From NCBI GenBank assembly GCA_019083985.1, contig JAHRCV010000002.1, positions 248,001 through 312,000 on the forward strand: DNA of 64,000 nt. The letters are read 5' to 3'. Shown one piece after another: positions 1 through 64,000 of this stretch (positions are counted from its first letter, which is position 1; every line of letters begins with the position of its first letter). Origin of the DNA: Rhizobiales bacterium TNE-4. GTDB lineage: Bacteria > Pseudomonadota > Alphaproteobacteria > Rhizobiales > Beijerinckiaceae. Under the pieces are notes generated by a model. The model did no database searches. It worked only from the letters and a program-made list of their open reading frames with translations, and was not told the DNA's origin. The position numbers and the translations under genes were made by a program.

Positions 1-33
1 ATTTGCACCGCTTTTTGCGGCTTCGAGGAACCG

Positions 34-510
34 ATGGACCTAGCCTTGTTCGAGCCCGACATTCCGCAGAATGCTGGCACCCTGATGCGACTCGCTGCCT
101 GCCTCAACGTCAGGATCCACCTTATCGAGCCCGCAGGCTTCCCAACCTCCGACAAGACCTTCCGGCGCGCCGGAATGGACTATCTCGACCGGGTCGATCT
201 CCACCGCCATATCTCTTGGCGCGCCTTCCGCGAATGGCAGCTGGGTGCGGGCCAGCGCCTGATCCTCGCCTCCACCAAGGCCGCCCAGCCCTATTACGAC
301 CTCGCCTTCAGGCCCAATGACATCATCCTGCTGGGGCGGGAATCGAAAGGCGTGCCCGATGAGGTCCATGCCGCGGCGGACGAACGGGTGCTGATTCCCT
401 TGGCGCCGGGCCTGCGTTCGCTGAACGTAGCCCTTGCCGGAGGGATGATTTTGGGCGAGGCCTTACGCCAGACGCGGGGCTTCCCGCTTGAGACTGGAAC
501 GCCTGCATGA
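34..510 (+). CDS. trmL: tRNA (cytidine/uridine-2'-O-)-methyltransferase TrmL
   Basis: A 158-residue SPOUT-class RNA methyltransferase. The family 2'-O-methylates the wobble base (position 34) of certain leucine tRNAs in the cytoplasm using S-adenosylmethionine. The N-terminus [16 protein letters not shown] is the family hallmark. The knot motifs are GRESKGVP at residues 101-108 and LRSLNVALA near 127-135, which bind cofactor. Length matches the family (about 155). GAGGAA sits three bases before the ATG, which supports this start. It overlaps hemF by four bases (ATGA), so the two are translationally coupled. Only 33 bases of upstream DNA are in the window, so its promoter is not seen. Confidence 0.93.
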
Positions 511-1430
511 AACCGTCCGCGAACCCGACCCCCCTCCCCGCTGAAGCCGTCCTGCAAGAGCGCAAGGCCCGGGCCGCCGCCTGGTTTCAGGATTTACAGC
601 GCCAAATCATCGCATCGTTCGAGGCGGCTGAGGACGAGGCCACCGGCCCCTTCTTCCCCGAAGCGGGCGGGCCGGGCCGGTTCGAAAAGAAGAGCTGGAC
701 GCGGACAGACCATACCGGCGCCCATGGCGGCGGCGGCACGATGGCGCTCATGCGCGGCCGCGTTTTCGAAAAAGTCGGCGTTCATGTCTCAACCGTTCAT
801 GGTGAGTTCGCGCCCGAATTTCGTGGCCAAATTCCCGGTGCGCATGAAGATCCACGTTTTCACGCGACGGGCATCTCGCTGATTGCCCATCCGTGGAATC
901 CGAACGCGCCGACCGTGCATATGAACACGCGCTTCGTCGTTACGAGCCGCGCTTGGTTTGGCGGCGGCGGGGATTTGACACCGGTGCTGATGCGCCGCCG
1001 CACCCAGACCGACCCTGATAGCGTGCATTTCCATGCCTGCTACAAGGCCGCATGCGACGCCCATGCCGCGATCGCGCCCTATGACAAATACAAAGCGTGG
1101 TGCGACGAATATTTCTGGCTCAAACATCGCGACGAGCCGCGCGGCATCGGCGGCATCTTCTATGATTATCAGGACACGGGCGATTGGGAGGCCGATTTCG
1201 CCTTCACGCAAGATGTCGGTCGCGCCTTCCTCAAAGCCTATCCACCGATCCTCAAGCGCAACATTGCGCTGCCATGGACCGAGGCGGACCGCGAAGAGCA
1301 GCAAATCCGTCGCGGACGCTATGTGGAATTCAACCTCCTTTATGACCGGGGCACGATCTTCGGCCTGAAAACGGGAGGCAATGTGGAATCGATTCTCTCC
1401 TCAATGCCGCCAACCGTTCGTTGGCCATAA
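507..1430 (+). CDS. hemF: Oxygen-dependent coproporphyrinogen III oxidase
   Basis: A 307-residue cytoplasmic enzyme that oxidatively decarboxylates coproporphyrinogen III to protoporphyrinogen IX with O2, a late step of heme synthesis. Family signatures are clear: [16 protein letters not shown] at about residues 69-84, THVHMNTRF-like TVHMNTRF at 136-143, and [10 protein letters not shown] at 150-159, which shape the active site and dimer core. Length is normal and both ends are intact. The start overlaps the trmL stop (ATGA). A strong intrinsic terminator follows the stop directly, so trmL-hemF ends its transcript here. Heme made here would also supply the cbb3 oxidase encoded at 17-25 kb. 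Confidence 0.96.
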
Positions 1431-1437
1431 ATCATGC

Positions 1438-1463
1438 AAGGGAGGCTCCGGCCTCCCTTTTTT
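1438..1463 (+). terminator. Rho-independent terminator of trmL-hemF
   Basis: GGGAGGC (1440-1446) pairs with GCCTCCC (1451-1457) across a TCCG loop and is followed by six T residues. It begins about 10 bases after the hemF stop. Confidence 0.9.
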
Positions 1464-1530
1464 ATTGTGCCGTCGCCTTTCTGCGTTAAGCTCTGCCATC
1501 AGTTCATCGCGTTCCACATCATGCCCGCTC

Positions 1531-2343
1531 GTGGGAACGCTCGCTTTGAACAAACTCCACACTTTCGTTGACCTTCTGGCCCTGACATCCGGCTTGGTGG
1601 CCGTTCTGCACTTTTTCGTGCCCAACTCCATTCTCGATTGGGCCGATGAAGCGATCATCAAATCCCAATCCTGGCTTGAGCGGCATCGTTACAGCGAATT
1701 TCGAAAACGCTTACGAGCCGGCCAATGCGACCATCTCATCATGCGCACGGGCAGCGTCCTCATGCTGCTGAACGCGCTGATGTCAGTGGTCTTTAAAATC
1801 GCTATTGAAGCACCGGGTACACGGAATCTGGTTCTTTATTTCATTTATGAAACTTTGGTTTTCGTGTTTTCATTCTTTGCGTTCTATCGGTTCGGCGTCC
1901 CTTTGGTGCGCTGGATTTTTGCGGGCGAACGGAATTGGCCGACTTTGATCAAAACGGCCTTGGGCCTTTGTGCAGCGACCCTGGCAGGCACCGCCATAAC
2001 CATTGCTCACTTCTTGAGCAGCCAAAGGCAGACGGCTCAGCAAGATTTAGATTTTCTCAGCCTGCTTGAAATGGCAGGTCCTCACTTCGGCTATGTCTAC
2101 ACCGTTCTATTTTTTGCATCAGTGATTGCAATTGCCGCCTTGGCTGGGTTCATTGCAAATGGCGTCGTCAGCACGGTGCTCTTGCTCAGTCTTTATTTCG
2201 TCGTGTTCATGTGGGCGGCGTGGGCCATCATTTCCGCCGCAGCCTTCGTGCTGAACCGCTCACTCCAGCGCAAAGGTCTCGCGGTTCTGCTGGCGAGCGT
2301 CAGCACACTGCTCTCCGCCATCATGACCTTCCATTCCCGCTAG
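1531..2343 (+). CDS. Multi-pass membrane protein of unknown function
   Basis: I do not recognise this 270-residue protein. It has about six hydrophobic segments: near residues 10-30, 70-95, 100-120, 140-160, 175-225 (two spans) and 245-265. A basic loop (RHRYSEFRKRLR) follows the first span. The open frame extends back into hemF, but the hemF terminator lies in between. The GTG at 1531 is therefore the likely start; TTG at 1546 is an alternative, and neither has a good Shine-Dalgarno. Base composition is less GC-rich than its neighbours (runs such as TTTTTTGCATC and many TTT/ATT codons), which suggests later acquisition. Stop at 2341-2343 lies 46 bases before the DUF1285 gene. Confidence 0.65.
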   Translation: MGTLALNKLHTFVDLLALTSGLVAVLHFFVPNSILDWADEAIIKSQSWLERHRYSEFRKRLRAGQCDHLIMRTGSVLMLLNALMSVVFKIAIEAPGTRNLVLYFIYETLVFVFSFFAFYRFGVPLVRWIFAGERNWPTLIKTALGLCAATLAGTAITIAHFLSSQRQTAQQDLDFLSLLEMAGPHFGYVYTVLFFASVIAIAALAGFIANGVVSTVLLLSLYFVVFMWAAWAIISAAAFVLNRSLQRKGLAVLLASVSTLLSAIMTFHSR

Positions 2344-2389
2344 TTGCCGCCGGTTGACGCCTGCCCCCGCATGGAGTCATGCCTGAGGC

Positions 2390-2968
2390 ATGTCCGAGTC
2401 CCCACCGCCCACGCTCGATGCCTTGACCGCCACCGCCCAACAAGCGGCGCGGCACAAGGGCCTGCCACCGGTTCACCTCTGGAATCCGTCCTATTGTGGC
2501 GAAATCGACATGCGCATCGCAGCCGATGGCACATGGTTCTACAATGGTACGCCCATCGGTCGGCCCGCCTTGGTGCGTCTGTTCTCGACCATCCTGCGAA
2601 AAGACCCCGAACGCTTCGTGCTGGTGACACCGGTCGAGCGCGTCGGGATCGTGGTCGAGGACGCACCCTTCATCGGCATCGATGCTGAGCGTCAGGACAC
2701 ACAAAACGGCCCCCTCATCAGCATCACAACCAATGTCGGCGATGTGTTTGAATTGGGACCCGATCATCCCTTGCGTTTTGCACCTGAGGCGACCGGCGGA
2801 CAACGCCCCTATGCGCTGGTGCGCGGCGCGCTCGAAGCCAAGATTGCACGCCCCGTCTTCTACCGCATGGTTGAATGGGCGGAAGAACGCGATGGCCAGA
2901 TCGGCCTTGTCTCGCAAGGCACATTCTTTCCCATTATTGACAGCGCGGCGCTGGAGCACGGCGCATGA
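2390..2968 (+). CDS. DUF1285 domain-containing protein
   Basis: A 192-residue soluble protein matching the DUF1285 family by its pattern GEIDMRIAADGTWFYNGTPIGR near residues 37-58 and RFVLVTPVERVGI near 74-86. Function is not established. It begins a tightly packed run: its stop overlaps the CoA pyrophosphatase start by four bases, then DUF6111 and the CCA-adding enzyme follow with similar overlaps. From memory the same order is common in Hyphomicrobiales, which suggests a long-standing operon. It has no signal peptide or membrane segment. The ATG follows a weak TGAGGC ribosome site. Confidence 0.85.
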   Translation: MSESPPPTLDALTATAQQAARHKGLPPVHLWNPSYCGEIDMRIAADGTWFYNGTPIGRPALVRLFSTILRKDPERFVLVTPVERVGIVVEDAPFIGIDAERQDTQNGPLISITTNVGDVFELGPDHPLRFAPEATGGQRPYALVRGALEAKIARPVFYRMVEWAEERDGQIGLVSQGTFFPIIDSAALEHGA

Positions 2969-3621
2969 ACAGCATCTTCGCCAATCCAACGCTCACAGAT
3001 TTTGTCGAGCGCGCGAAGACTGGCCTGCATATCGCGCCTGTGCCGGAATCCTTCGATCCGGATTATCTGCCGCCGCATGGCGACCATCAACTCGCTGAAA
3101 ATCTCGCGCCTGCGGATGGACGGCTGCATAAACCGGCTGCAGTGCTCGTGCCGATCATGGCCCATGAAACCGCGCCGACAATGCTGCTCACGCGACGCTC
3201 CTCGCACCTCAGAGCCCATTCCGGCCAAATCGCTTTCCCCGGTGGCCGTATCGACCCGGACGATCGCGATCCCTGCGCCGCCGCGTTGCGCGAAGCGCGC
3301 GAGGAGGTCGGACTTGAACCGCGTTATGTCACGCCGCTCGGCTTTCTTGATCCTTATTTGACAGGCACAGGCTATCGCATTGTGCCCGTCGTGGCGCTTG
3401 TTGATCCCGCAGCCCCTATCCTACCCGATCCGGCCGAGGTGGACGCCGCCTTCGAAGTGCCGCTCGACTTTCTGATGGATGAAGCCAACCATCAACGTCA
3501 TCACCGTGAATTTCGCGGTACATTGCGCCATTTCTATGCCATGCCCTATGAGGACCATTATATTTGGGGCGCAACAGCGGGCATTCTCCGCAATCTCTAT
3601 GAAAGGCTTTACGCCGTATGA
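2965..3621 (+). CDS. CoA pyrophosphatase (NUDIX hydrolase, NudL-like)
   Basis: A 218-residue NUDIX hydrolase. The family splits CoA and related coenzyme A derivatives into 3',5'-ADP and phosphopantetheine, with Mg2+ or Mn2+. The CoA-type signature LLTRRSSHLRAHSGQIAFPGG is at residues about 74-94. It runs into the NUDIX box ending REAREEVGL (109-117), whose glutamates bind metal. Length is usual for the family (about 190-220). It overlaps both neighbours by four bases (ATGA at 2965-2968 and at 3618-3621), so it is translated within an operon with DUF1285, DUF6111 and cca. Confidence 0.92.
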   Translation: MNSIFANPTLTDFVERAKTGLHIAPVPESFDPDYLPPHGDHQLAENLAPADGRLHKPAAVLVPIMAHETAPTMLLTRRSSHLRAHSGQIAFPGGRIDPDDRDPCAAALREAREEVGLEPRYVTPLGFLDPYLTGTGYRIVPVVALVDPAAPILPDPAEVDAAFEVPLDFLMDEANHQRHHREFRGTLRHFYAMPYEDHYIWGATAGILRNLYERLYAV

Positions 3622-3875
3622 CGCGCGCATTCTTCGACGAGATTATTCTTTTTCTTTCGCCTTTCATCGCCTACGCGATTTGGCTCATGATCCATCGTCG
3701 CTCGCCGCTGCATGGTCCGCATTGGGAAGGCAAGATTCTTTCACTCACCACCGCAGGTCTCGTTCTGCTCGTGGCCTCCTTTATTTGGCTTGGCCTCACT
3801 GCCAATAAGGATCAAGGCGCTTATGTGCCGGCGCATATGGAAAACGGCAAACTCGTTCCGGCAGAAATCAAATGA
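3618..3875 (+). CDS. DUF6111 family small membrane protein
   Basis: An 85-residue protein with two hydrophobic helices, residues about 7-26 and 40-63, separated by a basic loop containing IHRRSPLHGPHW. It resembles the small alphaproteobacterial family called DUF6111, always found next to CoA pyrophosphatase and the CCA enzyme as far as I recall. No function is known. Starts and stops overlap both neighbours by four bases, which strongly supports a real translated gene despite its size. The C-terminal tail (AYVPAHMENGKLVPAEIK) is probably soluble. Confidence 0.82.
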   Translation: MTRAFFDEIILFLSPFIAYAIWLMIHRRSPLHGPHWEGKILSLTTAGLVLLVASFIWLGLTANKDQGAYVPAHMENGKLVPAEIK

Positions 3876-5059
3876 CGCAAGTGCCGCAATCGCTCCTTGC
3901 AACGCCGGGCCTGCAGACGATTTTCGATCTGCTCGATGGTGACGGCGAGGAAGCGCGCATGGTTGGCGGAGCTGTGCGGAATGCATTGCTCGGGTTACCG
4001 GTTGCGGATATCGACATTGCAACAACGGCGCTGCCGGATGTCGTGATGCAGCGGGCCGAAAAAGCGGGTTTGCGCGCGCTCCCGACCGGCATTGAACACG
4101 GTACAGTGACACTCCTCGTTGATCATAAACCGTTCGAAGTGACCACGCTGCGCGAAGATATCGACACTGATGGCCGCCGCGCGACGGTGCGTTTTGGCCG
4201 CGATTTTACGCATGATGCGCAACGCCGCGATTTTACGATGAATGCGCTTTATGCGCGCGCCGATGGCACAATCGAAGACCATGTGGGCGGCTTGACTGAT
4301 CTGGCCGCCCGGCGCGTGCGCTTCATCGGCGATGCCCATCAGCGCATCCGTGAAGATTATTTGCGGATACTGCGCCTGTTCCGTTTTCATGCCGCCTATG
4401 GCGAAGGCGCGCTCGACAAGGAGGCGCTGCACGCTGCGATAGAACTACGAGACGGGCTTGACCGGCTCTCGCGCGAACGCATCCGCGCCGAGATGATGAA
4501 ATTGCTGATCGCCAAGGCGGCAGCCGCTACGCTGATTGTTATGCGCGATGATGGTTTTCTCGATCACATTCTCGGCGGTGTCGCCCATGTCGAGGCAATG
4601 GCCCGCATCGGCGCAAACGATGCCGCTCTGCGCCTTGGTGCGTTGGCGCTGGAGACGGTCGACGATGTGGAGCGTTTGCGCGATCGCTTGCGGCTTTCCA
4701 ATGCCGAAGCCACCCGCCTTGCGGCCATGGCCCATGCGCTCGATCATTTTCACGCCGGCCCCATCACCCCGCCGGAGGCCTGCCGCTTTGCGTGGCGCCA
4801 TGGCGCCGATGCTGCACAAGATGCAGCCCATCTGCTCGCGGCCCGCGATCCCTCCCGCGAGACTGTGGCGCTGCAGGACGCTGCTCGACTGCGGCCGGAG
4901 AAATCGCCCTTCTCAGGCGCCGATCTGATCGCGCGCGGCCTCACGCCCGGTCCGCGCCTAGGACAAATCATCGCGCAGGCCGAACAGGAATGGGCCGGGC
5001 GCGGCTTCCCGCCCGAGACCGCAACCATCCTGGCTGACGCCATCGCTGCCACGCCCTAG
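3872..5059 (+). CDS. cca: CCA tRNA nucleotidyltransferase (class II)
   Basis: A 395-residue polymerase that adds or repairs the 3' CCA end of tRNAs. The N-terminal nucleotidyltransferase head shows VGGAVRNALLG (31-41) followed by the catalytic DID at 46-48. Further on are RRDFTMNAL, which selects bases, and RVRFIGDAHQRIREDYLRILR, the RNA-binding neck motif. The C-terminal half is alpha-helical. The usual RD of the GGxVRDxLLG motif reads RN here; the carboxylates that hold metal are intact, so activity is expected. It overlaps DUF6111 by four bases. The tRNA-Met gene at 38 kb encodes its own CCA, so repair may matter more than first addition for that tRNA. Confidence 0.93.
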   Translation: MTQVPQSLLATPGLQTIFDLLDGDGEEARMVGGAVRNALLGLPVADIDIATTALPDVVMQRAEKAGLRALPTGIEHGTVTLLVDHKPFEVTTLREDIDTDGRRATVRFGRDFTHDAQRRDFTMNALYARADGTIEDHVGGLTDLAARRVRFIGDAHQRIREDYLRILRLFRFHAAYGEGALDKEALHAAIELRDGLDRLSRERIRAEMMKLLIAKAAAATLIVMRDDGFLDHILGGVAHVEAMARIGANDAALRLGALALETVDDVERLRDRLRLSNAEATRLAAMAHALDHFHAGPITPPEACRFAWRHGADAAQDAAHLLAARDPSRETVALQDAARLRPEKSPFSGADLIARGLTPGPRLGQIIAQAEQEWAGRGFPPETATILADAIAATP

Positions 5060-5131
5060 AGGCAGGGGACCTGAAAGGCCCGTCTGTTTTGGCAGACTCC
5101 TCTTTTGGCGAGTGGCGCGTTAGCATGGGGC

Positions 5132-5395
5132 ATGGCTCAAAAACCCTCGACCCCGACCGATCTCGCCCGCCGTATGGCGGCACGGCGGGATTCGGGGCCT
5201 ACACCGGGCAAAACGACGTTCAGCCAATGGCGGCGGGAGACCTACACCCTGCCCCGACCAGAGGCACGGGAGAAGGCGCGCGAATTGTTCAGCCGCTTCC
5301 CCAAGGCTGCTTATATGACGGAAATCGAGTTCTGGCGGGAACTCGAAGATGGCCAGATCGAGTTCACCTTACGGCGGCTACCCAGCGCCGACTGA
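5132..5395 (+). CDS. Small conserved-looking hypothetical protein
   Basis: An 87-residue soluble protein I cannot name. The frame is open from 5105, but ATG 5132 follows a purine-rich GCATGGGGC and gives a better start (MAQKPSTPTD). It is rich in arginine, with a basic first half and a helical second half (REKARELFSRF, EIEFWRELEDGQIEF). It lies on the operon strand between cca and moxR, 72 bases after the first and 125 bases before the second. The 125-base gap downstream holds no gene and may carry a promoter for moxR, though I saw no clear -35/-10 pair. Confidence 0.6.
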   Translation: MAQKPSTPTDLARRMAARRDSGPTPGKTTFSQWRRETYTLPRPEAREKARELFSRFPKAAYMTEIEFWRELEDGQIEFTLRRLPSAD

Positions 5396-5520
5396 CCAAG
5401 CGCCTCAAAAAGCGCCGCCTTGCTTTCGCCCTGAACATGGGGAGCCTTGTGGTTACGGGCTTGCCCCTTGGCAGGCTGCGCCCGACAATGACGTGAACGC
5501 GGCACCACGGAGCGACGGAC

Positions 5521-6525
5521 ATGGCGCACGAAGCAAGGGCGGACGATCTCGAAACCCGGATCGTGGAGGCGGCCGAAGCGGCTGTCGATCAGATTGGTCG
5601 CGCGCGGGACGCCATCGGCACAGCCGTGTTCGGACAGGAAGATGTTGTCGAACGCGCGCTGGTCACCATTCTTGCGGGCGGCCATGGTCTGCTCGTCGGT
5701 GTTCCGGGCCTTGCTAAAACCCGCCTCGTCGAAACCTTGGGGCGCGTGCTCGGACTTGATGAACGCCGCGTTCAATTCACGCCCGATCTGATGCCGTCCG
5801 ACATTCTCGGCGCGGAAGTGATGGAAGAAACCGCCGACCGCCGGCGCGCCTTCCGCTTCATCAAGGGTCCGATCTTCGCGCAGCTTCTGATGGCGGACGA
5901 AATCAACCGAGCAAGCCCACGCACGCAATCGGCTTTGCTGCAAGCGATGCAGGAACATCACGTTACGGTGGCCGGCGAACGCCACGATCTGCCGAAGCCT
6001 TTCCATGTGCTCGCGACACAAAACCCGATTGAGCAGGAAGGCACCTATCCTCTGCCGGAAGCGCAGCTCGACCGTTTCCTCATGCAGATCGATGTCACCT
6101 ATCCTGACGCGGCGACCGAGCGCCGCATTATTCTGGAAACGACAGGCGGCATGAACGCCGAAGTAAAGCAAGCGATGACGGCGGACGAATTGATGGCCGC
6201 GCAGCGTCTTGTCCGCCGCCTGCCCGTCGGCGAGAGCGTCGTCGATGCCATCCTCGCCTTGGTGCGTTCGGCTCGCCCCGGCGAAGGCGATCCCGATATT
6301 GCAGGACATTTGTCATGGGGTCCCGGCCCGCGCGCAGGCCAAGCGCTGATGCTCGCCGTGCGTGCACGCGCTTTGCTGCAAGGGCGCGTCGCGCCGTCGC
6401 TCGACGACGTTGCCGCGCTGGCTGAGCCTGTTCTGAAACACCGCATGGCGCTGACCTTTGCCGCGCGCGCGGAAGGGGAAACGCTGCACGCCATCATCGC
6501 CAAGCTCGTTGCGCGTCTCGGTTGA
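5521..6525 (+). CDS. MoxR-family AAA+ ATPase
   Basis: A 334-residue AAA+ ATPase of the MoxR group, chaperone-like ATPases thought to act with von Willebrand (vWA) proteins in assembling or activating enzyme complexes. Walker A is GVPGLAKT at 60-67 and Walker B is LLMADEINRA near 121-130. The family stretch QAMQEHHVTV and NPIEQEGTYPLPEAQLDRF (sensor region) follows. The ATG has GGAG eight bases upstream. It is translationally linked to the next gene (stop and ATG share one base), a DUF58 protein. Together with the two large membrane proteins downstream this is the widespread MoxR-DUF58-Bat-like module whose client is unknown here. Confidence 0.93.
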   Translation: MAHEARADDLETRIVEAAEAAVDQIGRARDAIGTAVFGQEDVVERALVTILAGGHGLLVGVPGLAKTRLVETLGRVLGLDERRVQFTPDLMPSDILGAEVMEETADRRRAFRFIKGPIFAQLLMADEINRASPRTQSALLQAMQEHHVTVAGERHDLPKPFHVLATQNPIEQEGTYPLPEAQLDRFLMQIDVTYPDAATERRIILETTGGMNAEVKQAMTADELMAAQRLVRRLPVGESVVDAILALVRSARPGEGDPDIAGHLSWGPGPRAGQALMLAVRARALLQGRVAPSLDDVAALAEPVLKHRMALTFAARAEGETLHAIIAKLVARLG

Positions 6526-7451
6526 TGGCCACCGTTCGCATCCTGTCTGAAGAGACGCGGGGCGCGCATCTGGCGCGCACCGGCGATGCGATCGGTTTGG
6601 CCGGACGCCTGCCACGGCTGGCCATTGAAGCCCGTCGCATTGCGACAGGCACGCTGCATGGCATCCATGGTCGCCGCCGCGCCGGTGTGGGCGAAAATTT
6701 TTGGCAGTTTCGCGCTTTCATGAATGGCGAACCGGCGCAACGCATTGATTGGCGCCGCTCGGCACGCGATGACGGCCGCCATTTCGTCCGCGAACGTGAA
6801 TGGGAAGCAGCTCACACGGTCTGGCTCTGGATCGATCGCTCGCGCTCGATGGATTTCGAATCCTCGCTGGCACGCGCGCCGAAAATCGACCGCGCCATCG
6901 TGCTCGGCTTGGCACTGGCCGATTGCCTTGTACGCGGCGGTGAACGCGTCGGCCTCCTCGGCCTGACCAATCCGCTCGCCGCACGCGCCGTGATCGACAA
7001 GCTGGCCGAAGCCTTGGCGAGCGACAAAGCGGGGCTCGACGCGCCCTTGCCGCCGACCGTTACGCTTGCACCGCTGACCGAAACCGTCTTGATCACCGAC
7101 GCGCTCAGCGATCCCGATCTCATCGCCAAGCGGATCGAGACCTTGTCAGCGCGTGGTGCGAAGGGCCATCTCCTGCGCATCGTCGATCCGGTCGAAGAAA
7201 TCTTTCCGTTTGATGGTCAAACCGAACTGATCGGCGTCGAAGAGAAAGACCGTCTCGACATTGGAGACGCGAAAGCCTTTCGCGCCCTTTATCAAGCACG
7301 CATGGACGCGCATAATTCCGCCTTACTCGAAGCCTGCGCCCGGCGTGGTTGGAGTTTCGATCTTCATCGCACCGATCGTCCGGCATCAGAGGCTTTGCTC
7401 TCGCTGTCGCAACGCGTGGCTGCGCCCGGCGGCGCACAAGGGAGACGCTGA
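6525..7451 (+). CDS. DUF58 domain-containing protein
   Basis: A 308-residue protein of the DUF58 group, usual partner of MoxR ATPases and related to vWA folds. The core motif is NFWQFRAFMNGEPAQRIDWRRSARDD (about residues 62-87), followed by WLWIDRSRSMDF, a degenerate metal-ion adhesion-type DxSxS. No membrane segment is evident, unlike many DUF58 proteins that carry two N-terminal helices; this one looks cytoplasmic. ATG 6525 is taken over the TTG three bases upstream because it forms a TGATG stop-start overlap with moxR. The next gene also starts inside its stop codon. Confidence 0.9.
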   Translation: MATVRILSEETRGAHLARTGDAIGLAGRLPRLAIEARRIATGTLHGIHGRRRAGVGENFWQFRAFMNGEPAQRIDWRRSARDDGRHFVREREWEAAHTVWLWIDRSRSMDFESSLARAPKIDRAIVLGLALADCLVRGGERVGLLGLTNPLAARAVIDKLAEALASDKAGLDAPLPPTVTLAPLTETVLITDALSDPDLIAKRIETLSARGAKGHLLRIVDPVEEIFPFDGQTELIGVEEKDRLDIGDAKAFRALYQARMDAHNSALLEACARRGWSFDLHRTDRPASEALLSLSQRVAAPGGAQGRR

Positions 7452-10261
7452 TGTTCAGCTCACTCCCGCTGGTTTTCTCCGCCCCGCTTGTTCTCGCCGG
7501 TCTCGTCGCGCTGCCAGTGTTGTGGCTGTTGCTGCGCGTGACACCACCGCGCCCGCGCGCCATTGCTTTCCCGCCACTGCCCTTGATCAAGGATCTCGTG
7601 CCGGAGCGCGAAACGCCTCGCCGCACGCCACTCTGGCTCTTGATTTTGCGGCTCGTGATTGCCGCACTCGTCATTCTCGCAATGGCAGGCCCTTTATGGA
7701 CACGCGGCGTCACAACGCCGCCGGGTCAAGGCCCGCTGCTTGTGCTGTTCGACAATGGCTGGGCCACCGGCCCTGATTTTTCGGCGCGCGTCGCCACGGC
7801 GGAAGCGATGCTGCGTAATGCGGCGCGTGATGGCCGCGCCGTTGCATTGATCGGCACAGCCGAAGCCCAAGCCGATCTTTCGTTAGCAGATGGCGATAGT
7901 GCTGCAACGAAATTGCGCGCGCTCGCGCCACAACCCTTCGCAGCCGACCGCCGCGTTCATCTGCCTGTTGTCGAAAAGTTTTTAGCGCAGAAACGGGATG
8001 GCGAAATCGTCTGGTTCGCCGATGCGCTGCAAGGTCAAGATGGCGATGGCTTTGCAAAAGCAGTTACAGCCGCAATCAAGCAACGCACGGGTCGCATCAT
8101 CAGCAGCGACCATGCCGCGTTGATTGGCCTTGCCGGATTGGACAATGGCCAAAGCGGTATGAATGTATCGGTGCTGCGCGCCATGCCGGGCCTCGGACAA
8201 GATGGTGTCATTCGCGCACTTGACCGGCGCGGCGCATCGCTCGCGGAAGCGCGCTATACGTTCGATGGTAATGCGCTGAAAACGCAAGCAAGCGTTACTT
8301 TGCCGGTCGAATTGCGCAATGATGTTGCACGCCTCACGATTGACAATGCCAAAAGCGCAGGTGCCGTCGCGCTGGTCGATGCGCGGGACCGCCGTCGCAT
8401 CGTGGGGCTTGTCTCGGGCGCCACGGCCGACACGTCGCTCCCGCTCGTTGCGCCGACCTATTATCTGCAGCGCGCGATGGCGCCTTATGCTGAAGTGCGC
8501 GAGCCGCGCTTAGGGCCAGCCGATGCTATCAATGCGCTGATCGATCAGAAAGCCTCGATGATTGTGCTGGCCGATACCGGTGCATTGCCTGAAGCGACGA
8601 AGCGTGCGCTCGACGCGTATGTGAAAGGTGGTGGCGTGGTGCTGCGCTTCGCCGGATCGCGTCTCGCCTCAGCGAGCGATGATTTCGTGCCGGTGAAACT
8701 GCGCCGCGGCGGTCGCAATTTTGGTGGCGCCTTGTCGTGGGATGCACCCAAGACGCTCGCCCCCTTCGATGCCAATTCACCTTTCGCCGGTTTGCAACCC
8801 CCGGCGGAAGTGCAGATCTCACGACAATTGCTCGCCGAACCTGAACCCGATCTCGCCAAGAAGACATGGGCGGCGCTCGCCGATGGCACACCGATCGTGA
8901 CAGCGGAAAAGCGCGGCGCGGGCCTTGTCATCCTGTTCCATGTCACGGCTGATACGAGCTGGTCGAACCTGCCGCTCTCAGGCCTGTTCGTCGACATGCT
9001 GCGCCGAATTTCTCAGCTGGCCGGCACGAGCGCAGGGGCGGCACGCGATGATGCAACCAGCGAAACGCGGCTCGCAGCGCCTTGGCGCACGCTTGATGGC
9101 TATGGCGCTTTAGGATTGCCACCAGCCACCGCACGCCCTGTGCAGGCGAAAGGCGAACCGCTCGCCAGCCGCGATCATCCGGCTGGGCTTTATGGCGATC
9201 CCGACAATCCTGTCGCGGTCAATGTGCTTGCCCGCGATGCGGCGCTGACCTTGCTGCCGCTGGATTCCTATGGCGTACCGGTCGAACCGCTGACACGTCC
9301 TGCGCCGATCGAACTCGGCCCGCCACTCCTCGCGCTGGCTCTCTTCGGTTTCATTCTGGACGGGCTTGCCGTGTTGTGGCTCGGCGGCGGCCTGTCTCTG
9401 TTTGCGCGCCGTCGCGCCGCGGTGGCTGCAACGCTCATCATCGCGATGGCGCTCGCCATGCCGCAGGCTTTGCAGGCGCAAGATAATCGCGCCGCTGCCA
9501 ATAATCGCGGGCTGATTGCGCCAAAAGCGCAGGAAGCCGCTTTGGCAACGCGCCTTGCTTACATCATCACCGGCGATGCAGCCGTCGATGAAGCCTCGCG
9601 CGCAGGCCTCGCCGGTCTCTCTGCGTTCCTTGCCGCACGCACCGCGCTTGAACCGGCTGAGCCAGCCGGTGTCGATCCAGCCAATGATGATCTCGCGGTC
9701 TACCCCTTCATCTATTGGCCCATCGTGGCAGGACGCCCTGCACCAAGCGAAGCCACCATCCGCAAACTCGACGCCTATATGAAAGGTGGCGGCACGGTGC
9801 TGTTCGACACGCGCGATGCGCAAGCCCAACGGGCCGGGCAGCCGACAGCAGAAACACGTCTCTTGCGGCAAATTCTATCCGGCATTGCGGTGCCCGAACT
9901 CGAACCGGTGCCCGCCGATCATGTCGTCACCAAAGCCTTCTATCTGATCGACACTTTCCCCGGCCGCTATGCTGATGGTCAGACTTGGATCGAGGCCATC
10001 CCGCGCGAAACCGTTTCCGGCGATCGGCCTGCGCGTGCTGGTGATGGCGTGTCACCCATCATCATCACCTCGAACGATCTAGCATCCGCTTGGGCGACCG
10101 GCCGGCGCGGCGAGCCGCTTTACCCCGTGACGCAGACCATGCCGCGCCAGCGTGAAATGGCGTTTCGCGCGGGCACCAACATCGTCATGTATGCGCTCAC
10201 CGGCAATTACAAAGCCGATCAGGTGCATGTGCCTGCCCTTCTCGAAAGGCTCGGTCAATGA
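7451..10261 (+). CDS. BatA-type/DUF4159 large membrane protein
   Basis: A 936-residue membrane protein. It opens with a BatA-like N-terminal region (hydrophobic residues 8-30, then PPRPRAIAFPPLPLIKDL and a second helix near 58-75). A long extracytoplasmic part follows, with glutamine-amidotransferase-like segments (YVKGGGVVLRFAGSR). Two more helices lie near residues 620-665. The C-terminal DUF4159 domain starts around 680 (LATRLAYIITGD, then YPFIYWPI and YMKGGGTVLFDTRDA). The ATG at 7451 overlaps the DUF58 stop by one base; the frame is open further upstream, but that part lies inside DUF58. Its stop overlaps the next gene by four bases. The role is unknown; the family travels with MoxR and DUF58. 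Confidence 0.87.
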   Translation: MFSSLPLVFSAPLVLAGLVALPVLWLLLRVTPPRPRAIAFPPLPLIKDLVPERETPRRTPLWLLILRLVIAALVILAMAGPLWTRGVTTPPGQGPLLVLFDNGWATGPDFSARVATAEAMLRNAARDGRAVALIGTAEAQADLSLADGDSAATKLRALAPQPFAADRRVHLPVVEKFLAQKRDGEIVWFADALQGQDGDGFAKAVTAAIKQRTGRIISSDHAALIGLAGLDNGQSGMNVSVLRAMPGLGQDGVIRALDRRGASLAEARYTFDGNALKTQASVTLPVELRNDVARLTIDNAKSAGAVALVDARDRRRIVGLVSGATADTSLPLVAPTYYLQRAMAPYAEVREPRLGPADAINALIDQKASMIVLADTGALPEATKRALDAYVKGGGVVLRFAGSRLASASDDFVPVKLRRGGRNFGGALSWDAPKTLAPFDANSPFAGLQPPAEVQISRQLLAEPEPDLAKKTWAALADGTPIVTAEKRGAGLVILFHVTADTSWSNLPLSGLFVDMLRRISQLAGTSAGAARDDATSETRLAAPWRTLDGYGALGLPPATARPVQAKGEPLASRDHPAGLYGDPDNPVAVNVLARDAALTLLPLDSYGVPVEPLTRPAPIELGPPLLALALFGFILDGLAVLWLGGGLSLFARRRAAVAATLIIAMALAMPQALQAQDNRAAANNRGLIAPKAQEAALATRLAYIITGDAAVDEASRAGLAGLSAFLAARTALEPAEPAGVDPANDDLAVYPFIYWPIVAGRPAPSEATIRKLDAYMKGGGTVLFDTRDAQAQRAGQPTAETRLLRQILSGIAVPELEPVPADHVVTKAFYLIDTFPGRYADGQTWIEAIPRETVSGDRPARAGDGVSPIIITSNDLASAWATGRRGEPLYPVTQTMPRQREMAFRAGTNIVMYALTGNYKADQVHVPALLERLGQ

Positions 10262-12330
10262 GCCTGTCGGTTGCACCGCTTGTTCCGCTTTGGCTCGTCA
10301 TCACGCTCGCCAGCATCGGCTTGCTGATTGCGCTTGCAACCATCATTGCGCGCCGTCGTGGCGGCTTTCTGCGCCTCGCTGCAACCGCCTTGATGGCGCT
10401 CGCACTCCTCAACCCATCCGTGGTGCGTGAAGAACGCGAAAAGCTGAAAGATGTCGTCGTTGTTCTTGTCGACCGCTCCGGCTCGCAGGCGCTTTCGGTC
10501 CGCCCCCAGCAGACGGATGCGCTAAAGGCGGAGCTCTCCACCAAGCTGGGCCGCGAAAAGGATCTCGAACTGCGTGTGATCGATGTCGGCGAAGCCGCCT
10601 CGGCGGATGGCACCCGACTCTTCGGCGCATTGCAGACCGCTTTGTCGGACGTGCCGTCCGACCGTGTCGCCGGCGCGATCCTCATCACTGACGGCGTTGT
10701 GCATGACATTCCGGTCGATCCGGCTGCACTCGGCTTTCGTGCGCCAGTCAATGCACTGATCACCGGCTATCGCGGTGAACGCGACCGCCGCATCGAATTG
10801 CTTGATGCGCCGCGCTTCGGGCTTGTGGGCAAGGAATTGACGCTGCGCTTCCGCGTGCTTGATGCCGGTCGGAACGAGCCCGTCCGCATCAATTTGCGCC
10901 GCGATGGCCAACCCATCGGCACGCGTCTGGTGGTGCCGGGTGAAACAATCCGCCAGCAGGTGAAGATCGAGCATGGCGGCGCCAATGTGTTCGAGATCGA
11001 TGTCGATCCCGCACCCGGCGAATTGACCGAAGCGAACAACAAAGCCGTTCTTGAAATCGATGGCATCCGCGACAAGCTCCGCGTGCTGCTCGTCTCGGGC
11101 CAACCTCATGCGGGCGAGCGTACATGGCGCAATACGCTGAAATCGGACGCGAATGTTGATCTCGTTCATTTCACCATTCTGCGCCCGCCGGAAAAGCAGG
11201 ATGGCACGCCGATCAACGAACTCTCCTTGATCGCCTTTCCGACGCGCGAATTGTTCGAGACGAAGATCAAGGAATTCGACCTGATCATCTTCGATCGCTA
11301 TTCGAACCAGTCGATTCTGCCACCCGTCTATTTCAACAATATCGTGCGCTATGTGCGTGAAGGCGGCGCGGTGCTCGTCTCGGCCGGGCCGGAGTTTTCT
11401 GGCCGTGGCGGCCTGTCCAGCACGCCGATTTCCGCAATCATGCCTGCACGCCCCGAAGGCGCCAATATCGAACGGCCCTATCGCCCCGCCCTCACCGATC
11501 AAGGCAAGCGCCATCCCGTGACGCGCGCGCTGCCCGGCTCGGAAACCAGCCCGCCCGATTGGGGCGAATGGATTCGCCAGATTTCGGCAACACCGCGTGC
11601 CGGAACGACATTGATGTCGGGCGCAGACGACAAGCCGCTTTTGTTGTTGGCGCGTGAAGGGCAAGGCCGTGTCGCTTTGATCCTGTCCGATCAGAGTTGG
11701 CTCTGGGCACGCGGATTTCGGTCCGGCGGTCCGCATCTCGATCTTCTGCGCCGCACCGGCCATTGGCTGATGAAAGAACCCGATCTCGAGGAAGAAGCGC
11801 TGCGCGTCACAGCGCGCGGACATCTCGTGTCGATCGAACGTCAGACCATGGCGAACACGATTGGCACGGTGACGCTCTCGGGCCCCTCCGGCCAGACCGA
11901 TGTACAAATGAAAGAGGATGGCGCTGGGCGCTGGCGCGGCGCGATCGAAGTCAAGAATGACGGCCTCTATCGCGCGACCGATGGCACGCTGAATGCGTTC
12001 GTGCATGTCGGCCCGCCCAATCCGCGCGAAGTGCAGGATGTGATTTCGAACGAGCTGATGTTGACCCCGCTCGCGCAAGCGACAGGTGGCGCCGTGATCC
12101 GCACCGCGTTGACGGCGAATGCATCACCGCGCCTGCCGGACCTTGTGCGCGTGGCAGCCGGTGCTCGTGCACCCTCTGACGCGATCGTGCTGCGCGATAC
12201 ACAATCCTACGCGGTGCGTGGTGTTGCGGTGACACCGCTCGCCGTGGGCGGGCTGGGCCTGTTGCTGATTGGCTTGGCTCTTCTCGCCACTTGGCTACGC
12301 GAAGGTCGCTTCCGCGCCAACGCGCCCTAA
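10258..12330 (+). CDS. vWA-like membrane protein of the MoxR operon
   Basis: A 690-residue membrane protein. Two N-terminal helices (residues about 9-30 and 38-55) precede VVVVLVDRSGSQ, a DxSxS metal-binding motif at 72-76, then a vWA-like domain ending near 170. The middle part has beta-sandwich-like stretches and a class-I-amidotransferase-like fold (RVLLVSGQPHAGERTWRN near 281, GGAVLVSAGPEF near 368). One helix near 665-683 anchors the C-terminus, so most of the protein is predicted to be periplasmic. It is the last gene of the run starting at 2390 and meets a GNAT gene tail to tail 10 bases later. Function is not known. Confidence 0.85.
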   Translation: MSLSVAPLVPLWLVITLASIGLLIALATIIARRRGGFLRLAATALMALALLNPSVVREEREKLKDVVVVLVDRSGSQALSVRPQQTDALKAELSTKLGREKDLELRVIDVGEAASADGTRLFGALQTALSDVPSDRVAGAILITDGVVHDIPVDPAALGFRAPVNALITGYRGERDRRIELLDAPRFGLVGKELTLRFRVLDAGRNEPVRINLRRDGQPIGTRLVVPGETIRQQVKIEHGGANVFEIDVDPAPGELTEANNKAVLEIDGIRDKLRVLLVSGQPHAGERTWRNTLKSDANVDLVHFTILRPPEKQDGTPINELSLIAFPTRELFETKIKEFDLIIFDRYSNQSILPPVYFNNIVRYVREGGAVLVSAGPEFSGRGGLSSTPISAIMPARPEGANIERPYRPALTDQGKRHPVTRALPGSETSPPDWGEWIRQISATPRAGTTLMSGADDKPLLLLAREGQGRVALILSDQSWLWARGFRSGGPHLDLLRRTGHWLMKEPDLEEEALRVTARGHLVSIERQTMANTIGTVTLSGPSGQTDVQMKEDGAGRWRGAIEVKNDGLYRATDGTLNAFVHVGPPNPREVQDVISNELMLTPLAQATGGAVIRTALTANASPRLPDLVRVAAGARAPSDAIVLRDTQSYAVRGVAVTPLAVGGLGLLLIGLALLATWLREGRFRANAP

Positions 12331-12340
12331 TCGCAAACGA

Positions 12341-12844
12341 TTATGCGGCGCGCGGCAGAACAGGCCCCTTGAGGCGCGCAATATCACCGCCCTGCAAATC
12401 GACCGCGAGCAGACGATCGGGATCAACAGGACCGGGCAGATGCAAATGCCCGCGCGGCACTTTCTTGAAACCGGCACGCGCATAATATGGTTCATCGCCG
12501 ACGAGAATGACGGCGCGATGGCCTTCCGCTTTGGCCACATCGAGCGAACGGCGGATCAGCATGCCGCCAATGCCACGGTTCATGAATTGCGGCTCGACCG
12601 TGAGCGGACCAAGCAGAACCGCTTCTTCGGCACCGATCCACAGACCCGACAGCCGAATGGACCCGACGATCAGCGTGCCCACCGTCGCGACATGGCAAAG
12701 GCTCGCAAGCGGCGGGATGCCTTCGCGCAGGCGATAGGCCGTGCGGGCAAAACGGCCGGGGCCAAAGGCACGCTCATGCAGTTTTTCAATCGTGGGGTGA
12801 TCGGCAGGCGTTTCGTGACGCAGATTGACGGAGAGTTCGGACAT
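12341..12844 (-). CDS. GNAT family N-acetyltransferase (YhbS-like)
   Basis: A 167-residue acetyltransferase. The acetyl-CoA loop reads VEPQFMNRGIGGMLIRRSLD (about 84-103), a good Q/RxxGxG/A match. The N-terminal HETPADHPTIEKLHERAFG and the later GDEPYYARAGF are typical of YhbS-type members. Substrate is unknown. It stands alone, convergent with the MoxR operon and separated by 179 bases of gene-free DNA from the NUDIX gene upstream. Confidence 0.85.
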   Translation of the reverse strand: MSELSVNLRHETPADHPTIEKLHERAFGPGRFARTAYRLREGIPPLASLCHVATVGTLIVGSIRLSGLWIGAEEAVLLGPLTVEPQFMNRGIGGMLIRRSLDVAKAEGHRAVILVGDEPYYARAGFKKVPRGHLHLPGPVDPDRLLAVDLQGGDIARLKGPVLPRAA

Positions 12845-13023
12845 GGATTTTCCGATGGCAAGATGAGGCAGACGACAGACGGAGCGGCCCGCTCAGGACC
12901 ACGCTTCCCGATTTCGTCGTCGCAACATCGGCATCATCGAATTCCCTCTCCGGCGGGGCCGAACCTGAACCGCTCTTACACGCTACCGCCGGTTGCGACA
13001 AGAAACTTGGCCGCAGCGGCGCT

Positions 13024-13509
13024 TTACCAGAACGGATCCTGTGGTTGGCCGTTGAGCGCTTCCTCGATGCGCCGCCGGGTTGCTGCCGTCACACCGTCTG
13101 GCAAGGCGTCGAGCGGGAAGAAGCCCGCCTCCGCAATCTCTCGATTGGGAATGAACGGCGCTGATTGGGTTACATCCCTGACGATATAGACCGCGACATG
13201 ATCCCGGCAGCTAATCCGCTTGTTGAAATAGAAGCCAAAAAGACGCGGCGCTGTGGTGATGACGAGATGGCCCTCTTCCGCCATCTCCCGTGTCAGCGCG
13301 TCGAGCGCGGTCTCGCCCGTCTCAATCCCCCCGCCCGGCAATTGCCAGCCCGGCACATAGGTATGGCGGATCAAGAAGAGATGCCCCTCTGCATTGAAGG
13401 CCAGCGCCCGCACGCCCAGCGTCATCGGCCGTTGCAGCCGAAAATAGATATGGAACAGGCGGGTCAGAACGCGGCTGCGCCAGGAAGAGGGTTGAACGGG
13501 ATCTGTCAT
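13024..13509 (-). CDS. NUDIX hydrolase
   Basis: A 161-residue NUDIX hydrolase of unknown substrate. The box runs GGGIETGETALDAL then REMAEEGHL (residues about 72-93); in the canonical REUxEExGU the glycine is replaced by histidine. The metal-binding glutamates are kept. The frame can start at TTG 13527 but ATG 13509 is preferred, because it leaves an Irr-box-like palindrome (13513-13529) between this gene and the divergent mbfA. No Shine-Dalgarno is seen before either start. A short basic-aromatic N-terminus (WRSRVLTRLFHIYFRLQ) may be membrane-peripheral. Confidence 0.85.
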   Translation of the reverse strand: MTDPVQPSSWRSRVLTRLFHIYFRLQRPMTLGVRALAFNAEGHLFLIRHTYVPGWQLPGGGIETGETALDALTREMAEEGHLVITTAPRLFGFYFNKRISCRDHVAVYIVRDVTQSAPFIPNREIAEAGFFPLDALPDGVTAATRRRIEEALNGQPQDPFW

Positions 13510-13512
13510 CAA

Positions 13513-13529
13513 TTTAGAATTATTCAAAT
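13513..13529. promoter_or_regulatory. Irr-box (ICE)-like inverted repeat
   Basis: TTTAGAA-TTA-TTCAAAT is an imperfect palindrome matching the general form TTTAGAA-N3-TTCTAAA recalled for the iron control element bound by Irr in rhizobia (12 of 14 arm positions). It lies 25 bases before the mbfA ATG and 4 bases before the NUDIX ATG, in a short divergent intergenic region. Known Irr targets include mbfA, which makes the placement meaningful. Confidence 0.65.
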
Positions 13530-13553
13530 CTACTATCAGCCAGCGGGATCGCT

Positions 13554-14531
13554 ATGGCCCTCAAAGCATTTGCCGACCTTTCGGAAAAGGAAATTCTAGC
13601 GCTCGCGATCGCGTCTGAAGAAGAAGATTCGCGAATCTATCAGGCCTTCGCTGACGAGGTGCGCGAGACCTATCCGCATTCGGGCAAGGTGTTCGACGAC
13701 ATGGCCGAGGAAGAGCGCGGCCATCGGACGATGCTCTACGATCTATTCCGGACCAAATTTGGCGAGCATCTCCCGCCGATCCGGCGTGAGGATGTGAAGG
13801 GCTTTTTGAAGCGCCGGCCGATCTGGACGATCACCGCGCTCGGCGTCGAACGTATGCGGCGTGAAGCCGAGATCATGGAATATCAGGCCGCCAATTTTTA
13901 CGCCAAGGCTGCCGAGCAATCGCGCGATCTGTCCGTCCGGCAATTGCTCACCCATCTCGCGGAAATCGAAAAAGGCCATGAGCGCAAGGCGGGCGAACTC
14001 GCAGAGACCCATCTGACCGGGGACGCGCAGGCGGAGGAAGAGGCAACACGCCAGCGCGTGTTCCTGCTGCAATATGTGCAACCGGGCCTTGTCGGCCTGA
14101 TGGATGGTTCGGTCTCGACCTTGGCGCCGCTCTTTGCCGCCGCCTTCGCGACCCATTCGAATTGGGAGACCTTTCTCGTCGGTGTTGCGGCCTCCATTGG
14201 TGCCGGCATCTCGATGGGCTTCGCCGAAGCGCTGTCGGACGATGGCTCGCTGACGGGCCGTGGCACACCATGGATTCGCGGCACGGTGAGCGGCTTGATG
14301 ACGGCGATTGGTGGCCTCGGCCATACGCTCCCATATCTCGTGCCCGATAGCTGGCCCAACGCCTTCTGGATCGCCACATCGATTGCCTGCGTCATCGTGC
14401 TGATCGAACTTTGGGTGATCGCATGGATCCGCGCAAAATACATGGACACGCCCTTCCTTCAGGCCGCGTTCCAGATTGTGGTCGGCGGCGTGCTGGTCTT
14501 TCTGGCGGGCATCTTCATCGGCAGCGCCTAG
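13554..14531 (+). CDS. mbfA: MbfA-like membrane ferritin (ferritin-like plus VIT1 domain)
   Basis: A 325-residue two-domain protein. The N-terminal half is a ferritin-like four-helix bundle with diiron-type ligands EEERGH (52-57), REAEIMEYQ (103-111) and EIEKGH (137-142). The C-terminal half from about 168 is a VIT1/CCC1 transporter domain beginning QYVQPGLVGLMDGSVSTLAPLFAAA, with about five membrane helices. This is the architecture of MbfA, an inner-membrane Fe2+ exporter that protects Agrobacterium and Bradyrhizobium from iron and peroxide stress. There it is repressed by Irr when iron is low. An Irr-like box lies 25 bases upstream. The ATG follows AGCGGGA. Confidence 0.92.
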   Translation: MALKAFADLSEKEILALAIASEEEDSRIYQAFADEVRETYPHSGKVFDDMAEEERGHRTMLYDLFRTKFGEHLPPIRREDVKGFLKRRPIWTITALGVERMRREAEIMEYQAANFYAKAAEQSRDLSVRQLLTHLAEIEKGHERKAGELAETHLTGDAQAEEEATRQRVFLLQYVQPGLVGLMDGSVSTLAPLFAAAFATHSNWETFLVGVAASIGAGISMGFAEALSDDGSLTGRGTPWIRGTVSGLMTAIGGLGHTLPYLVPDSWPNAFWIATSIACVIVLIELWVIAWIRAKYMDTPFLQAAFQIVVGGVLVFLAGIFIGSA

Positions 14532-14595
14532 CGCTGCGCCCATAAAGCGCTTTTGCGCTTGACGGTAGGCCTGCAAGAGCGGCACGAAAGACGCG

Positions 14596-15495
14596 ATGTT
14601 TCGCCTCGCGCACCTGTCCGACCCGCATCTGGGCCCCCTGCCCAAGCCGAAGCTGCGCGAACTCGCGAGCAAAAGGCTCACCGGCTACATGAACTGGCGG
14701 CGCGGTCGGTCGCGCTCGCATGACATGGCGCTACTCGCGCGCATTCTTGACGATATCCACGCCCTGACGCCCGATCACATCGCCTGCACCGGCGATCTCG
14801 TGAATATCGGGTTGCATGGCGAATTTCCGGGTGCGGTGCGCTTCATGAAACAGCTTGGCCTGCCGACCGAGGTCAGCTTCGTGCCCGGCAATCATGATGC
14901 CTATGTCCGCACCAACACGGCCGACATCGAGCGCTATCTTGCGCCTTGGATGACATCCGATAGCGGGCGCTATGAAGGCTTTCCCTATGTGCGGCTTGTC
15001 GGGCCCATCGCGATCGTCGGCTTGTCATCCGCCGTGCCGACGGCACCTTTCATGGCGTCAGGCACGCTCGGGCCGGAACAACGCGAAAAACTCGCGAATA
15101 TTCTCGGCTTCCTCGCCACGCAACCGCAGGCCCGTGTGGTTTTGATCCATCATCCGCCGCATCGCCAAGGCGCGCAGCCCGGGCGTGGTTTGACCGACGC
15201 CAAACGGGTCGAAGACATCATCGGCAAATATGGTGCCGAGTTGATTCTGCACGGCCACAACCATGTTCTATCGGTCGATTTCATGGACGGCCCGAAAGGC
15301 CGTGTGCCCGTCGTTGGTGCGCCATCGGCATCAGCCATTGGCGGCACCATCACCCATCGCGCCGGGTGGAACCTGTTTGAATTCGACATGACAGAACACG
15401 GCGTGACAATCACCGGCACAGCGCGCGGGCTTTTGAAAGATGGCTCCATCGGCATCATCAAAAAGCTCGAACTCGCCGAGGCGGTCACCGCGTAA
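14596..15495 (+). CDS. Metallophosphoesterase (calcineurin-like)
   Basis: A 299-residue metal-dependent phosphoesterase. Blocks for the dinuclear centre appear in order: LSDPHLG (7-13), CTGDLVNIG near 60, PGNHDAY near 95, a conserved HHPPHR near 178-183, and LHGHNHV near 218. Substrate is unknown; related proteins act on cyclic nucleotides or lipid A precursors. An inverted repeat, AAGCGC-TTTT-GCGCTT, lies at 14545-14560 between it and mbfA. It is convergent with the next gene, 9 bases apart. Confidence 0.9.
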   Translation: MFRLAHLSDPHLGPLPKPKLRELASKRLTGYMNWRRGRSRSHDMALLARILDDIHALTPDHIACTGDLVNIGLHGEFPGAVRFMKQLGLPTEVSFVPGNHDAYVRTNTADIERYLAPWMTSDSGRYEGFPYVRLVGPIAIVGLSSAVPTAPFMASGTLGPEQREKLANILGFLATQPQARVVLIHHPPHRQGAQPGRGLTDAKRVEDIIGKYGAELILHGHNHVLSVDFMDGPKGRVPVVGAPSASAIGGTITHRAGWNLFEFDMTEHGVTITGTARGLLKDGSIGIIKKLELAEAVTA

Positions 15496-15504
15496 AGCGG
15501 CGTA

Positions 15505-16014
15505 TTAGAGATATTTGTAGAAAATATTCGTGCCCGTAAGGCCGCCATGCGGCTTCAGCGCAAAATCCGGAATCATGCCCGCAAGCGTGTAGCCGAGTTT
15601 TTCGTAAAATCCGGTGGCCCCTTCATCGACAGCCGTATCGAGCACAAGCAACGTGCGGCCCTGCTGACGGGCAATCTGTTCCGCTTCGCGCAACAAAGCC
15701 GACCCAACACCACGCCCTCGATGGCTCACCGCCGTCATCATCTTGGCGATTTCGCCCCGATGCGGCTGATTGGGCGGACAATCGCAATGCAGAGTCACCG
15801 TGCCGACGAGCGTATCGCCATCGAATGCACCAAGAACAAAACGCACACCGCGTGCAGCCTGTGCCAACGACGCATCCCAAAACGCCCGCGCATCATCGAG
15901 CGCCAGCGGATGCATAAAACTGACAGAACCACCTTGCGCCACCGTATCGACGAGCAACGCAGCAAGCGCATCGCGATGGCGCGCATGAAGCGGATGAATG
16001 CTGAATGCACTCAT
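15505..16014 (-). CDS. GNAT family N-acetyltransferase
   Basis: A 169-residue acetyltransferase with the acetyl-CoA loop VSHRGRGVGSALLREAEQIA near residues 95-114. A C-terminal GFYEKLGYTLAG motif follows. The frame is open 15 codons further, but ATG 16014 overlaps the stop of the upstream gene in the ATGA pattern and gives a normal N-terminus (MSAFSIHPLHARH). It is probably co-transcribed with the hypothetical membrane-anchored gene upstream. Substrate unknown. Confidence 0.83.
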   Translation of the reverse strand: MSAFSIHPLHARHRDALAALLVDTVAQGGSVSFMHPLALDDARAFWDASLAQAARGVRFVLGAFDGDTLVGTVTLHCDCPPNQPHRGEIAKMMTAVSHRGRGVGSALLREAEQIARQQGRTLLVLDTAVDEGATGFYEKLGYTLAGMIPDFALKPHGGLTGTNIFYKYL

Positions 16015-16670
16015 CCGAGGAGCTTGCCGAAGGGCCAAAGCGTCTTCATGTCGAGCCATGCGGCAACGACGAAAAGCGCGAGCATCGCGACACCACCGAG
16101 GATGAACGCGAAGAACACATCGACGCCGGAGAAACCGTGGCGGGCGACCGGCTCGACCCTGTCCTCTTCGACAGGCGGCACAACAGGCACCGCTTCGGGC
16201 CGTGGCGGCGGCAACGCTTCCGGCGCAGGCTGCGCTTCCTGCGGTTGAAACATCGCATCGCGCGTCAACGCCTTTTCGCGCTCGACGACACGGCGCCCGA
16301 GATAGAAGGTGACGGCTTCCGCTATGCGAACGACGTCTTCGCTTTCGGCAATCAGGGCGCGACCAGCGCGGCTGTCCTGCATAAAGCGGAAGGTGCGGCG
16401 ATCCCGCGCCATCTCGACATAGGCGATCATATCGATAAAAAGCCGCGGCTTTTCGAGCGGCACAAGGCCATGATCGAACATTTCCGCTTCGCGGGGCAAT
16501 TGCGCAAAGACGGGTCCCAAAGCGTCGTTCAAGCTTTCGAGCCGGGCGATCTCAGCCTGCCGCAGATCGGCCGCCATCGAGGAGCGTTCGGCATCCTCCA
16601 GACGCGCCCGCCGCACCGCCGCCTGCAGATCGGGCGTGGAACCGGTCGGTGTCGGAAGCGAATCGTTCAT
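16011..16670 (-). CDS. Hypothetical protein with C-terminal membrane anchor
   Basis: A 219-residue protein I do not recognise. It has a helical first half (AAVRRARLEDAERSSMAAD; FIDMIAYVEMARDRRTFRF), a Pro/Glu-rich linker near 155-180 (PAPEALPPPRPEAVPVVPP), then one membrane helix near 190-211 (VFFAFILGGVAMLALFVVA). It is probably a cytoplasmic protein tethered to the inner membrane. ATG 16670 is preferred over a start 16 codons upstream because the added residues are basic and unusual. It lies 86 bases downstream of ccoS on the same strand, so it may be read from the cco operon, but nothing ties it to the oxidase. Confidence 0.7.
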   Translation of the reverse strand: MNDSLPTPTGSTPDLQAAVRRARLEDAERSSMAADLRQAEIARLESLNDALGPVFAQLPREAEMFDHGLVPLEKPRLFIDMIAYVEMARDRRTFRFMQDSRAGRALIAESEDVVRIAEAVTFYLGRRVVEREKALTRDAMFQPQEAQPAPEALPPPRPEAVPVVPPVEEDRVEPVARHGFSGVDVFFAFILGGVAMLALFVVAAWLDMKTLWPFGKLLG

Positions 16671-16756
16671 GGGCACGGGCTCTCTGCGCTGTTGAGACCG
16701 GAGATTAGCGCACCGCACCCGTCATTCAAACCGGCAGACGGCTTTCATCCCCGCCT

Positions 16757-16918
16757 TCAATCGCGCGGGCGATCCGGCAGATCGTGATCGTCGAGGATCC
16801 GGGCCCCCGCGCCATCAAGATCGTCATATTGGCCGCTTTTCAGCGACCAGAGAAAAGCCCCGAGAGCCAGAAGGCCAAGGCTGAGTGCAACCGGGATCAG
16901 GTACAGCAAAATCGTCAT
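16757..16918 (-). CDS. ccoS: cbb3 oxidase maturation protein CcoS
   Basis: A 53-residue protein read directly from the sequence: MTILLYLIPVALSLG opens one membrane helix, then FLWSLKSGQYDDLDG, the signature of CcoS, and an acidic tail (ARILDDHD). CcoS is needed to load heme and copper into cbb3 oxidase. Its ATG overlaps the ccoI stop by four bases, the usual ccoI-ccoS arrangement. It is too short for routine gene length cut-offs but the motif and position leave little doubt. Confidence 0.93.
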   Translation of the reverse strand: MTILLYLIPVALSLGLLALGAFLWSLKSGQYDDLDGAGARILDDHDLPDRPRD

Positions 16919-19164
16919 GACGCCAGTCTCGCCTCTTGCCGTGGCACGAGTGTGGCAGGCGGATGGGCTGGCAACGCCGCACGCATCGGCTTCGACGCAC
17001 GCAACGCCGACAGGGTGACGATGATCGAGGAGCCTGACATGGCCGCTGCGGCGATCAATGGCGTGACATGGCCGAACACGGCCAGCGGGACCGCGATGAG
17101 ATTATAGACGACCGCGATCCAAAGATTGTCCTTCATCACCCGCACCGCCTTGCGCGAGAGACCAAGCATCGCATCGACGGGCGCCAGCGCTTCGCCAATG
17201 AAGAGAGCATCGGCCGAAGCCTGCGCCACATGCGCGGCACTGACGGGCGAGAGTGAGGCATGTGCGGCCGCCAGCGCAGGCGCATCATTCAGCCCGTCAC
17301 CCACCATCAACACGCGCCGGCCATTGCGCTTGAGCCCATCAAGGGCCGCAATCTTATCGGCGGGCTTCAACCCGCTTTTCCATTCTGTGATACCAAGCGC
17401 ACGGGCCACTTGCGCGACAGCGGATTCATTGTCGCCCGATAGAATAGCAAGCGCATAATTCTGCGCCCGCAACCGCGCCACCGTCTCGACCGCATCGGGT
17501 CGGAGCGCCTGCTTGAGCAGGAATACGGCACACACACCATCGCGACGGAATGCAATCAGCGACGCATCGCGCTGCGTTCCTAACGCTTCAGCAGCCATCG
17601 CCTCAGCATCGCAAAAGGCGGCGCTGCCAAGGCGATATTCGACCCCGTCGACAATTGTCCTCAGGCCTTCGCCCGTTACTTCCTCGACATGCTCGAACGG
17701 CACGCGGCGCTGCGCTTCGGCGGCCAGCGCCATTGCAAGCGGATGACGGCTCGATAGAGCCAACCGCGCCGCAGCTTCAAGGAGCTCCGGATCGACAGAA
17801 GCACGATTGGCAATGCGCGGTTCGGGCAGGGTCAGCGTGCCCGTCTTGTCGAACACCACCGTGTCGCATTGGGCGGCCCGCTCAATGCCGTCGGGGGCCT
17901 GCAACAACAAGCCTGCTTTGAACAAAGCGCCCGAAGCGACGACCTGCGTGGCGGGAACCGCAAGCGCCAAAGCACAGGGGCATGTGATGATGAGCACCGC
18001 AATGGCTGTGATGATCGCATCATGCAGCGATGCACCGATGAGAACCCAACCAATGCAGGTCGAGAACGCCGCAAGATGCACGATCGGTGAATAAATCCGC
18101 GCTGCCTTATCGGCGAGCCTGAGATAGCGTGATCGCGCATCCGCTGCTTGCGCGACCAGCCTGTTCACCTCATCGAGAAGAGTTCCTTCATGAGCGGCTG
18201 TCACGCGTACCTGCAGCGTGCCACCGATATTGAGCGTACCGGCATAGACGGGCACCCCGGGCCCGATCTCAGCCTGCATCGTCTCGCCGGTGACAAGGCT
18301 CGCATCGACCGTCGAGTGCCCTTGCGCAACCGTGCCATCGACCGCGATGCGCTCACCCGGCCGCACCAAGACGAGATCACCGATCTTGACGGCACGCACC
18401 GGCACTTGCCGCGCCTCCCCGGACACGTCGAGCACAATCGCCGTTTCACCTTTGAGCGCCATCAAATTGTCGGCGACCGAACGCGTTTTCTTCCGCATCA
18501 CTTGATCAAGCACACGGCCAAGCAGCAGGAAGAACAAGAGCATCACGGCGGAATCGAAATAAGCGTGCTCAGCCGAATGCAGCGTCTCGAACAACGACAT
18601 GCCAAGTGCAAGCAGGATGCCGAGCGAGATCGGCACATCCATCGTCATGCTGCGATTGCGGATCGCCCGCCATGCATTGCGGAAGAAGGGCTGCCCGGCA
18701 TAGGCCGCCGCCGGCAACGCAATCAGCGCTGACAGCCAATGGAACATATCGCGCGTGTCAGGCGTGATGTCCGTGACATTGCCCGACCAGACCGACACGG
18801 AAAACAACATGATATTCATCGCCGCAAAGCCGGAAACAGCAAGACAGCGAATCAGAAAGCGCATTTCCGCCGCTTCGATCTGCTCTTGCCGCGAGGCTTC
18901 GAACGGGTGTGCGCGATAGCCGAGCTGGCGCAGTTTTTCGACGATGGAGGCCGGCTCAACATCCTGCGCCTGCCACGCCACCCCAAGACGACGATTGGTG
19001 TAGTTGAGACGGGCCTCAGTAACGCCCTTCATGCGGCCGATGCCGCGCTCGATATCGCCAATACAGGCGGCGCAATCAATCCCTTCGACCGCCAGATCGA
19101 GCCGGTTAAGACCCGTCTTAGCATCGTGATGGATGAAGGCGGAGAGATCGATCGCGGGGGACAC
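16915..19164 (-). CDS. ccoI: Copper-translocating P-type ATPase CcoI (FixI)
   Basis: A 749-residue P1B-type ATPase that exports copper for insertion into the CcoN subunit of cbb3 oxidase. In order: N-terminal metal-binding domain with GIDCAAC (28-34), membrane helices from about 95, the actuator motif VTGETMQ near 290, the ion-binding CPC in ITCPCALALAVP near 395, the phosphorylation site DKTGTL near 440, and GDGLNDAPAL near 640. It lies between ccoH and ccoS; its stop overlaps ccoS by four bases. Length and motif set are complete. Confidence 0.95.
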   Translation of the reverse strand: MSPAIDLSAFIHHDAKTGLNRLDLAVEGIDCAACIGDIERGIGRMKGVTEARLNYTNRRLGVAWQAQDVEPASIVEKLRQLGYRAHPFEASRQEQIEAAEMRFLIRCLAVSGFAAMNIMLFSVSVWSGNVTDITPDTRDMFHWLSALIALPAAAYAGQPFFRNAWRAIRNRSMTMDVPISLGILLALGMSLFETLHSAEHAYFDSAVMLLFFLLLGRVLDQVMRKKTRSVADNLMALKGETAIVLDVSGEARQVPVRAVKIGDLVLVRPGERIAVDGTVAQGHSTVDASLVTGETMQAEIGPGVPVYAGTLNIGGTLQVRVTAAHEGTLLDEVNRLVAQAADARSRYLRLADKAARIYSPIVHLAAFSTCIGWVLIGASLHDAIITAIAVLIITCPCALALAVPATQVVASGALFKAGLLLQAPDGIERAAQCDTVVFDKTGTLTLPEPRIANRASVDPELLEAAARLALSSRHPLAMALAAEAQRRVPFEHVEEVTGEGLRTIVDGVEYRLGSAAFCDAEAMAAEALGTQRDASLIAFRRDGVCAVFLLKQALRPDAVETVARLRAQNYALAILSGDNESAVAQVARALGITEWKSGLKPADKIAALDGLKRNGRRVLMVGDGLNDAPALAAAHASLSPVSAAHVAQASADALFIGEALAPVDAMLGLSRKAVRVMKDNLWIAVVYNLIAVPLAVFGHVTPLIAAAAMSGSSIIVTLSALRASKPMRAALPAHPPATLVPRQEARLAS

Positions 19165-19179
19165 GGCCGACCCTTTCTT

Positions 19180-19671
19180 TCAGTTCAGGATGACACGGTT
19201 TTTGGACAAAAACACACGCTCGCCATTCTTGCGGAGCGTGACAATCACGTCCCACTGGCCGGGCGGTAACGGCTTATCGAGTTGCGCCTCGTATGAAGTG
19301 CCTTCACGCGGCGCGATCTGGCCCTTGCGATCGAGATAACGATCAGCAGGCCAAGCGAGAACGACATCGCCCTCAAGGCCGGGAATGACGCTGCCATTCT
19401 TGTCGCGCACGTCAATGATGACACGCTCGCCATCGACCTTGGCGTCGACTGCCCATCCCAGTGCGGCTTGCTGGCGCGCCGCTTCCAACTCAGTGTTGTA
19501 GGCGAGGCCGACGCGATAGGCGCTATCCGTCTCGATCCCGCTGAAGGATTTGGTCGCGACCCGGAACATCACCATGTTGACGGCAATCACGACGCCGAAA
19601 AACGCAAGAAACATGGCGAGTACATGTTTACCGGTCAATGGGCGCGCAGGTTTCATCGTGTCACTGGCCAT
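19180..19671 (-). CDS. ccoH: cbb3 oxidase assembly protein CcoH (FixH)
   Basis: A 163-residue membrane-anchored periplasmic protein of the FixH/CcoH family, which helps cbb3 oxidase assemble. One helix at about residues 15-38 (HVLAMFLAFFGVVIAVNMVMF) precedes the FixH domain with the conserved SGIETDSAYRVGLAYN stretch and a C-terminal Ig-like part ending LSKNRVIL. The frame is open well upstream, inside ccoG. ATG 19671 is chosen because AGGA lies eight bases before it; this gives an 11-base overlap with ccoG. Starts at 19680 or 19656 are possible. Confidence 0.88.
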   Translation of the reverse strand: MASDTMKPARPLTGKHVLAMFLAFFGVVIAVNMVMFRVATKSFSGIETDSAYRVGLAYNTELEAARQQAALGWAVDAKVDGERVIIDVRDKNGSVIPGLEGDVVLAWPADRYLDRKGQIAPREGTSYEAQLDKPLPPGQWDVIVTLRKNGERVFLSKNRVILN

Positions 19672-21160
19672 GTTTGTCATCCTGCTTGTGATGATAGACG
19701 CCTTCAGGCGCGAAGAAATGGTCGCGGACCGTGGCACTCGCCCCATCGACGATGTCGGTGAGGCGGAAGCTGACATCCATCTTTTCATTCTGGATCAGCG
19801 CTTTTGGCAGTGTCACAAGGACACGCAATTCGCGCGTCTGATCGGGTCCTGCTTCGAGCAATGTCGATGTTGCACCCGTTTGTGGCACGCCGATCACTTC
19901 GAATTTCGGCTCGTTCAAGCCCAAAATTTCGAGGCGGAACGGGCGCGCATCAAGCGCTTTGTTGGTCACGCGAATAGTGTAGGCATTGCGGATCGCACCA
20001 TCGGCCAGACGCACGAACAACGGATTGCGATCATGCAAGGCACTGATGCCGACATTGTTGCGGTTTGTCAGCGCATAGAGCATCACCGCGCCAACCAGCG
20101 CGATCAGGGCCACATAGATGATCGTGCGTGGACGGACGATCCGGTAGACCGGCTCTTCGTGTTTTGCCCGCCGCTCGGCATTGTCATCCGTATCATAGGC
20201 GATGAGACCAGCCGGACGACCAAGCTTTGCCATCACATTGTCGCACGCGTCGATGCAGAGGCCGCATTGGATACAGCCAAGCTGCGAGCCTTCGCGAATA
20301 TCGACGCCAGTAGGACACACATTCACGCATTGGAAGCAATCAACGCAATCGCCAGCCGGTTCGTGAGCCTTGCGGGCAGCTTCCGCCTTCTTCGCCGACA
20401 TGCGCGGTTCGCCACGATCGTAACGATACATGACGTTGAGGGCGTACTCGTCGGTCAAGGCCGCCTGAATGCGCGGCCACGGACACATATAGAGGCAGAC
20501 CTGTTCACGCATCCACCCGGCAAGCGAGTAAGTGGTGAACGTCAGAATGGCGATCCAGACATAGGCCACCACAGGGGCTTGAAACGTGACGAGTTCGCGC
20601 ACGAGCGTCGGCGCATCGGCAAAGTAAAGAACCCACGCACCGCCAGTCCACCACGCAATCATCAGCCAGAGCGTGTGCTTGAGGATTTTTTCTGAAATGC
20701 GTTCGAGATCCCAGGTGCCGCGCTGCGCTTTTTGCAAACGTTCGCGACGGTCCCCTTCAATCATGCGCTCGACCGCGTAGAAAAGATCGGTCCACACTGT
20801 CTGCGGGCAGAGATAACCGCACCAGACACGGCCTGCGACCGCATTCATCAAAAACAGAATAAGCGCCGCGATCACCAGAAGGCCGGTGACATAATAAAGT
20901 TCCTGCGGCCAGATTTCGATGAAGAAGAAATAGAAACGGCGGTTTGCCAAATCAATCAGGACTGCCTGATCAGGCGCGTTCGGCCCACGATACCAGCGGA
21001 CGAAGGGCAGGAAATAATAGATCCCCAGCGTGATCGCGAGGATGATCCATTTGATCGTACGAAAACGACCATGCACCGCTTGCGGATAGATTTCCTTCCG
21101 CGCTTCGTAGAGCGGAATATCATCATCGTCCGGCGTTTGCGGGACTTCTGCGAGAGACAT
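19661..21160 (-). CDS. ccoG: Cytochrome c oxidase accessory protein CcoG (FixG)
   Basis: A 499-residue membrane iron-sulfur protein, needed for cbb3 oxidase biogenesis and recently linked to Cu2+ reduction. The N-terminus (EARKEIYPQAVHGRFRTIKW) leads into membrane helices near 38-56, 85-105, 158-180 and 190-215. Two ferredoxin-type 4Fe-4S clusters follow: CVDCFQCVNVCP near 265-276 and CIQCGLCIDACD near 289-300. A last helix near 345-362 anchors a C-terminal Ig-like domain (periplasmic). It heads the ccoGHIS assembly part, separated from ccoP by 59 bases that contain a strong hairpin. Confidence 0.95.
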   Translation of the reverse strand: MSLAEVPQTPDDDDIPLYEARKEIYPQAVHGRFRTIKWIILAITLGIYYFLPFVRWYRGPNAPDQAVLIDLANRRFYFFFIEIWPQELYYVTGLLVIAALILFLMNAVAGRVWCGYLCPQTVWTDLFYAVERMIEGDRRERLQKAQRGTWDLERISEKILKHTLWLMIAWWTGGAWVLYFADAPTLVRELVTFQAPVVAYVWIAILTFTTYSLAGWMREQVCLYMCPWPRIQAALTDEYALNVMYRYDRGEPRMSAKKAEAARKAHEPAGDCVDCFQCVNVCPTGVDIREGSQLGCIQCGLCIDACDNVMAKLGRPAGLIAYDTDDNAERRAKHEEPVYRIVRPRTIIYVALIALVGAVMLYALTNRNNVGISALHDRNPLFVRLADGAIRNAYTIRVTNKALDARPFRLEILGLNEPKFEVIGVPQTGATSTLLEAGPDQTRELRVLVTLPKALIQNEKMDVSFRLTDIVDGASATVRDHFFAPEGVYHHKQDDKHGQ

Positions 21161-21185
21161 AGCGACCTCGGTCCGGGGGAGAACG

Positions 21186-21207
21186 GGATCGGCCCTTAGG
21201 CCGATCC
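21186..21207 (-). other. Intercistronic hairpin between ccoP and ccoG
   Basis: GGATCGGCC (21186-21194) pairs with GGCCGATCC (21199-21207) across a 4-base loop: a perfect 9-bp stem in the 59-base gap that separates ccoNOQP from ccoGHIS. It has no T-run on the minus strand, so it is more likely an mRNA processing or stability element than a full terminator. Confidence 0.7.
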
Positions 21208-21219
21208 TGAAGTCGTGAT

Positions 21220-22098
21220 TTACTGGCCGCCGCCTAAAGTGTGCACATAGACAGCAAGCGCTTTGACGGTGGCCGGCTCGAGACGACCCGCCCAGCCCGG
21301 CATCACGCCGCCACGGCCATTGGTGATCGTTTCGATGATCGTCTTCTCATCACCACCATAGAGCCAGATGTTGGATGTCAGGTTCGGCGCACCGACCTCC
21401 GGATTGCCCTTGCCCGCATCGCCATGACACGCCGCGCAATTCTCGGCGAACAGCTTTTGCCCCTTGGCGAGATCGACTTTGCCTTCCGGTTTACGGCCAG
21501 ACAGCGTGACGACATAAGCAGCGACAGCAGGAATATCGGCCTTCGGGATAATCCCATCCTTACCGAATGCTGGCATCGGACCCTGACGAGAATCGGGATT
21601 TTCGTTCCGGATACCGTACTGGATCGTCTGATAGATCTGGTCGAGCGAACCGCCCCAGATCCACTGGTCATCATTGAGGTTCGGATAGGACGGGCCACCC
21701 TGCGCGCCCTGACCATGGCAGGGACCGCAATTGGTGCCGAACGCCGCTTTGCCCAGTGCACGCGCGACTTCAAGCATCTTCGGATCTTTTTCAATCTCGA
21801 CGAGTGAAGCGCTTTCCATTTTCGCGACCATTTCGCCACGCTGAACTTTCAGCGATGCCATGTCGGTCTCGATCTGATCACGGCTCGCATAGCCGAGCAC
21901 GCCGCGCGTATAGGACGACACGAGCGGCCACGCCGGATAGGCGATGACATAGCCAATGCCCCAGACAATGCAGATATAGAACAACCACAGCCACCAGCGC
22001 GGCAATGGCGTGTTCAATTCCTGAATGCCATCCCATTCATGGCCCGTGGTCGATATACCGGTGACGGCGTCGACCTTGTTGGTGTCATGCGCTGCCAT
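21220..22098 (-). CDS. ccoP: cbb3 oxidase diheme subunit CcoP (FixP)
   Basis: A 292-residue membrane-anchored diheme cytochrome c that passes electrons from cytochrome bc1 or soluble cytochromes to CcoO and CcoN. The N-terminal FixP domain contains HEWDGIQELNTPLPRWWLW and one membrane helix (about 32-55). Two periplasmic heme sites follow: CGPCH near residue 130 and CAACH near 219, each with a distal methionine (MPAF; MPGW). The start lies 3 bases after the ccoQ stop. Length is normal. Confidence 0.96.
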   Translation of the reverse strand: MAAHDTNKVDAVTGISTTGHEWDGIQELNTPLPRWWLWLFYICIVWGIGYVIAYPAWPLVSSYTRGVLGYASRDQIETDMASLKVQRGEMVAKMESASLVEIEKDPKMLEVARALGKAAFGTNCGPCHGQGAQGGPSYPNLNDDQWIWGGSLDQIYQTIQYGIRNENPDSRQGPMPAFGKDGIIPKADIPAVAAYVVTLSGRKPEGKVDLAKGQKLFAENCAACHGDAGKGNPEVGAPNLTSNIWLYGGDEKTIIETITNGRGGVMPGWAGRLEPATVKALAVYVHTLGGGQ

Positions 22099-22101
22099 GA
22101 T

Positions 22102-22251
22102 TCAATCCTTTTCGAGCGGAATGCGCGCAGCCTCATCGAACATCTTTTTGTTCGATGGTCTCAGCGCGTAAAACAAGACGAGACCAAAGAGCGCCATGAA
22201 GCCGAGCAAGCCCCATGTTTGTGCGAAATTGGCAAGCGTTTGATACGTCAT
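22102..22251 (-). CDS. ccoQ: cbb3 oxidase small subunit CcoQ (FixQ)
   Basis: A 49-residue single-helix membrane protein read from the sequence: MTYQTLANFAQTWGLL opens the helix, which ends LVLFYALRPSNKK, the FixQ signature, followed by an acidic and basic tail (FDEAARIPLEKD). It stabilises the CcoNOP complex. It lies 12 bases after ccoO and 3 bases before ccoP in the standard NOQP order. Short length explains why simple gene finding can miss it. Confidence 0.94.
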   Translation of the reverse strand: MTYQTLANFAQTWGLLGFMALFGLVLFYALRPSNKKMFDEAARIPLEKD

Positions 22252-22263
22252 GATCAGGCTCCC

Positions 22264-22998
22264 TCAGCGCACATTGGCTTTCTTGTCATAGGTCTTGAAA
22301 TCGACCAGCGTGCCGAGCATCTGCAGATAAGCGATGAGCGCATCCGCTTCTGTGATGGCACCCGGATTGCCGTCGAAATCGCGCGACAAGGCCTTCGGAT
22401 AACGCTTGGCAAGTTCAGCCGCGCCAGCACTGTCGGGATCGGTCTGGGCAACGAGATCGGCTTCGGCTTTCGCGATCATGTCGGGCGTATAGGGTACGCC
22501 TTCGAGCGCCAGAACCTTCATGTTTGCTGCGATGTTCTTGGCGTCGAGCTGTGTCTTCGCGAGGAAGGGATAGCCCGGCATGATCGAACCCGGCACAACC
22601 GAGCGCGGATTGGCGAGATGCGCGCGCTGCCATTCGTCCGAATATTTGCCGCCCACGCGCGCAAGGTCAGGCCCTGTGCGCTTCGAGCCCCATTGGAACG
22701 GGTGGTCATACATGCTCTCGGCTGCGAGCGAATAATGGCCGTAACGCTCCACCTCGTCGCGCAACGGACGGATCATTTGCGAGTGGCAATTATAGCAGCC
22801 CTCACGAATGTAGATGTCGCGTCCTGCGAGTTCGAGCGGTGTGTAAGGACGCATCCCTTCCACCTTTTCGATCGTGCTCTTCAAATAGAAGAGCGGGACG
22901 ATTTCGACGAGGCCGCCAATGGCGACCACGATGAGAATACCGATCAAGAGAACGATCGAGTTTTTCTCGAAAATCTGATGCTTGGCCCAGACGGACAT
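22264..22998 (-). CDS. ccoO: cbb3 oxidase monoheme subunit CcoO (FixO)
   Basis: A 244-residue membrane-anchored cytochrome c subunit of cbb3 oxidase. It begins [14 protein letters not shown], has one helix at about 15-35, and carries heme site [12 protein letters not shown] near residues 72-83. ATG 22998 is chosen because AAGGAG lies six bases upstream; the frame runs a further 19 codons into the ccoN end. The short gap to ccoN (10 bases) and to ccoQ shows one transcript. Confidence 0.96.
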
Positions 22999-23008
22999 GA
23001 GGTTCTCC

Positions 23009-24664
23009 TTATTCGGCCGGGACGAGCTGGGGACGCTTGGCTTCGCCCGCGGCATAGGGCGAACGGATCGTCATCCAGATGTTGTAGGCCATGATCAGCG
23101 AGCCGATGACGAACAGAGCGCCACCCAAAGCACGGATCACATAGAAGGGATGCATGGCTTCGCTCGTTTCGATGAACGAATATTCGAGGAAGCCGAGCTT
23201 GGTGTACGCACGCCACATCAGGCCCTGCAGAATGCCCGAGACCCACATCGCCGAGATGTACAGAACGATGCCAAGCGTCGACAGCCAGAAGTGCCAATTG
23301 ACGAGACGCAGCGAGTAAAGCCGCGAACGGTTCCACAGCCACGGCACGAGACAATAGATCGCGCCGAAAGAGACATAGGCGACCCAGCCCAGCGCACCGG
23401 AATGCACATGGCCAATCGTCCAATCCGTGTAATGGCTGAGTGAATTAACCGCCTTGATCGACATGAGCGGCCCTTCAAAGGTCGACATGCCGTAGAAGGC
23501 GACTGAGACCACCATCATGCGCAGCACGGGATCGGTACGGAGCTTGTCCCACGCGCCTTGCAGCGTCATGAGGCCGTTGATCATGCCACCCCAAGACGGC
23601 ATCCACAGGATGATCGAAAACACCATGCCGAGCGTCTGCGCCCAATCGGGCAGCGCGGTGTAGTGCAGATGATGCGGACCCGCCCAGATATAGATGAAGA
23701 TCAGCGCCCAAAAATGCACGATCGACAAACGGTACGAATAGACCGGACGATCAGCACGCTTCGGGATGAAGTAATACATGATGGCGAGGAAGCCCGCAGT
23801 GAGGAAGAAGCCCACCGCATTGTGCCCGTACCACCATTGCACCATCGCATCCTGCACGCCCGACCAGACAATGTAGGATTTCGACGAATAGATCGACACC
23901 GGGATCGTGGCGTTGTTGCCGAGATGCAGCAGCGCGATGGTGACGATGAAGGCAAGATAGAACCAGTTCGCCACATAGATATGCGGCTCTTTGCGCTTCC
24001 ACAGCGTCACAAGGAAGACGAGCAGATAGGCAACCCAGACCACGGTGAGCCAAAGATCGGCATACCATTCCGGCTCGGCATATTCCTTCGATTGCGTGAT
24101 ACCGAGGAGATACCCCGTACCCGCGATGACGATGAAGAAATTATAGCCGAGCACGACGAACCACGGCGCAATATCGCCGGCCAGGCGCGCATGGCATGTG
24201 CGCTGCACGACATAAAACGATGTCGCGAGCAGCACATTGCCGCCGAAGGCGAAGATCACGGCCGAGGTGTGCAGCGGACGCAAGCGACCGAAATTCGTCC
24301 AAGGCAGGTCGAAATTCAGCGCCGGATAAGCAAGCTGCAATGCGATGATGAGGCCCACCGTGAAACCGGCGATGCCCCAGAACACCGAAGCGATGGTGGC
24401 AAACTTGATCGGCCCCATATTGTAATTGGGCTTGCCGTCAATCTCTTGCGGCACCGGAGCGGCATCGCGTGCGAAATAGCGATTGAAGATCGCAAAGACC
24501 GTCGCCACGCTGGCCGCGGCGAAGAGATAGGCATGGAACGCGTATTCCGGCGTCCACGCCTTAGCGGCCACGATGATGGAAAAGACCGCGAGCGCGATGA
24601 AGGCGATGACGGTTCCGCCTTCCCCGATGGTCAGTGTTTTGTTGATCGACGCCTGCTGCGCCAT
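23009..24664 (-). CDS. ccoN: cbb3-type cytochrome c oxidase catalytic subunit CcoN (FixN)
   Basis: A 551-residue heme-copper oxidase subunit with about 12-14 membrane helices. It holds the low-spin heme b and the heme b3-CuB centre where O2 is reduced to water with proton pumping at very low oxygen. Histidine-rich signatures include [36 protein letters not shown] and [18 protein letters not shown] 24664 ([10 protein letters not shown]) is preceded by AAGGGGG nine bases upstream; the frame reads on for about 97 codons but those residues do not look like CcoN. It heads ccoNOQP-GHIS. A FixK-type box lies 133 bases upstream, consistent with induction under low oxygen. Confidence 0.96.
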
Positions 24665-24796
24665 GAGGCACCCCCTTGCGGCTCGGCTTGCCTTGTGAAA
24701 TCTGCGGATTCTCGCGCCGAAACTACTCGCAAACCGGCCGCGGCGAACTTCGGGCAAACCCGCAAGGAGAAATGCGTATGCCGCGGCTTGAAATCT

Positions 24797-24810
24797 TTGA
24801 TTTCTGTCAA
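24797..24810. promoter_or_regulatory. FixK/FNR-type box upstream of ccoN
   Basis: TTGAT-TTCT-GTCAA matches the FixK/FnrN consensus TTGAT-N4-ATCAA at nine of ten arm positions. Centred about 139 bases before the ccoN ATG; if it acts at -41.5 the ccoN leader would be near 98 bases. It also lies 27 bases before the divergent helicase gene. Confidence 0.8.
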
Positions 24811-24836
24811 GTTTTAGCTCGTCAAAGGTCGAATTC

Positions 24837-25928
24837 ATGAGCCAATGGTCGCCTGAGCAGGACCGCGCGCTTCGTGCCGTTGCGAGCTGGATCGCCGATC
24901 GGCGCGGTCCGCAGGTCTTTCGCCTGTTTGGCTTTGCCGGGACCGGCAAGACCACGCTCGCCCGCCATATTGCGGAAGATCAGGATGGCGACGTGCTGTT
25001 TGCCGCCTACACGGGCAAGGCGGCCCATGTGCTGCGCCAGCGTGGCTGTACCGACGCGCAAACGATCCACAGCCTCATCTACCGCCCGCGCGCCGAGGAG
25101 GGCGAAAGCCCGACCTTCGTCCTCAACCGCGACAGCGCGGTCGGTAAAGCCGATCTGATCATCATCGACGAATGTTCGATGGTGGATGAGGAACTCGGCC
25201 GCGATCTCCTGTCCTTCGGCACGAAAGTGTTGGTGCTAGGCGACCCCGGCCAGCTCCCGCCGGTACGCGGCGGCGGCTTCTTCACCGAAGCCGAACCCGA
25301 TCTGATGCTGACCGAAATCCACCGCCAAGCCGCTGACAACCCGATCATCCGCCTGTCCATGGCTGTGCGCGAGGGCGAGACGCTTCAGCGCGGCACCTAT
25401 GGCGACAGCAAAGTGGTTGGCCGGGAAAACATCGATTCAGCGCTGGCGCTGGCTGCCGACCAAATCCTCGTCGGTCGTAATAAGACGCGCCGCCTCTACA
25501 ATAAGCGTGTGCGTGAATTGATGGGCCTGCGTGATCCGATGCCAGCGGCGGGCGACAAGCTCGTCTGCCTCAGAAACGACAAGACGCGCGGACTGCTCAA
25601 TGGCGGGCTTTGGACCGTGAAAGCGCTGCGCGGCTTCAAGAAAGATCTCGTGCAATTGCTTGTCACGCCTGAAGATGGCGGAAAATCCGTCAAGGTCGGC
25701 GTCAATCGCGAATTCTTTTTGGGCGAACTCGACGAAGTGCCGTTTGCGCTACGTCGCGGTTCAGACGAATTCGATTATGGCTACGCGCTCACCGTTCACA
25801 AAGCGCAGGGCTCGCAATGGGACAATGTGCTCTTGTTCGACGAAAGCTGGGCGTTTCGCGAAAACCGCACGCAATGGCTTTACACCGCGCTCACCCGCGC
25901 GGCTGAGCGCATTACGGTCGTGGTGTGA
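24837..25928 (+). CDS. RecD-like superfamily 1 DNA helicase
   Basis: A 363-residue single-protein SF1 helicase, smaller than RecD2 and similar in size to phage Dda-type enzymes. Motifs: Walker [12 protein letters not shown] (about 32-42), AAYTGKAA (motif Ia), Walker [21 protein letters not shown], and the C-terminal [16 protein letters not shown] and [11 protein letters not shown]. The role is probably repair or replication-fork processing; no partner gene is adjacent. It is divergent from ccoN, sharing 172 bases of intergenic DNA, and ends right against the fhs stop (convergent, no gap). Confidence 0.88.
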
Positions 25929-27602
<1,674 letters not shown>

Positions 27603-27791
27603 GAAAACTCCCGCTGAACCGGACAAAACCGCCCGGAATCGCAGCGGAGATGGTCCTTTACGGCCAAGATGGAGTCAAACCCTCAGATCCCTTCTCCCGC
27701 TGGAAAGCTGTGAAACGGGGCCTATACCCGCAAAACGGGTGTGAACTCGCCGCCTGTCACAGAACTGTCGTCTAGCCTTGGCAGGCATCCT

Positions 27792-27814
27792 TTGTCAGTC
27801 TGACAAGCAGACTG
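27792..27814 (+). promoter_or_regulatory. Overlapping inverted repeats before the ABC importer
   Basis: Two mutually exclusive inverted repeats share bases. TTGTCAG-T-CTGACAA (27792-27806) is a perfect 7-1-7 palindrome. CAGTCTG-ACAAG-CAGACTG (27796-27814) is a 7-bp stem with 5-base loop. They end 33 bases before the binding-protein ATG. The first could be an operator, the second an RNA hairpin in the leader. Confidence 0.6.
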
Positions 27815-27847
27815 CGTCCGCCAACTCCGGCAAGGGGAGACTGTCCG

Positions 27848-28954
27848 ATGACCCAGCGCCTTACGCTGCTCTCAACTGTTGCGACGCTCGTTCTGAGCGC
27901 CACGATTGCGTCCGCGCAGACCACCAACATGAACGATTTGATCGCCGCGGCCAAAAAGGAAGGCCAGCTGAATGTGATTGCCCTGCCGCGCGATTGGTGC
28001 GGTTACGGCGCACTCATCGACAGCTACAAGGCGAAATACGGGATCAAGGTCAACGAGCTCAATCCCGATGCCAGCTCTGGCGACGAAATCGAAGCAATCA
28101 AGGCGAACAAGGGCAATAAGGGCCCGCAGGCACCGGACGTGATTGACGTCGGGCAGTCCTTCGGACCTGCCGCCAAGGCTGAAGGCCTGACCATGCCCTA
28201 CAAGGTCGCGACCTGGAACACGATCCCGAACGATCTGAAAGACCCCGATGGCCATTGGTATGGCGATTATTACGGCGTTCTCTCCTTTCAGGTGAACGCT
28301 GATCTGGTGAAAAACATCCCGCAGGATTGGCCGGATCTGTTGAAGCCGGAATACAAGAATTCAGTGGCGCTCGCTGGCGATCCGCGGGGATCGAACCAGG
28401 CCGTGCAAGCCGTTTATGCGGCTGGCCTTTCAAAGACAGGCAATGACGCTGGGAAGGCTGGCGATGCCGGTCTCGCCTTCTTCGCCGAGCTGAACAAGAA
28501 GGGCAATTTCGTGCCCGTCATCGGCAAGGCTGCTTCCTTGGCGCAAGGGGCCACGCCCATCGTGATCCGCTGGGACTATAATGCGCTGGCCGACCGCGAC
28601 ACGCTGAAGGGCAACCCGAAGGTCGAAGTCGTGGTGCCGAAGACCGGCATTGTTGCCGGCGTCTATGTGCAAGCCATCAGCGCCTATGCGCCAAACCCGA
28701 ATGCCGCCAAACTCTGGATGGAACATCTCTATTCGGACGAAGGCCAGATCGGCTGGCTCAAGGGCTATTGTCACCCGATCCGCTTCAACGACCTTGTCGC
28801 CAACAACAAGGTGCCGAAGGAATTGCTCGATAAGCTGCCACCGGCCGAAGCCTATACCAAGGCGAAGTTCCCAACCCTTGAAGAACAAGCCGCTTCGAAA
28901 GAAGTGATCACCAAGAAATGGGACAGCGTGGTGGGCGCGAACGTCACCAAATAA
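27848..28954 (+). CDS. ABC importer periplasmic solute-binding protein
   Basis: A 368-residue periplasmic binding protein with a Sec signal peptide (cleavage about after ATIASA, residue 24). The mature N-terminus (NDLIAAAKKEGQLNVIALP) is typical of family-1 binding proteins of the PotD/AfuA/thiamine type. Conserved pieces include PDVIDVGQSFG, YYGVLSFQVN and YVQAISAYAPNPNAAKLWMEHLYSDEGQ. The ligand cannot be told from sequence: spermidine/putrescine, Fe3+ or phosphonate-like ligands are possible. A strong hairpin follows before the permease genes, a pattern that often lets the binding protein be made in excess. Confidence 0.87.
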   Translation: MTQRLTLLSTVATLVLSATIASAQTTNMNDLIAAAKKEGQLNVIALPRDWCGYGALIDSYKAKYGIKVNELNPDASSGDEIEAIKANKGNKGPQAPDVIDVGQSFGPAAKAEGLTMPYKVATWNTIPNDLKDPDGHWYGDYYGVLSFQVNADLVKNIPQDWPDLLKPEYKNSVALAGDPRGSNQAVQAVYAAGLSKTGNDAGKAGDAGLAFFAELNKKGNFVPVIGKAASLAQGATPIVIRWDYNALADRDTLKGNPKVEVVVPKTGIVAGVYVQAISAYAPNPNAAKLWMEHLYSDEGQIGWLKGYCHPIRFNDLVANNKVPKELLDKLPPAEAYTKAKFPTLEEQAASKEVITKKWDSVVGANVTK

Positions 28955-28984
28955 ACGCTCTACCGCGTCATTGAACAAAAATTT

Positions 28985-29010
28985 GGCCGCTCCGGCTCCC
29001 CGGGGCGGCC
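28985..29010 (+). other. Strong intercistronic hairpin after the binding-protein gene
   Basis: GGCCGCTCCGG (28985-28995) pairs with CCGGGGCGGCC (29000-29010) over a CTCC loop: 11 bp with one G-T pair. No T-run follows. It likely protects the binding-protein mRNA 3' end or reduces read-through into the permease genes. Confidence 0.7.
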
Positions 29011-29031
29011 TCTGCCATCCCAGGAACCGAC

Positions 29032-29925
29032 GTGAGCGCAACTTCGCCAGAGACGAGACACGGCGCGCCTTTTGCCGCGGCACGCTCGCCGATGGCGTGG
29101 CTCGGCATTGTTCCGTTCATGATTTTTGCCATTCTGTTTTTGCTTTGGCCAACCGCCCATCTCGTGATCGGCGCGTTTGAAAGCAAGGACGGCGGCTTCA
29201 CTTTCGCCAACATTGCCAATCTCACGCAGCCCGCCATTCTGAATGCCTATTGGCTTAGCATTCGCATCAGCGCTGCATCGGCATTTCTAGGCGGATTGCT
29301 GGGCTTCGCGCTCGCCTATGCAGCTATTTCCGGCGGCTTGCCGCGCTGGATCAGGCCGACATTGACGACATTCTCGGGCGTGGCCTCCAATTTTGCTGGC
29401 GTCCCACTCGCCTTCGCCTTCATTGCCACGCTCGGCCGCACAGGGCTCGTGACGACGCTTTTGGTGAAATGGTTCGATTTCAATTTGTACCATACCGGCT
29501 TCACCATTCTGAGTTTCTGGGGACTGACGCTCACCTATCTCTACTTTCAGATTCCACTGATGGTTCTGATCCTGACGCCAGCGCTCGACGGCCTCAAAAA
29601 AGAATGGCGCGAAGCGGCCTCCATCCTCGGCGCATCCTCGCTGCAATATTGGTTGCGCATTGCCATTCCGGTGCTGTGGCCAAGCCTTCTCGGCGCTGTT
29701 CTCCTGTTGTTTGCCAATGCCTTTGGTGCGGTTGCGACGGCTTATGCGCTGACCGGCTCTTCGCTCAACATCGTGCCGATCCTGCTCTTCGCGCAGATCC
29801 GCGGCGACGTGTTGCATAACCCTAATCTCGGCTATGCGCTGGCGCTTGGCATGATCGTGATCACCGCACTCTCGAACCTCGCTTACATTTGGCTCCGCGC
29901 CTGGAGCGAAAGGTGGGTCAAATGA
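29032..29925 (+). CDS. ABC importer permease (PotB-like)
   Basis: A 297-residue inner-membrane permease with about six helices: near 25-48, 75-105, 112-130, 150-185, 210-235 and 262-285. The cytoplasmic coupling motif EWREAASILGASSLQYWLRIAIPVLWP (EAA loop, about 184-210) contacts the ATPase. It starts at GTG 29032, 22 bases after the hairpin, and overlaps the second permease by four bases. It belongs to the PotB/FbpB-type importer group; the substrate is that of the binding protein just upstream and is unknown. Confidence 0.9.
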   Translation: MSATSPETRHGAPFAAARSPMAWLGIVPFMIFAILFLLWPTAHLVIGAFESKDGGFTFANIANLTQPAILNAYWLSIRISAASAFLGGLLGFALAYAAISGGLPRWIRPTLTTFSGVASNFAGVPLAFAFIATLGRTGLVTTLLVKWFDFNLYHTGFTILSFWGLTLTYLYFQIPLMVLILTPALDGLKKEWREAASILGASSLQYWLRIAIPVLWPSLLGAVLLLFANAFGAVATAYALTGSSLNIVPILLFAQIRGDVLHNPNLGYALALGMIVITALSNLAYIWLRAWSERWVK

Positions 29926-30713
29926 GAGAGAGCCGTATTGGTGCGTGGATCGCCTTTGGTATTGGCGCGCTCTATTTCATTCTGCCGCTGATCGCGACGT
30001 TTGAATTTTCATTGCGGATGAAGCGTGGTGAATATTCATTCGAGGCCTATCGCGTCGTCTTCGCCGATCCGCGCTTTCAGGCCTCTTTCACCTATTCGGT
30101 TGGCCAAGCGCTGGCGACCATTTTCGTCGGTATCGCACTGGTGGTGCCCACCGCTTATTGGGTTCGCCTGCGGGCACCGCAATTCCGCCCGATCGTCGAA
30201 TTCATTACGCTCTTGCCGCTCGTGATTCCCGCCATCGTGATCGTGTTCGGCTATTTGCGGATCTTCAACTCATCCTCGCTGATCCCGCTGACGGACACCA
30301 ATCTCGGCACCGATGCGCTGCTGATGTTCGGCTATGTCACGCTCGCCCTGCCCTATCTCTATCGCGCCGTCGATACGGGATTGCAGGCCATTGATGTGCG
30401 CACCCTGACCGAAAGCGCGGAATCGCTTGGCGCCAATGCGTTCACGATTTTGACGCGCGTGATTTTGCCGAATATCCGACCGGCTCTGCTCAGCGGGGCC
30501 TTTCTCACCTTCGCCATCGTGATCGGCGAATTCACGTTTGCGGCTTTGTTGAACCGCCCGGCCTTCGGCCCCTATTTGCAATTGCTCGGCGCCAACCGTG
30601 CCTATGAGCCTTCCGCACTGGCCATCATGGCCTTCCTTGTCACATGGGCCTGCATGGGCCTGATGCAGCTTGCAAGCCGTGGCTTGCGCCTGCCTACCAC
30701 CGATACACGTTGA
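29922..30713 (+). CDS. ABC importer permease (PotC-like)
   Basis: A 263-residue second permease with six helices. The EAA-type loop is ESAESLGANAFTILTRVILPNIRPAL near residues 160-185. ATG 29922 overlaps the previous stop (ATGA) and has AAGGTGGG upstream; the frame is open 11 codons further back but that lies in the first permease. It forms the heteromeric channel with the preceding protein. The ATPase gene follows after 8 bases. Confidence 0.9.
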   Translation: MRESRIGAWIAFGIGALYFILPLIATFEFSLRMKRGEYSFEAYRVVFADPRFQASFTYSVGQALATIFVGIALVVPTAYWVRLRAPQFRPIVEFITLLPLVIPAIVIVFGYLRIFNSSSLIPLTDTNLGTDALLMFGYVTLALPYLYRAVDTGLQAIDVRTLTESAESLGANAFTILTRVILPNIRPALLSGAFLTFAIVIGEFTFAALLNRPAFGPYLQLLGANRAYEPSALAIMAFLVTWACMGLMQLASRGLRLPTTDTR

Positions 30714-30721
30714 GACCCGCC

Positions 30722-31780
30722 ATGGCTTTTCTCACTCTCACCGCCATTGCGAAACGCTTCGGCCAGAACACTGTTGTGCACGGCTTCGATCTTGCGGTTG
30801 AACGCGGCGAATTCATTTCGCTGCTTGGCCCATCCGGCTGCGGCAAGACGACTGTTCTGCGCATGATTGCTGGTTTTGAAACGCCGAGCGCCGGCACAAT
30901 CATGATTGATGGCCGTGACGTCACCTATAAGCGCCCGGCCGAACGCAATGTTGGCATGGTGTTTCAGGCCTATGCGCTGTTCCCGAACATGAATGTCGCT
31001 GACAATATCGCGTTCGGCATGAAAGTGGCCAAACGCCCCAAGGCCGAAATCGATGCGCGCGTCACTGAGATGCTGGAGTTGATCAGCCTGCCTGATCTCG
31101 CCGCACGCTATCCTTATCAATTGTCGGGCGGTCAGCAGCAGCGCGTAGCACTCGCCCGGGCGCTCGCGGTCAAGCCACAAGTCCTCCTGCTCGATGAGCC
31201 GCTGTCTGCGCTCGATGCGAAGATTCGCGTCTCGTTGCGCGAAGAAATCCGCGCTCTGCAGCGTGAATTAGGCATCACCACGATCTTCGTGACGCATGAT
31301 CAGGAAGAAGCGCTGTCGATGTCAGACCGCGTTGTGGTGATGCATCAAGGCCGCGTTGAACAGATCGGTACGCCGCACGCCATCTACAACACGCCGAAAA
31401 CGCGGTTTGCGGCCTCCTTCGTCGGCACGCTCAACATGCTCGACGCAGAAATCAAGGACGCGTCTGCCGGTCTCATCATCGTTGAAGGCCAAACCTTGCG
31501 CATCGCCAACGGCACGCCGGGGGCACCCAACGGCTCGCGTTGCACCGTCGCTTTACGGCCTGAGGCGCTCGCCATCGGCCCAGCGCGGCCGGGCGACAAT
31601 GTATTGTCCTGCACGATCGAGGATGTGCAGTTTCTTGGCGCGATTGTGCGGGTGAAAGCGCGGTGTGGCGCACACATTCTATCGGTCGATACGTTCAATC
31701 AAGCGGGCCAACCGGCTTGGGCGCGTGGCGATCAGGTCGAGATCCATTTTGCGCCCGAGCACTTGGTGGTGCTCGACTGA
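30722..31780 (+). CDS. ABC importer ATPase (PotA/FbpC-like)
   Basis: A 352-residue ATP-binding subunit. Walker A GPSGCGKTTVL near 36-46, Q-loop VFQAYALFPNM, signature LSGGQQQRVALARA near 135-148, Walker B VLLLDEPLSALD near 156-167, and the H-switch FVTHDQEEALSM. The last 110 residues form a TOBE domain typical of polyamine, iron and related importers. ATG 30722 is chosen because the residues before it (from 30644) overlap the permease and do not fit the family. It is the last gene of the importer operon and ends next to a convergent small gene. Confidence 0.92.
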   Translation: MAFLTLTAIAKRFGQNTVVHGFDLAVERGEFISLLGPSGCGKTTVLRMIAGFETPSAGTIMIDGRDVTYKRPAERNVGMVFQAYALFPNMNVADNIAFGMKVAKRPKAEIDARVTEMLELISLPDLAARYPYQLSGGQQQRVALARALAVKPQVLLLDEPLSALDAKIRVSLREEIRALQRELGITTIFVTHDQEEALSMSDRVVVMHQGRVEQIGTPHAIYNTPKTRFAASFVGTLNMLDAEIKDASAGLIIVEGQTLRIANGTPGAPNGSRCTVALRPEALAIGPARPGDNVLSCTIEDVQFLGAIVRVKARCGAHILSVDTFNQAGQPAWARGDQVEIHFAPEHLVVLD

Positions 31781-32095
31781 TCAGTGCAGCCATTCCGGCG
31801 CGTCGGCCATTTCAGCGCGTAGCCGATTGGCGATCGTTTCAAAATAAGCGGCCGTATCGCCTGCGATCATCGCCTGTTCGCGTTTAGAGAGCCGCATCTT
31901 GGTGAAGGTCGCGAGCGCCATCCGCAAAACGATATAGCTGCGGGGATCGTCGGGATTGAGTGCGGCGTCGTCCAGAACGCGCGCCATGACGATGTCGAGC
32001 TCTTCAGCCACTGCTTTGAGGTCGATTTTAGGATCGGCCAAACCGTCACTGTCCGTCATGCCGTCTTCGTCCATCATGAATTCATCGAGGCTCAT
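31781..32095 (-). CDS. Hypothetical acidic protein
   Basis: A 104-residue soluble protein I cannot place. The first 25 residues are very acidic and Met-rich (DEFMMDEDGMTDSDGL). The rest is helical (AVAEELDIVMARVLDDAAL; YIVLRMALATFTKMRLS). Its stop abuts the ABC ATPase stop, with which it is convergent. The frame uses codons like its neighbours and no better frame exists on either strand, so it is probably real. 101 bases with no gene separate it from the GNAT gene. Confidence 0.6.
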   Translation of the reverse strand: MSLDEFMMDEDGMTDSDGLADPKIDLKAVAEELDIVMARVLDDAALNPDDPRSYIVLRMALATFTKMRLSKREQAMIAGDTAAYFETIANRLRAEMADAPEWLH

Positions 32096-32196
32096 CGCGC
32101 GTCCCTCCCGGCTTGCACGCGAACAACCATGTCATGACGCATCGACAGCATGGACCGGATCAGGCCGTTTGCTCCCGAAATGGGCGAAAGCAAATT

Positions 32197-32700
32197 TTAT
32201 CTGTTGCCAAGCTCGAGCACGAAGAGCTGTTCAACGACGCGCGTGCCCCAGCTTTCACCCTCTTGTTCGTCTCGCAAAGCAAAGCCAGCGCTTTCGTAAA
32301 GCCGCCGCGCCGGATCGAGCCCGGCAAAAGTGGTGAGATAGCACGAGGTGAAACCCGCCACCGATAGATGGGTGAGCGCCGCCTCGAACAAAAGCCGCCC
32401 GACGCCCAACCCGCGTGCGGTGTCTGACACGATGAACCAGCGCAGATGCGCCTGCCCTTCCGGCAGATCGGGATCGCTGCCATCGATTGTGATGGTCCCG
32501 ACCATCTCCCCATCGATCTCAGCCCAGAGCAGGAGATCATGGCGTGCATCGTAACGCTGAATGAAAACGGCCATACCGCTGGCTACCTTCGCCTCGAAGA
32601 CCGGGCCAAAGCCCCATTCCCGCGCATAATAGCGCGCATGCGCGCTTGCCGTGTACCCGATGATCCCCGGCACCCAGCCGGCGTGGATTTGAACCTGCAT
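32197..32700 (-). CDS. GNAT family N-acetyltransferase
   Basis: A 167-residue acetyltransferase with loop DTARGLGVGRLLFEAALTHL near residues 91-110 and a C-terminal RLYESAGFALRDEQEGESWG. The segment HARYYAREWGFGPVFEAKVASGM near 17-39 resembles proteins placed between MarR-type and acetyltransferase domains. ATG 32700 (MQVQIHAGWVPG) is preferred over a start 11 codons upstream. It stands alone, divergent from the channel-like gene with 125 bases between them. Confidence 0.82.
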   Translation of the reverse strand: MQVQIHAGWVPGIIGYTASAHARYYAREWGFGPVFEAKVASGMAVFIQRYDARHDLLLWAEIDGEMVGTITIDGSDPDLPEGQAHLRWFIVSDTARGLGVGRLLFEAALTHLSVAGFTSCYLTTFAGLDPARRLYESAGFALRDEQEGESWGTRVVEQLFVLELGNR

Positions 32701-32825
32701 GCAGAAGCTCCTCAACCGGAGCGAGAATGGCACGAGATCTCCCGCGCTTGAAGCAGGCCGAAAGGATTGCCCGCGCGTAGTGCTAACTCTATTTTGATCG
32801 CGAAGCGAAATCGGAGCCTTGGCGC

Positions 32826-33281
32826 ATGGACTGGAACAATGAAGAGATCAAGATTCCGGCACTTCTCTTCCTCAATTTGATGCTCTCGCTCGGCACGGTC
32901 TTTCTCCACACTTGCGGCGGCTCCGTTGTGCACCATGTCGGCGCGCGCATCATCACTCGGTTTCATAAAGCGCCGAGCATTCTCGACGAGACGCTGATCG
33001 TCTCACTCGTCGTGGTCATCCTGTCGACCTTCCATTTTCTGGAAGTGCTGCTGTGGGGTGTGGCCTATTACTGGATCGGTGCTGTCGGCTCTCTGTTTGA
33101 CGCGGGCTATTATTCGCTCACGACCTACACGACACTCGGCCCAACCGACGTGGCCTTCGACCAGCGCTTTCGTGGTCTTGCAGGGTTTGAATCGCTGATC
33201 GGTCCGTTGATGATCGCCTGGTCGACCGCCGTGATCGTAACCGTGCTTGGACGGCTCGCGGCCCTGAAACAACCGAAATAG
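32826..33281 (+). CDS. Two-pore-helix ion-channel-like membrane protein
   Basis: A 151-residue inner-membrane protein. Hydrophobic helices lie at about 10-30, 55-85 and 120-145; between the last two is a pore-loop-like stretch YYSLTTYTTLGPTDV (about 97-111). The layout, and GFESLIGPLMIAWSTAVIV after it, match small potassium-channel (Ion_trans_2) proteins. The selectivity filter normally reads TVGYG or TIGFG, whereas here it is TLGPT, so ion choice is uncertain. No RCK/TrkA regulatory domain is attached. It is followed by 423 bases without a protein gene. Confidence 0.75.
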   Translation: MDWNNEEIKIPALLFLNLMLSLGTVFLHTCGGSVVHHVGARIITRFHKAPSILDETLIVSLVVVILSTFHFLEVLLWGVAYYWIGAVGSLFDAGYYSLTTYTTLGPTDVAFDQRFRGLAGFESLIGPLMIAWSTAVIVTVLGRLAALKQPK

Positions 33282-33575
33282 CGGCCAGGCTGAGACGGAA
33301 AGGACGTGAGAAGTGGGAAGCGGACGCAGACGCAATACCCACACGCGCCGCTTCCCGGTACAGGCTCAGATCAACGAACCTGACGCTAAAAAGTTCACGC
33401 GTAAGTTGTGAAATCAAGCAAGGCTCTCGAAATACCGGTTCAAATGTGGATTCTTCGCCCCGCTTTGGGTTTCGACGAGCCCGATTCCGCCGAGATTTAA
33501 CCATGCCGGTCGAAAATCCGCTTCCCTATGGTCGCGTTCACAATTCCGACACAACTCGCGTGCTATAGAAGGCGT

Positions 33576-33688
33576 GCGGTGAGCGAAAGCCCCGCCTCTC
33601 ACTGGCCGGCCGACCACGGATGTACTGGCGCGCAGGCCGGGTGAGGGACAAGGACGAGCCGCCTGGATAGTTTCCATGGCGGCTTTTT
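33576..33688 (+). ncRNA. Candidate structured small RNA
   Basis: In the gene-free stretch 33282-33704, a TATAGA -10-like element (33564-33569) precedes about 110 bases that can fold strongly. A GNRA-capped GC-GAAA-GC element lies near 33583-33590. A long stem follows: CTCTCAC (33596-33602) pairs with GTGAGGG (33641-33647), continued by CCGGCC (33606-33611) with GGCCGG (33635-33640). An intrinsic terminator closes it. No convincing -35 was seen, and I do not recognise a known family. The rest of the gap (33282-33560) shows nothing clear. The opposite-strand open frame here is probably fortuitous. Confidence 0.5.
33657..33688 (+). terminator. Rho-independent terminator of the candidate small RNA
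   Basis: AGCCGCC (33657-33663) pairs with GGCGGCT (33678-33684), extended inward by TGGA/TCCA, and runs into five T residues (33684-33688). No + strand protein gene ends nearby (the last stop is at 33281), which points to a separate transcript. Confidence 0.75.
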
Positions 33689-33704
33689 CGTGCCCGGTTG
33701 CCGC

Positions 33705-34844
33705 CTATTTGCTGCCGCCCGCAAAAGAGGTGCGCACCGTCTCGCCCGTCAGGCGGTGGCGCTTCACTGTATCCCAATTAATCTCGAGCCCATGGCCCGG
33801 CGTCTGCGGCGGTGTGGCGACACCATCGACTGGCACGATCCGGTTATGGATCAACCCTAAATCATAAAGCCCGCCGCCAACCACATCCTCCAGCATGAAG
33901 CCATTGGAGACGCCACAGAGCAGCGAGAGCGACAATTCCATCATGTAATGCGGGGCTACCCTGCGGCCATAGCCATTGGCGAGATGCGCCACTTTCAGCC
34001 ATTCCGTTACCCCGCCGACAAAAGCGATATCGGCTTGCACAATGTCCACGGCATCAGCCGCGAGATAGGCTTGAAATTGTTGCCGACTATAAAGGCTCTC
34101 ACCCAATGCCAGCGGCGTCTTCATGCTCCTGCGTAAACGGGCATGGCCTTCAATGTCCTGATAAAGCAGGGGCTCCTCAACCCAGCCTAATTCAAATGTA
34201 TCAAGCCGCGCCATTTTCTGGATCGCCTCGGCTGGCTGCCATTTCTGGTTGAGGTCAACAAACAGCTGCGTGCCATTCCCGAGCCGTTCCTTCACCGCTG
34301 TAATGCGTGCGATATCCAAGCCTGGATCGTCATGGCCAATCTTGATTTTCACGGCGCGATAGCCGCGCGCCTTGTAATCGTCGATGCGGCGGACGAGATC
34401 CACGATCGTATCAGACGCACTGAGATTGATTTCGCTGATATAGGCCGGAATGGTTTCGCGTGCGCCACCCAGCAAACGATAAAGCGGCTCACCCTTGGCC
34501 TTGCCGATGAGATCCCAGACGGCAATGTCGATGGCAGCAATCGCCATGGAATTGACACCGAGCCCAAGACGCCGCGCCTGTCGGTTGAGTTTAGTCCAGA
34601 TCGCTTCGAAATTCCGCGCATCCATCCCGATCACGAGCGGCGCGAGATAATCGCTGATCAAGGTCGCGATCGCCGTGCCGCCAATATCGACAGTATAGGT
34701 GATGCCACTGCCTTTGAGGCCATTATCCGTCGTCAGTTCGACGAAAATGAATTCAAGGCCTTGCACGCGGTTTGTGGCATCTTCCCATGGGGACGTTGGC
34801 GGCAAACGGCAGGCATGGACGGCGACATCAGCGATCCGCATCAT
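33705..34844 (-). CDS. Mandelate racemase/muconate lactonizing enzyme family protein
   Basis: A 379-residue enolase-superfamily enzyme, TIM-barrel type. It abstracts an alpha proton from a carboxylate substrate bound to Mg2+. A Lys-x-Lys catalytic motif is in AVKIKIGHD near residue 160. Metal ligands are D in FVDLNQKW, E in GWVEEPL and D in DIVQADIAFVGG; a general-base region PHYMMELS near 308 carries the His. This fits the mandelate-racemase subgroup (sugar acid dehydratases or racemases), but the substrate is not identifiable. Two ATGs in tandem begin the frame; GGAG lies four and seven bases upstream of them. It stands alone. Confidence 0.88.
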   Translation of the reverse strand: MMRIADVAVHACRLPPTSPWEDATNRVQGLEFIFVELTTDNGLKGSGITYTVDIGGTAIATLISDYLAPLVIGMDARNFEAIWTKLNRQARRLGLGVNSMAIAAIDIAVWDLIGKAKGEPLYRLLGGARETIPAYISEINLSASDTIVDLVRRIDDYKARGYRAVKIKIGHDDPGLDIARITAVKERLGNGTQLFVDLNQKWQPAEAIQKMARLDTFELGWVEEPLLYQDIEGHARLRRSMKTPLALGESLYSRQQFQAYLAADAVDIVQADIAFVGGVTEWLKVAHLANGYGRRVAPHYMMELSLSLLCGVSNGFMLEDVVGGGLYDLGLIHNRIVPVDGVATPPQTPGHGLEINWDTVKRHRLTGETVRTSFAGGSK

Positions 34845-34889
34845 TCAACTCCGGCACATATCGGCAGCAAGTGTGCGGCGGCCCTTTCA

Positions 34890-34952
34890 TCCACGCAAGC
34901 CTTGACCCGATCCACGCAAGTCTTAACCCGATCTACGCAAGCCTTGACGCGC
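34890..34952. repeat. Three imperfect 21-bp tandem repeats
   Basis: Units begin at 34890, 34911 and 34932, each of the form TCYACGCAAGYCTTRACSCG plus one base, differing by one to four substitutions. They lie in the 221-base gap between the enolase-family gene and the Kbp gene. Nothing else in that gap is recognisable. Confidence 0.85.
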
Positions 34953-35065
34953 CGGACGAATTCTTTTCGCTCCTCGACCCATGCGCGACGGCCTGCCGAA
35001 TGAGGCCGTCAAGGATGCAATGACGAGAGCGATGCCGTTCGTGAGCATGCCGGTATCATCTGCCC

Positions 35066-35512
35066 TCACCCCGCGTCCGGCACCCGCAAAATCTGTCCGG
35101 GATAGATCTTGTCAGGGTCTGATAGCATGGGTCGATTGGCTTGAAAGATGATGTCGAATTTTGCGCCATTGCCTTTGCCATACATATGTTCGGCAATGTG
35201 CCAAAGTGAATCGCCCTTCTTGACTTGATAGGTGCGCGATTCCGGCGCCGATTTGGCTACCTCGGCGACACTTTCCACTTGCGCCACACCGGCGGTGTTG
35301 CCTACGGCGAGCATGATTTTTTCAAGTTCTTCAGTGCTCGCAGCACGGCCCAGAATAGTCACCCTGTCACCGTCAACCGCGAGATCGATACCGGTGAGAT
35401 CAAGCCCATGCTTGACGGCTTCTGCTTTCAAGATTTCGGCATCGGCCGGCTTAGAATCGCTCGCGCCCATCAACTTCGCACCAACGTCTTTTACAAAATT
35501 CCATAAGCTCAT
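35066..35512 (-). CDS. kbp: BON-LysM protein, Kbp/YgaU homolog
   Basis: A 148-residue protein, the same size as E. coli Kbp (YgaU), a cytoplasmic K+-binding protein of BON plus LysM domains. The N-terminus MSLWNFVKDVGAKLM matches the Kbp start. The BON domain spans about 25-85 (LDLTGIDLAVDGDRVTILGRAAS); LysM spans about 97-146 (YQVKKGDSLWHIAEHMYG to IYPGQILRVP). There is no signal peptide, so LysM here probably does not act on the cell wall. ATG 35512 has GGGAGG six bases upstream; longer starts lack a site. The gap upstream (35513-35998) is AT-rich. Confidence 0.88.
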   Translation of the reverse strand: MSLWNFVKDVGAKLMGASDSKPADAEILKAEAVKHGLDLTGIDLAVDGDRVTILGRAASTEELEKIMLAVGNTAGVAQVESVAEVAKSAPESRTYQVKKGDSLWHIAEHMYGKGNGAKFDIIFQANRPMLSDPDKIYPGQILRVPDAG

Positions 35513-35998
35513 CGCAAACCTCCCTAATCCAAAATAAATTGAAATGAGCAATCCACGCAGAGACAGAACAAGGATCACTACTTGCAACCTTGAGGTGGAG
35601 ATAGTCATCATCTCTACCGGCACCAAGCGATACTGAAGCGGAACACCAAAAATTTAAGAGGTCGCGGATAACGGGCCAATTACACGCAACAGCGTTTCCG
35701 CGACGAGGTGGAATAATGCCATCAATCAATGTCGGATCGCCATTCTTTTCAGCACGCAGTCGACGCCGCAATGCACTTATTCCACTGCGACGGCCTGCTA
35801 ATTTTTCGCGATGAGCAGCGACCTGCTGACGGAACGACAGCAGCGCAACACAGTCCCAATTTTTTGATTATTTGCGCTCATAATATGGATTAATCAATTT
35901 TTCTTATCTTTCTGTCGCCTTTTAAGCGTGAACACCACATTTTTGTACGTCACCGCGCTTGCTCTTATGGGACGGGAAACTAACTTCAAAATGGAGTT
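35513..35998. other. Gene-free AT-rich stretch
   Basis: A 486-base interval with no convincing gene. The part from about 35860 to 35998 is notably AT-rich for this chromosome (for example ATAATATGG ATTAATCAATTTTT) and probably holds promoters for kbp and for the winged-helix gene at 35999. A 106-codon minus-strand frame (35451-35771) exists, but it overlaps kbp and lacks features of a real protein. Confidence 0.6.
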
Positions 35999-36334
35999 AT
36001 GTTGACGGCGGAAGAGAGTACACCCTTGTTTCACGATGCTGATTTTTCAACGTCGATTGTCAAAACGTACAATCATTCGGGAAATCTTTTTGATTTATCG
36101 CCGTCGGAATATCTGGTCTGGCACGCCCTTGTCGTTGCTTGCAGTAATGTGGACGGCAGCATCAATCATTACTACGCCGCCTCGATTGCCGATGTCGCGC
36201 GGGCGATCCGCATCCAGCGCGAGACTGTACGGCGCGCACTTTTGAACCTCGAAAAACATGGCCTCGTCCGCCGCATCAATGAGCGTTGGATCTTCATTGC
36301 CACCGAGGACGAGGACGCCGCTCACCTTCCTTAG
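35999..36334 (+). CDS. Winged helix-turn-helix regulator
   Basis: A 111-residue DNA-binding protein with a single winged-helix domain at about residues 30-103. A helix-turn-helix-like SIADVARAIRIQRETVRRALLNLE precedes HGLVRRINERWIFIA, the wing. It resembles the DNA-binding half of MarR, GntR or Crp-type regulators without any ligand domain; the target is unknown. The ATG is only two bases from GGAG; the adjoining TTG (36002) would have a better spacing. DNA around it is lower in GC, and it stands alone between an AT-rich upstream region and a methyltransferase gene, which suggests horizontal acquisition. Confidence 0.72.
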   Translation: MLTAEESTPLFHDADFSTSIVKTYNHSGNLFDLSPSEYLVWHALVVACSNVDGSINHYYAASIADVARAIRIQRETVRRALLNLEKHGLVRRINERWIFIATEDEDAAHLP

Positions 36335-36541
36335 TCGTGGCGCCGGAGACGCAGCAACCCATCAGCCAAGAGCGAAATCGGGCTCTGGCTCACATGGCAT
36401 TGCACAATCATTCTATTTCATCACTTAAACGATGAGCCACGCACAAAACAGTCTCAAAACACACATTTTAGGCCAACTTAGGACATAAGGACGCAGTCCG
36501 GATGGTGCCTACGCCGTACGTAACGGCAAAGGAGCCGTCCG

Positions 36542-37534
36542 ATGCATCGCAACATCCTGCCCTTCATCCCGTACCGATTCAAAGGCGAGGCTGTTGCCTG
36601 CCCGGTCTGCTCATCGCACCAGCACAAAACAGTGGCACGCATGGACCGGCGACTGAAACCGCTGACGACCGTCATGTGCGAGGAGTGCGGCCTATTCTAT
36701 TCAAATCCGATGCCGACAGCTGACGAACTCGCAACCTATTATCAGAAAGAATATCGCAAAGATTATCAGCTCGCTCGCTTCCGCCCCTCAAACAAACACA
36801 TTCGGAAAAAGCAGAACGAGGCTAAGGCGCGCTACGCCGTCATCCGTCAAGCGCTCACGGGAAACACGCTCAGCCTGCTTGATTTTGGCTGCGGCTCAGG
36901 CGAGCTCGTTCATGAATGCGCCATGCATGGCCATGATGCCCATGGCTTTGAACCCGGCGCCACCTACGCATCTTTTGCGCAGCAGGCGAGCCATCTCAAA
37001 ATCGACATCAGGGGCACTGATTATCAGAGCGCTGATTATGCAGCCCAACACTTCGACGCCATCACCATGCTGCATGTGTTGGAGCATATCCCCAACCCCA
37101 TCGCCGCTCTTAAGAAGGCGCATGAATGGCTTAAAGACGACGGCATTCTCTACATTGAAGTCCCAAACATGCAGGGCTATGAGCTGAAGGGCTTCGAGCA
37201 CTTCCATTTTGCACATGTGCTCGGCTTTTCGCGCGACAATTTGATTGAAGCGCTGCGGCGCGCAGGCTTCCGCGTCCGTTCCGAAATCGATGGTACGTCC
37301 ATTCTTGCAGAAAAAGCCCTTGGCCGGGAATGCACCGCGCCAATCGATTTAAAAGCAACGGCGGCGCAAAACCTGCACGATTATACCGCACCAATCTCCC
37401 TCTATGCTTATGCGCGCTATCATCTCGCCCGCCTCTTGCGGCGGCTCACGCGCACGCAGGCCAAGCCTGCAATCCCAGCACGCTCTCCATCGCCTGCGAA
37501 AGACACTGGGAAGCTTGCTTGTCCGCGTCTCTAG
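36542..37534 (+). CDS. Class I SAM-dependent methyltransferase with zinc ribbon
   Basis: A 330-residue methyltransferase. The N-terminus carries a zinc-ribbon-like CPVCSSH...CEECGLFYSNP (four cysteines, residues about 20-60), common in methyltransferases of sugar and surface polysaccharide pathways. The SAM-binding Rossmann motif LLDFGCGSGELV is near 109-120, with FDAITMLHVLEHIPNP (motif II-III) near 171-186. The C-terminus (about 270-330) is basic and less ordered, with a possible amphipathic helix. ATG 36542 has AAAGGAG seven bases upstream. No other polysaccharide genes are near, so the substrate is open. The 207 bases upstream hold a GCCGT-ACGTA-ACGGC hairpin (36513-36527) but no gene. 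Confidence 0.8.
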   Translation: MHRNILPFIPYRFKGEAVACPVCSSHQHKTVARMDRRLKPLTTVMCEECGLFYSNPMPTADELATYYQKEYRKDYQLARFRPSNKHIRKKQNEAKARYAVIRQALTGNTLSLLDFGCGSGELVHECAMHGHDAHGFEPGATYASFAQQASHLKIDIRGTDYQSADYAAQHFDAITMLHVLEHIPNPIAALKKAHEWLKDDGILYIEVPNMQGYELKGFEHFHFAHVLGFSRDNLIEALRRAGFRVRSEIDGTSILAEKALGRECTAPIDLKATAAQNLHDYTAPISLYAYARYHLARLLRRLTRTQAKPAIPARSPSPAKDTGKLACPRL

Positions 37535-37577
37535 CCGCGCGCTTACACCCTTTCCTTCCCATGACAGATCGCCTAGA

Positions 37578-37606
37578 GCGTCTCCGTTTCAAACGAGCCG
37601 GAGCGC
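37578..37606 (+). promoter_or_regulatory. Hairpin covering the ribosome site of the DUF2000 gene
   Basis: GCG-T-CTCCG (37578-37586) pairs with CGGAG-CGC (37599-37606) over a 12-base loop. The GGAG in the 3' arm is the Shine-Dalgarno for the ATG at 37610, six bases later, so folding would block translation. The loop context GTTTCAAACG recalls dispersed Rhizobiales intergenic repeats. Confidence 0.5.
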
Positions 37607-37609
37607 TTC

Positions 37610-38023
37610 ATGCTGATTGAGAAAATTGCCATCGTCGTCGATCCTCAACTGCCATTGGGGCTGTTGGCCAATACAGTTGCGACAATCGGAATCGGACTTG
37701 GCGCGGTGGCACCAGACCTTGGCGGGACGGTTTTGACCGACGCCGACGGCGCTCGCATTCACAACAGCGCCAATCGTGCCGTGCCGATCTTGCAGGCGAC
37801 GCCGGAAACCATGGCGCAGATTTTGATAAAGGCGCAATCGCCGGATGCTGCGGGTTTTATTGTCGCTTTCCCGCAATTTGCCCGCAGCATTCACAGCTTT
37901 GCGGATTATCAGGCACTCTTTCCCACGAAGAGTCTGTCATCCGAAACCATTGAAGGCCTAGGCCTGGCGGGCCCGGACAAATGGGTCAAATCACTGACCG
38001 GCAGCCTGAAGCTTTTGCGATAA
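37610..38023 (+). CDS. DUF2000 family protein
   Basis: A 137-residue protein resembling the DUF2000 family (opening KIAIVVDPQLPLGLLANTVATIGIGLGA, then TDADGARIHNSANRAVPILQA). Members are small alpha/beta proteins with unknown function, related in fold to peptidyl-tRNA hydrolase 2-like proteins as I recall. GGAG six bases upstream fixes the start and is inside a hairpin. It is a single gene between the methyltransferase and the tRNA. Confidence 0.7.
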   Translation: MLIEKIAIVVDPQLPLGLLANTVATIGIGLGAVAPDLGGTVLTDADGARIHNSANRAVPILQATPETMAQILIKAQSPDAAGFIVAFPQFARSIHSFADYQALFPTKSLSSETIEGLGLAGPDKWVKSLTGSLKLLR

Positions 38024-38094
38024 GCGAAGGGGAGTGTCGGTCTCAATGCCCCAGCGCACGCCATGCACCATCACAATGGTGACGGAGGCAAAAA

Positions 38095-38171
38095 TGGTAG
38101 CGGAGGAGGGACTCGAACCCCCGACACAAGGATTATGATTCCTCTGCTCTAACCAGCTGAGCTACTCCGCC
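38095..38171 (-). tRNA. tRNA-Met (elongator), anticodon CAT
   Basis: A complete cloverleaf on the minus strand: acceptor arms GGCGGAG and CTCCGCT (one G-T pair at the first position), D arm GCTCAGCTGGTTAGAGC, anticodon loop ATCATAA giving CAT, T loop GTTCGAGTC, and an encoded CCA end. The identity elements and similarity to known elongator Met tRNAs make tRNA-Ile2 (also CAT) unlikely. An excellent promoter lies 40-69 bases upstream. Confidence 0.95.
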
Positions 38172-38210
38172 CCGTGCCGCGGCCTCGAACGGCCATCGGC
38201 AGGACGGCGG

Positions 38211-38240
38211 CTTATAGGCCGCGGCTTCGGGCCAAGTCAA
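38211..38240 (-). promoter_or_regulatory. Sigma-70 promoter of tRNA-Met
   Basis: On the minus strand TTGACT (38235-38240) and TATAAG (38211-38216) are 18 bases apart, 40 bases before the tRNA 5' end. GC-rich DNA follows the -10, as in stringently controlled promoters. Confidence 0.75.
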
Positions 38241-38305
38241 TGGTGAAAGCAGGTGCGGAATAATCTTTTCCGTTCAGAGGCTTGCAGCCGCTTCACGCGC
38301 CGTCT

Positions 38306-38950
38306 TCAAGCCTCGCCCTTGCCGATCCGCACAAGCGAGAACAGGCCGAGCGGCTGGAGTGCGCGGCGCTCTAACAGACGCGCGCCGGGCTTGCGCTCGA
38401 TCCAGCCGCCAATGCGGGCCCACGGAAAATCTGGCCGCCAGCCAAGATTGGGGGCATGGCGAGCGAGCCAGCGCTCGAAGGATGCGAGCAACCCCGCTTC
38501 GGCTCCGATGTGATTGACGAGAACGAGCTCGCCACCCGGCCGCGTTACACGCCACATTTCATCAAGCGTTGCTTCAGGGTCTGGCACCACAGTGATAACA
38601 TAAGGGGCGAGCGTGGCATCGAAGGTGCCATCAGCAAACGCAAGCCGCAGCGCATCCATCACAAGAACACCATTGATCGCACGAAGCTGTTTCTGCAGCA
38701 CGCGATCACGCGCGCGGCGCAGCATGATTTCCGAGAGATCGACGGCTGTGACGTTCGATGAGGGCGCAAAGAGTGGAAATTCGAGGCCCGTTCCCGCACC
38801 GACATCGAGAATGCGCGGGCCGCAATGTTCCGCTGCCGCCACAGCAGCGCGACGCCCCGGCGCCATCACGGCATCAAAGGTGTAATCGTAGATCGGCGCC
38901 CAGCGTGCATAGGCTGCTTCCAGCGCCGTTTTATCGAGCGCGTCTGTCAT
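38306..38950 (-). CDS. pmtA: Phosphatidylethanolamine N-methyltransferase PmtA (Rhodobacter type)
   Basis: A 214-residue SAM-dependent methyltransferase similar to Rhodobacter-type PmtA, which turns phosphatidylethanolamine into phosphatidylcholine in the inner membrane. Diagnostic pieces: AAYARWAPIYDYTFDAVMAPGR near residues 12-33, the SAM site ILDVGAGTGLEFPL near 47-60, and RVTRPGGELVLVNHIGAEAG near 135-154. It could also be a UbiE-like methyltransferase of other substrate. It lies 15 bases downstream of mnmA on the same strand, probably one operon. Phosphatidylcholine is common in Hyphomicrobiales membranes. Confidence 0.78.
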   Translation of the reverse strand: MTDALDKTALEAAYARWAPIYDYTFDAVMAPGRRAAVAAAEHCGPRILDVGAGTGLEFPLFAPSSNVTAVDLSEIMLRRARDRVLQKQLRAINGVLVMDALRLAFADGTFDATLAPYVITVVPDPEATLDEMWRVTRPGGELVLVNHIGAEAGLLASFERWLARHAPNLGWRPDFPWARIGGWIERKPGARLLERRALQPLGLFSLVRIGKGEA

Positions 38951-38965
38951 TCCAGACCCTTGGAT

Positions 38966-40126
38966 TCAGGCCGCGATTTCGGCCGTTTCGGTCAACGCCG
39001 CCGCACGCTGAATGATGCCACCGCCGAGCACGCGGGCACGCGGCTCCACGCTGTCATAGAACACGCAGGCCTGCCCGGGGGATACGCCATATTCGCCATC
39101 AAACAGCGTGACACTGATGACATCGCCTTCGCGCCGCAGCAGCGCAGGTTGCGGTGGCCGCGTTGAACGCACACGCACGGCGATTTCGCGCCCCTCGTCC
39201 AACGCCGCGTCGACGGCGCCATCGCCGATCCAGTTCACATCGCGCAACAGGATGCTGCGCGTGGCCAAAGCCTCACGCGGCCCGACAACGACACGGCGGT
39301 TCGGCGCATCAATCCGCACGACATAAAGTGGTTCGCCAGTAGCAAGCCCCAGCCCACGGCGCTGGCCGATCGTATAATGAATGATGCCCTGATGCGCACC
39401 AAGCACGCGGCCATCAAGGTGCACGATATCGCCCGCCTCTGCCGCGTCGGGGCGCAATTTTTCGATCACATCCGTGTAACGGCCATTGGGCACAAAGCAG
39501 ATATCTTGGCTGTCATGCTTGTCAGCAATCGCGAGACCAAAGTCCCGCGCCAGCGCACGCGTTTCAGTCTTGCCCATATCGCCGAGCGGAAAGCGCAACA
39601 AATCGAGCTGTTCGCGCGTCGTTGCATAGAGGAAATAGCTTTGATCGCGATCAGGATCGGCGGCGCGATAAAGCGCGCGACCACCCATGCCATCAGCACG
39701 GCTGGCCACATAATGGCCGGTTGCCAGCGCCGACGCACCCAAGTCACGCGCGGTCGCTAGAAGATCGCGAAACTTCACCGAGCGATTGCACTCGACGCAG
39801 GGGATCGGTGTCTCGCCCTGCAAATAGGATTCAACGAAATTGTCGATCACGGAATCGCGGAAGCGGCTTTCATAATCGAGCACGTAATGCGGAATTCCGA
39901 GATGCTCAGCCACACGGCGCGCATCATGAATATCTTGCCCGGCGCAGCAGGCCCCTGCACGATGCACCGCCTCGCCATGATCGTAGAGCTGCAGCGTGAT
40001 GCCGACGACATCGTAACCCGCGCGCTTCATCAACCCGGCGACAACCGAGGAATCAACGCCACCCGACATCGCGACGACGACGCGGTGCGAGGCGGGATCT
40101 CCGGGAAGATCGAGCGGGGCAATCAT
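38966..40126 (-). CDS. mnmA: tRNA 2-thiouridine(34) synthase MnmA
   Basis: A 386-residue cytoplasmic enzyme that thiolates U34 of tRNA-Lys, -Glu and -Gln. The PP-loop [13 protein letters not shown] is at residues 18-30. Catalytic cysteines are in [12 protein letters not shown] near 108-119 and in [12 protein letters not shown] near 209-220. The RNA-binding linker [11 protein letters not shown] is present. Length is normal (about 370-390). The upstream 194 bases contain the divergent fliK promoter region. Confidence 0.95.
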
Positions 40127-40188
40127 GGGTTCGTTCCTTGAGGCTGGGCCGAATGTAGGGATTTCACACAGCCATGGCCAGCATAAGG

Positions 40189-40202
40189 CGGCAGAATTTG
40201 CC
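40189..40202. promoter_or_regulatory. FlbD-type enhancer site upstream of fliK
   Basis: CGGCAGAATTTGCC, a palindrome of GGCA-GAATT-TGCC, lies about 80 bases upstream of the sigma-54 promoter of fliK, near -106 from the predicted start. The same 14-mer is in the fliF promoter at 50871-50884. Position and form recall Caulobacter ftr elements bound by FlbD. A further small inverted repeat, GAATT-GGGC-AATTC, follows at 40204-40217. Confidence 0.68.
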
Positions 40203-40275
40203 TGAATTGGGCAATTCCTTCCGCCAGTGCGCCCGCCTTGTGTGCCTAAGCTATTGAAATTGCAAGCAGCAGTGC

Positions 40276-40291
40276 TGGTGCGGCGTTTGCT
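40276..40291 (+). promoter_or_regulatory. Sigma-54 promoter of fliK-flgD
   Basis: TGGTGCGGCGTTTGCT matches TGGCACG-N4-TTGCW at 10 of 12 conserved positions; the invariant GG and GC are 10 bases apart. A start near 40302 would leave about 19 bases before the fliK ATG. The sigma-54 activator FlbD is encoded nearby. Confidence 0.72.
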
Positions 40292-40320
40292 CTCAGAAAA
40301 GCTCGACCGCGCGAGGACCT

Positions 40321-41370
40321 ATGAACGCAGCCCCAATCCCACCCCGCGACGTAAAACCGGCCGATCGCCCGCTGCCACGCGACCCACAGGCGGCGGGCGC
40401 ATCGGACGGCGATCCCGCCTCCGCTGAAACCCGCTTCACCGACCTTGTGAAAGAGGCGGCGAGCGACCCAACGGCCATGGCAAAGCCGCAAGACCCAGTC
40501 TCTGACGCTGAAGGCGCGAAGAAAAACGCCGACGCCCCCAGCGAAAAGGATGAGTCAACCCCGACTGACACGAAGACCGAGACGCCTGTAGCGATGCCGA
40601 CGCCGCCCATCGCGCTCGCGCAACCGGCACGACCGACACCGCCCGCACCGACCGCCGACACAGAGAAGCCCGGCGCGGTGACGGATAAGGAGGCATCAGG
40701 CCAAGGCCAGGGCCGTATAGCCGCGCTCAAATCTGCCGCGCTGTCATCGCCTCACCCTGACACGCCAGCCACAAAAAAGACCCGCGAACCGCAGGCGGCG
40801 TCAGATAAATTCGATGCCTTGCTCGGTCCCTCGCAAATGCATAGCGAAGCACCCCCGCCCGCCCCTGCAACGCCCGCAGCGGCGGGCCTAGGGCGGCCAG
40901 CAGAGCCGCCTGCGCCGGTGGCCGCGCCACCACCGCTGCAACCATCCTTGCCCATCGCCGCCGTCCCCGCTTCGATTGCGATCAAGGCGCTGTCGGGCAG
41001 CAACCGCTTCGACATCCGGCTTGATCCGGAAGAGCTAGGCCGGATCGACGTCGCGCTTGAGATCGATAGGGATGGCCATATCCGTGCGTCGATTGCAGCC
41101 GAGAAACCTGAAGCCTTGCAACTCATCGTGCGCGAAGCGCGCGCGCTCGAACAAGCCTTCGATCAAGCGGGTTTCCGCCGCGATGAGAACACGCTGAATT
41201 TCAGCCTGTCTGACCGGCAATCCTCGCCGCAAGATCAACAGAATTCGCAGAACCGCCCACAGACAACACGATTTTTCGTCGACGGTGATGGCGAATTGCC
41301 GCCAAGCCTTGCAGCGCTCGTCAACACCACGACCAACCGCGCCGATGGGCGCCTCGATGTAAGGATTTGA
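40321..41370 (+). CDS. fliK: Flagellar hook-length control protein FliK
   Basis: A 349-residue protein of low-complexity N-terminal two-thirds rich in Ala, Pro, Asp and Thr (disordered ruler-like region). A folded C-terminal FliK domain follows at about 215-320, with the hallmark RFDIRLDPEELGRIDVALEI. FliK measures hook length and switches export from hook to filament substrates through FlhB. It is exported itself. A sigma-54 promoter lies just upstream; flgD follows after one base, so the two are co-transcribed. Confidence 0.9.
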   Translation: MNAAPIPPRDVKPADRPLPRDPQAAGASDGDPASAETRFTDLVKEAASDPTAMAKPQDPVSDAEGAKKNADAPSEKDESTPTDTKTETPVAMPTPPIALAQPARPTPPAPTADTEKPGAVTDKEASGQGQGRIAALKSAALSSPHPDTPATKKTREPQAASDKFDALLGPSQMHSEAPPPAPATPAAAGLGRPAEPPAPVAAPPPLQPSLPIAAVPASIAIKALSGSNRFDIRLDPEELGRIDVALEIDRDGHIRASIAAEKPEALQLIVREARALEQAFDQAGFRRDENTLNFSLSDRQSSPQDQQNSQNRPQTTRFFVDGDGELPPSLAALVNTTTNRADGRLDVRI

Positions 41371-41371
41371 G

Positions 41372-42028
41372 ATGAGCGTATCAGGGATCGGATCGTCCTC
41401 TGCGAGCAGCACCGGCACACCCACAAGCAGCGCCTCGATCGCCGCGACGTTCGATCAATTCCTGACGCTGTTGACGACGCAATTGCAAAATCAAAATCCG
41501 CTCGATCCGCTCGACACGAACCAGTTCACCCAGCAGCTGGTGCAATTTGCTGGCGTCGAACAGCAACTCAAGACGAACAGCCAGCTTGAGGCGCTTGTTA
41601 CACAGGGCAAGAGCCAGAGTGTGCCCGCCGCAGCCGGCTTCGTTGGCATGAAACTCATTGCCGACGGCTCCACATCGACGCTCGCTAATAGTCAAGCGAG
41701 CTGGAGCTTGAAAAGCCCGGCGGCTGGCACGGCCACCTTCACCGTGACCGACAAGAACAACAAGACCGTTTACACCGAGACCAAGAAGATCACAGCTGGC
41801 CAGCAGAGCTTCACTTGGAACGGCAAGGACCAGAACAAGACGACCTACCCCGCCGGTGATTATCGCCTCTCGGTCGCCGCCAAAGATGCAGCAGGACGCG
41901 CCATTGCCGTCTCCACGGAGATCGAAGGCGTGGTGGATTCCGTCCGCTTTGAGGGGGATACCCCGATCTTGATGCTGGGCAACCAGTCCATCGCTTATGA
42001 CAGGGTTCGCCAGATCCAGAAGAACTAA
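41372..42028 (+). CDS. flgD: Flagellar hook assembly scaffold FlgD
   Basis: A 218-residue hook cap protein. The N-terminal signature FDQFLTLLTTQLQNQNPLDPLD is at about 27-48 (cut here into FLTLLTTQLQ and NPLDPLDTNQFTQQL). The central and C-terminal parts have the FlgD Ig-like beta domain (FTWNGKDQNKTTYPAGDYRLSV near 150-171) and the Tudor-like end. FlgD sits at the growing hook tip and guides FlgE addition. Its ATG is one base after the fliK stop. Confidence 0.94.
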   Translation: MSVSGIGSSSASSTGTPTSSASIAATFDQFLTLLTTQLQNQNPLDPLDTNQFTQQLVQFAGVEQQLKTNSQLEALVTQGKSQSVPAAAGFVGMKLIADGSTSTLANSQASWSLKSPAAGTATFTVTDKNNKTVYTETKKITAGQQSFTWNGKDQNKTTYPAGDYRLSVAAKDAAGRAIAVSTEIEGVVDSVRFEGDTPILMLGNQSIAYDRVRQIQKN

Positions 42029-42084
42029 CCCCCGCCGCCCAAACCCGGGGTGCACCGAACCGGGACCCACCCCGCCGACAAGGC

Positions 42085-42099
42085 TTAGTCAAATTTTAA
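42085..42099. promoter_or_regulatory. CtrA-type box upstream of sciP
   Basis: TTAG-N7-TTAA, differing from the CtrA consensus TTAA-N7-TTAA at one base, 58 bases before the sciP ATG. SciP genes are part of the CtrA loop in Caulobacter. Confidence 0.6.
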
Positions 42100-42157
42100 G
42101 CCGGAGCCCCTTATGGTCTTCAACATTGTTGGTTTGTCGAGCGTGCGTGAGCGTATC

Positions 42158-42433
42158 ATGACAGAACCCTATCGACCGAGGGTGAAATATGTAATCGGGC
42201 CGGATGGCAGTCCTCTGACTGTCGCCGATCTGCCGCCGCAGAATACGCGGCGTTGGGTTATCCGGCGCAAAGCTGAGGTTGTTGCCGCCGTTCGCGGCGG
42301 TTTGCTCAGCCTCGAGGAAGCGTGCAACCGCTATACGTTGACCGTGGAAGAATTCCTGTCCTGGCAGGCCTCCATTGATGAGCATGGCCTCGCCGGACTG
42401 CGCACGACGCGCATCCAGCAATATCGCCATTGA
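42158..42433 (+). CDS. sciP: CtrA inhibitor SciP (DUF1153)
   Basis: A 91-residue DNA-binding protein of the DUF1153/SciP family. In Caulobacter SciP binds DNA and CtrA and blocks CtrA-activated transcription. Recognition sequence: YRPRVKYVIGPDGSPLTVADLPP near 5-27, then RWVIRRKAEVVAAVRGGLLSLEEACNRY, a homeodomain-like helix-turn-helix (about 32-60). The frame is open 15 codons upstream, but ATG 42158 gives the standard N-terminus MTEPYRPR. It sits between flgD and flhA with its own CtrA-type box and a terminator after it. Confidence 0.92.
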   Translation: MTEPYRPRVKYVIGPDGSPLTVADLPPQNTRRWVIRRKAEVVAAVRGGLLSLEEACNRYTLTVEEFLSWQASIDEHGLAGLRTTRIQQYRH

Positions 42434-42476
42434 GGCGTTAGACCTCTCCGTTTGGGACCCTCCAAGTCCAGAAGAA

Positions 42477-42508
42477 GGCGGTGCCACGCGCACCGCCTTT
42501 TCTATTTT
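42477..42508 (+). terminator. Rho-independent terminator after sciP
   Basis: GGCGGTG (42477-42483) pairs with CACCGCC (42491-42497); the tail is TTTTCTATTTT. It isolates flhA transcription from sciP. Confidence 0.85.
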
Positions 42509-42517
42509 GGGTCTGCA

Positions 42518-42532
42518 TTAACTTTTCATTCA
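42518..42532. promoter_or_regulatory. CtrA-type box upstream of flhA
   Basis: TTAA-N7-TTCA matches TTAA-N7-TTAA at seven of eight positions, followed by CCATAAA. It ends 76 bases before the flhA ATG. In Caulobacter early flagellar genes such as flhA depend on CtrA. Confidence 0.55.
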
Positions 42533-42548
42533 CCATAAATCGACAAGG

Positions 42549-42566
42549 TTTGATCGCGCGATCAAA
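42549..42566. promoter_or_regulatory. Perfect 18-bp palindrome in the flhA leader
   Basis: TTTGATCGCGCGATCAAA is a perfect 9+9 palindrome 43 bases before the flhA ATG, between the CtrA-type box and the start. Another GC hairpin-forming stretch (CGCGCG, TTTTTCAG, CGCGC) follows. It could be an operator or an RNA element. Its half-sites are spaced by six bases, not four, so it is not a standard FNR/FixK box. Confidence 0.6.
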
Positions 42567-42608
42567 AATCGCGCGTTTTTCAGCGCGCCTATTTTTCAAG
42601 GATTGCCC

Positions 42609-44735
42609 ATGTCGGAATTGCCCGCCAACGCCGCCCCGGGGTCGCGCAATTTCATGGCCGGCGGCCTGCCGCAAGATCTCGGTGCTTTTGCCTTGCGGTT
42701 ACGCTCAAGCGACATGGCACTCGCTTTCGTCGTCTTGGGCATCATTGTCATTTTGATCTTGCCGCTGCCGGCGCTCTTGCTCGATCTGCTGCTGGCGGTC
42801 TCGATCATCCTGTCTGTCTTGATCCTCATGACGGCCTTGTTCATCGAAACGCCGCTGCAATTCTCCGCCTTCCCGACCGTCTTGCTAATCGCAACAATGC
42901 TGAGGCTGGCGCTCAATCTGGCTTCAACGCGCCTCATCCTCGCCAATGGCCACACAGGTGCCGGCGCCGCAGGCCATGTCATCGAAGCGTTCGGCCACTT
43001 CGTGATGGGCGGCAATTTCGTCATCGGCATCATCGTTTTCGTGATCTTGCTGACAGTCAATTTCGTCGTGATCACGAAAGGCTCAGGCCGTATCGCCGAA
43101 GTGGCCGCCCGTTTCACGTTAGACGCGATGCCCGGCAAACAAATGGCGATCGATGCCGATCTATCAGCCGGGCTTATCGATGAGAAAACTGCGCGCGAAC
43201 GGCGCACGACTCTTGAAAATGAAAGCTCATTCTTTGGTGCGATGGATGGCGCGTCAAAATTTGTCCGCGGCGATGCCATCGCCGGGCTTCTGATCACAGC
43301 CATCAACATCATCGGCGGCATCATCATCGGCATGATGCAACATGGCATGACATTCTCAGCCGCAGGCAAAACATTCACGCTCCTTACCGTCGGCGATGGG
43401 CTTGTGACGCAAATACCGGCCCTGATCGTTTCGACGGCTGCGGGGCTTCTCGTCTCGAAAGCCGGCGTTGCAGGGGCCGCCGACAAGGCGCTCGCCGCGC
43501 AGCTTGCCACCATGCCGAAAGCGCTCGGTTTATCAGCCGTTGTGATGGCATTGATCGGGCTGATGCCCGGCATCCCCTTTCTGCCTTTCTTCGGCCTCGC
43601 CGCTGGCGCGGGCTGGTTCGCCTGGCATATCAATTCAACGCAGAAGCGGGACACGCTGACCGAAGCGGCGCAGGCTGATGAGAAGAAAGCGGTTGTGCCT
43701 GAGGATAATTATACCGAAGCGCTACGCGTGGATGAGGTGAAGGTCGAACTTGGCTACGCCATTGTCTCGCTTGCCGACGATGACACACAGGAAAAACTGA
43801 CCGCGCAAATTCGCGCTTTGCGGCGCAATCTAGCGAGCGAAATCGGCTTTCTTATGCCGTCCGTGCGGCTGGTCGACAATGTTCAGCTTGAGCCCAATCT
43901 CTACATCATCCGCATCAAGGAGATCGAAGCGGGGCGCGGCACGGTCTATCCGGGCCAGTTCATGTGCCTTGATCCCTCAGGCGCACAGGTCAATCTTCCG
44001 GGCCAGCCGACCATTGAACCGAGCTTTGGATTGCCCGCGCTTTGGATCGACGCCTCCTTGCATGAAGAAGCGCAATTGCAGGGCCTGACTGTTGTCGATG
44101 CATCGACGGTCATCGCAACGCATCTAACTGAACTTATCAAAGCCAATGTCAGCGAATTGCTCGGCTATGTTGAGTTGCAGAAGCTGATCCGTGAATTGCC
44201 AAAGGAGCATAGCGACCTCGTCAAGGAGATCGTGCCGACGCAAGTGGCGATGACGACGGTGCAACGCGTGCTGCAGACATTGCTCGAAGAACGCGTATCG
44301 ATCCGTGACCTTGGCGCCATTATGGAAGGCATTGCAGAAGCAGCAAGCTATACGAAGTCCCCGCGCGAAATCGTCGAGAATGTACGCGTGAGACTGGCAC
44401 GACAGATTTGCGCACAACATCTCGGACCAGACAATCTTCTGCCGATCATCACCTTGTCACCCGGCTGGGAGAATGCCTTTGCTGAAGCCATTGTCGGCCA
44501 AGGCGATGACCGCCATCTCGCCATGGCGCCTTCAAAAGTCGGCGAGTTCATGACCGCATTGCGCGAACGCTTTGATGCAGCAGCACGCGAAGGCATCACG
44601 CCAGTGCTTGTGACCTCAGCCTATGTGCGGCCCTATGTGCGCTCGGTCGTCGAACGCTTGCGACGCGACACGCCGGTGATGGCGCAGCAAGAAATCTCGC
44701 CGCGTATCAGGCTGAAGCCGTTCGGGAGCCTGTAA
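42609..44735 (+). CDS. flhA: Flagellar export gate protein FlhA
   Basis: A 708-residue inner-membrane component of the flagellar type III export gate. About eight helices occupy residues 35-335. The FHIPEP signature region, LNFVVITKGSGRIAEVAARFTLDAMPGKQMAIDADL-like, spans about 150-190 (VITKGSGRIAEVAARF then LDAMPGKQMAID). The large cytoplasmic domain from about 350 forms the docking ring. ATG 42609 has AAGGA six bases upstream. Flagellar operons converge on this locus: flhA reads rightward toward a gene on the other strand. Confidence 0.96.
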   Translation: MSELPANAAPGSRNFMAGGLPQDLGAFALRLRSSDMALAFVVLGIIVILILPLPALLLDLLLAVSIILSVLILMTALFIETPLQFSAFPTVLLIATMLRLALNLASTRLILANGHTGAGAAGHVIEAFGHFVMGGNFVIGIIVFVILLTVNFVVITKGSGRIAEVAARFTLDAMPGKQMAIDADLSAGLIDEKTARERRTTLENESSFFGAMDGASKFVRGDAIAGLLITAINIIGGIIIGMMQHGMTFSAAGKTFTLLTVGDGLVTQIPALIVSTAAGLLVSKAGVAGAADKALAAQLATMPKALGLSAVVMALIGLMPGIPFLPFFGLAAGAGWFAWHINSTQKRDTLTEAAQADEKKAVVPEDNYTEALRVDEVKVELGYAIVSLADDDTQEKLTAQIRALRRNLASEIGFLMPSVRLVDNVQLEPNLYIIRIKEIEAGRGTVYPGQFMCLDPSGAQVNLPGQPTIEPSFGLPALWIDASLHEEAQLQGLTVVDASTVIATHLTELIKANVSELLGYVELQKLIRELPKEHSDLVKEIVPTQVAMTTVQRVLQTLLEERVSIRDLGAIMEGIAEAASYTKSPREIVENVRVRLARQICAQHLGPDNLLPIITLSPGWENAFAEAIVGQGDDRHLAMAPSKVGEFMTALRERFDAAAREGITPVLVTSAYVRPYVRSVVERLRRDTPVMAQQEISPRIRLKPFGSL

Positions 44736-44738
44736 AAA

Positions 44739-45689
44739 TCAGGCCTGATCTTTCGAGCCGCGCAACACATCGGCAAGGCGCTGCCGTTCGAACAGCAGCA
44801 CGACGACGATCGAGAAGGCGAGCGGCAGCAGCAGATAAAGCAGGCGGAACACCAAAAGCGCTGCCACCACATCAGCCTTGGCCATATCAGGCATGGCTTT
44901 GACGAAGACGAATTCGAGCACGCCAAGACCACCTGGCGCGTGCGACAGAAGCGCCGCCGAGAACGAAGCGAGGAACACGCCGAGCACGACGAAGAAGCCG
45001 GGATTTCCCGCTTCAGGCAGCGCGAAATAAATGATGGCCGCCGCACCGATCAATTCCATCGGCGCCGCAATCAATTGCCGCCCGGCAATTCCAAGGCGCG
45101 GATAGAAGAGCTTGAATTTGCCGATCACCAAAGGCGGCAGGTTGAGCCACGAGCCCAGAATGTAGAGCCCGCAAAAGGCCAGCATGCCAAAGCCGATCAG
45201 CCGCGCTGTCCAGATCGGCACATCGAATAGGCGCTGCACAAGCTCCGGCTCGCCCACAAGCACAAGGCCACCAAGCAAGATTGTTCCATAAGCAAAAGTG
45301 AAGGAACACAGCGCAACGAGGACAGCGACTTCGCCCGCCGTCAGCCCTTTGGTGGAATAAGCGCGGTAACGCACCATCGCACCCGAAAATACCGATGCAC
45401 CGATATTGTGCGAGAGCGCGTAAGTCGTGAACGACACGAGTGAAATAAAGCCCCAGCCGAGCTTATGGCCGAGATGAAGCAGTGCGATCCGATCGTACCA
45501 AGCGAGCGCCGCGTAAGCGAGCAAGGTAGCGAGAATGCACATCACCCATTGGTGAAGTGAGATCGCCTTGAGGCTCCCAACGACATCGGCCGCCGACAAG
45601 CCTGCCAACTCTTTGTAAAGCAGCCAGCCTGAGAAAACGACGGCGGCAAGGCCAATCACTGGCCAAGCGTAATCGAGCAAACGCTTCAT
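44739..45689 (-). CDS. Lysylphosphatidylglycerol synthase-TM (UPF0104) family protein
   Basis: A 316-residue membrane protein with about eight helices. It matches the LPG_synthase_TM / UPF0104 (YbhN-like) family by the segment WYDRIALLHLGHKLGW, FTTYALSHNIGASVFSGAMVRYRAYSTKGLT near 87-117, and FSAALLSHAPGGLGVLEFVF near 240-259. The MprF-type catalytic half that aminoacylates lipids is absent, so it is probably a flippase-like or transporter-like protein of unknown substrate. It sits between flbD and flhA, convergent with flhA (3-base gap), an interruption of the usual flagellar order. Confidence 0.82.
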   Translation of the reverse strand: MKRLLDYAWPVIGLAAVVFSGWLLYKELAGLSAADVVGSLKAISLHQWVMCILATLLAYAALAWYDRIALLHLGHKLGWGFISLVSFTTYALSHNIGASVFSGAMVRYRAYSTKGLTAGEVAVLVALCSFTFAYGTILLGGLVLVGEPELVQRLFDVPIWTARLIGFGMLAFCGLYILGSWLNLPPLVIGKFKLFYPRLGIAGRQLIAAPMELIGAAAIIYFALPEAGNPGFFVVLGVFLASFSAALLSHAPGGLGVLEFVFVKAMPDMAKADVVAALLVFRLLYLLLPLAFSIVVVLLFERQRLADVLRGSKDQA

Positions 45690-45808
45690 TCGTCACAGAG
45701 CCTCTGGGCCCGGATTGGGCCTCGGCATCACTGCCCCAGCCCCCGGCACAAGGCAAGAGGGGGCACCGTGGCGGATCGCCGCCTGCGAAAACCCCCGCCA
45801 ACCGGGCC

Positions 45809-47179
45809 TTAATACGTGGCCAGACGGGTCGCCATCCCGCCCCCGCTCCCCAGCGGGCCGGCAGCGTCGTGCTGAGCGGCATATTCATTAAGCTTGTTCC
45901 GCAAGGTCCGGATGGAAATGCCGAGCACGCGCGCCGCATGGGTGCGGTTGCCGCCGCAATGGTCGAGCGTATCAAGGATGAGCCCACGCTCGACATCGGC
46001 CACGCTGCGGCCGACCAGGTCGCGCGTGAGCACTGCGCCAGCCCGCGCCGCCGCGCGGTCAACATCATCGCCAAGGCCGTAAGCTTCCCCAAGGCCGATG
46101 AGCGCATCGGGACCGATCTCTGGACCCGTCGCGACAAGCACCGCACGGTGTAAGACGTTCTCAAGCTCACGCACATTCCCGCGCCAGGGATTGGCCAGCA
46201 ATTGCCGTTTGGCCGCCTCAGCCAACGGCCGCACCGGCAAGCCATTCGCGGCCGCAAAGCGCTGAATGAAATGGGCACTCAAGGCGAGCACGTCAGCGGG
46301 CCGTTCACGCAAGGGCGGTAAGCGCAGGGCAACCACGTTCAGGCGGTAATAAAGATCCTGTCGGAAACGGCCGGCCCGCACTTCATCTTCGAGCTTGCGG
46401 TTCGATGTTGCGAGCACGCGAATATCGACGGGCACAGGTTTGCCGCCCCCCACGCGATCAATCACCCGCTCTTGCAGCGCGCGCAAAAGCTTGGCTTGCA
46501 GCCGCGCATCCATCTCGGAAATCTCATCAAGCAACAGCGTGCCGCCATCCGCCTCCTCGAATTTACCGATGCGACGCGCGACAGCGCCCGTGAACGCGCC
46601 ACGCTCATGGCCGAACAATTCACTCTCCAAAAGACCTTCGGGCAGCGCTGCGCAATTGACTGAGACGAAGGGCTTTGCCTTTCGCTTGGACCGATCATGG
46701 AGGAAACGCGCCATCACCTCCTTGCCCGTGCCGCTCTCACCCGTGATCATGATCGATGCATCAGATGCCGCGATCTTTTCAGCCAGACTGACGACGCGTT
46801 CCATGGCCGGATCATGCCAGACGAAAGCAGACTTTGAATCCGTCACCGCTTCCAGCATGGCTGCAATCAATTCGGCATCAGGCGGCAAAGGCAGAAAATC
46901 ACGTGCACCCGCGGCAATCGCCGCTGTGGCCGCATCCTTATCAAGCTTCGTACCGCAGGCAATGACAGGCGTTGCGATGCGCTCATCGGCAAGCGCCCGG
47001 ATCAAGGCCGCAATATCAAGCGCTACATCGACGATCAAAAGGTCGGCGCCACGCTTGCGCAGAAAATCCAGCCCCTGCGCGATGCTTTCCGCCGTTGTCG
47101 CCGCAGCACCCCGTTGCATCGCCATCCGCGTGGCTTCAATCAGCGGCGCGCGTAACGGTCCAATGACCAATAATCTCAT
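45809..47179 (-). CDS. flbD: Sigma-54-dependent flagellar regulator FlbD
   Basis: A 456-residue bacterial enhancer-binding protein. The N-terminal receiver-like domain (1-120) keeps an Asp in LLIVDVALD but is otherwise divergent. The AAA+ domain (about 125-355) has Walker A GESGTGKEV, the sigma-54 contact loop GAFTGA, Walker B GGTLLLDEI and RLPPLRERPADV. A Fis-type HTH ends it (THAARVLGISIRTLRNKLNEY near 413-433). It is last in fliF-G-H-N-flbD, as in Caulobacter, where FlbD activates late sigma-54 promoters and represses fliF. Matching FlbD-type sites occur before fliK and fliF in this window. Confidence 0.92.
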   Translation of the reverse strand: MRLLVIGPLRAPLIEATRMAMQRGAAATTAESIAQGLDFLRKRGADLLIVDVALDIAALIRALADERIATPVIACGTKLDKDAATAAIAAGARDFLPLPPDAELIAAMLEAVTDSKSAFVWHDPAMERVVSLAEKIAASDASIMITGESGTGKEVMARFLHDRSKRKAKPFVSVNCAALPEGLLESELFGHERGAFTGAVARRIGKFEEADGGTLLLDEISEMDARLQAKLLRALQERVIDRVGGGKPVPVDIRVLATSNRKLEDEVRAGRFRQDLYYRLNVVALRLPPLRERPADVLALSAHFIQRFAAANGLPVRPLAEAAKRQLLANPWRGNVRELENVLHRAVLVATGPEIGPDALIGLGEAYGLGDDVDRAAARAGAVLTRDLVGRSVADVERGLILDTLDHCGGNRTHAARVLGISIRTLRNKLNEYAAQHDAAGPLGSGGGMATRLATY

Positions 47180-47190
47180 TGCAATAATCC

Positions 47191-47529
47191 TTACCTGTCG
47201 TTCTTCTCAATTTCCGTCATCGTCACGCCGAGCTTCTCATCAATCAGCACGACTTCACCGCGCGCAACGAGGCGGTTGTTGACAAAAACATCAATGGGCT
47301 CGCCGACGCGACGATCAAGTTCAAGGACCGCACCGGGGCCAAGCGCAACGAGCGAAGCAATCTCGAGCCGCGTCCGGCCCAACACGGCTGAGACCGTTAC
47401 TGGGACATCGAACACATGTTCGAGATCGGCGGCCGTTTTGGCGACCCCCGGTGGCGCCAACATATCGGGTGAAGTTTCGAGCGCCACATCCGCAATATCA
47501 GGCAAGAGCTGGGTTGCTGTCTCATCCAT
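47191..47529 (-). CDS. fliN: Flagellar motor switch protein FliN
   Basis: A 112-residue SpoA-domain protein of the flagellar C-ring. The C-terminal 75 residues carry the fold: FDVPVTVSAVLGRTRLEIASLVALGPGAVLELDR and VFVNNRLVARGEVVLIDEKLGVTMTEI (motifs split for length). ATG 47529 overlaps fliH by eight bases; a GTG three codons upstream is an alternative. It is between fliH and flbD with 11 bases to flbD. Confidence 0.92.
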   Translation of the reverse strand: MDETATQLLPDIADVALETSPDMLAPPGVAKTAADLEHVFDVPVTVSAVLGRTRLEIASLVALGPGAVLELDRRVGEPIDVFVNNRLVARGEVVLIDEKLGVTMTEIEKNDR

Positions 47530-48160
47530 CGCAATCACTCATATTGTTCAATGAAAAACCGCAACGCTGAAATTCATCCATCAGGCGCGTGCGGAGCGCA
47601 TCACGGTCAAAGCGTAACGCACCATCGGGCCATTCCAGCACGAAGGCGGTTGCCCCTGACCCTGCCGGCAAAGCTTCGACCGAGACCGTCCCAGAAAAGC
47701 GCAAATCATGGGCGAGCTGCTGGAGCCGCTTTTCAACGCTGTCGCGCATATCCGCTGGAACACGCGCTACAATCCGTGTCGCTTGCGCATAATGGAGCAA
47801 AGTCTCGCGCACTGCAGCGGTGAAAGAAGCAAGCGGATCATAGCCAGCGATAATATCGCCATGCAGAGTGGCGAGTTGATGGGCGAGCGCAACGCTCGCT
47901 CTCTCACAGCCCTGCAAAAAGCGATCACGATCATCGGCGAACTGGCCCAAGGCTGCGGCAAGGCTTTGAAGGGCCTGCGCGAGCTGCGCCTCATCGCTGG
48001 CGGCCTGCGCATTTTGGCCAGCGACAAAGCCAGCCGCATAGCCTTGTTGATGAGCTTCTTCGAGGGCTGCGCGATCCTGCGCACGCCGCATCATGCCATC
48101 ACGACGCTCCAGCCCGAAATCATCGCCGAATGTAAATTTATGGGCGGCGGCTGCACTCAT
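47522..48160 (-). CDS. fliH: Flagellar assembly protein FliH
   Basis: A 212-residue regulator of the export ATPase FliI. The N-terminus has HKFTFGDDFG (about 8-17), then a coiled region with Gxxx-type spacing (HQQGYAAGFVAGQNAQ near 35-50) characteristic of FliH. The C-terminal V-type ATPase-subunit-E-like domain follows. ATG 48160 is chosen because it is one base after the fliG stop; the frame extends 17 codons into fliG. Similarity is low, as usual for this family; the operon position makes the call firm. Confidence 0.85.
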   Translation of the reverse strand: MSAAAAHKFTFGDDFGLERRDGMMRRAQDRAALEEAHQQGYAAGFVAGQNAQAASDEAQLAQALQSLAAALGQFADDRDRFLQGCERASVALAHQLATLHGDIIAGYDPLASFTAAVRETLLHYAQATRIVARVPADMRDSVEKRLQQLAHDLRFSGTVSVEALPAGSGATAFVLEWPDGALRFDRDALRTRLMDEFQRCGFSLNNMSDCDG

Positions 48161-48161
48161 C

Positions 48162-49190
48162 TCAGAACACCATCTCGTCGTCACCGCGGCTCTTCGATAG
48201 GATGATGTCACCCTTCGTCGCCAGATCTTTCACGATCTGGAGAATGGCTTGCTGCGCATCGTCAACATCCTTGAGCCGCAAGGGGCCGATCGTCGCCATA
48301 TCCTCAAGCAGGATTTTGACCGCGCGCTGTGACATTGCTTCAAAAAAGAAATCCTTCACATAATCTGCCGATCCTTTGAGGGCGCGCGCGAGCAGATCAC
48401 GATCCACAGCACGAACGATGACTTGTGCGGTATTCGAATCAAGCCGTGTCAAATCTTCAAACGTGAACATCAGCGAGCGGATACGATCAGCGGCCTGACG
48501 GTTGATTTCATCAAGCGCTGTCAACATGCGCCCTTCTGTGGGTCGATCAAATGCATTGAAGATTTCCGCCATCTGCTCATTATTGTCACGCCGCGTCGTC
48601 AGCGATAGATTGCCAATGAATTCGATCCGCAACGTCTCCTCGATCCGCTCGAGCACCGTCTGCGGGACCGGCTCCATCCGCAGCATGCGATCAACCGTGT
48701 CGATGGCAAATTCATCAGGAAGAAGTGCAAGCACACGTGCAGCCTGATCCGTGGTGATCTTAGATAAAATGACAGCCACGGTCTGCGGATATTCATTCTT
48801 CAAATAGCCCGCTAGAATTTCATCCCGGACATTCGATAGTTTTTGCCAAATATTCCGCCCCGCCGGGCCGCGGATTTCCGCCATGATCTGTTCGGCACGG
48901 CGGTTGGGTAGAATTTTGCGGAGAAGCTGTTCTGTCTTTTCGAAATTCCCAGCAAGAGGACCGGAGGCAAGCCGCGTGACAAAATCATTGAGTAGGCCTT
49001 GGACCTGCTGCGCATCGATCTCCGGCAAGCGCGACATGGCCACCGAGACGGTACGGATCTCGTCATCCTCAAGCGCGGTCCACAATTCGGATGTCCGCTC
49101 TTCGCCAAGCGACATCAAAAGGACGGCCGCCTTTTCAGGGCCCGTCAATTGCGGCTTGTTGCGGTCATTCGGCGCCATGGCTTGCGTCAC
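48162..49190 (-). CDS. fliG: Flagellar motor switch protein FliG
   Basis: A 342-residue C-ring protein that binds the MS-ring (FliF) at its N-terminus and torque-generating MotA at its C-terminus. Typical segments: KAAVLLMSLGEE, LPNRRAEQIMAEI, LSNVRDEILAGYLKNEYPQT-like (VRDEILAGYLKNEYPQ), HPQT-equivalent YPQTVAVIL, and the C-terminal charged helix with LLARALKGSADYVKDFFFEAMSQRA. Its ATG overlaps the fliF stop by four bases. Confidence 0.95.
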   Translation of the reverse strand: MTQAMAPNDRNKPQLTGPEKAAVLLMSLGEERTSELWTALEDDEIRTVSVAMSRLPEIDAQQVQGLLNDFVTRLASGPLAGNFEKTEQLLRKILPNRRAEQIMAEIRGPAGRNIWQKLSNVRDEILAGYLKNEYPQTVAVILSKITTDQAARVLALLPDEFAIDTVDRMLRMEPVPQTVLERIEETLRIEFIGNLSLTTRRDNNEQMAEIFNAFDRPTEGRMLTALDEINRQAADRIRSLMFTFEDLTRLDSNTAQVIVRAVDRDLLARALKGSADYVKDFFFEAMSQRAVKILLEDMATIGPLRLKDVDDAQQAILQIVKDLATKGDIILSKSRGDDEMVF

Positions 49191-50836
49191 GCATCCGTTG
49201 GTTCATTAATCCATTGCCGCAAAACGGTAATGGCGCCGTCAGGATTTTCGCTAAAAAGCTGACCAACCTGCTCCATGGAACGGGCATGAACCTGTCCGGT
49301 CTGCCGTGCCGCCTGAATCATGCGCGTCATTGGCGTGCCCACAGCGGGGATTTCGGGGAGCCCAGCGTCGCCATTCGCTTGCACAGGTGCAGCCTGAACC
49401 ATTTCAACGGCGCCCTGCGGCACGTCTGAAGCAGGGATCATCCGCACCGCTGGACCGCCGCTCAGCGCCGCCTTGAGCGTCGGGCGCACCACAGTGAACA
49501 GCAAGATGAGAATGACGAGCGATAGCACCACCATCTGGCCCATGCGGAACCAATCATCAAAAGAGAGAGGCGCACTGCGATCAGCGGTCAGCGGTTCGGG
49601 GATTGCGGGCAGATCAGCAAAGCGCAGATTGGCCACTTCGATCTGGTCACCGCGCTTCGTATCAAACCCGACGCCGGAGCGCACCAACGCAGCAATGCGA
49701 TCAAGTTCTTCCTGCCGCCGCGGCTCATAATTAATCTCACCGTTAGGCGCTTTTTTATAAGAACCATCGACCAGCACCGCGACCGACAAGCGTTTGACAC
49801 GTCCGCTTTCGAGCGTTTCCACACGGACGGTTTTTGAGATTTCGTAATTGGTAGTCTCTTCAACCTTGTTGGATTGCTCGCGATTGGCGCCATTGCCTGA
49901 TTGTTGTTGCGCGCCATTAGGCACCTGCGCCGCAGCCCCCAGCGCGGCATTATCGCGCTCCTCATTCGAGCGGGTTTCATTGCGCGTTTGCGTCGATCGT
50001 ACGACACGACTTTCAGGATCAAAGGTTTCCTGCGTTTGCTGCACACGATTAAGATCGAGCTCGGCGTGAACCTGAACGCGCGCGCGGCCTTGGCCGACGA
50101 CGCTTGCAACTATATCCTCAATCCGCGCCTGCAATCGCTTCTCATAACCGGCTTGCCGCTCATCCGAAGCAGCGATGCCTTGCCCGGCCGGATCGCCGGT
50201 GGCTGCGAGCAGACGACCACGCTCGTCGACAATGGAAACGCGTTCGGGCTTTAGCCCATCAACGGCAGCAGCCGTGAGATGACGGATGGCCCGGATCTGG
50301 CCAGCGTCAAGCTCACCGCGCAATTTCAAGACAACAGAGGCATGGGGCGCGTCTTGATCGCGGCGGAACAATTTCTTCTCAGGAATTGCAAGATGAACGC
50401 GCGCCGCTTGTACCGGGGAAAGCGACCGGATCGAGCGCGCAATCTCACCTTCCATCGCGCGGAGCTGATTGACGTTCTGCACGAAGCTGGTTGAGGACCA
50501 GCCATCGCCGCGATCAAAAATCTCATAGCCCACGCCACTGCCAGCTGGGATACCACGGGATGCGAGATCAAGCCGCAGACGGGCCACCATGTCGCGCGGC
50601 ACCGTGATCGCGCCAATATCCTCGCGCCATTGATAGGCAATGCCACGGGTCTCAAGCTCTTTGATAATGGCACCGGCATCGTCAGCGGTGATCTGGCTGT
50701 AAAGCACAGCCATCGGCGTGCGTGTCAGATTCTGCACCATAAAGGCGATGAACGCGATGACCGCGATCAGAACGAGCCCCGACGCGACCAACCTGTCACG
50801 ACTGACACCTTGTAAGGCCTGCACAATTCTCGCCAC
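49187..50836 (-). CDS. fliF: Flagellar MS-ring protein FliF
   Basis: A 549-residue inner-membrane ring protein. One helix at about 15-35 and a second at about 425-447 (VVLSLVILILLFTVV) flank the periplasmic YscJ-like ring domains, with GYEIFDRGDGWSSTSFVQNVN and RIQALEGELARSI-like LRAMEGEIARSIRSLSPVQAARVHLAIPE (split motifs). The cytoplasmic tail ends in the FliG-binding region (DGAITVLRQWINE). It is first in the fliF-G-H-N-flbD operon. An FlbD-type inverted repeat lies 33-51 bases before its ATG. Confidence 0.95.
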   Translation of the reverse strand: MARIVQALQGVSRDRLVASGLVLIAVIAFIAFMVQNLTRTPMAVLYSQITADDAGAIIKELETRGIAYQWREDIGAITVPRDMVARLRLDLASRGIPAGSGVGYEIFDRGDGWSSTSFVQNVNQLRAMEGEIARSIRSLSPVQAARVHLAIPEKKLFRRDQDAPHASVVLKLRGELDAGQIRAIRHLTAAAVDGLKPERVSIVDERGRLLAATGDPAGQGIAASDERQAGYEKRLQARIEDIVASVVGQGRARVQVHAELDLNRVQQTQETFDPESRVVRSTQTRNETRSNEERDNAALGAAAQVPNGAQQQSGNGANREQSNKVEETTNYEISKTVRVETLESGRVKRLSVAVLVDGSYKKAPNGEINYEPRRQEELDRIAALVRSGVGFDTKRGDQIEVANLRFADLPAIPEPLTADRSAPLSFDDWFRMGQMVVLSLVILILLFTVVRPTLKAALSGGPAVRMIPASDVPQGAVEMVQAAPVQANGDAGLPEIPAVGTPMTRMIQAARQTGQVHARSMEQVGQLFSENPDGAITVLRQWINEPTDA

Positions 50837-50868
50837 TTGAGCAATCTCGGAAAAAAAGGCTTCAATAC

Positions 50869-50887
50869 ACCGGCAGAATTTGCCGGT
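50869..50887. promoter_or_regulatory. FlbD-type inverted repeat at the fliF promoter
   Basis: ACCGGCA-GAATT-TGCCGGT is a perfect 7-bp-arm palindrome. Its core is identical over 14 bases to the site upstream of fliK. It is centred 42 bases before the fliF start codon, matching the place of ftr4, through which FlbD represses fliF in Caulobacter. Confidence 0.65.
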
Positions 50888-50931
50888 TTATGGTTGATGA
50901 AGCGTAAAGAACCGGGCGCGAGGAGGATGAT

Positions 50932-51543
50932 GTGGCCGATATCGATTGGAAAGATGCGCTGGCAGCGGGCTATTACCCGCTGGGCGATTCGCAGATCGCG
51001 GCCATCGTCACCTTTCTCGAGATGCGCGCCCCTGCGCCGCCGCGCGCAACGGCACCCACCTCTCTGACTTATGTGCCTTTCGGGCCAAGCGATGCCAACG
51101 CCTATCGCGCCCTTTATCGCGCAGTGGGCGAGCAATGGGGTTGGTTCTCACGGCTCGCATGGAGCGACGAACAATTCTTAGATCATTTCAGCAATGAAGC
51201 GGTCGCCGCTTTCCATGTGAAAGATCAGGCGGGCACTGTTGGGATCGTCGAGCTTGATGCACGCGCTGCTGATGAAACGGAGCTTGCTTTTTTTGGCGTC
51301 GTTCCGGAGCGGATCGGCACAGGCTTAGCCGCAATCATGATGGACTTTGCGATTGCACGCGCTTTTGCGCGGCCGATTGCCCGCTTCTTCGTGCATACAT
51401 GCACGCTCGATCATCCCGCTGCGCTGCGATTCTATGAGAAATCAGGCTTTCGCGGCTATAAGCGGGCCGTTGAGATCGCGACGGACCCACGCGTGGCCGG
51501 ATTGTTGCCCGGCAACGCGTTTCCGCATTTCCCACGTCTGTAA
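50932..51543 (+). CDS. GNAT family N-acetyltransferase
   Basis: A 203-residue acetyltransferase. A 50-residue N-terminal extension (MADIDWKDALAAGYYPLGDSQIAAIVTFLE split here as ALAAGYYPLGDSQIAA) precedes the GNAT fold: VVPERIGTGLAAIMMDFAI near 123-141 and HTCTLDHPAALRFYEKSGF near 157-175. It starts with GTG at 50932; AGGAGG is five bases upstream, and overlapping ATGs are in another frame. It is divergent from fliF and convergent with fliJ, with no evident flagellar role. Confidence 0.85.
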   Translation: MADIDWKDALAAGYYPLGDSQIAAIVTFLEMRAPAPPRATAPTSLTYVPFGPSDANAYRALYRAVGEQWGWFSRLAWSDEQFLDHFSNEAVAAFHVKDQAGTVGIVELDARAADETELAFFGVVPERIGTGLAAIMMDFAIARAFARPIARFFVHTCTLDHPAALRFYEKSGFRGYKRAVEIATDPRVAGLLPGNAFPHFPRL

Positions 51544-51552
51544 GCGGACGCC

Positions 51553-51984
51553 TCAGGCGCCCGCAAATCCACCGCGTACACGATAAGCCATACGGTCGAG
51601 CTCGACCTGCTCCCGTGCCGATTCGATCGCCCGCTCGCGCTGCTGTTCGCGATCGTCGATGATTTCGAATTTTTTCAATTCTTCGACTGATTCCGTCAGC
51701 TCATCGCGCGCATCGACAAGCTGCGCACGCAATTCGTCAGCCGAGCGTTGCAAATTGTCGCGGCGTTGCAGCGCGGCGCGTGCATAGGTCGGATAAGCAA
51801 AATGCGCCTTGTCGTTGATCCCGGCCTTTTGCTCTTCTTGTTCCACTTCGCGCTCGAGATCAGCCACCATACGTTCGAATTCAGCGATCATGGTTTCGAT
51901 CTGCGTTACTCGGCGGCGGCGCTCATCCACTTGAAAGCGCTTGAGGCGCAGAAGCGTATCACGCGACTTCATCGGCATACTCAC
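51553..51984 (-). CDS. fliJ: Flagellar export chaperone FliJ
   Basis: A 143-residue, almost entirely coiled-coil protein (TQIETMIAEFERMVADLEREVEQ; YARAALQRRDNLQRSADELRAQ) as expected for FliJ, the stalk-like subunit that links the FliI ATPase with FlhA. Weak sequence family, but length and position directly after fliI (45 bases) give a firm call. The start could be the ATG nine bases later (MKSRDTLLRLKRF). Confidence 0.88.
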   Translation of the reverse strand: MSMPMKSRDTLLRLKRFQVDERRRRVTQIETMIAEFERMVADLEREVEQEEQKAGINDKAHFAYPTYARAALQRRDNLQRSADELRAQLVDARDELTESVEELKKFEIIDDREQQRERAIESAREQVELDRMAYRVRGGFAGA

Positions 51985-52029
51985 TGTTCGGAGCCGGTCG
52001 GGAGACTCCGGAGACTGGATCGATCATGG

Positions 52030-53385
52030 TCAGCCCTCAGCCATGATCTCTGCGAGACGAAGGTAACCATCCCCCATTGAGGTTGATTCTTCCTTACCTT
52101 GGGCCAGAAATGAGTCGAGATGCGGCATAAGCCGGATCGCCCGGTCGACATCGGCCGATGCACCCGCCCTGTAGGCCCCAAGCCGGATCAGCTCTTCCAT
52201 GTCGGCATAGGTGGCCATCACCCCACGCGCCGAACGGATGAGACCCCGCCATTCCTCGGGCGTAGCCCGCGGCATCGTGCGTGAGATCGACTTTAAGATA
52301 TTAATCGCTGGAAAGCGGCCGCGCTCCGCAATCGCCCGCTCCATCACGAGATGGCCGTCGAGAATGCCACGCACCGCGTCGGCCACTGGTTCATTATGGT
52401 CATCGCCATCGACCAGCACCGAGAACAGCCCCGTGATCGTGCCTTCGCCTTCGGCGCCTGGCCCCGCACGCTCGAGCAACTGCGGCAACTCCGCGAAGAC
52501 GGACGGGGTATAGCCCTTGCTCGTGGGCGGCTCGCCGATCGCGAGGCCAATTTCTCGCTGCGCCATGGCGAAGCGCGTCACACTATCCATCATGCAAAGC
52601 ACATGGGCGCGCTGGGCGCGGAAATATTCGGCGAGGCTGAGTGTGAGCAAGGCCGCCTGCCGCCGCATCAATGCTGTCTCATCAGATGTGGCAACGACGA
52701 CGATCGAGCGCGCCAACCCTTCAGTGCCCAGATCATCTTCAAGAAACTCGCGCACTTCGCGACCACGCTCGCCAATCAGTCCGATGACAGCGACATCGCA
52801 GGCAGCATGGCGCGCGAGCATGGCCATCAGCACGGATTTTCCAACGCCCGAACCCGCAAAAATGCCAAGTCTTTGGCCTTCACAGCAGGTGGTGAAACTG
52901 TCGATCGCGCGCACGCCCGTTTGCAAAGGCGCGCCGACGCGACGGCGCAGATGCGCTGCCGGTGGTGCTGCACGAAGCGGCTGAAAAAGATCGCCTTGCG
53001 GCAAAGGGCCGAGCCCATCGATCGGTTCGCCCAGCGCGTTGATGACGCGACCAAGCCATGCGTGATGCGGAAAAACGCCTGCCACCGCTGTTTCAATGCG
53101 CACGCGTTGCCCGGGGCGCACGGCATCAAAGGGTTTGAGTGGCATGGCGCAGGCATGCCCCGCCTGAAATCCGACGATTTCACACGGAATATCGCCATGA
53201 CCTGCCTCGATCACGAGACGCCCATTCAACACCATGCGATCAACCGGCCCCGCCACGGTCGCAAACATGGGTGAGAGTGAAACCACACGGCCCCAGCGCG
53301 TGGCGCTATCGATCCGCGCGACAGCGGCAACAAGGCGCTCGAGCGCAAACGGACGACCTGATTCGGGATGAAAGACGGCCTGCAT
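52030..53385 (-). CDS. fliI: Flagellar export ATPase FliI
   Basis: A 451-residue ATPase of the flagellar type III export system, related to F1 beta. Walker [14 protein letters not shown] near 171-183, the family motifs [16 protein letters not shown] (as [15 protein letters not shown]), [23 protein letters not shown] near 305-327, and [18 protein letters not shown] 53385 ([10 protein letters not shown]) has AGGAG six bases upstream and gives the usual length; the frame is open 43 codons further. It is divergent from ctrA across 361 bases and is followed by fliJ. Confidence 0.95.
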
Positions 53386-53746
53386 CGGCGCTCCTGGCAA
53401 CCTGGCGTTAACGAGACGCGTGATAAAGCGACACGCAACAGGAAGACGCGACTGGGCGGCCACCACGGTGATTCGGAGGCCAGAGCATGAGTCTCCAGAA
53501 TCGTTTACAGCCAAATCCTAAGTTTTTGGTTTAAGATATAAAAATCTATTTTTTGTATATTTTACAGGCATTTAGCTTTTTTTCGCAGGGCTAGCATAAA
53601 CCCCCTTGCCGAACCGAATCATGTTTTGTTAACCATTCTTCCGTTAACTATGAATCGAGATGCTTCACCATGGCGGGAGAAGCAGATCGCGGCGGCCGGT
53701 TTGGCGTTGAGCCTTCGCGGAACGATTTCGAGATTGAGGGACTGAC
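53386..53746. promoter_or_regulatory. fliI-ctrA divergent control region with GANTC and CtrA-type sites
   Basis: No gene is seen in these 361 bases. Five GANTC sites occur at 53471, 53490, 53499, 53616 and 53652 (below one is expected by chance), so CcrM methylation state could influence ctrA. TTAACCAT at 53629-53636 is identical to the 8-base CtrA half-site known in Caulobacter, with a second TTAAC at 53644. The middle (53520-53580) is very AT-rich and is a likely promoter. Confidence 0.65.
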
Positions 53747-54448
53747 ATGCGCGTTTTGCTCATCGAAGACGACAGCGCCACCGCGCAGAGCATCGAGCTG
53801 ATGCTCAAATCCGAAAGTTTCAATGTCTACACGACCGATCTCGGCGAAGAAGGCATCGACCTCGGCAAGCTCTATGATTACGACATCATCCTGCTCGACC
53901 TGAACCTGCCGGATATGTCGGGCTATGAAGTGTTGCGCAGCCTGCGCGTGGCGAAAGTGAAAACGCCGATCCTGATCCTCTCAGGCCTTGCTGGCATTGA
54001 GGATAAGGTGCGCGGCCTCGGTTTCGGCGCCGATGATTACCTCACCAAGCCGTTCCACCGCGATGAACTCGTCGCACGCATCCATGCCATTGTCCGCCGC
54101 TCGAAGGGCCACGCGCAATCGGTCATCGTCACCGCCGATCTCGTCGTCAATCTCGATCAAAAGACGGTGGAAGTGGGCGGCCAGCGCGTGCATCTGACGG
54201 GCAAAGAATACCAGATGCTTGAATTGCTGAGCCTGCGCAAAGGCACCACGCTCACCAAGGAAATGTTCCTCAACCACCTTTATGGTGGCATGGATGAGCC
54301 GGAACTCAAGATCATCGACGTGTTTATCTGCAAGCTTCGCAAAAAGCTCGCTAATGCCTCGAATGGCCGCAATTACATCGAAACGGTCTGGGGCCGCGGC
54401 TATGTGCTGCGCGAAATGACAGAAGCCGAACAGCGCGCTTCCGCCTAA
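53747..54448 (+). CDS. ctrA: Cell-cycle response regulator CtrA
   Basis: A 233-residue OmpR-class response regulator. Receiver domain: acidic pair ED-D at 7-9, phospho-acceptor D51 in [15 protein letters not shown] in [16 protein letters not shown]-binding winged helix from about 125: [34 protein letters not shown] (split here), with the CtrA-specific [19 protein letters not shown]. It controls cell-cycle, division and flagellar genes through TTAA-N7-TTAA. It ends in -ASA, close to but not the AA degron of Caulobacter CtrA. Target-like boxes lie before sciP, flhA and eipA in this window. Confidence 0.97.
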
Positions 54449-54471
54449 AGAAAAAAACACCGAGACATTCG

Positions 54472-54502
54472 AAAATCCGGGCCTCAGAGCCCGGATTTTT
54501 TA
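54472..54502. terminator. Bidirectional terminator between ctrA and the receiver gene
   Basis: AATCCGGGC (54474-54482) pairs with GCCCGGATT (54489-54497), flanked by A-run and T-run, so it can act on both strands. The minus-strand receiver gene ends at 54500. Confidence 0.88.
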
Positions 54503-54865
54503 TGCCGACAGCTTCATAAGTGCCGCATCCATTTGCGATGCGGTGAAAGGCTTCTGCACAAGCGCTTGCGCGCCCGCTGCAAGAGCCCGGGTCAAGAGAA
54601 TCTGGTCATTTTCGACATAGGTAAAAATCGTCGGCGGTAAAATCGAGGCAGCCTGTTCCGCACGCAAAAGACGTAGCACTGAAACGCCATCAATGTCCGG
54701 CAAGGCATCATCAATGCACAGAAGGCTTGGTGCGCCCGCTTGGAAAAGATCGATCACTTCTGGCCCGTCGCGCGCTTCCACCGCCTCGAAACCGCGCCGC
54801 TCGACGATCCGGCGAATAATATGCCGCAAAACACGCGATTCATTCGCAACAATGCATTGGCTCAT
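54500..54865 (-). CDS. Single-domain response regulator
   Basis: A 121-residue stand-alone receiver. Probable phospho-acceptor is D53 in CIDDALPDIDG, with switch T in TIFTYVE and conserved K in LVQKPF. The N-terminal acidic pair, usually DD or ED, reads ANES, so only one acidic residue remains and Mg2+ binding may be weak. It is not close to CpdR or DivK as I recall them. It is 56 bases downstream of chpT on the same strand; its ribosome site is inside a hairpin. It may act in the CtrA phosphorelay, but that is only by position. Confidence 0.8.
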   Translation of the reverse strand: MSQCIVANESRVLRHIIRRIVERRGFEAVEARDGPEVIDLFQAGAPSLLCIDDALPDIDGVSVLRLLRAEQAASILPPTIFTYVENDQILLTRALAAGAQALVQKPFTASQMDAALMKLSA

Positions 54866-54872
54866 GATGTCC

Positions 54873-54889
54873 GTCTCCGCAATGGAGAC
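54873..54889 (-). promoter_or_regulatory. Hairpin covering the ribosome site of the receiver gene
   Basis: GTCTCC (54873-54878) and GGAGAC (54884-54889) flank a 5-base loop. On the minus strand the GGAG in the proximal arm is the likely Shine-Dalgarno, 9 bases before the ATG, so the fold would lower translation. Confidence 0.5.
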
Positions 54890-54921
54890 AGAATACCGAG
54901 CCGATATTGAAGAATCGTTGC

Positions 54922-55596
54922 TCAGTTCTGAGGCGCGGCCTTAATCGTTGCCTTGTCGCCATCAAGCGTAAGCGTCACATCCATACCCACAGCGCGCGCG
55001 ACGAGCCCGGTGTAATAGGGCTGGATGCCATGCGCATCGATCGTGCCGCCTTCCGATTGACCGGCCAAAAGCTGCTCGACATGGGCCGGAATACGGGCGC
55101 TCGGCCCTTGGGTGGACAGCGTAAACGTGCCGCGGTCATCCACAACAGTGCCATGCACATGAATCGTCCCGCCACGCGGAATGGTTCCAGCGGCAATCAC
55201 CAGCAGATTGAGCAATAATTTCACCTGGTTCTTCGGCAGAAGAACGCGCGGCATATCCCAGCTCAACTGCGTCCGCTCATCACCGATAAAGCCACGGGCA
55301 ACATTTTCTGCATCGCCCGTATCGATGGCTGCACCGGCCGAACCGGCTGCGCCAAACGCAAGCCGGGCAAATTGCAGCCGTGCCGAGGCCTGCTTTGCGC
55401 TTTTCTTGATCAGATCTTGCGCGAAGCCACGCATGGCTTCGTCCTTCTCGTCTTCGAGCACTTCAAGCCCGTTGACGATGGCACCCACCGGGCTGATCAC
55501 GTCATGACACACGCGGCTGCACAAGAGCGCTGCAAGATCGAGCGCTTCAAGCTTGATCACCACGGCAGGCGCGGTTTGCGATCCGGTTTCAGTCAT
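54922..55596 (-). CDS. chpT: Histidine phosphotransferase ChpT
   Basis: A 224-residue phosphotransferase that passes phosphate from hybrid kinase CckA to CtrA and CpdR. The dimerisation helix carries the catalytic His in LLCSRVCHDVISPVGAIVNGLEVL (His near residue 31; motif split as CSRVCHDVISPVGAI). A degenerate GHKL-like domain follows (LPKNQVKLLLNLLVIAAGTIPRGG). It is divergent from eipA, with a CtrA-type box between, and near ctrA itself, which brings the relay genes together. Confidence 0.94.
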   Translation of the reverse strand: MTETGSQTAPAVVIKLEALDLAALLCSRVCHDVISPVGAIVNGLEVLEDEKDEAMRGFAQDLIKKSAKQASARLQFARLAFGAAGSAGAAIDTGDAENVARGFIGDERTQLSWDMPRVLLPKNQVKLLLNLLVIAAGTIPRGGTIHVHGTVVDDRGTFTLSTQGPSARIPAHVEQLLAGQSEGGTIDAHGIQPYYTGLVARAVGMDVTLTLDGDKATIKAAPQN

Positions 55597-55654
55597 AGAA
55601 AAGCTCCTTATGGCGCGTGCCGCACCTGTTTGCGCACACGCTAATCGCTCACCA

Positions 55655-55669
55655 TTGACGCTTCGTTAA
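55655..55669. promoter_or_regulatory. CtrA-type box between chpT and eipA
   Basis: TTGA-N7-TTAA matches TTAA-N7-TTAA at seven of eight positions, 64 bases before the eipA ATG and 58 bases before chpT. EipA expression depends directly on CtrA in Brucella. Confidence 0.6.
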
Positions 55670-55733
55670 CGATAATGGCCTCACTCTGAGGCCAAAGCGG
55701 CCCCGCCGCGTGGCGTTCGAGTTGGAGAGTGAG

Positions 55734-56378
55734 ATGGCAGTTTGGAAAAAGGCGCTGGCAACCGCGACGCTCGGCATGCTCCTCGCTGTGAGCGCGGGAG
55801 CCTCAGCACAAACGGACCTTCCGAGCCGCAATAGCACGGGACCAACAGACCTTCCGAGCCGCAATGCACCGCAGGCAAAGGCACCTGTTACACCGCAGCC
55901 TTTCTCATCGCGCGAAGTGATCGACAATGGTCACAAATTCTTCGGCGATGTCTCGCGCGGTCTTGCTACAGCTATTGAAGATGCCTTCAGAAAATATGGT
56001 GAGCCGAACGGCTACATTCTGGGCCAAGAAGGATCGGGATCATTCTTTGGCGGCCTGCGCTATGGCGAAGGTAAATTGTTCACGCGCAATGCCGGGATCC
56101 GCAATGTCTATTGGCAAGGCCCCACACTCGGATTCGATTGGGGCGCTGATGGTTCGCGGGTGATGATGCTTGTCTATCACATGCCGAATGTGGAGGCTGT
56201 CTATACGCGCTTTGGTGGCGCTGATGGTTCAGCCTATTTCATCGGCGGCTTCAGTGTCTCGGCGATGATTGCCGACAACATGATCCTGGTTCCGATTGCA
56301 TCAGGCGTTGGCGCGCGCCTTGGCGTGAATGTGGGCTATTTGAAGCTCACACCGCAAGCGACGTGGAACCCCTTCTGA
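55734..56378 (+). CDS. eipA: EipA-like periplasmic protein (DUF1134)
   Basis: A 214-residue secreted protein with a Sec signal (cleavage about after GASA, residue 26). A low-complexity linker with the repeated TDLPSRN follows, then the DUF1134 beta-barrel domain (from about 60): YGEPNGYILGQEGSGSFFGGLRYGEG and WQGPTLGFDWGADGSRVMMLVYHMPN (split motifs). In Brucella EipA is a periplasmic protein needed for envelope integrity and cell division; its gene is activated by CtrA. ATG 55734 has GGAGAG four bases upstream. A CtrA-type box is present. Confidence 0.88.
   Translation: MAVWKKALATATLGMLLAVSAGASAQTDLPSRNSTGPTDLPSRNAPQAKAPVTPQPFSSREVIDNGHKFFGDVSRGLATAIEDAFRKYGEPNGYILGQEGSGSFFGGLRYGEGKLFTRNAGIRNVYWQGPTLGFDWGADGSRVMMLVYHMPNVEAVYTRFGGADGSAYFIGGFSVSAMIADNMILVPIASGVGARLGVNVGYLKLTPQATWNPF
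55815..55865 (+). repeat. In-frame 18-bp direct repeat within eipA
   Basis: GACCTTCCGAGCCGCAAT occurs twice (55815-55832 and 55848-55865) with a 33-base period, giving a repeated TDLPSRN every 11 residues just after the signal peptide. Confidence 0.9.
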
Positions 56379-56394
56379 TCATGGTCTGACGGCG

Positions 56395-56964
56395 TTAGCT
56401 TTTCGCCGTCAGCTCCTTTTCGATCGCCCGACGCAGATCCTTGCTGTCGGGGCTGGTCATGGGCGACCAGACATCAACGAGATTGCCGTCACTTCCAACG
56501 AGGAATTTGTAGAAATTCCAGCGCGGCAGATCGCGCGGCCGCTGCATAGCGGCCCATTTGAAGAAGGGATGCGCATCATTGCCCGTCACCTTGCTTTTCG
56601 CAGCCATCGGAAAAGTGACGCCATGCTGCACGGCCACAGCCGCAATATCCGCTGGATTGGCCGCTTCCTGCCCACCAAAATCGCCTGATGGCACGCCGAT
56701 CACGACAAGACCACGCGGCGCGAGCTCGGCATAAAGCGCCTGCAATCCGTCCATCTGATTGACGAAGCCGCAGAAGGACGCGGTGTTCACGACAAGAATG
56801 GGCTTGCCCGCATAATCGGCCAGCTTGATCGGTGGGCGCTCGAGCCCATCGAAGGTGAAACGATAGGCCGTGCTCTGGCTCATTTGTGCCAAGGCCGACA
56901 TGGGCCGATGGGCAAGCGCAAACCCGCCTAGGCCCAAAGCCAATAGGGATCGCCGGTTCAACAT
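56395..56964 (-). CDS. Glutathione peroxidase-like secreted protein
   Basis: A 189-residue GPx-family protein with an N-terminal signal (MLNRRSLLALGLGGFALA; the RR pair suggests Tat or Sec). The catalytic Cys is C65 in VNTASFCGFVNQ. The second family motif, normally NQFGxQE, reads SGDFGGQE, so the Gln of the catalytic tetrad appears to be Asp. The Trp-Asn motif is present as RWNFYKFLVG. It probably reduces peroxides in the periplasm using thioredoxin-like donors. It ends 16 bases after the convergent eipA stop. Confidence 0.88.
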   Translation of the reverse strand: MLNRRSLLALGLGGFALAHRPMSALAQMSQSTAYRFTFDGLERPPIKLADYAGKPILVVNTASFCGFVNQMDGLQALYAELAPRGLVVIGVPSGDFGGQEAANPADIAAVAVQHGVTFPMAAKSKVTGNDAHPFFKWAAMQRPRDLPRWNFYKFLVGSDGNLVDVWSPMTSPDSKDLRRAIEKELTAKS

Positions 56965-57070
56965 GGGTGAGCCCTCCTTTTGCTGTCTCTCATTCTAGCG
57001 CAGCCGCGCCGGCAGGAAAGGCGGAACGATGACGCGCGCTCTCGCGTTCGTCGCCAAAGGAGAGACCGCG

Positions 57071-57250
57071 ATGACCGATCTGCGACACAGCAAGCGGCGG
57101 ATGAACGAATACCGCGCGGCGGACCCCGAACCCAATGATCGACGGGCGATAGAACGCCGGATGCGCCTCTGGGAACGTGCCAGCGGCATCCTCTGCGCTT
57201 TGTTTCTCTGGGCTCCGATGGCGGCTGCGGCGTTTCAGCGGGCCGGATGA
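57071..57250 (+). CDS. Small protein with C-terminal membrane helix
   Basis: A 59-residue protein. Residues 1-35 are very basic and charged (RHSKRRMNEYRAADPEPNDRRAIERRM), then a helix at about 38-56 (ASGILCALFLWAPMAAAAF). ATG 57071 has AAGGAGAG eight bases upstream, which supports it over the start 14 codons earlier. Its stop (57250) is 62 bases before the lipoprotein start. No function recognised. Confidence 0.55.
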   Translation: MTDLRHSKRRMNEYRAADPEPNDRRAIERRMRLWERASGILCALFLWAPMAAAAFQRAG

Positions 57251-57312
57251 CAGGTGACGGGACAGAGACGCTCCTTTATGTCGTGTGCCAGCGGGATAAA
57301 GGGAGTGCTCCT

Positions 57313-57777
57313 ATGGCTTATCTAAAACAGGCCGTTTTGGCAGGCTTGACGCTCGGCCTTGCCGCCTGTGCGACGCCGCTCCCCGCTGACGTGGCCACCC
57401 GCAGCCGCCCCGATATACTCGCCGCGCTCAACGAGGCGCGTGCCAAAGCCAACCTCCCTACGGTGGGCAGCGACAGCCGCCTTGATACGGTCGCGCGTGG
57501 CCGCGCTCCGAAAGCCTGGACGAACCGTGACAATCTGAAAGCCGCGCATGCAGGTTTCGGCGCGAGCGTCGAAGGTTCAGGATTCTCCGGGCGCTGGACC
57601 GGGGAAGCCTATTGGGCGGGCCCGACATCGGACAGCCCTGCGGAAATCATCGCATATCTGCTCAAGAGCCCACCACACCGCGCCATCCTGATGTCCACAC
57701 GTGCCAATGTCTGCGCGGCTGCATCATCAGCCAACAAGCGGGATATGACCGTCGCCATCGCGTGCGGCCGGTTGTAA
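57313..57777 (+). CDS. CAP-domain lipoprotein
   Basis: A 154-residue protein with a lipobox LGLAAC (Cys near residue 18), predicted to be attached to a membrane by lipid. The remainder matches the CAP/SCP superfamily in outline: ILAALNEARAKANLPTV near 35-51, LDTVARGRA, and PAEIIAYLLKSPPHRAILMS with a terminal VAIACGRL. Typical bacterial CAP proteins are secreted and of unclear role. ATG 57313 gives a proper lipoprotein signal; the frame is open 22 codons upstream. Confidence 0.78.
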   Translation: MAYLKQAVLAGLTLGLAACATPLPADVATRSRPDILAALNEARAKANLPTVGSDSRLDTVARGRAPKAWTNRDNLKAAHAGFGASVEGSGFSGRWTGEAYWAGPTSDSPAEIIAYLLKSPPHRAILMSTRANVCAAASSANKRDMTVAIACGRL

Positions 57778-57830
57778 GCATCACGAACTTTGCTTAAGCA
57801 TCAACGCATTCCAGCTGCGAGGGCAATGCG

Positions 57831-58343
57831 ATGATCAGCACACAAGCACGTTTCGTTCTCGGCTGCATTCTACTTGCCACCGGCATTTTATGCGGGCTCG
57901 CCGTGCCTTTTTTAGGCTTTTTTCACGTCACGCATAACAAGGCTGCGATCGTCAGCTTTCTGATGCTGTCCCATCATGGCCTGACCTTCCTGTCGATCGC
58001 AGTCATGGGGCAGGACAATTTCGAACGCCTCACCGAGCCTGTTCATCGCGCTGCGGCCAAAGCGGGGGAGAAGATCAAACCCGCGGGCAATGTTAGCCGC
58101 GAGCGCTATCGCATTGGTATTATCATGCTCGTCACGCCACTCATCGTGGTTACGGCGATGCACTTGATCAACGAATTTCATTTCAAGCATGAAACACGCG
58201 TCATCATCAGCCTCACGATGCAAACCATGTTCCTCGCAAGCTTCTTTGTGCTCGGGGGCGATTTTTGGGACAAGGCGCGCGCGCTATTCGTATGGGATGC
58301 ACGCGCCGTCTTTCCGGAAGAGACGAAGAAAAAGCAGGCTTGA
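57831..58343 (+). CDS. Multi-pass membrane protein of unknown function
   Basis: A 170-residue protein with four predicted helices at about 8-30, 38-58, 98-115 and 123-143. Histidines cluster between helices (HVTHNK; LSHHGL; MHLINEFHFKHE), which could bind metal or heme. The C-terminus is basic (EETKKKQA). The first part resembles a 'transporter suffix' type of small membrane domain, from memory, but I cannot assign it. ATG follows GAGGG. It is convergent with the next gene with one base between stops. Confidence 0.65.
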   Translation: MISTQARFVLGCILLATGILCGLAVPFLGFFHVTHNKAAIVSFLMLSHHGLTFLSIAVMGQDNFERLTEPVHRAAAKAGEKIKPAGNVSRERYRIGIIMLVTPLIVVTAMHLINEFHFKHETRVIISLTMQTMFLASFFVLGGDFWDKARALFVWDARAVFPEETKKKQA

Positions 58344-58344
58344 A

Positions 58345-58656
58345 TTAGCGTCGCTGCAACTGGCAGCGCTCTTTGCCAATCCACTGCGCCTCACGATTGG
58401 GCGCGTATTGATCGACGCGGGCAAAACCTGACACCGTCGAGCCATCACGGCCACGCGCAAGCTGCGTCGTGTCAGGGACGGGGCCGGGAACGATGACACC
58501 ATTCACCGAATTACGGATCACCTTGCCGCCTGATTTGGGCGCCGTCAGCGCAGCATAATCCTGCGCCTGCCGGTTGCAATCATCGGCCACCGATTGCGCA
58601 AGCGCCGCAACACTGCCTGCGAAGATCATGACTGTGCACGCAACAAAAAGACGCAT
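58345..58656 (-). CDS. Small secreted protein with two cysteines
   Basis: A 103-residue protein with a Sec signal (MRLFVACTVMIFAGSVAALA, cleavage near residue 20). The mature part has two cysteines (ADDCNRQ, KERCQLQ) that may pair, a Gly/Pro-rich centre, and no known motif. It is 2 bases downstream of the outer-membrane protein gene, so co-transcription is likely. Function unknown. Confidence 0.7.
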   Translation of the reverse strand: MRLFVACTVMIFAGSVAALAQSVADDCNRQAQDYAALTAPKSGGKVIRNSVNGVIVPGPVPDTTQLARGRDGSTVSGFARVDQYAPNREAQWIGKERCQLQRR

Positions 58657-58658
58657 GA

Positions 58659-59567
58659 TTAGAAACTCAGTGTCATGCGCACCCGCGCATCATTCTGTCT
58701 GAAATCAGTCAGCTCGAAAGCGGCTGCGGGGCGGGCTTTATCATTACCCGCCACTTGTCGCAGGTAAACCGCAGAAAAAGTCAGATTGTCATTCACCTGC
58801 CAGGCCAGCGTAGGGCCGAGCGAGAGTGCATTGCCATTCAACGTGTCAGGCTCTGCCTTGGCAAATTGCCATCCCTGTCGCACCTGCGCACCAATAAAAA
58901 GACCGTCGGTGACACGGTAGCTACCTGCAAGCGACAGATAAAAAAGACCCGAACTGTCGGTTCCCCCCACGGGCGGCAAGGTCGCCGCAATCGCATAGCC
59001 AATGTTGAACGTCGCATAGAAGCGATTGTCGACATTCGCATCGACGGCAATCTTCGCATCGATGCCATAGATGAGACCACCCGGTGCCGGATTGTTCTGC
59101 TGTCGACCAATGAACGGCTCGAACAAAAAGGCCATGCCGAAATCATTGACCTCGCGTGCGCGCCATTGCCACTTGCCCGGCAAAGAGAACGCAAAACTGC
59201 GCGCTGTTTCGGTCTCTTCCCCCCGCGGCGTGTTGCGCGTGTTCAAGCCAGCCGCTGCCACGCCCAATTGCAAAGTGTCGAGCACGCCCGTGTTGATTTC
59301 GGCGCGCGCCGCGAGATCGCGTCCAGTCATCGCGCCACCCGACCAGCTTGGCAGGAGATCGAACGTGAATTGATAACGGCCAATGCCTGTCGTGCCGCTA
59401 TCGTCAGCAAAGCCAAAGGCACCGTCCGGCGCATCCAGCGTCTTCACATCCGGGGCGCTCGCCGCTTGCTTGGAGACGTCCGTCGACGCGTCCGCTGCCA
59501 GCACGGCGCCGGTGGCGAGGCATGCGAGCAGGCCACCGAGAAAGGGAGCAAGGGAAAGGCGAGCCAT
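58659..59567 (-). CDS. Predicted outer-membrane beta-barrel protein
   Basis: A 302-residue protein with signal peptide (cleavage after VLA, residue about 24). Alternating amphipathic strands follow (FTFDLLPSW; LFYLSLAGSYRVTDGLFIGAQVRQGW; LTFSAVYLRQVAG). It ends MTLSF, a terminal phenylalanine that is the outer-membrane insertion signature. No family is recognised; it may be in a MetA-like or alginate/porin-like barrel class. ATG 59567 follows GGAGA eight bases upstream, better than a start six codons earlier. Confidence 0.75.
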   Translation of the reverse strand: MARLSLAPFLGGLLACLATGAVLAADASTDVSKQAASAPDVKTLDAPDGAFGFADDSGTTGIGRYQFTFDLLPSWSGGAMTGRDLAARAEINTGVLDTLQLGVAAAGLNTRNTPRGEETETARSFAFSLPGKWQWRAREVNDFGMAFLFEPFIGRQQNNPAPGGLIYGIDAKIAVDANVDNRFYATFNIGYAIAATLPPVGGTDSSGLFYLSLAGSYRVTDGLFIGAQVRQGWQFAKAEPDTLNGNALSLGPTLAWQVNDNLTFSAVYLRQVAGNDKARPAAAFELTDFRQNDARVRMTLSF

Positions 59568-59690
59568 CGGCAAAGTCTCCGTCACCTTCGCTTGCCTTAA
59601 TCACAAAGCCGCGGCAAGGCCTCAAAATGCGCGTAACTGGCGCGATGCATCCATCCCCGGTAGAAAGCCTCCCAATCAGGAGCGTGCCCT

Positions 59691-60680
59691 TTGCCATCGA
59701 CCATCACTGTTGAACTTGCGCCCGAAGATCGTGGCGAGCGTCTGGATCGCGTTTTGGCGCGCCGCCTGCCCGATCTGTCGCGCTCCCGGCTCAAGGCCCT
59801 GATCCTTGATGGGCAAGTGCAGTTGGATGGCGCCCCTGTCGATGATCCTGGCTTGAAATTAAAAAGTGCTACGGCGGTCACGCTTATCGTGCCGGATGCA
59901 GTTGATCCCGAACCTAAGGCGGAAAACATCCCGCTCAGCATCGTCTATGAGGACGAGGACCTGATTGTCATCGATAAGCCAGCCGGGCTTGTCGTCCATC
60001 CCGGTGCGGGAAATGAAACCGGCACCCTGGTCAACGCCTTGATCGCCCACTGCGGCGACACGCTATCGGGCATTGGCGGAGTGAAACGGCCCGGCATTGT
60101 CCACCGTCTCGACAAGGATACGAGCGGGCTTCTCGTGGTTGCCAAGAATGATGCAGCGCATCAGGCGTTGTCCGCCCAATTTGCCGATCATGGCCGCACC
60201 GGCCCCCTGGAGCGCGCCTATCGCGCGATTGTCTGGGGCAAGCCCGACCGTGCGTCTGGAACCATCGAAGCCAATCTCGACCGTTCAACCCATGCGCGCG
60301 ACAAGATGGCGGTTGTCCGTGAAGGCCGCGGCCGCGAAGCCATCACCCATTGGGCCCTCGAGGAAAGCTTCGGCGATCCCAAGGCCCCCATTGCGAGCCT
60401 CGTGACCTGTCGCCTTGAGACCGGTCGCACCCATCAGATCCGCGTTCACATGGCCCATTCCGGTCACCCGCTCTTGGGCGACGCCACCTATGGCTCCGGG
60501 TTCAAGACCAAGGAGCGGCACCTGCCAGAAGCGGCGAAAGAGGCCCTGAAACGCCTCAACCGGCAGGCTTTGCATGCGGCGGAACTGGGTTTCGCCCACC
60601 CGCGCACCCGCGAATTCATGCATTTTGAATCACCTTTGCCGCAGGATTTTGAGGATCTTTTGACCGCGCTCGGGGGTTGA
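59691..60680 (+). CDS. rluD: RluA/RluD-family 23S rRNA pseudouridine synthase
   Basis: A 329-residue enzyme that isomerises uridines to pseudouridine in large-subunit rRNA. An S4 domain (about 12-70, LDRVLARRLPDLSRSRLKALILDGQVQL) precedes the catalytic domain with HRLDKDTSGLLVVAKN (Asp near 137) and the later RLETGRTHQIRVHMAHSGHPLLGD. The start is TTG at 59691, with AGGAG eight bases upstream; there is no in-frame ATG before the S4 domain. RluD rather than RluC is likely from its length and motif, but the sites modified are not certain. Confidence 0.88.
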   Translation: MPSTITVELAPEDRGERLDRVLARRLPDLSRSRLKALILDGQVQLDGAPVDDPGLKLKSATAVTLIVPDAVDPEPKAENIPLSIVYEDEDLIVIDKPAGLVVHPGAGNETGTLVNALIAHCGDTLSGIGGVKRPGIVHRLDKDTSGLLVVAKNDAAHQALSAQFADHGRTGPLERAYRAIVWGKPDRASGTIEANLDRSTHARDKMAVVREGRGREAITHWALEESFGDPKAPIASLVTCRLETGRTHQIRVHMAHSGHPLLGDATYGSGFKTKERHLPEAAKEALKRLNRQALHAAELGFAHPRTREFMHFESPLPQDFEDLLTALGG

Positions 60681-60809
60681 CCCCGTTCCGGGTCCCCGCC
60701 CTCTTTCGGCCATGGTCAGCCGGATGATAGGGGTTCATTGGGCTCGCCGCGTAAAGGGAGCCCGTCATGGCCCGCCCTGTTGGGGGGCTGAACAGGAGAC
60801 TGAAAGACA

Positions 60810-61709
60810 ATGGCATCCGCCCTGCCCGCCATTTCTGCCGAAGGTGGACTTAATCGCTACCTTGAAGAAATCCGGCGCTTCCCGATGCTCGAGCCGCAGG
60901 AGGAGTTCATGCTCGCCAAGCGATGGCGCGAGCATGGGGATACCGAAGCGGCGCATAAACTTGTCACATCGCATTTGCGCCTCGTGGCGAAAATCGCCAT
61001 GGGCTATCGCGGCTATGGCCTACCGATTGGCGAGGTCATTTCCGAAGGCAATGTCGGCCTCATGCAGGCGGTGAAGCGGTTTGAACCCGATAAGGGTTTC
61101 CGTCTCGCCACCTATGCGATGTGGTGGATCAAAGCCGCCATTCAAGAGTACATCCTGCGCTCATGGTCGCTCGTGAAAATGGGCACGACAGCGAACCAGA
61201 AGAAATTGTTCTTCAATCTGCGCAAAGCGAAAAGCCAGATCGCTGCACTCGATGAAGGCGATTTACGTCCCGATCAGGTCAAACAAATCGCGACCAAGCT
61301 CGGCGTGCATGAACAAGAAGTGATCGAGATGAACCGCCGGCTCGGCGGTGATGCCTCGCTCAATTCGCCTATTCGCGCCGATGGCGACGGAGACGGCGAA
61401 TGGCAGGATTGGCTTGTCGATGATTCCGACACGCAGGAAAGCCGCCTCGTCGAGGAAGAAGAGACGAAGAACCGCCGCGATGCGTTGAAAGACGCGTTGG
61501 CCGTTCTGAACGAGCGCGAACGCCGCATTTTCGAAGCGCGTCGCCTCACGGAAGATCCGGTGACACTCGAAGAGCTCTCGGAAGAATTTGGCGTCTCGCG
61601 TGAGCGTGTCCGTCAGATTGAAGTTCGTGCGTTCGAGAAGGTGCAAAAAGCTGTGCGCGATCTCATCACGCAACGGGAAGCCCCGCGCGCTTTACCCGCA
61701 CCGGCTTAA
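60810..61709 (+). CDS. rpoH: RNA polymerase heat-shock sigma factor RpoH
   Basis: A 299-residue sigma-32 family factor. Region 1/2: GGLNRYLEEIRRFPMLEPQEEFMLAKRW, then region 2 LVTSHLRLVAKIAMGYRGYGLPIGEVISEGNVGLMQAVKRFEP and YAMWWIKAAIQEYILRSWSLVK (all split). The RpoH box KKLFFNLRKAK identifies it as RpoH. Region 4 has TLEELSEEFGVSRERVRQIEVRAFEK. Rhizobia often have more than one rpoH; only this copy is in the window. ATG follows AGGAG at 13 bases, a long spacing. The 129 bases upstream hold GC-rich hairpins but no clear promoter. Confidence 0.96.
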   Translation: MASALPAISAEGGLNRYLEEIRRFPMLEPQEEFMLAKRWREHGDTEAAHKLVTSHLRLVAKIAMGYRGYGLPIGEVISEGNVGLMQAVKRFEPDKGFRLATYAMWWIKAAIQEYILRSWSLVKMGTTANQKKLFFNLRKAKSQIAALDEGDLRPDQVKQIATKLGVHEQEVIEMNRRLGGDASLNSPIRADGDGDGEWQDWLVDDSDTQESRLVEEEETKNRRDALKDALAVLNERERRIFEARRLTEDPVTLEELSEEFGVSRERVRQIEVRAFEKVQKAVRDLITQREAPRALPAPA

Positions 61710-61733
61710 AGTCTCACGCTCGACACCATCATC

Positions 61734-61760
61734 AAACGCGGCGGCAACGCCGCGTTTTTT
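61734..61760 (+). terminator. Rho-independent terminator of rpoH
   Basis: AAACGCGGCG (61734-61743) pairs with CGCCGCGTTT (61748-61757) over GCAA and is followed by a T-run. It ends 11 bases before the stop of the convergent gene. Confidence 0.92.
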
Positions 61761-61770
61761 CATGGGCGGC

Positions 61771-62928
61771 TTATTTCCACGCCATTTGCGCGTCAGCGAT
61801 CACACGATCGCCAACGGCACCTTTCTCAACCAGCAGAAGCGCACGCCTGCCATCGGCAAACCGCGTTTGAAACGCGATCCAGCCTCGGCTTGTCAGCAAT
61901 TCGAAATTGCGTGTCACATCCGTCGGCAGATTGGACAGGCCGATCAGAAAGAGATTGTCGCGCACAGGCACGGCGATCCCTGCCATGGGCGTACCAATCT
62001 GGGTTTCATTCGCCCGCATCTCGGGGAGCGAGATATCGCGCACAGGCCCCACCTGCGCCTTGTCGCTATGGGCGAATTTTAGTTCAAGCGTATGCGACAC
62101 GGGCAAGGCCGCATCGCGATTGCGCCGGAACATTAATTCTAGCGTCAGCCCGCTGTCGCCAAATTCGCTCGTGCCGCGTACGGCCGTATCAATAGGTTGG
62201 CCAGGACCACCACTGACGGAATCAAGTTTCCACACTGTGCGCCCTTGCGCGACAACAGGTTGCTGGCGTGGATCTTCCGGCTCTAGCACAAGAATAGCCC
62301 GCGCTCCCAAAGGCAAAGCGGGCTTGCCTGTAGCAGCGGGCGCAGCCGCAGGTGTTGTTGCAGGTGCTTCTGCCTTGGCGCCTAGAGCGGGCAAGCGATC
62401 TTGAAACTTGCCCTGCGGCTCACTCTCAGCATCCAAAGCCAAATTCGTCCGTTCGAAATCGGCAGGTGTGTCGCGCAGCATGAAAGCGGCAATCGCAGTG
62501 GCCGCGACGACGATGGCGACAGCCACACCCACGACCGCGACACGCAACGCATCAACACGCCGTGCTTTTGGCGCCGTAACCACGGGGCGCAAGCCATCCG
62601 CAAGAATCGGCAAAGCAGGTGCGTTCGATGTGGGCGCCTCATCATCCGAGGGGCGCGTGTCCGCTGTCGGCACAATCGGCTGCGAATTGGTGATTTCCTC
62701 AATCCGCTCATCCGACACGCGCGTCGCTTCAAGTTCGACGCGCTGGATCGTCTCTTCGAGCGAAATTTGCTCGCGCATGATCTCGGCCGGCGACAGCGGC
62801 GGATCGAGATTTTCGAGCTGCGTCTTGAGCGCTGCCATAGCGCGCTCATAAATCGCACGGCGATTTTCAGGCGTGGGCTCTTCGAGCCCCGCGACGGCGC
62901 GTTGAATGAGCGAATAATAATCCGCCAT
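61771..62928 (-). CDS. Hypothetical membrane-anchored protein downstream of purA
   Basis: A 385-residue protein. The N-terminal 90 residues are helical (YYSLIQRAVAGLEEPTPENRRAIYERAMAAL and EIMREQISLEETIQRVELEA), a pattern seen in conserved Hyphomicrobiales proteins located between rpoH and purA. A single membrane helix near 128-150 (VAVVGVAVAIVVAATAIAAF) separates it from a beta-rich part, probably periplasmic. An Ala/Pro linker lies near 185-200. Function is unknown. It is 27 bases downstream of purA. Confidence 0.8.
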   Translation of the reverse strand: MADYYSLIQRAVAGLEEPTPENRRAIYERAMAALKTQLENLDPPLSPAEIMREQISLEETIQRVELEATRVSDERIEEITNSQPIVPTADTRPSDDEAPTSNAPALPILADGLRPVVTAPKARRVDALRVAVVGVAVAIVVAATAIAAFMLRDTPADFERTNLALDAESEPQGKFQDRLPALGAKAEAPATTPAAAPAATGKPALPLGARAILVLEPEDPRQQPVVAQGRTVWKLDSVSGGPGQPIDTAVRGTSEFGDSGLTLELMFRRNRDAALPVSHTLELKFAHSDKAQVGPVRDISLPEMRANETQIGTPMAGIAVPVRDNLFLIGLSNLPTDVTRNFELLTSRGWIAFQTRFADGRRALLLVEKGAVGDRVIADAQMAWK

Positions 62929-62955
62929 GCGGGCGCGCTCGCCTCCCTGTTGCGC

Positions 62956-64000
62956 TTAGGTCTCGAACGGATTTTGAACGAGGATCGTATCCTGACGCTC
63001 AGGGCTCGTCGACACAAGCGCGACAGGAGCGCCGATCAATTCCTCGATGCGGCGGACATATTTGATCGCCTGTGCCGGCAAATCCGCCCAGCTACGTGCA
63101 CCCGCGGTCGTGCCTTCCCATCCGTCGATGGTTTCATACACAGGCTCAACGCGCGCCTGCGCGCTTTGGCTGGCAGGCAGATGATCAATCTCGACGCCAT
63201 CAAGCCGATAACGCACGCACACTTTGATCTCTTTGAAGCCGTCGAGAATGTCGAGCTTCGTGAGCGCAATGCCATGAATGCCGGAGGTCCGCACTGTCTG
63301 GCGCACGAGCACCGCGTCGAACCAACCGCAGCGCCGTTTGCGACCTGTCACCGTGCCGAATTCATGACCACGCTCACCAATGAGCGCGCCGATCTCATTA
63401 TCCTGCTCGGTCGGGAATGGTCCTTCGCCCACGCGTGTGGTGTACGCTTTCGCAATGCCCAAAACATAGCCGACCTGCCCCGGGCCCATGCCGGAGCCCG
63501 TCGCGGCTTGGCCCGCCACGGTGTTCGACGAGGTCACGAACGGATAGGTCCCGTGATCGATATCGAGCAATGCGCCTTGCGCGCCTTCAAACAGAATGCG
63601 TTTGCCAGCGCGGCGCTCTTCATCGAGCAATTGCCACACCGTATCCATGTAAGGCAGCACGCGATCGGCAATCGCCGTCAATTCAGCGTGAATGTCGTCG
63701 GCCTTGAATTCCGGCAGATCAAGGCCGCGGCGCAACGCATTGTGATGCGCAAGCAAACGTTCGACCTTGTCGCGTAGGCTGTCGGGTTCGGCGAGATCCA
63801 TTAGGCGGATCGCACGGCGGCCAACCTTGTCTTCATAGGCCGGGCCGATGCCACGCTTGGTCGTGCCGATCTTGGTACCGGATGCGCCGCTTTCGCGCAG
63901 CGCATCGAGTTCGCGATGGACCGAGAGGATCAACGGCACATTGTCGGCGACACGCAGATTGTCGCGCGAAATCGCAACACCTTGGCCCTTCAGTTTTTCG
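62956..64000 (-). CDS. purA: Adenylosuccinate synthetase (5' part beyond the window)
   Basis: The C-terminal 347 residues of PurA, which joins IMP and aspartate with GTP to give adenylosuccinate in AMP synthesis. Seen: [21 protein letters not shown] (as [11 protein letters not shown]), [69 protein letters not shown]. The frame stays open to base 64000, reading [20 protein letters not shown]. The N-terminal GDEGKGK loop and start are outside. Confidence 0.96.

Follow-up and report, generated by a model that had tools for sequence, protein, structure and literature searches.

A Caulobacter-type FlbD/sigma-54 control region predicted upstream of fliK, with a matching palindrome at fliF, in a Rhizobiales-like genome

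FliX couples FlbD to assembly in Caulobacter. Loss of FliX in this organism lowers fliK-lacZ expression and raises that of fliF-lacZ (PMC3096577), as would be expected if FlbD activates class III and represses class II flagellar genes; fliK is already an FlbD-dependent class III reporter there (PMC3096577), and FlbD represses fliF at the site ftr4 (PMC3930126). In Bradyrhizobium diazoefficiens, FlbD and FliX are described as class II regulators (Dardis et al. 2021, cited in PMC9977809).

The window (the whole stretch of DNA analysed here, 64,000 nucleotides in length) contains a region upstream of fliK that resembles the FlbD/ftr class III promoters of Caulobacter crescentus in its sigma-54-type -24/-12 element, its upstream ftr-like palindrome, the IHF-like site between the two, and fliK as the apparent target (PMC3096577, PMC3930126). 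The locus differs from that of C. crescentus in its Rhizobiales-like host (its FlhA shares up to 66% identity with that of Methylobacterium), in the genes that follow fliK (flgD, sciP, and flhA), and in that FliX was not found in the genus of the window. The B. diazoefficiens system, insofar as the citing article describes it, likewise has an FlbD-controlled flagellum in the same order, but includes the FliX not found here. Sequence comparison gives good support to viewing the arrangement at fliK and fliF as an instance, in a Rhizobiales-like host, of the flagellar switch known from Caulobacter, and not as a new kind of system; the Caulobacter FlbD/ftr switch would then extend to a Rhizobiales-like genome, with both of its arms in one window. 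The features of the locus are collected in Table 1.

Table 1. Positions of regulatory elements and genes in the window.
Feature	Position	Strand	Details
mnmA, divergent neighbour, not the presumed target	38966..40126	-	NF001138
ftr-like putative FlbD enhancer, site 1	40189..40202		core GGCAGAATTTGCC 40190-40202, centre about -106; exact 14-mer
Degenerate second ftr-like site, GGCAATTCCTTCC	40210..40222		20 bp from site 1
IHF-like site, TTTCAATAGCTTA	40247..40259	-	1 mismatch to WATCAANNNNTTR
Predicted sigma-54 -24/-12 promoter	40276..40291	+	start ~40302; CTGGT...TTGCTC kept in G001 and G002
fliK	40321..41370	+	PF02120, E 6.8e-13
flgD	41372..42028	+	PF03963/PF13860; 1 base past fliK
sciP (CtrA inhibitor)	42113..42433	+	NF051866, 140.7 bits, above cut-off
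flhA	42603..44735	+	TIGR01398, above cut-off
flbD, presumed activator/repressor	45809..47179	-	NF050807, 712.8 bits, 37 below cut-off of 750
fliN, fliH, fliG, fliF	47191..50836	-	upstream of flbD, probable shared operon
ftr-like site at fliF, CCGGCAGAATTTGCCGG	50870..50886		17-bp palindrome, 34 bp upstream of fliF ORF start
CtrA-like box, TTTA-N7-TCAA	50894..50908	-	2 mismatches to TTAA-N7-TTAA; upstream of fliF ftr

Elements upstream of fliK and their conservation

The divergent genes mnmA, on the minus strand, and fliK, on the plus strand, are separated by the intergenic region 40127-40320. The first-pass annotation had placed a -24/-12 element, TGGTGCGGCGTTTGCT, at 40276-40291 and an enhancer palindrome, CGGCAGAATTTGCC, upstream of it; the former is present exactly there, and the latter was found at 40189-40202. 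We defined a sigma-54 promoter by GG at -24 and GC at -12 at canonical spacing in a YTGGN8TTGCW-like sequence, and the claimed fit to the -24/-12 consensus held up in that the GG/GC spacing is canonical in CTGGTGCGGCGTTTGCT (40275-40291). With the predicted fliK start set at about 40302 by the GC at -13/-12, the centre of the palindrome at 40196 falls at about -106, in agreement with the distance of about 106 bases originally given. Taken alone, the -24/-12 match is not clearly beyond chance across the genome, where TGGYNCN5TTGCW has 31 matches versus 21 for its reversed control; the -24 element at fliK, TGGTGC, also falls short in strength of the TGGCAC sites that contig C4 of the same genome carries, which counts against the explanation favoured below. 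Only two exact copies of the 13-base core of the palindrome exist in the 3.17 Mb genome, at 40190-40202 and 50872-50884, both within the window. A single rpoN (PF04552 match, C1:137306-137785) is present in the genome.

The second ftr-like site has one mismatch in GGCA-N5-TGCC. It is degenerate in the window and in G002, and intact at the same place (GGCAGGTTCTGCC) in G001, these being the two other genomes of the genus that were compared with the window's own (G000). Palindrome copies about 20 bp apart recur upstream of fliK in relatives, and the fliK enhancer is probably a tandem pair of putative FlbD sites.

That the palindrome should be kept in relatives, as the earlier reading implied, was borne out: it is present in G001, in G002, and upstream of many fliK genes of the family and order. 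Both same-genus genomes carry a GGCGGCAGRWTTTGCC-like palindrome, the IHF-like block, and CTGGT...TTGCTC at spacing identical to that of the window, with FliK identities to the window of 49% (G001) and 65% (G002). Between G000 and G002, dS is about 0.9-2 for most genes flanking the fliK elements; both elements are retained in the genus although synonymous sites are near saturation. Of the 24 regions upstream of fliK that were taken from the family and order, 19 contain an exact GGCA-N5-TGCC and 18 a -24/-12 site, and the proposed order-wide pairing was recovered as an exact pair in the correct order in 12. Dinucleotide shuffles of these regions gave means of 0.4 loci for the palindrome, 0.2 for the -24/-12 site, and 0 for the exact pair, which appeared in none of 200 shuffles of the whole 24-locus set; the pairing upstream of fliK is far beyond chance.

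An FlbD ftr enhancer was expected to show GGCA-N5-TGCC some 60-130 bp from the -24 element of flagellar operons, as is the case at fliK, and the order-wide distances from palindrome centre to TGG cluster at 60, 80-82, 91-93, and 101-104 bp. With a period of 10.5 bp these distances are in helical register (R = 0.83; p = 0.0002, each genus being counted once), the p value being only indicative because the phasing test was picked after the distance spread was known. An IHF-like site between palindrome and promoter was found in all three genus members and in 8 of 16 fliK loci (shuffle mean 1.3, with 0 of 500 shuffles reaching 8), a count that includes the three mutually non-independent genus members.

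FlbD and the palindrome at fliF

The gene for FlbD, previously reported to lie 5 kb from the element, was located on the minus strand at 5.6 kb; NF050807, against which it was scored, is the Caulobacter FlbD model, and 750 is the model's curated cut-off. The encoded protein combines a receiver-like domain, an AAA+ domain with GAFTGA, and a Fis-type helix-turn-helix (HTH), as expected of an FlbD activator, and its Walker A motif (residue 147), GAFTGA motif (194), and HTH are all intact. Within the HTH, the recognition segment GISIRTLRNKL matches its counterpart in Caulobacter sp. D5 (L076) at every residue, an identity that supports binding of the ftr-like sites by FlbD. Between flhA and flbD lies a gene for an MprF-like protein consisting of the membrane domain only (44739-45689); Methylobacterium and Bosea loci have this same neighbour close to flhA.

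A 14-mer identical to the fliK palindrome, missed in the first-pass annotation, lies at 50871-50884 within the longer palindrome upstream of fliF, and G002 has the same palindrome at fliF. The element thus stands also at the fliF operon, in a position like that of ftr4 in Caulobacter, which is likewise beside a CtrA-like box just before fliF in an operon encoding FlbD. In contrast to ftr4, the CtrA box here is degenerate, with two mismatches, and repression is a prediction. Most alphaproteobacterial fliF upstream regions in FlbD-bearing loci contain GGCA-N5-TGCC, exactly or with one mismatch; it is absent upstream of fliF in two Roseobacter-type loci, in which flbD was also not detected. Two architectures were seen among the fliF upstream regions L037-L088: in one (Rhizobiales/Caulobacterales), the CtrA box TTAA-N7-TTAA begins 25 bp ahead of the ftr palindrome, and in the other (mostly Rhodospirillales-type) it begins 18-20 bp past the palindrome start. 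The degenerate box of the window occupies the position before the palindrome, as in the architecture with the 25 bp offset. Autorepression is predicted because the site resembles ftr4 and precedes the operon that contains flbD, and by this analogy the window holds a predicted activation arm (fliK) and a probable FlbD autorepression arm (fliF).

A compact motif for annotating alphaproteobacterial FlbD regulons results: GGCA-N5-TGCC, in helical phase with -24/-12 and, at fliF, next to a CtrA box. The 44 GGCARNNNYTGCC sites were considered as FlbD targets and set aside: most are inside ORFs, five are intergenic, and only the two sites of the window precede recognised flagellar genes.

Proposed control of fliK and fliF, and its alternatives

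The original observation stands, and comparison with related loci lends good support to its interpretation: very probably, 40189-40302 serves in FlbD- and sigma-54-dependent activation of fliK-flgD, with the same palindrome serving in repression at fliF. It would control a flagellar operon of class III type comprising fliK and flgD, which are probably cotranscribed. FlbD dimers would occupy the palindrome centred near -106, and probably also the weaker tandem site near -86; the intervening DNA would loop, probably aided by IHF, and the GAFTGA loops of the FlbD AAA+ domain would bring the sigma-54 polymerase at -24/-12 to the open complex. At the fliF palindrome, FlbD would repress the putatively CtrA-activated fliF-fliG-fliH-fliN-flbD, its own operon.

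The promoter could instead be real and served by another enhancer-binding protein (one of two activators encoded on C4, or NtrC/NtrX), with the palindrome bound by some other factor. The genome does contain six strong matches to sigma-54 activators, FlbD included, and several strong -24/-12 sites beside the flagellar genes of C4, but no exact GGCA-N5-TGCC lies within 250 bp upstream of the scanned C4 sigma-54 sites, and the palindrome is found at both operons of the FlbD cluster and at fliF across FlbD-carrying Alphaproteobacteria; we regard this explanation as very unlikely. Regulation of the divergent mnmA by the palindrome, with fliK transcribed from an ordinary promoter, would fit the location of the palindrome upstream of mnmA, 63 bp from its start codon. 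Yet the palindrome and -24/-12 pair is kept at fliK in L015, L024, and L030 where no mnmA was detected upstream, and therefore follows fliK, and the same palindrome precedes fliF, where there is no mnmA; of the readings considered, this one seems the least credible.

It is also highly unlikely, if a touch less so than regulation of mnmA, that the element once functioned in a native flagellar system now decaying and is retained by recent ancestry only. Consistent with decay, searches of G000 and G001 recovered neither FliX nor native FliP nor native rod and hook genes, and fliK evolves fastest in the gene set. Against it, native fliF, fliG, fliH, fliN, fliI, fliJ, flhA, fliK, and flgD are all under strong purifying selection, and because their dN/dS values are 0.01-0.27 the flagellar genes of the window are seemingly in use; fliK is open in three species, with the elements kept despite the near saturation of synonymous sites.

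FliX and a second flagellar cluster

No match to FliX (PF10768) above cut-off was obtained in G000, G001, or G002; the genus differs in this from the FlbD-FliX circuit, fliX being present in G012, G021, and G030 of the same family and in Caulobacter. That FlbD's partner was not found weighs against the proposed control of fliK and fliF, as does the failure to find, in G000 or G001, native rod and hook genes and a native FliP, which would be the other targets and partners to expect. The apparent lack of FliX provides an opening to study the gating of FlbD without it. Relative to its AAA+ domain, the receiver-like domain of the window's FlbD is more diverged than that of any other member of the Rhizobiales set (ratio 0.79 versus 0.84-0.94), a divergence that would fit loss of FliX.

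Between about 27 and 80 kb (L118-L120), contig C4 of the window's genome carries another flagellar cluster, complete-looking and of sigma-54 type, that encodes FliF, FliG, FliH, FliI, FliM, FliP, FliR, FlhA, FlhB, FliK, and FlgD, and further FlgE, FlgK, FliD, flagellins, and an FlhF-like SRP54-type GTPase. Flg_bb_rod proteins above cut-off were found on this contig only. G001, with 100% marker completeness, also has FliP of this one type only, sharing 88% identity with the copy on C4. A second FliP in G002 was not accepted as evidence for a native export gate; it lies on a 3.5 kb contig, is about 50% identical to both the family-native and C4 FliP, and is possibly foreign. The remaining native flagellar genes may be missing from the assemblies. 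Alternatively, and we put this forward only as a tentative and rather doubtful possibility, the genus runs FlbD/ftr without FliX on the retained native half-set named above, its native rod and hook genes and FliP having been lost, while the separate, complete C4-type cluster builds the flagellum with its own activators. If true, the native half-set would have another role or feed into a hybrid flagellum.

An initial assignment of C4 as a nif cluster was rejected, its genes being flagellar, and a genome-wide -24/-12 scan for the FlbD regulon was discarded, as it returned many strong sites at the C4 cluster without the palindrome. On another contig of 17 kb, a 497-aa flagellin (G000:C7:11945-13521; L122) has no exact palindrome nearby and has a strong TGGCAC-N5-TTGCT promoter that starts 83 bp upstream. 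The C4 cluster has two sigma-54 activators of its own, one without a detected HTH_8 domain, and its FlgE (1359 aa) and FlgK (1299 aa) are very large.
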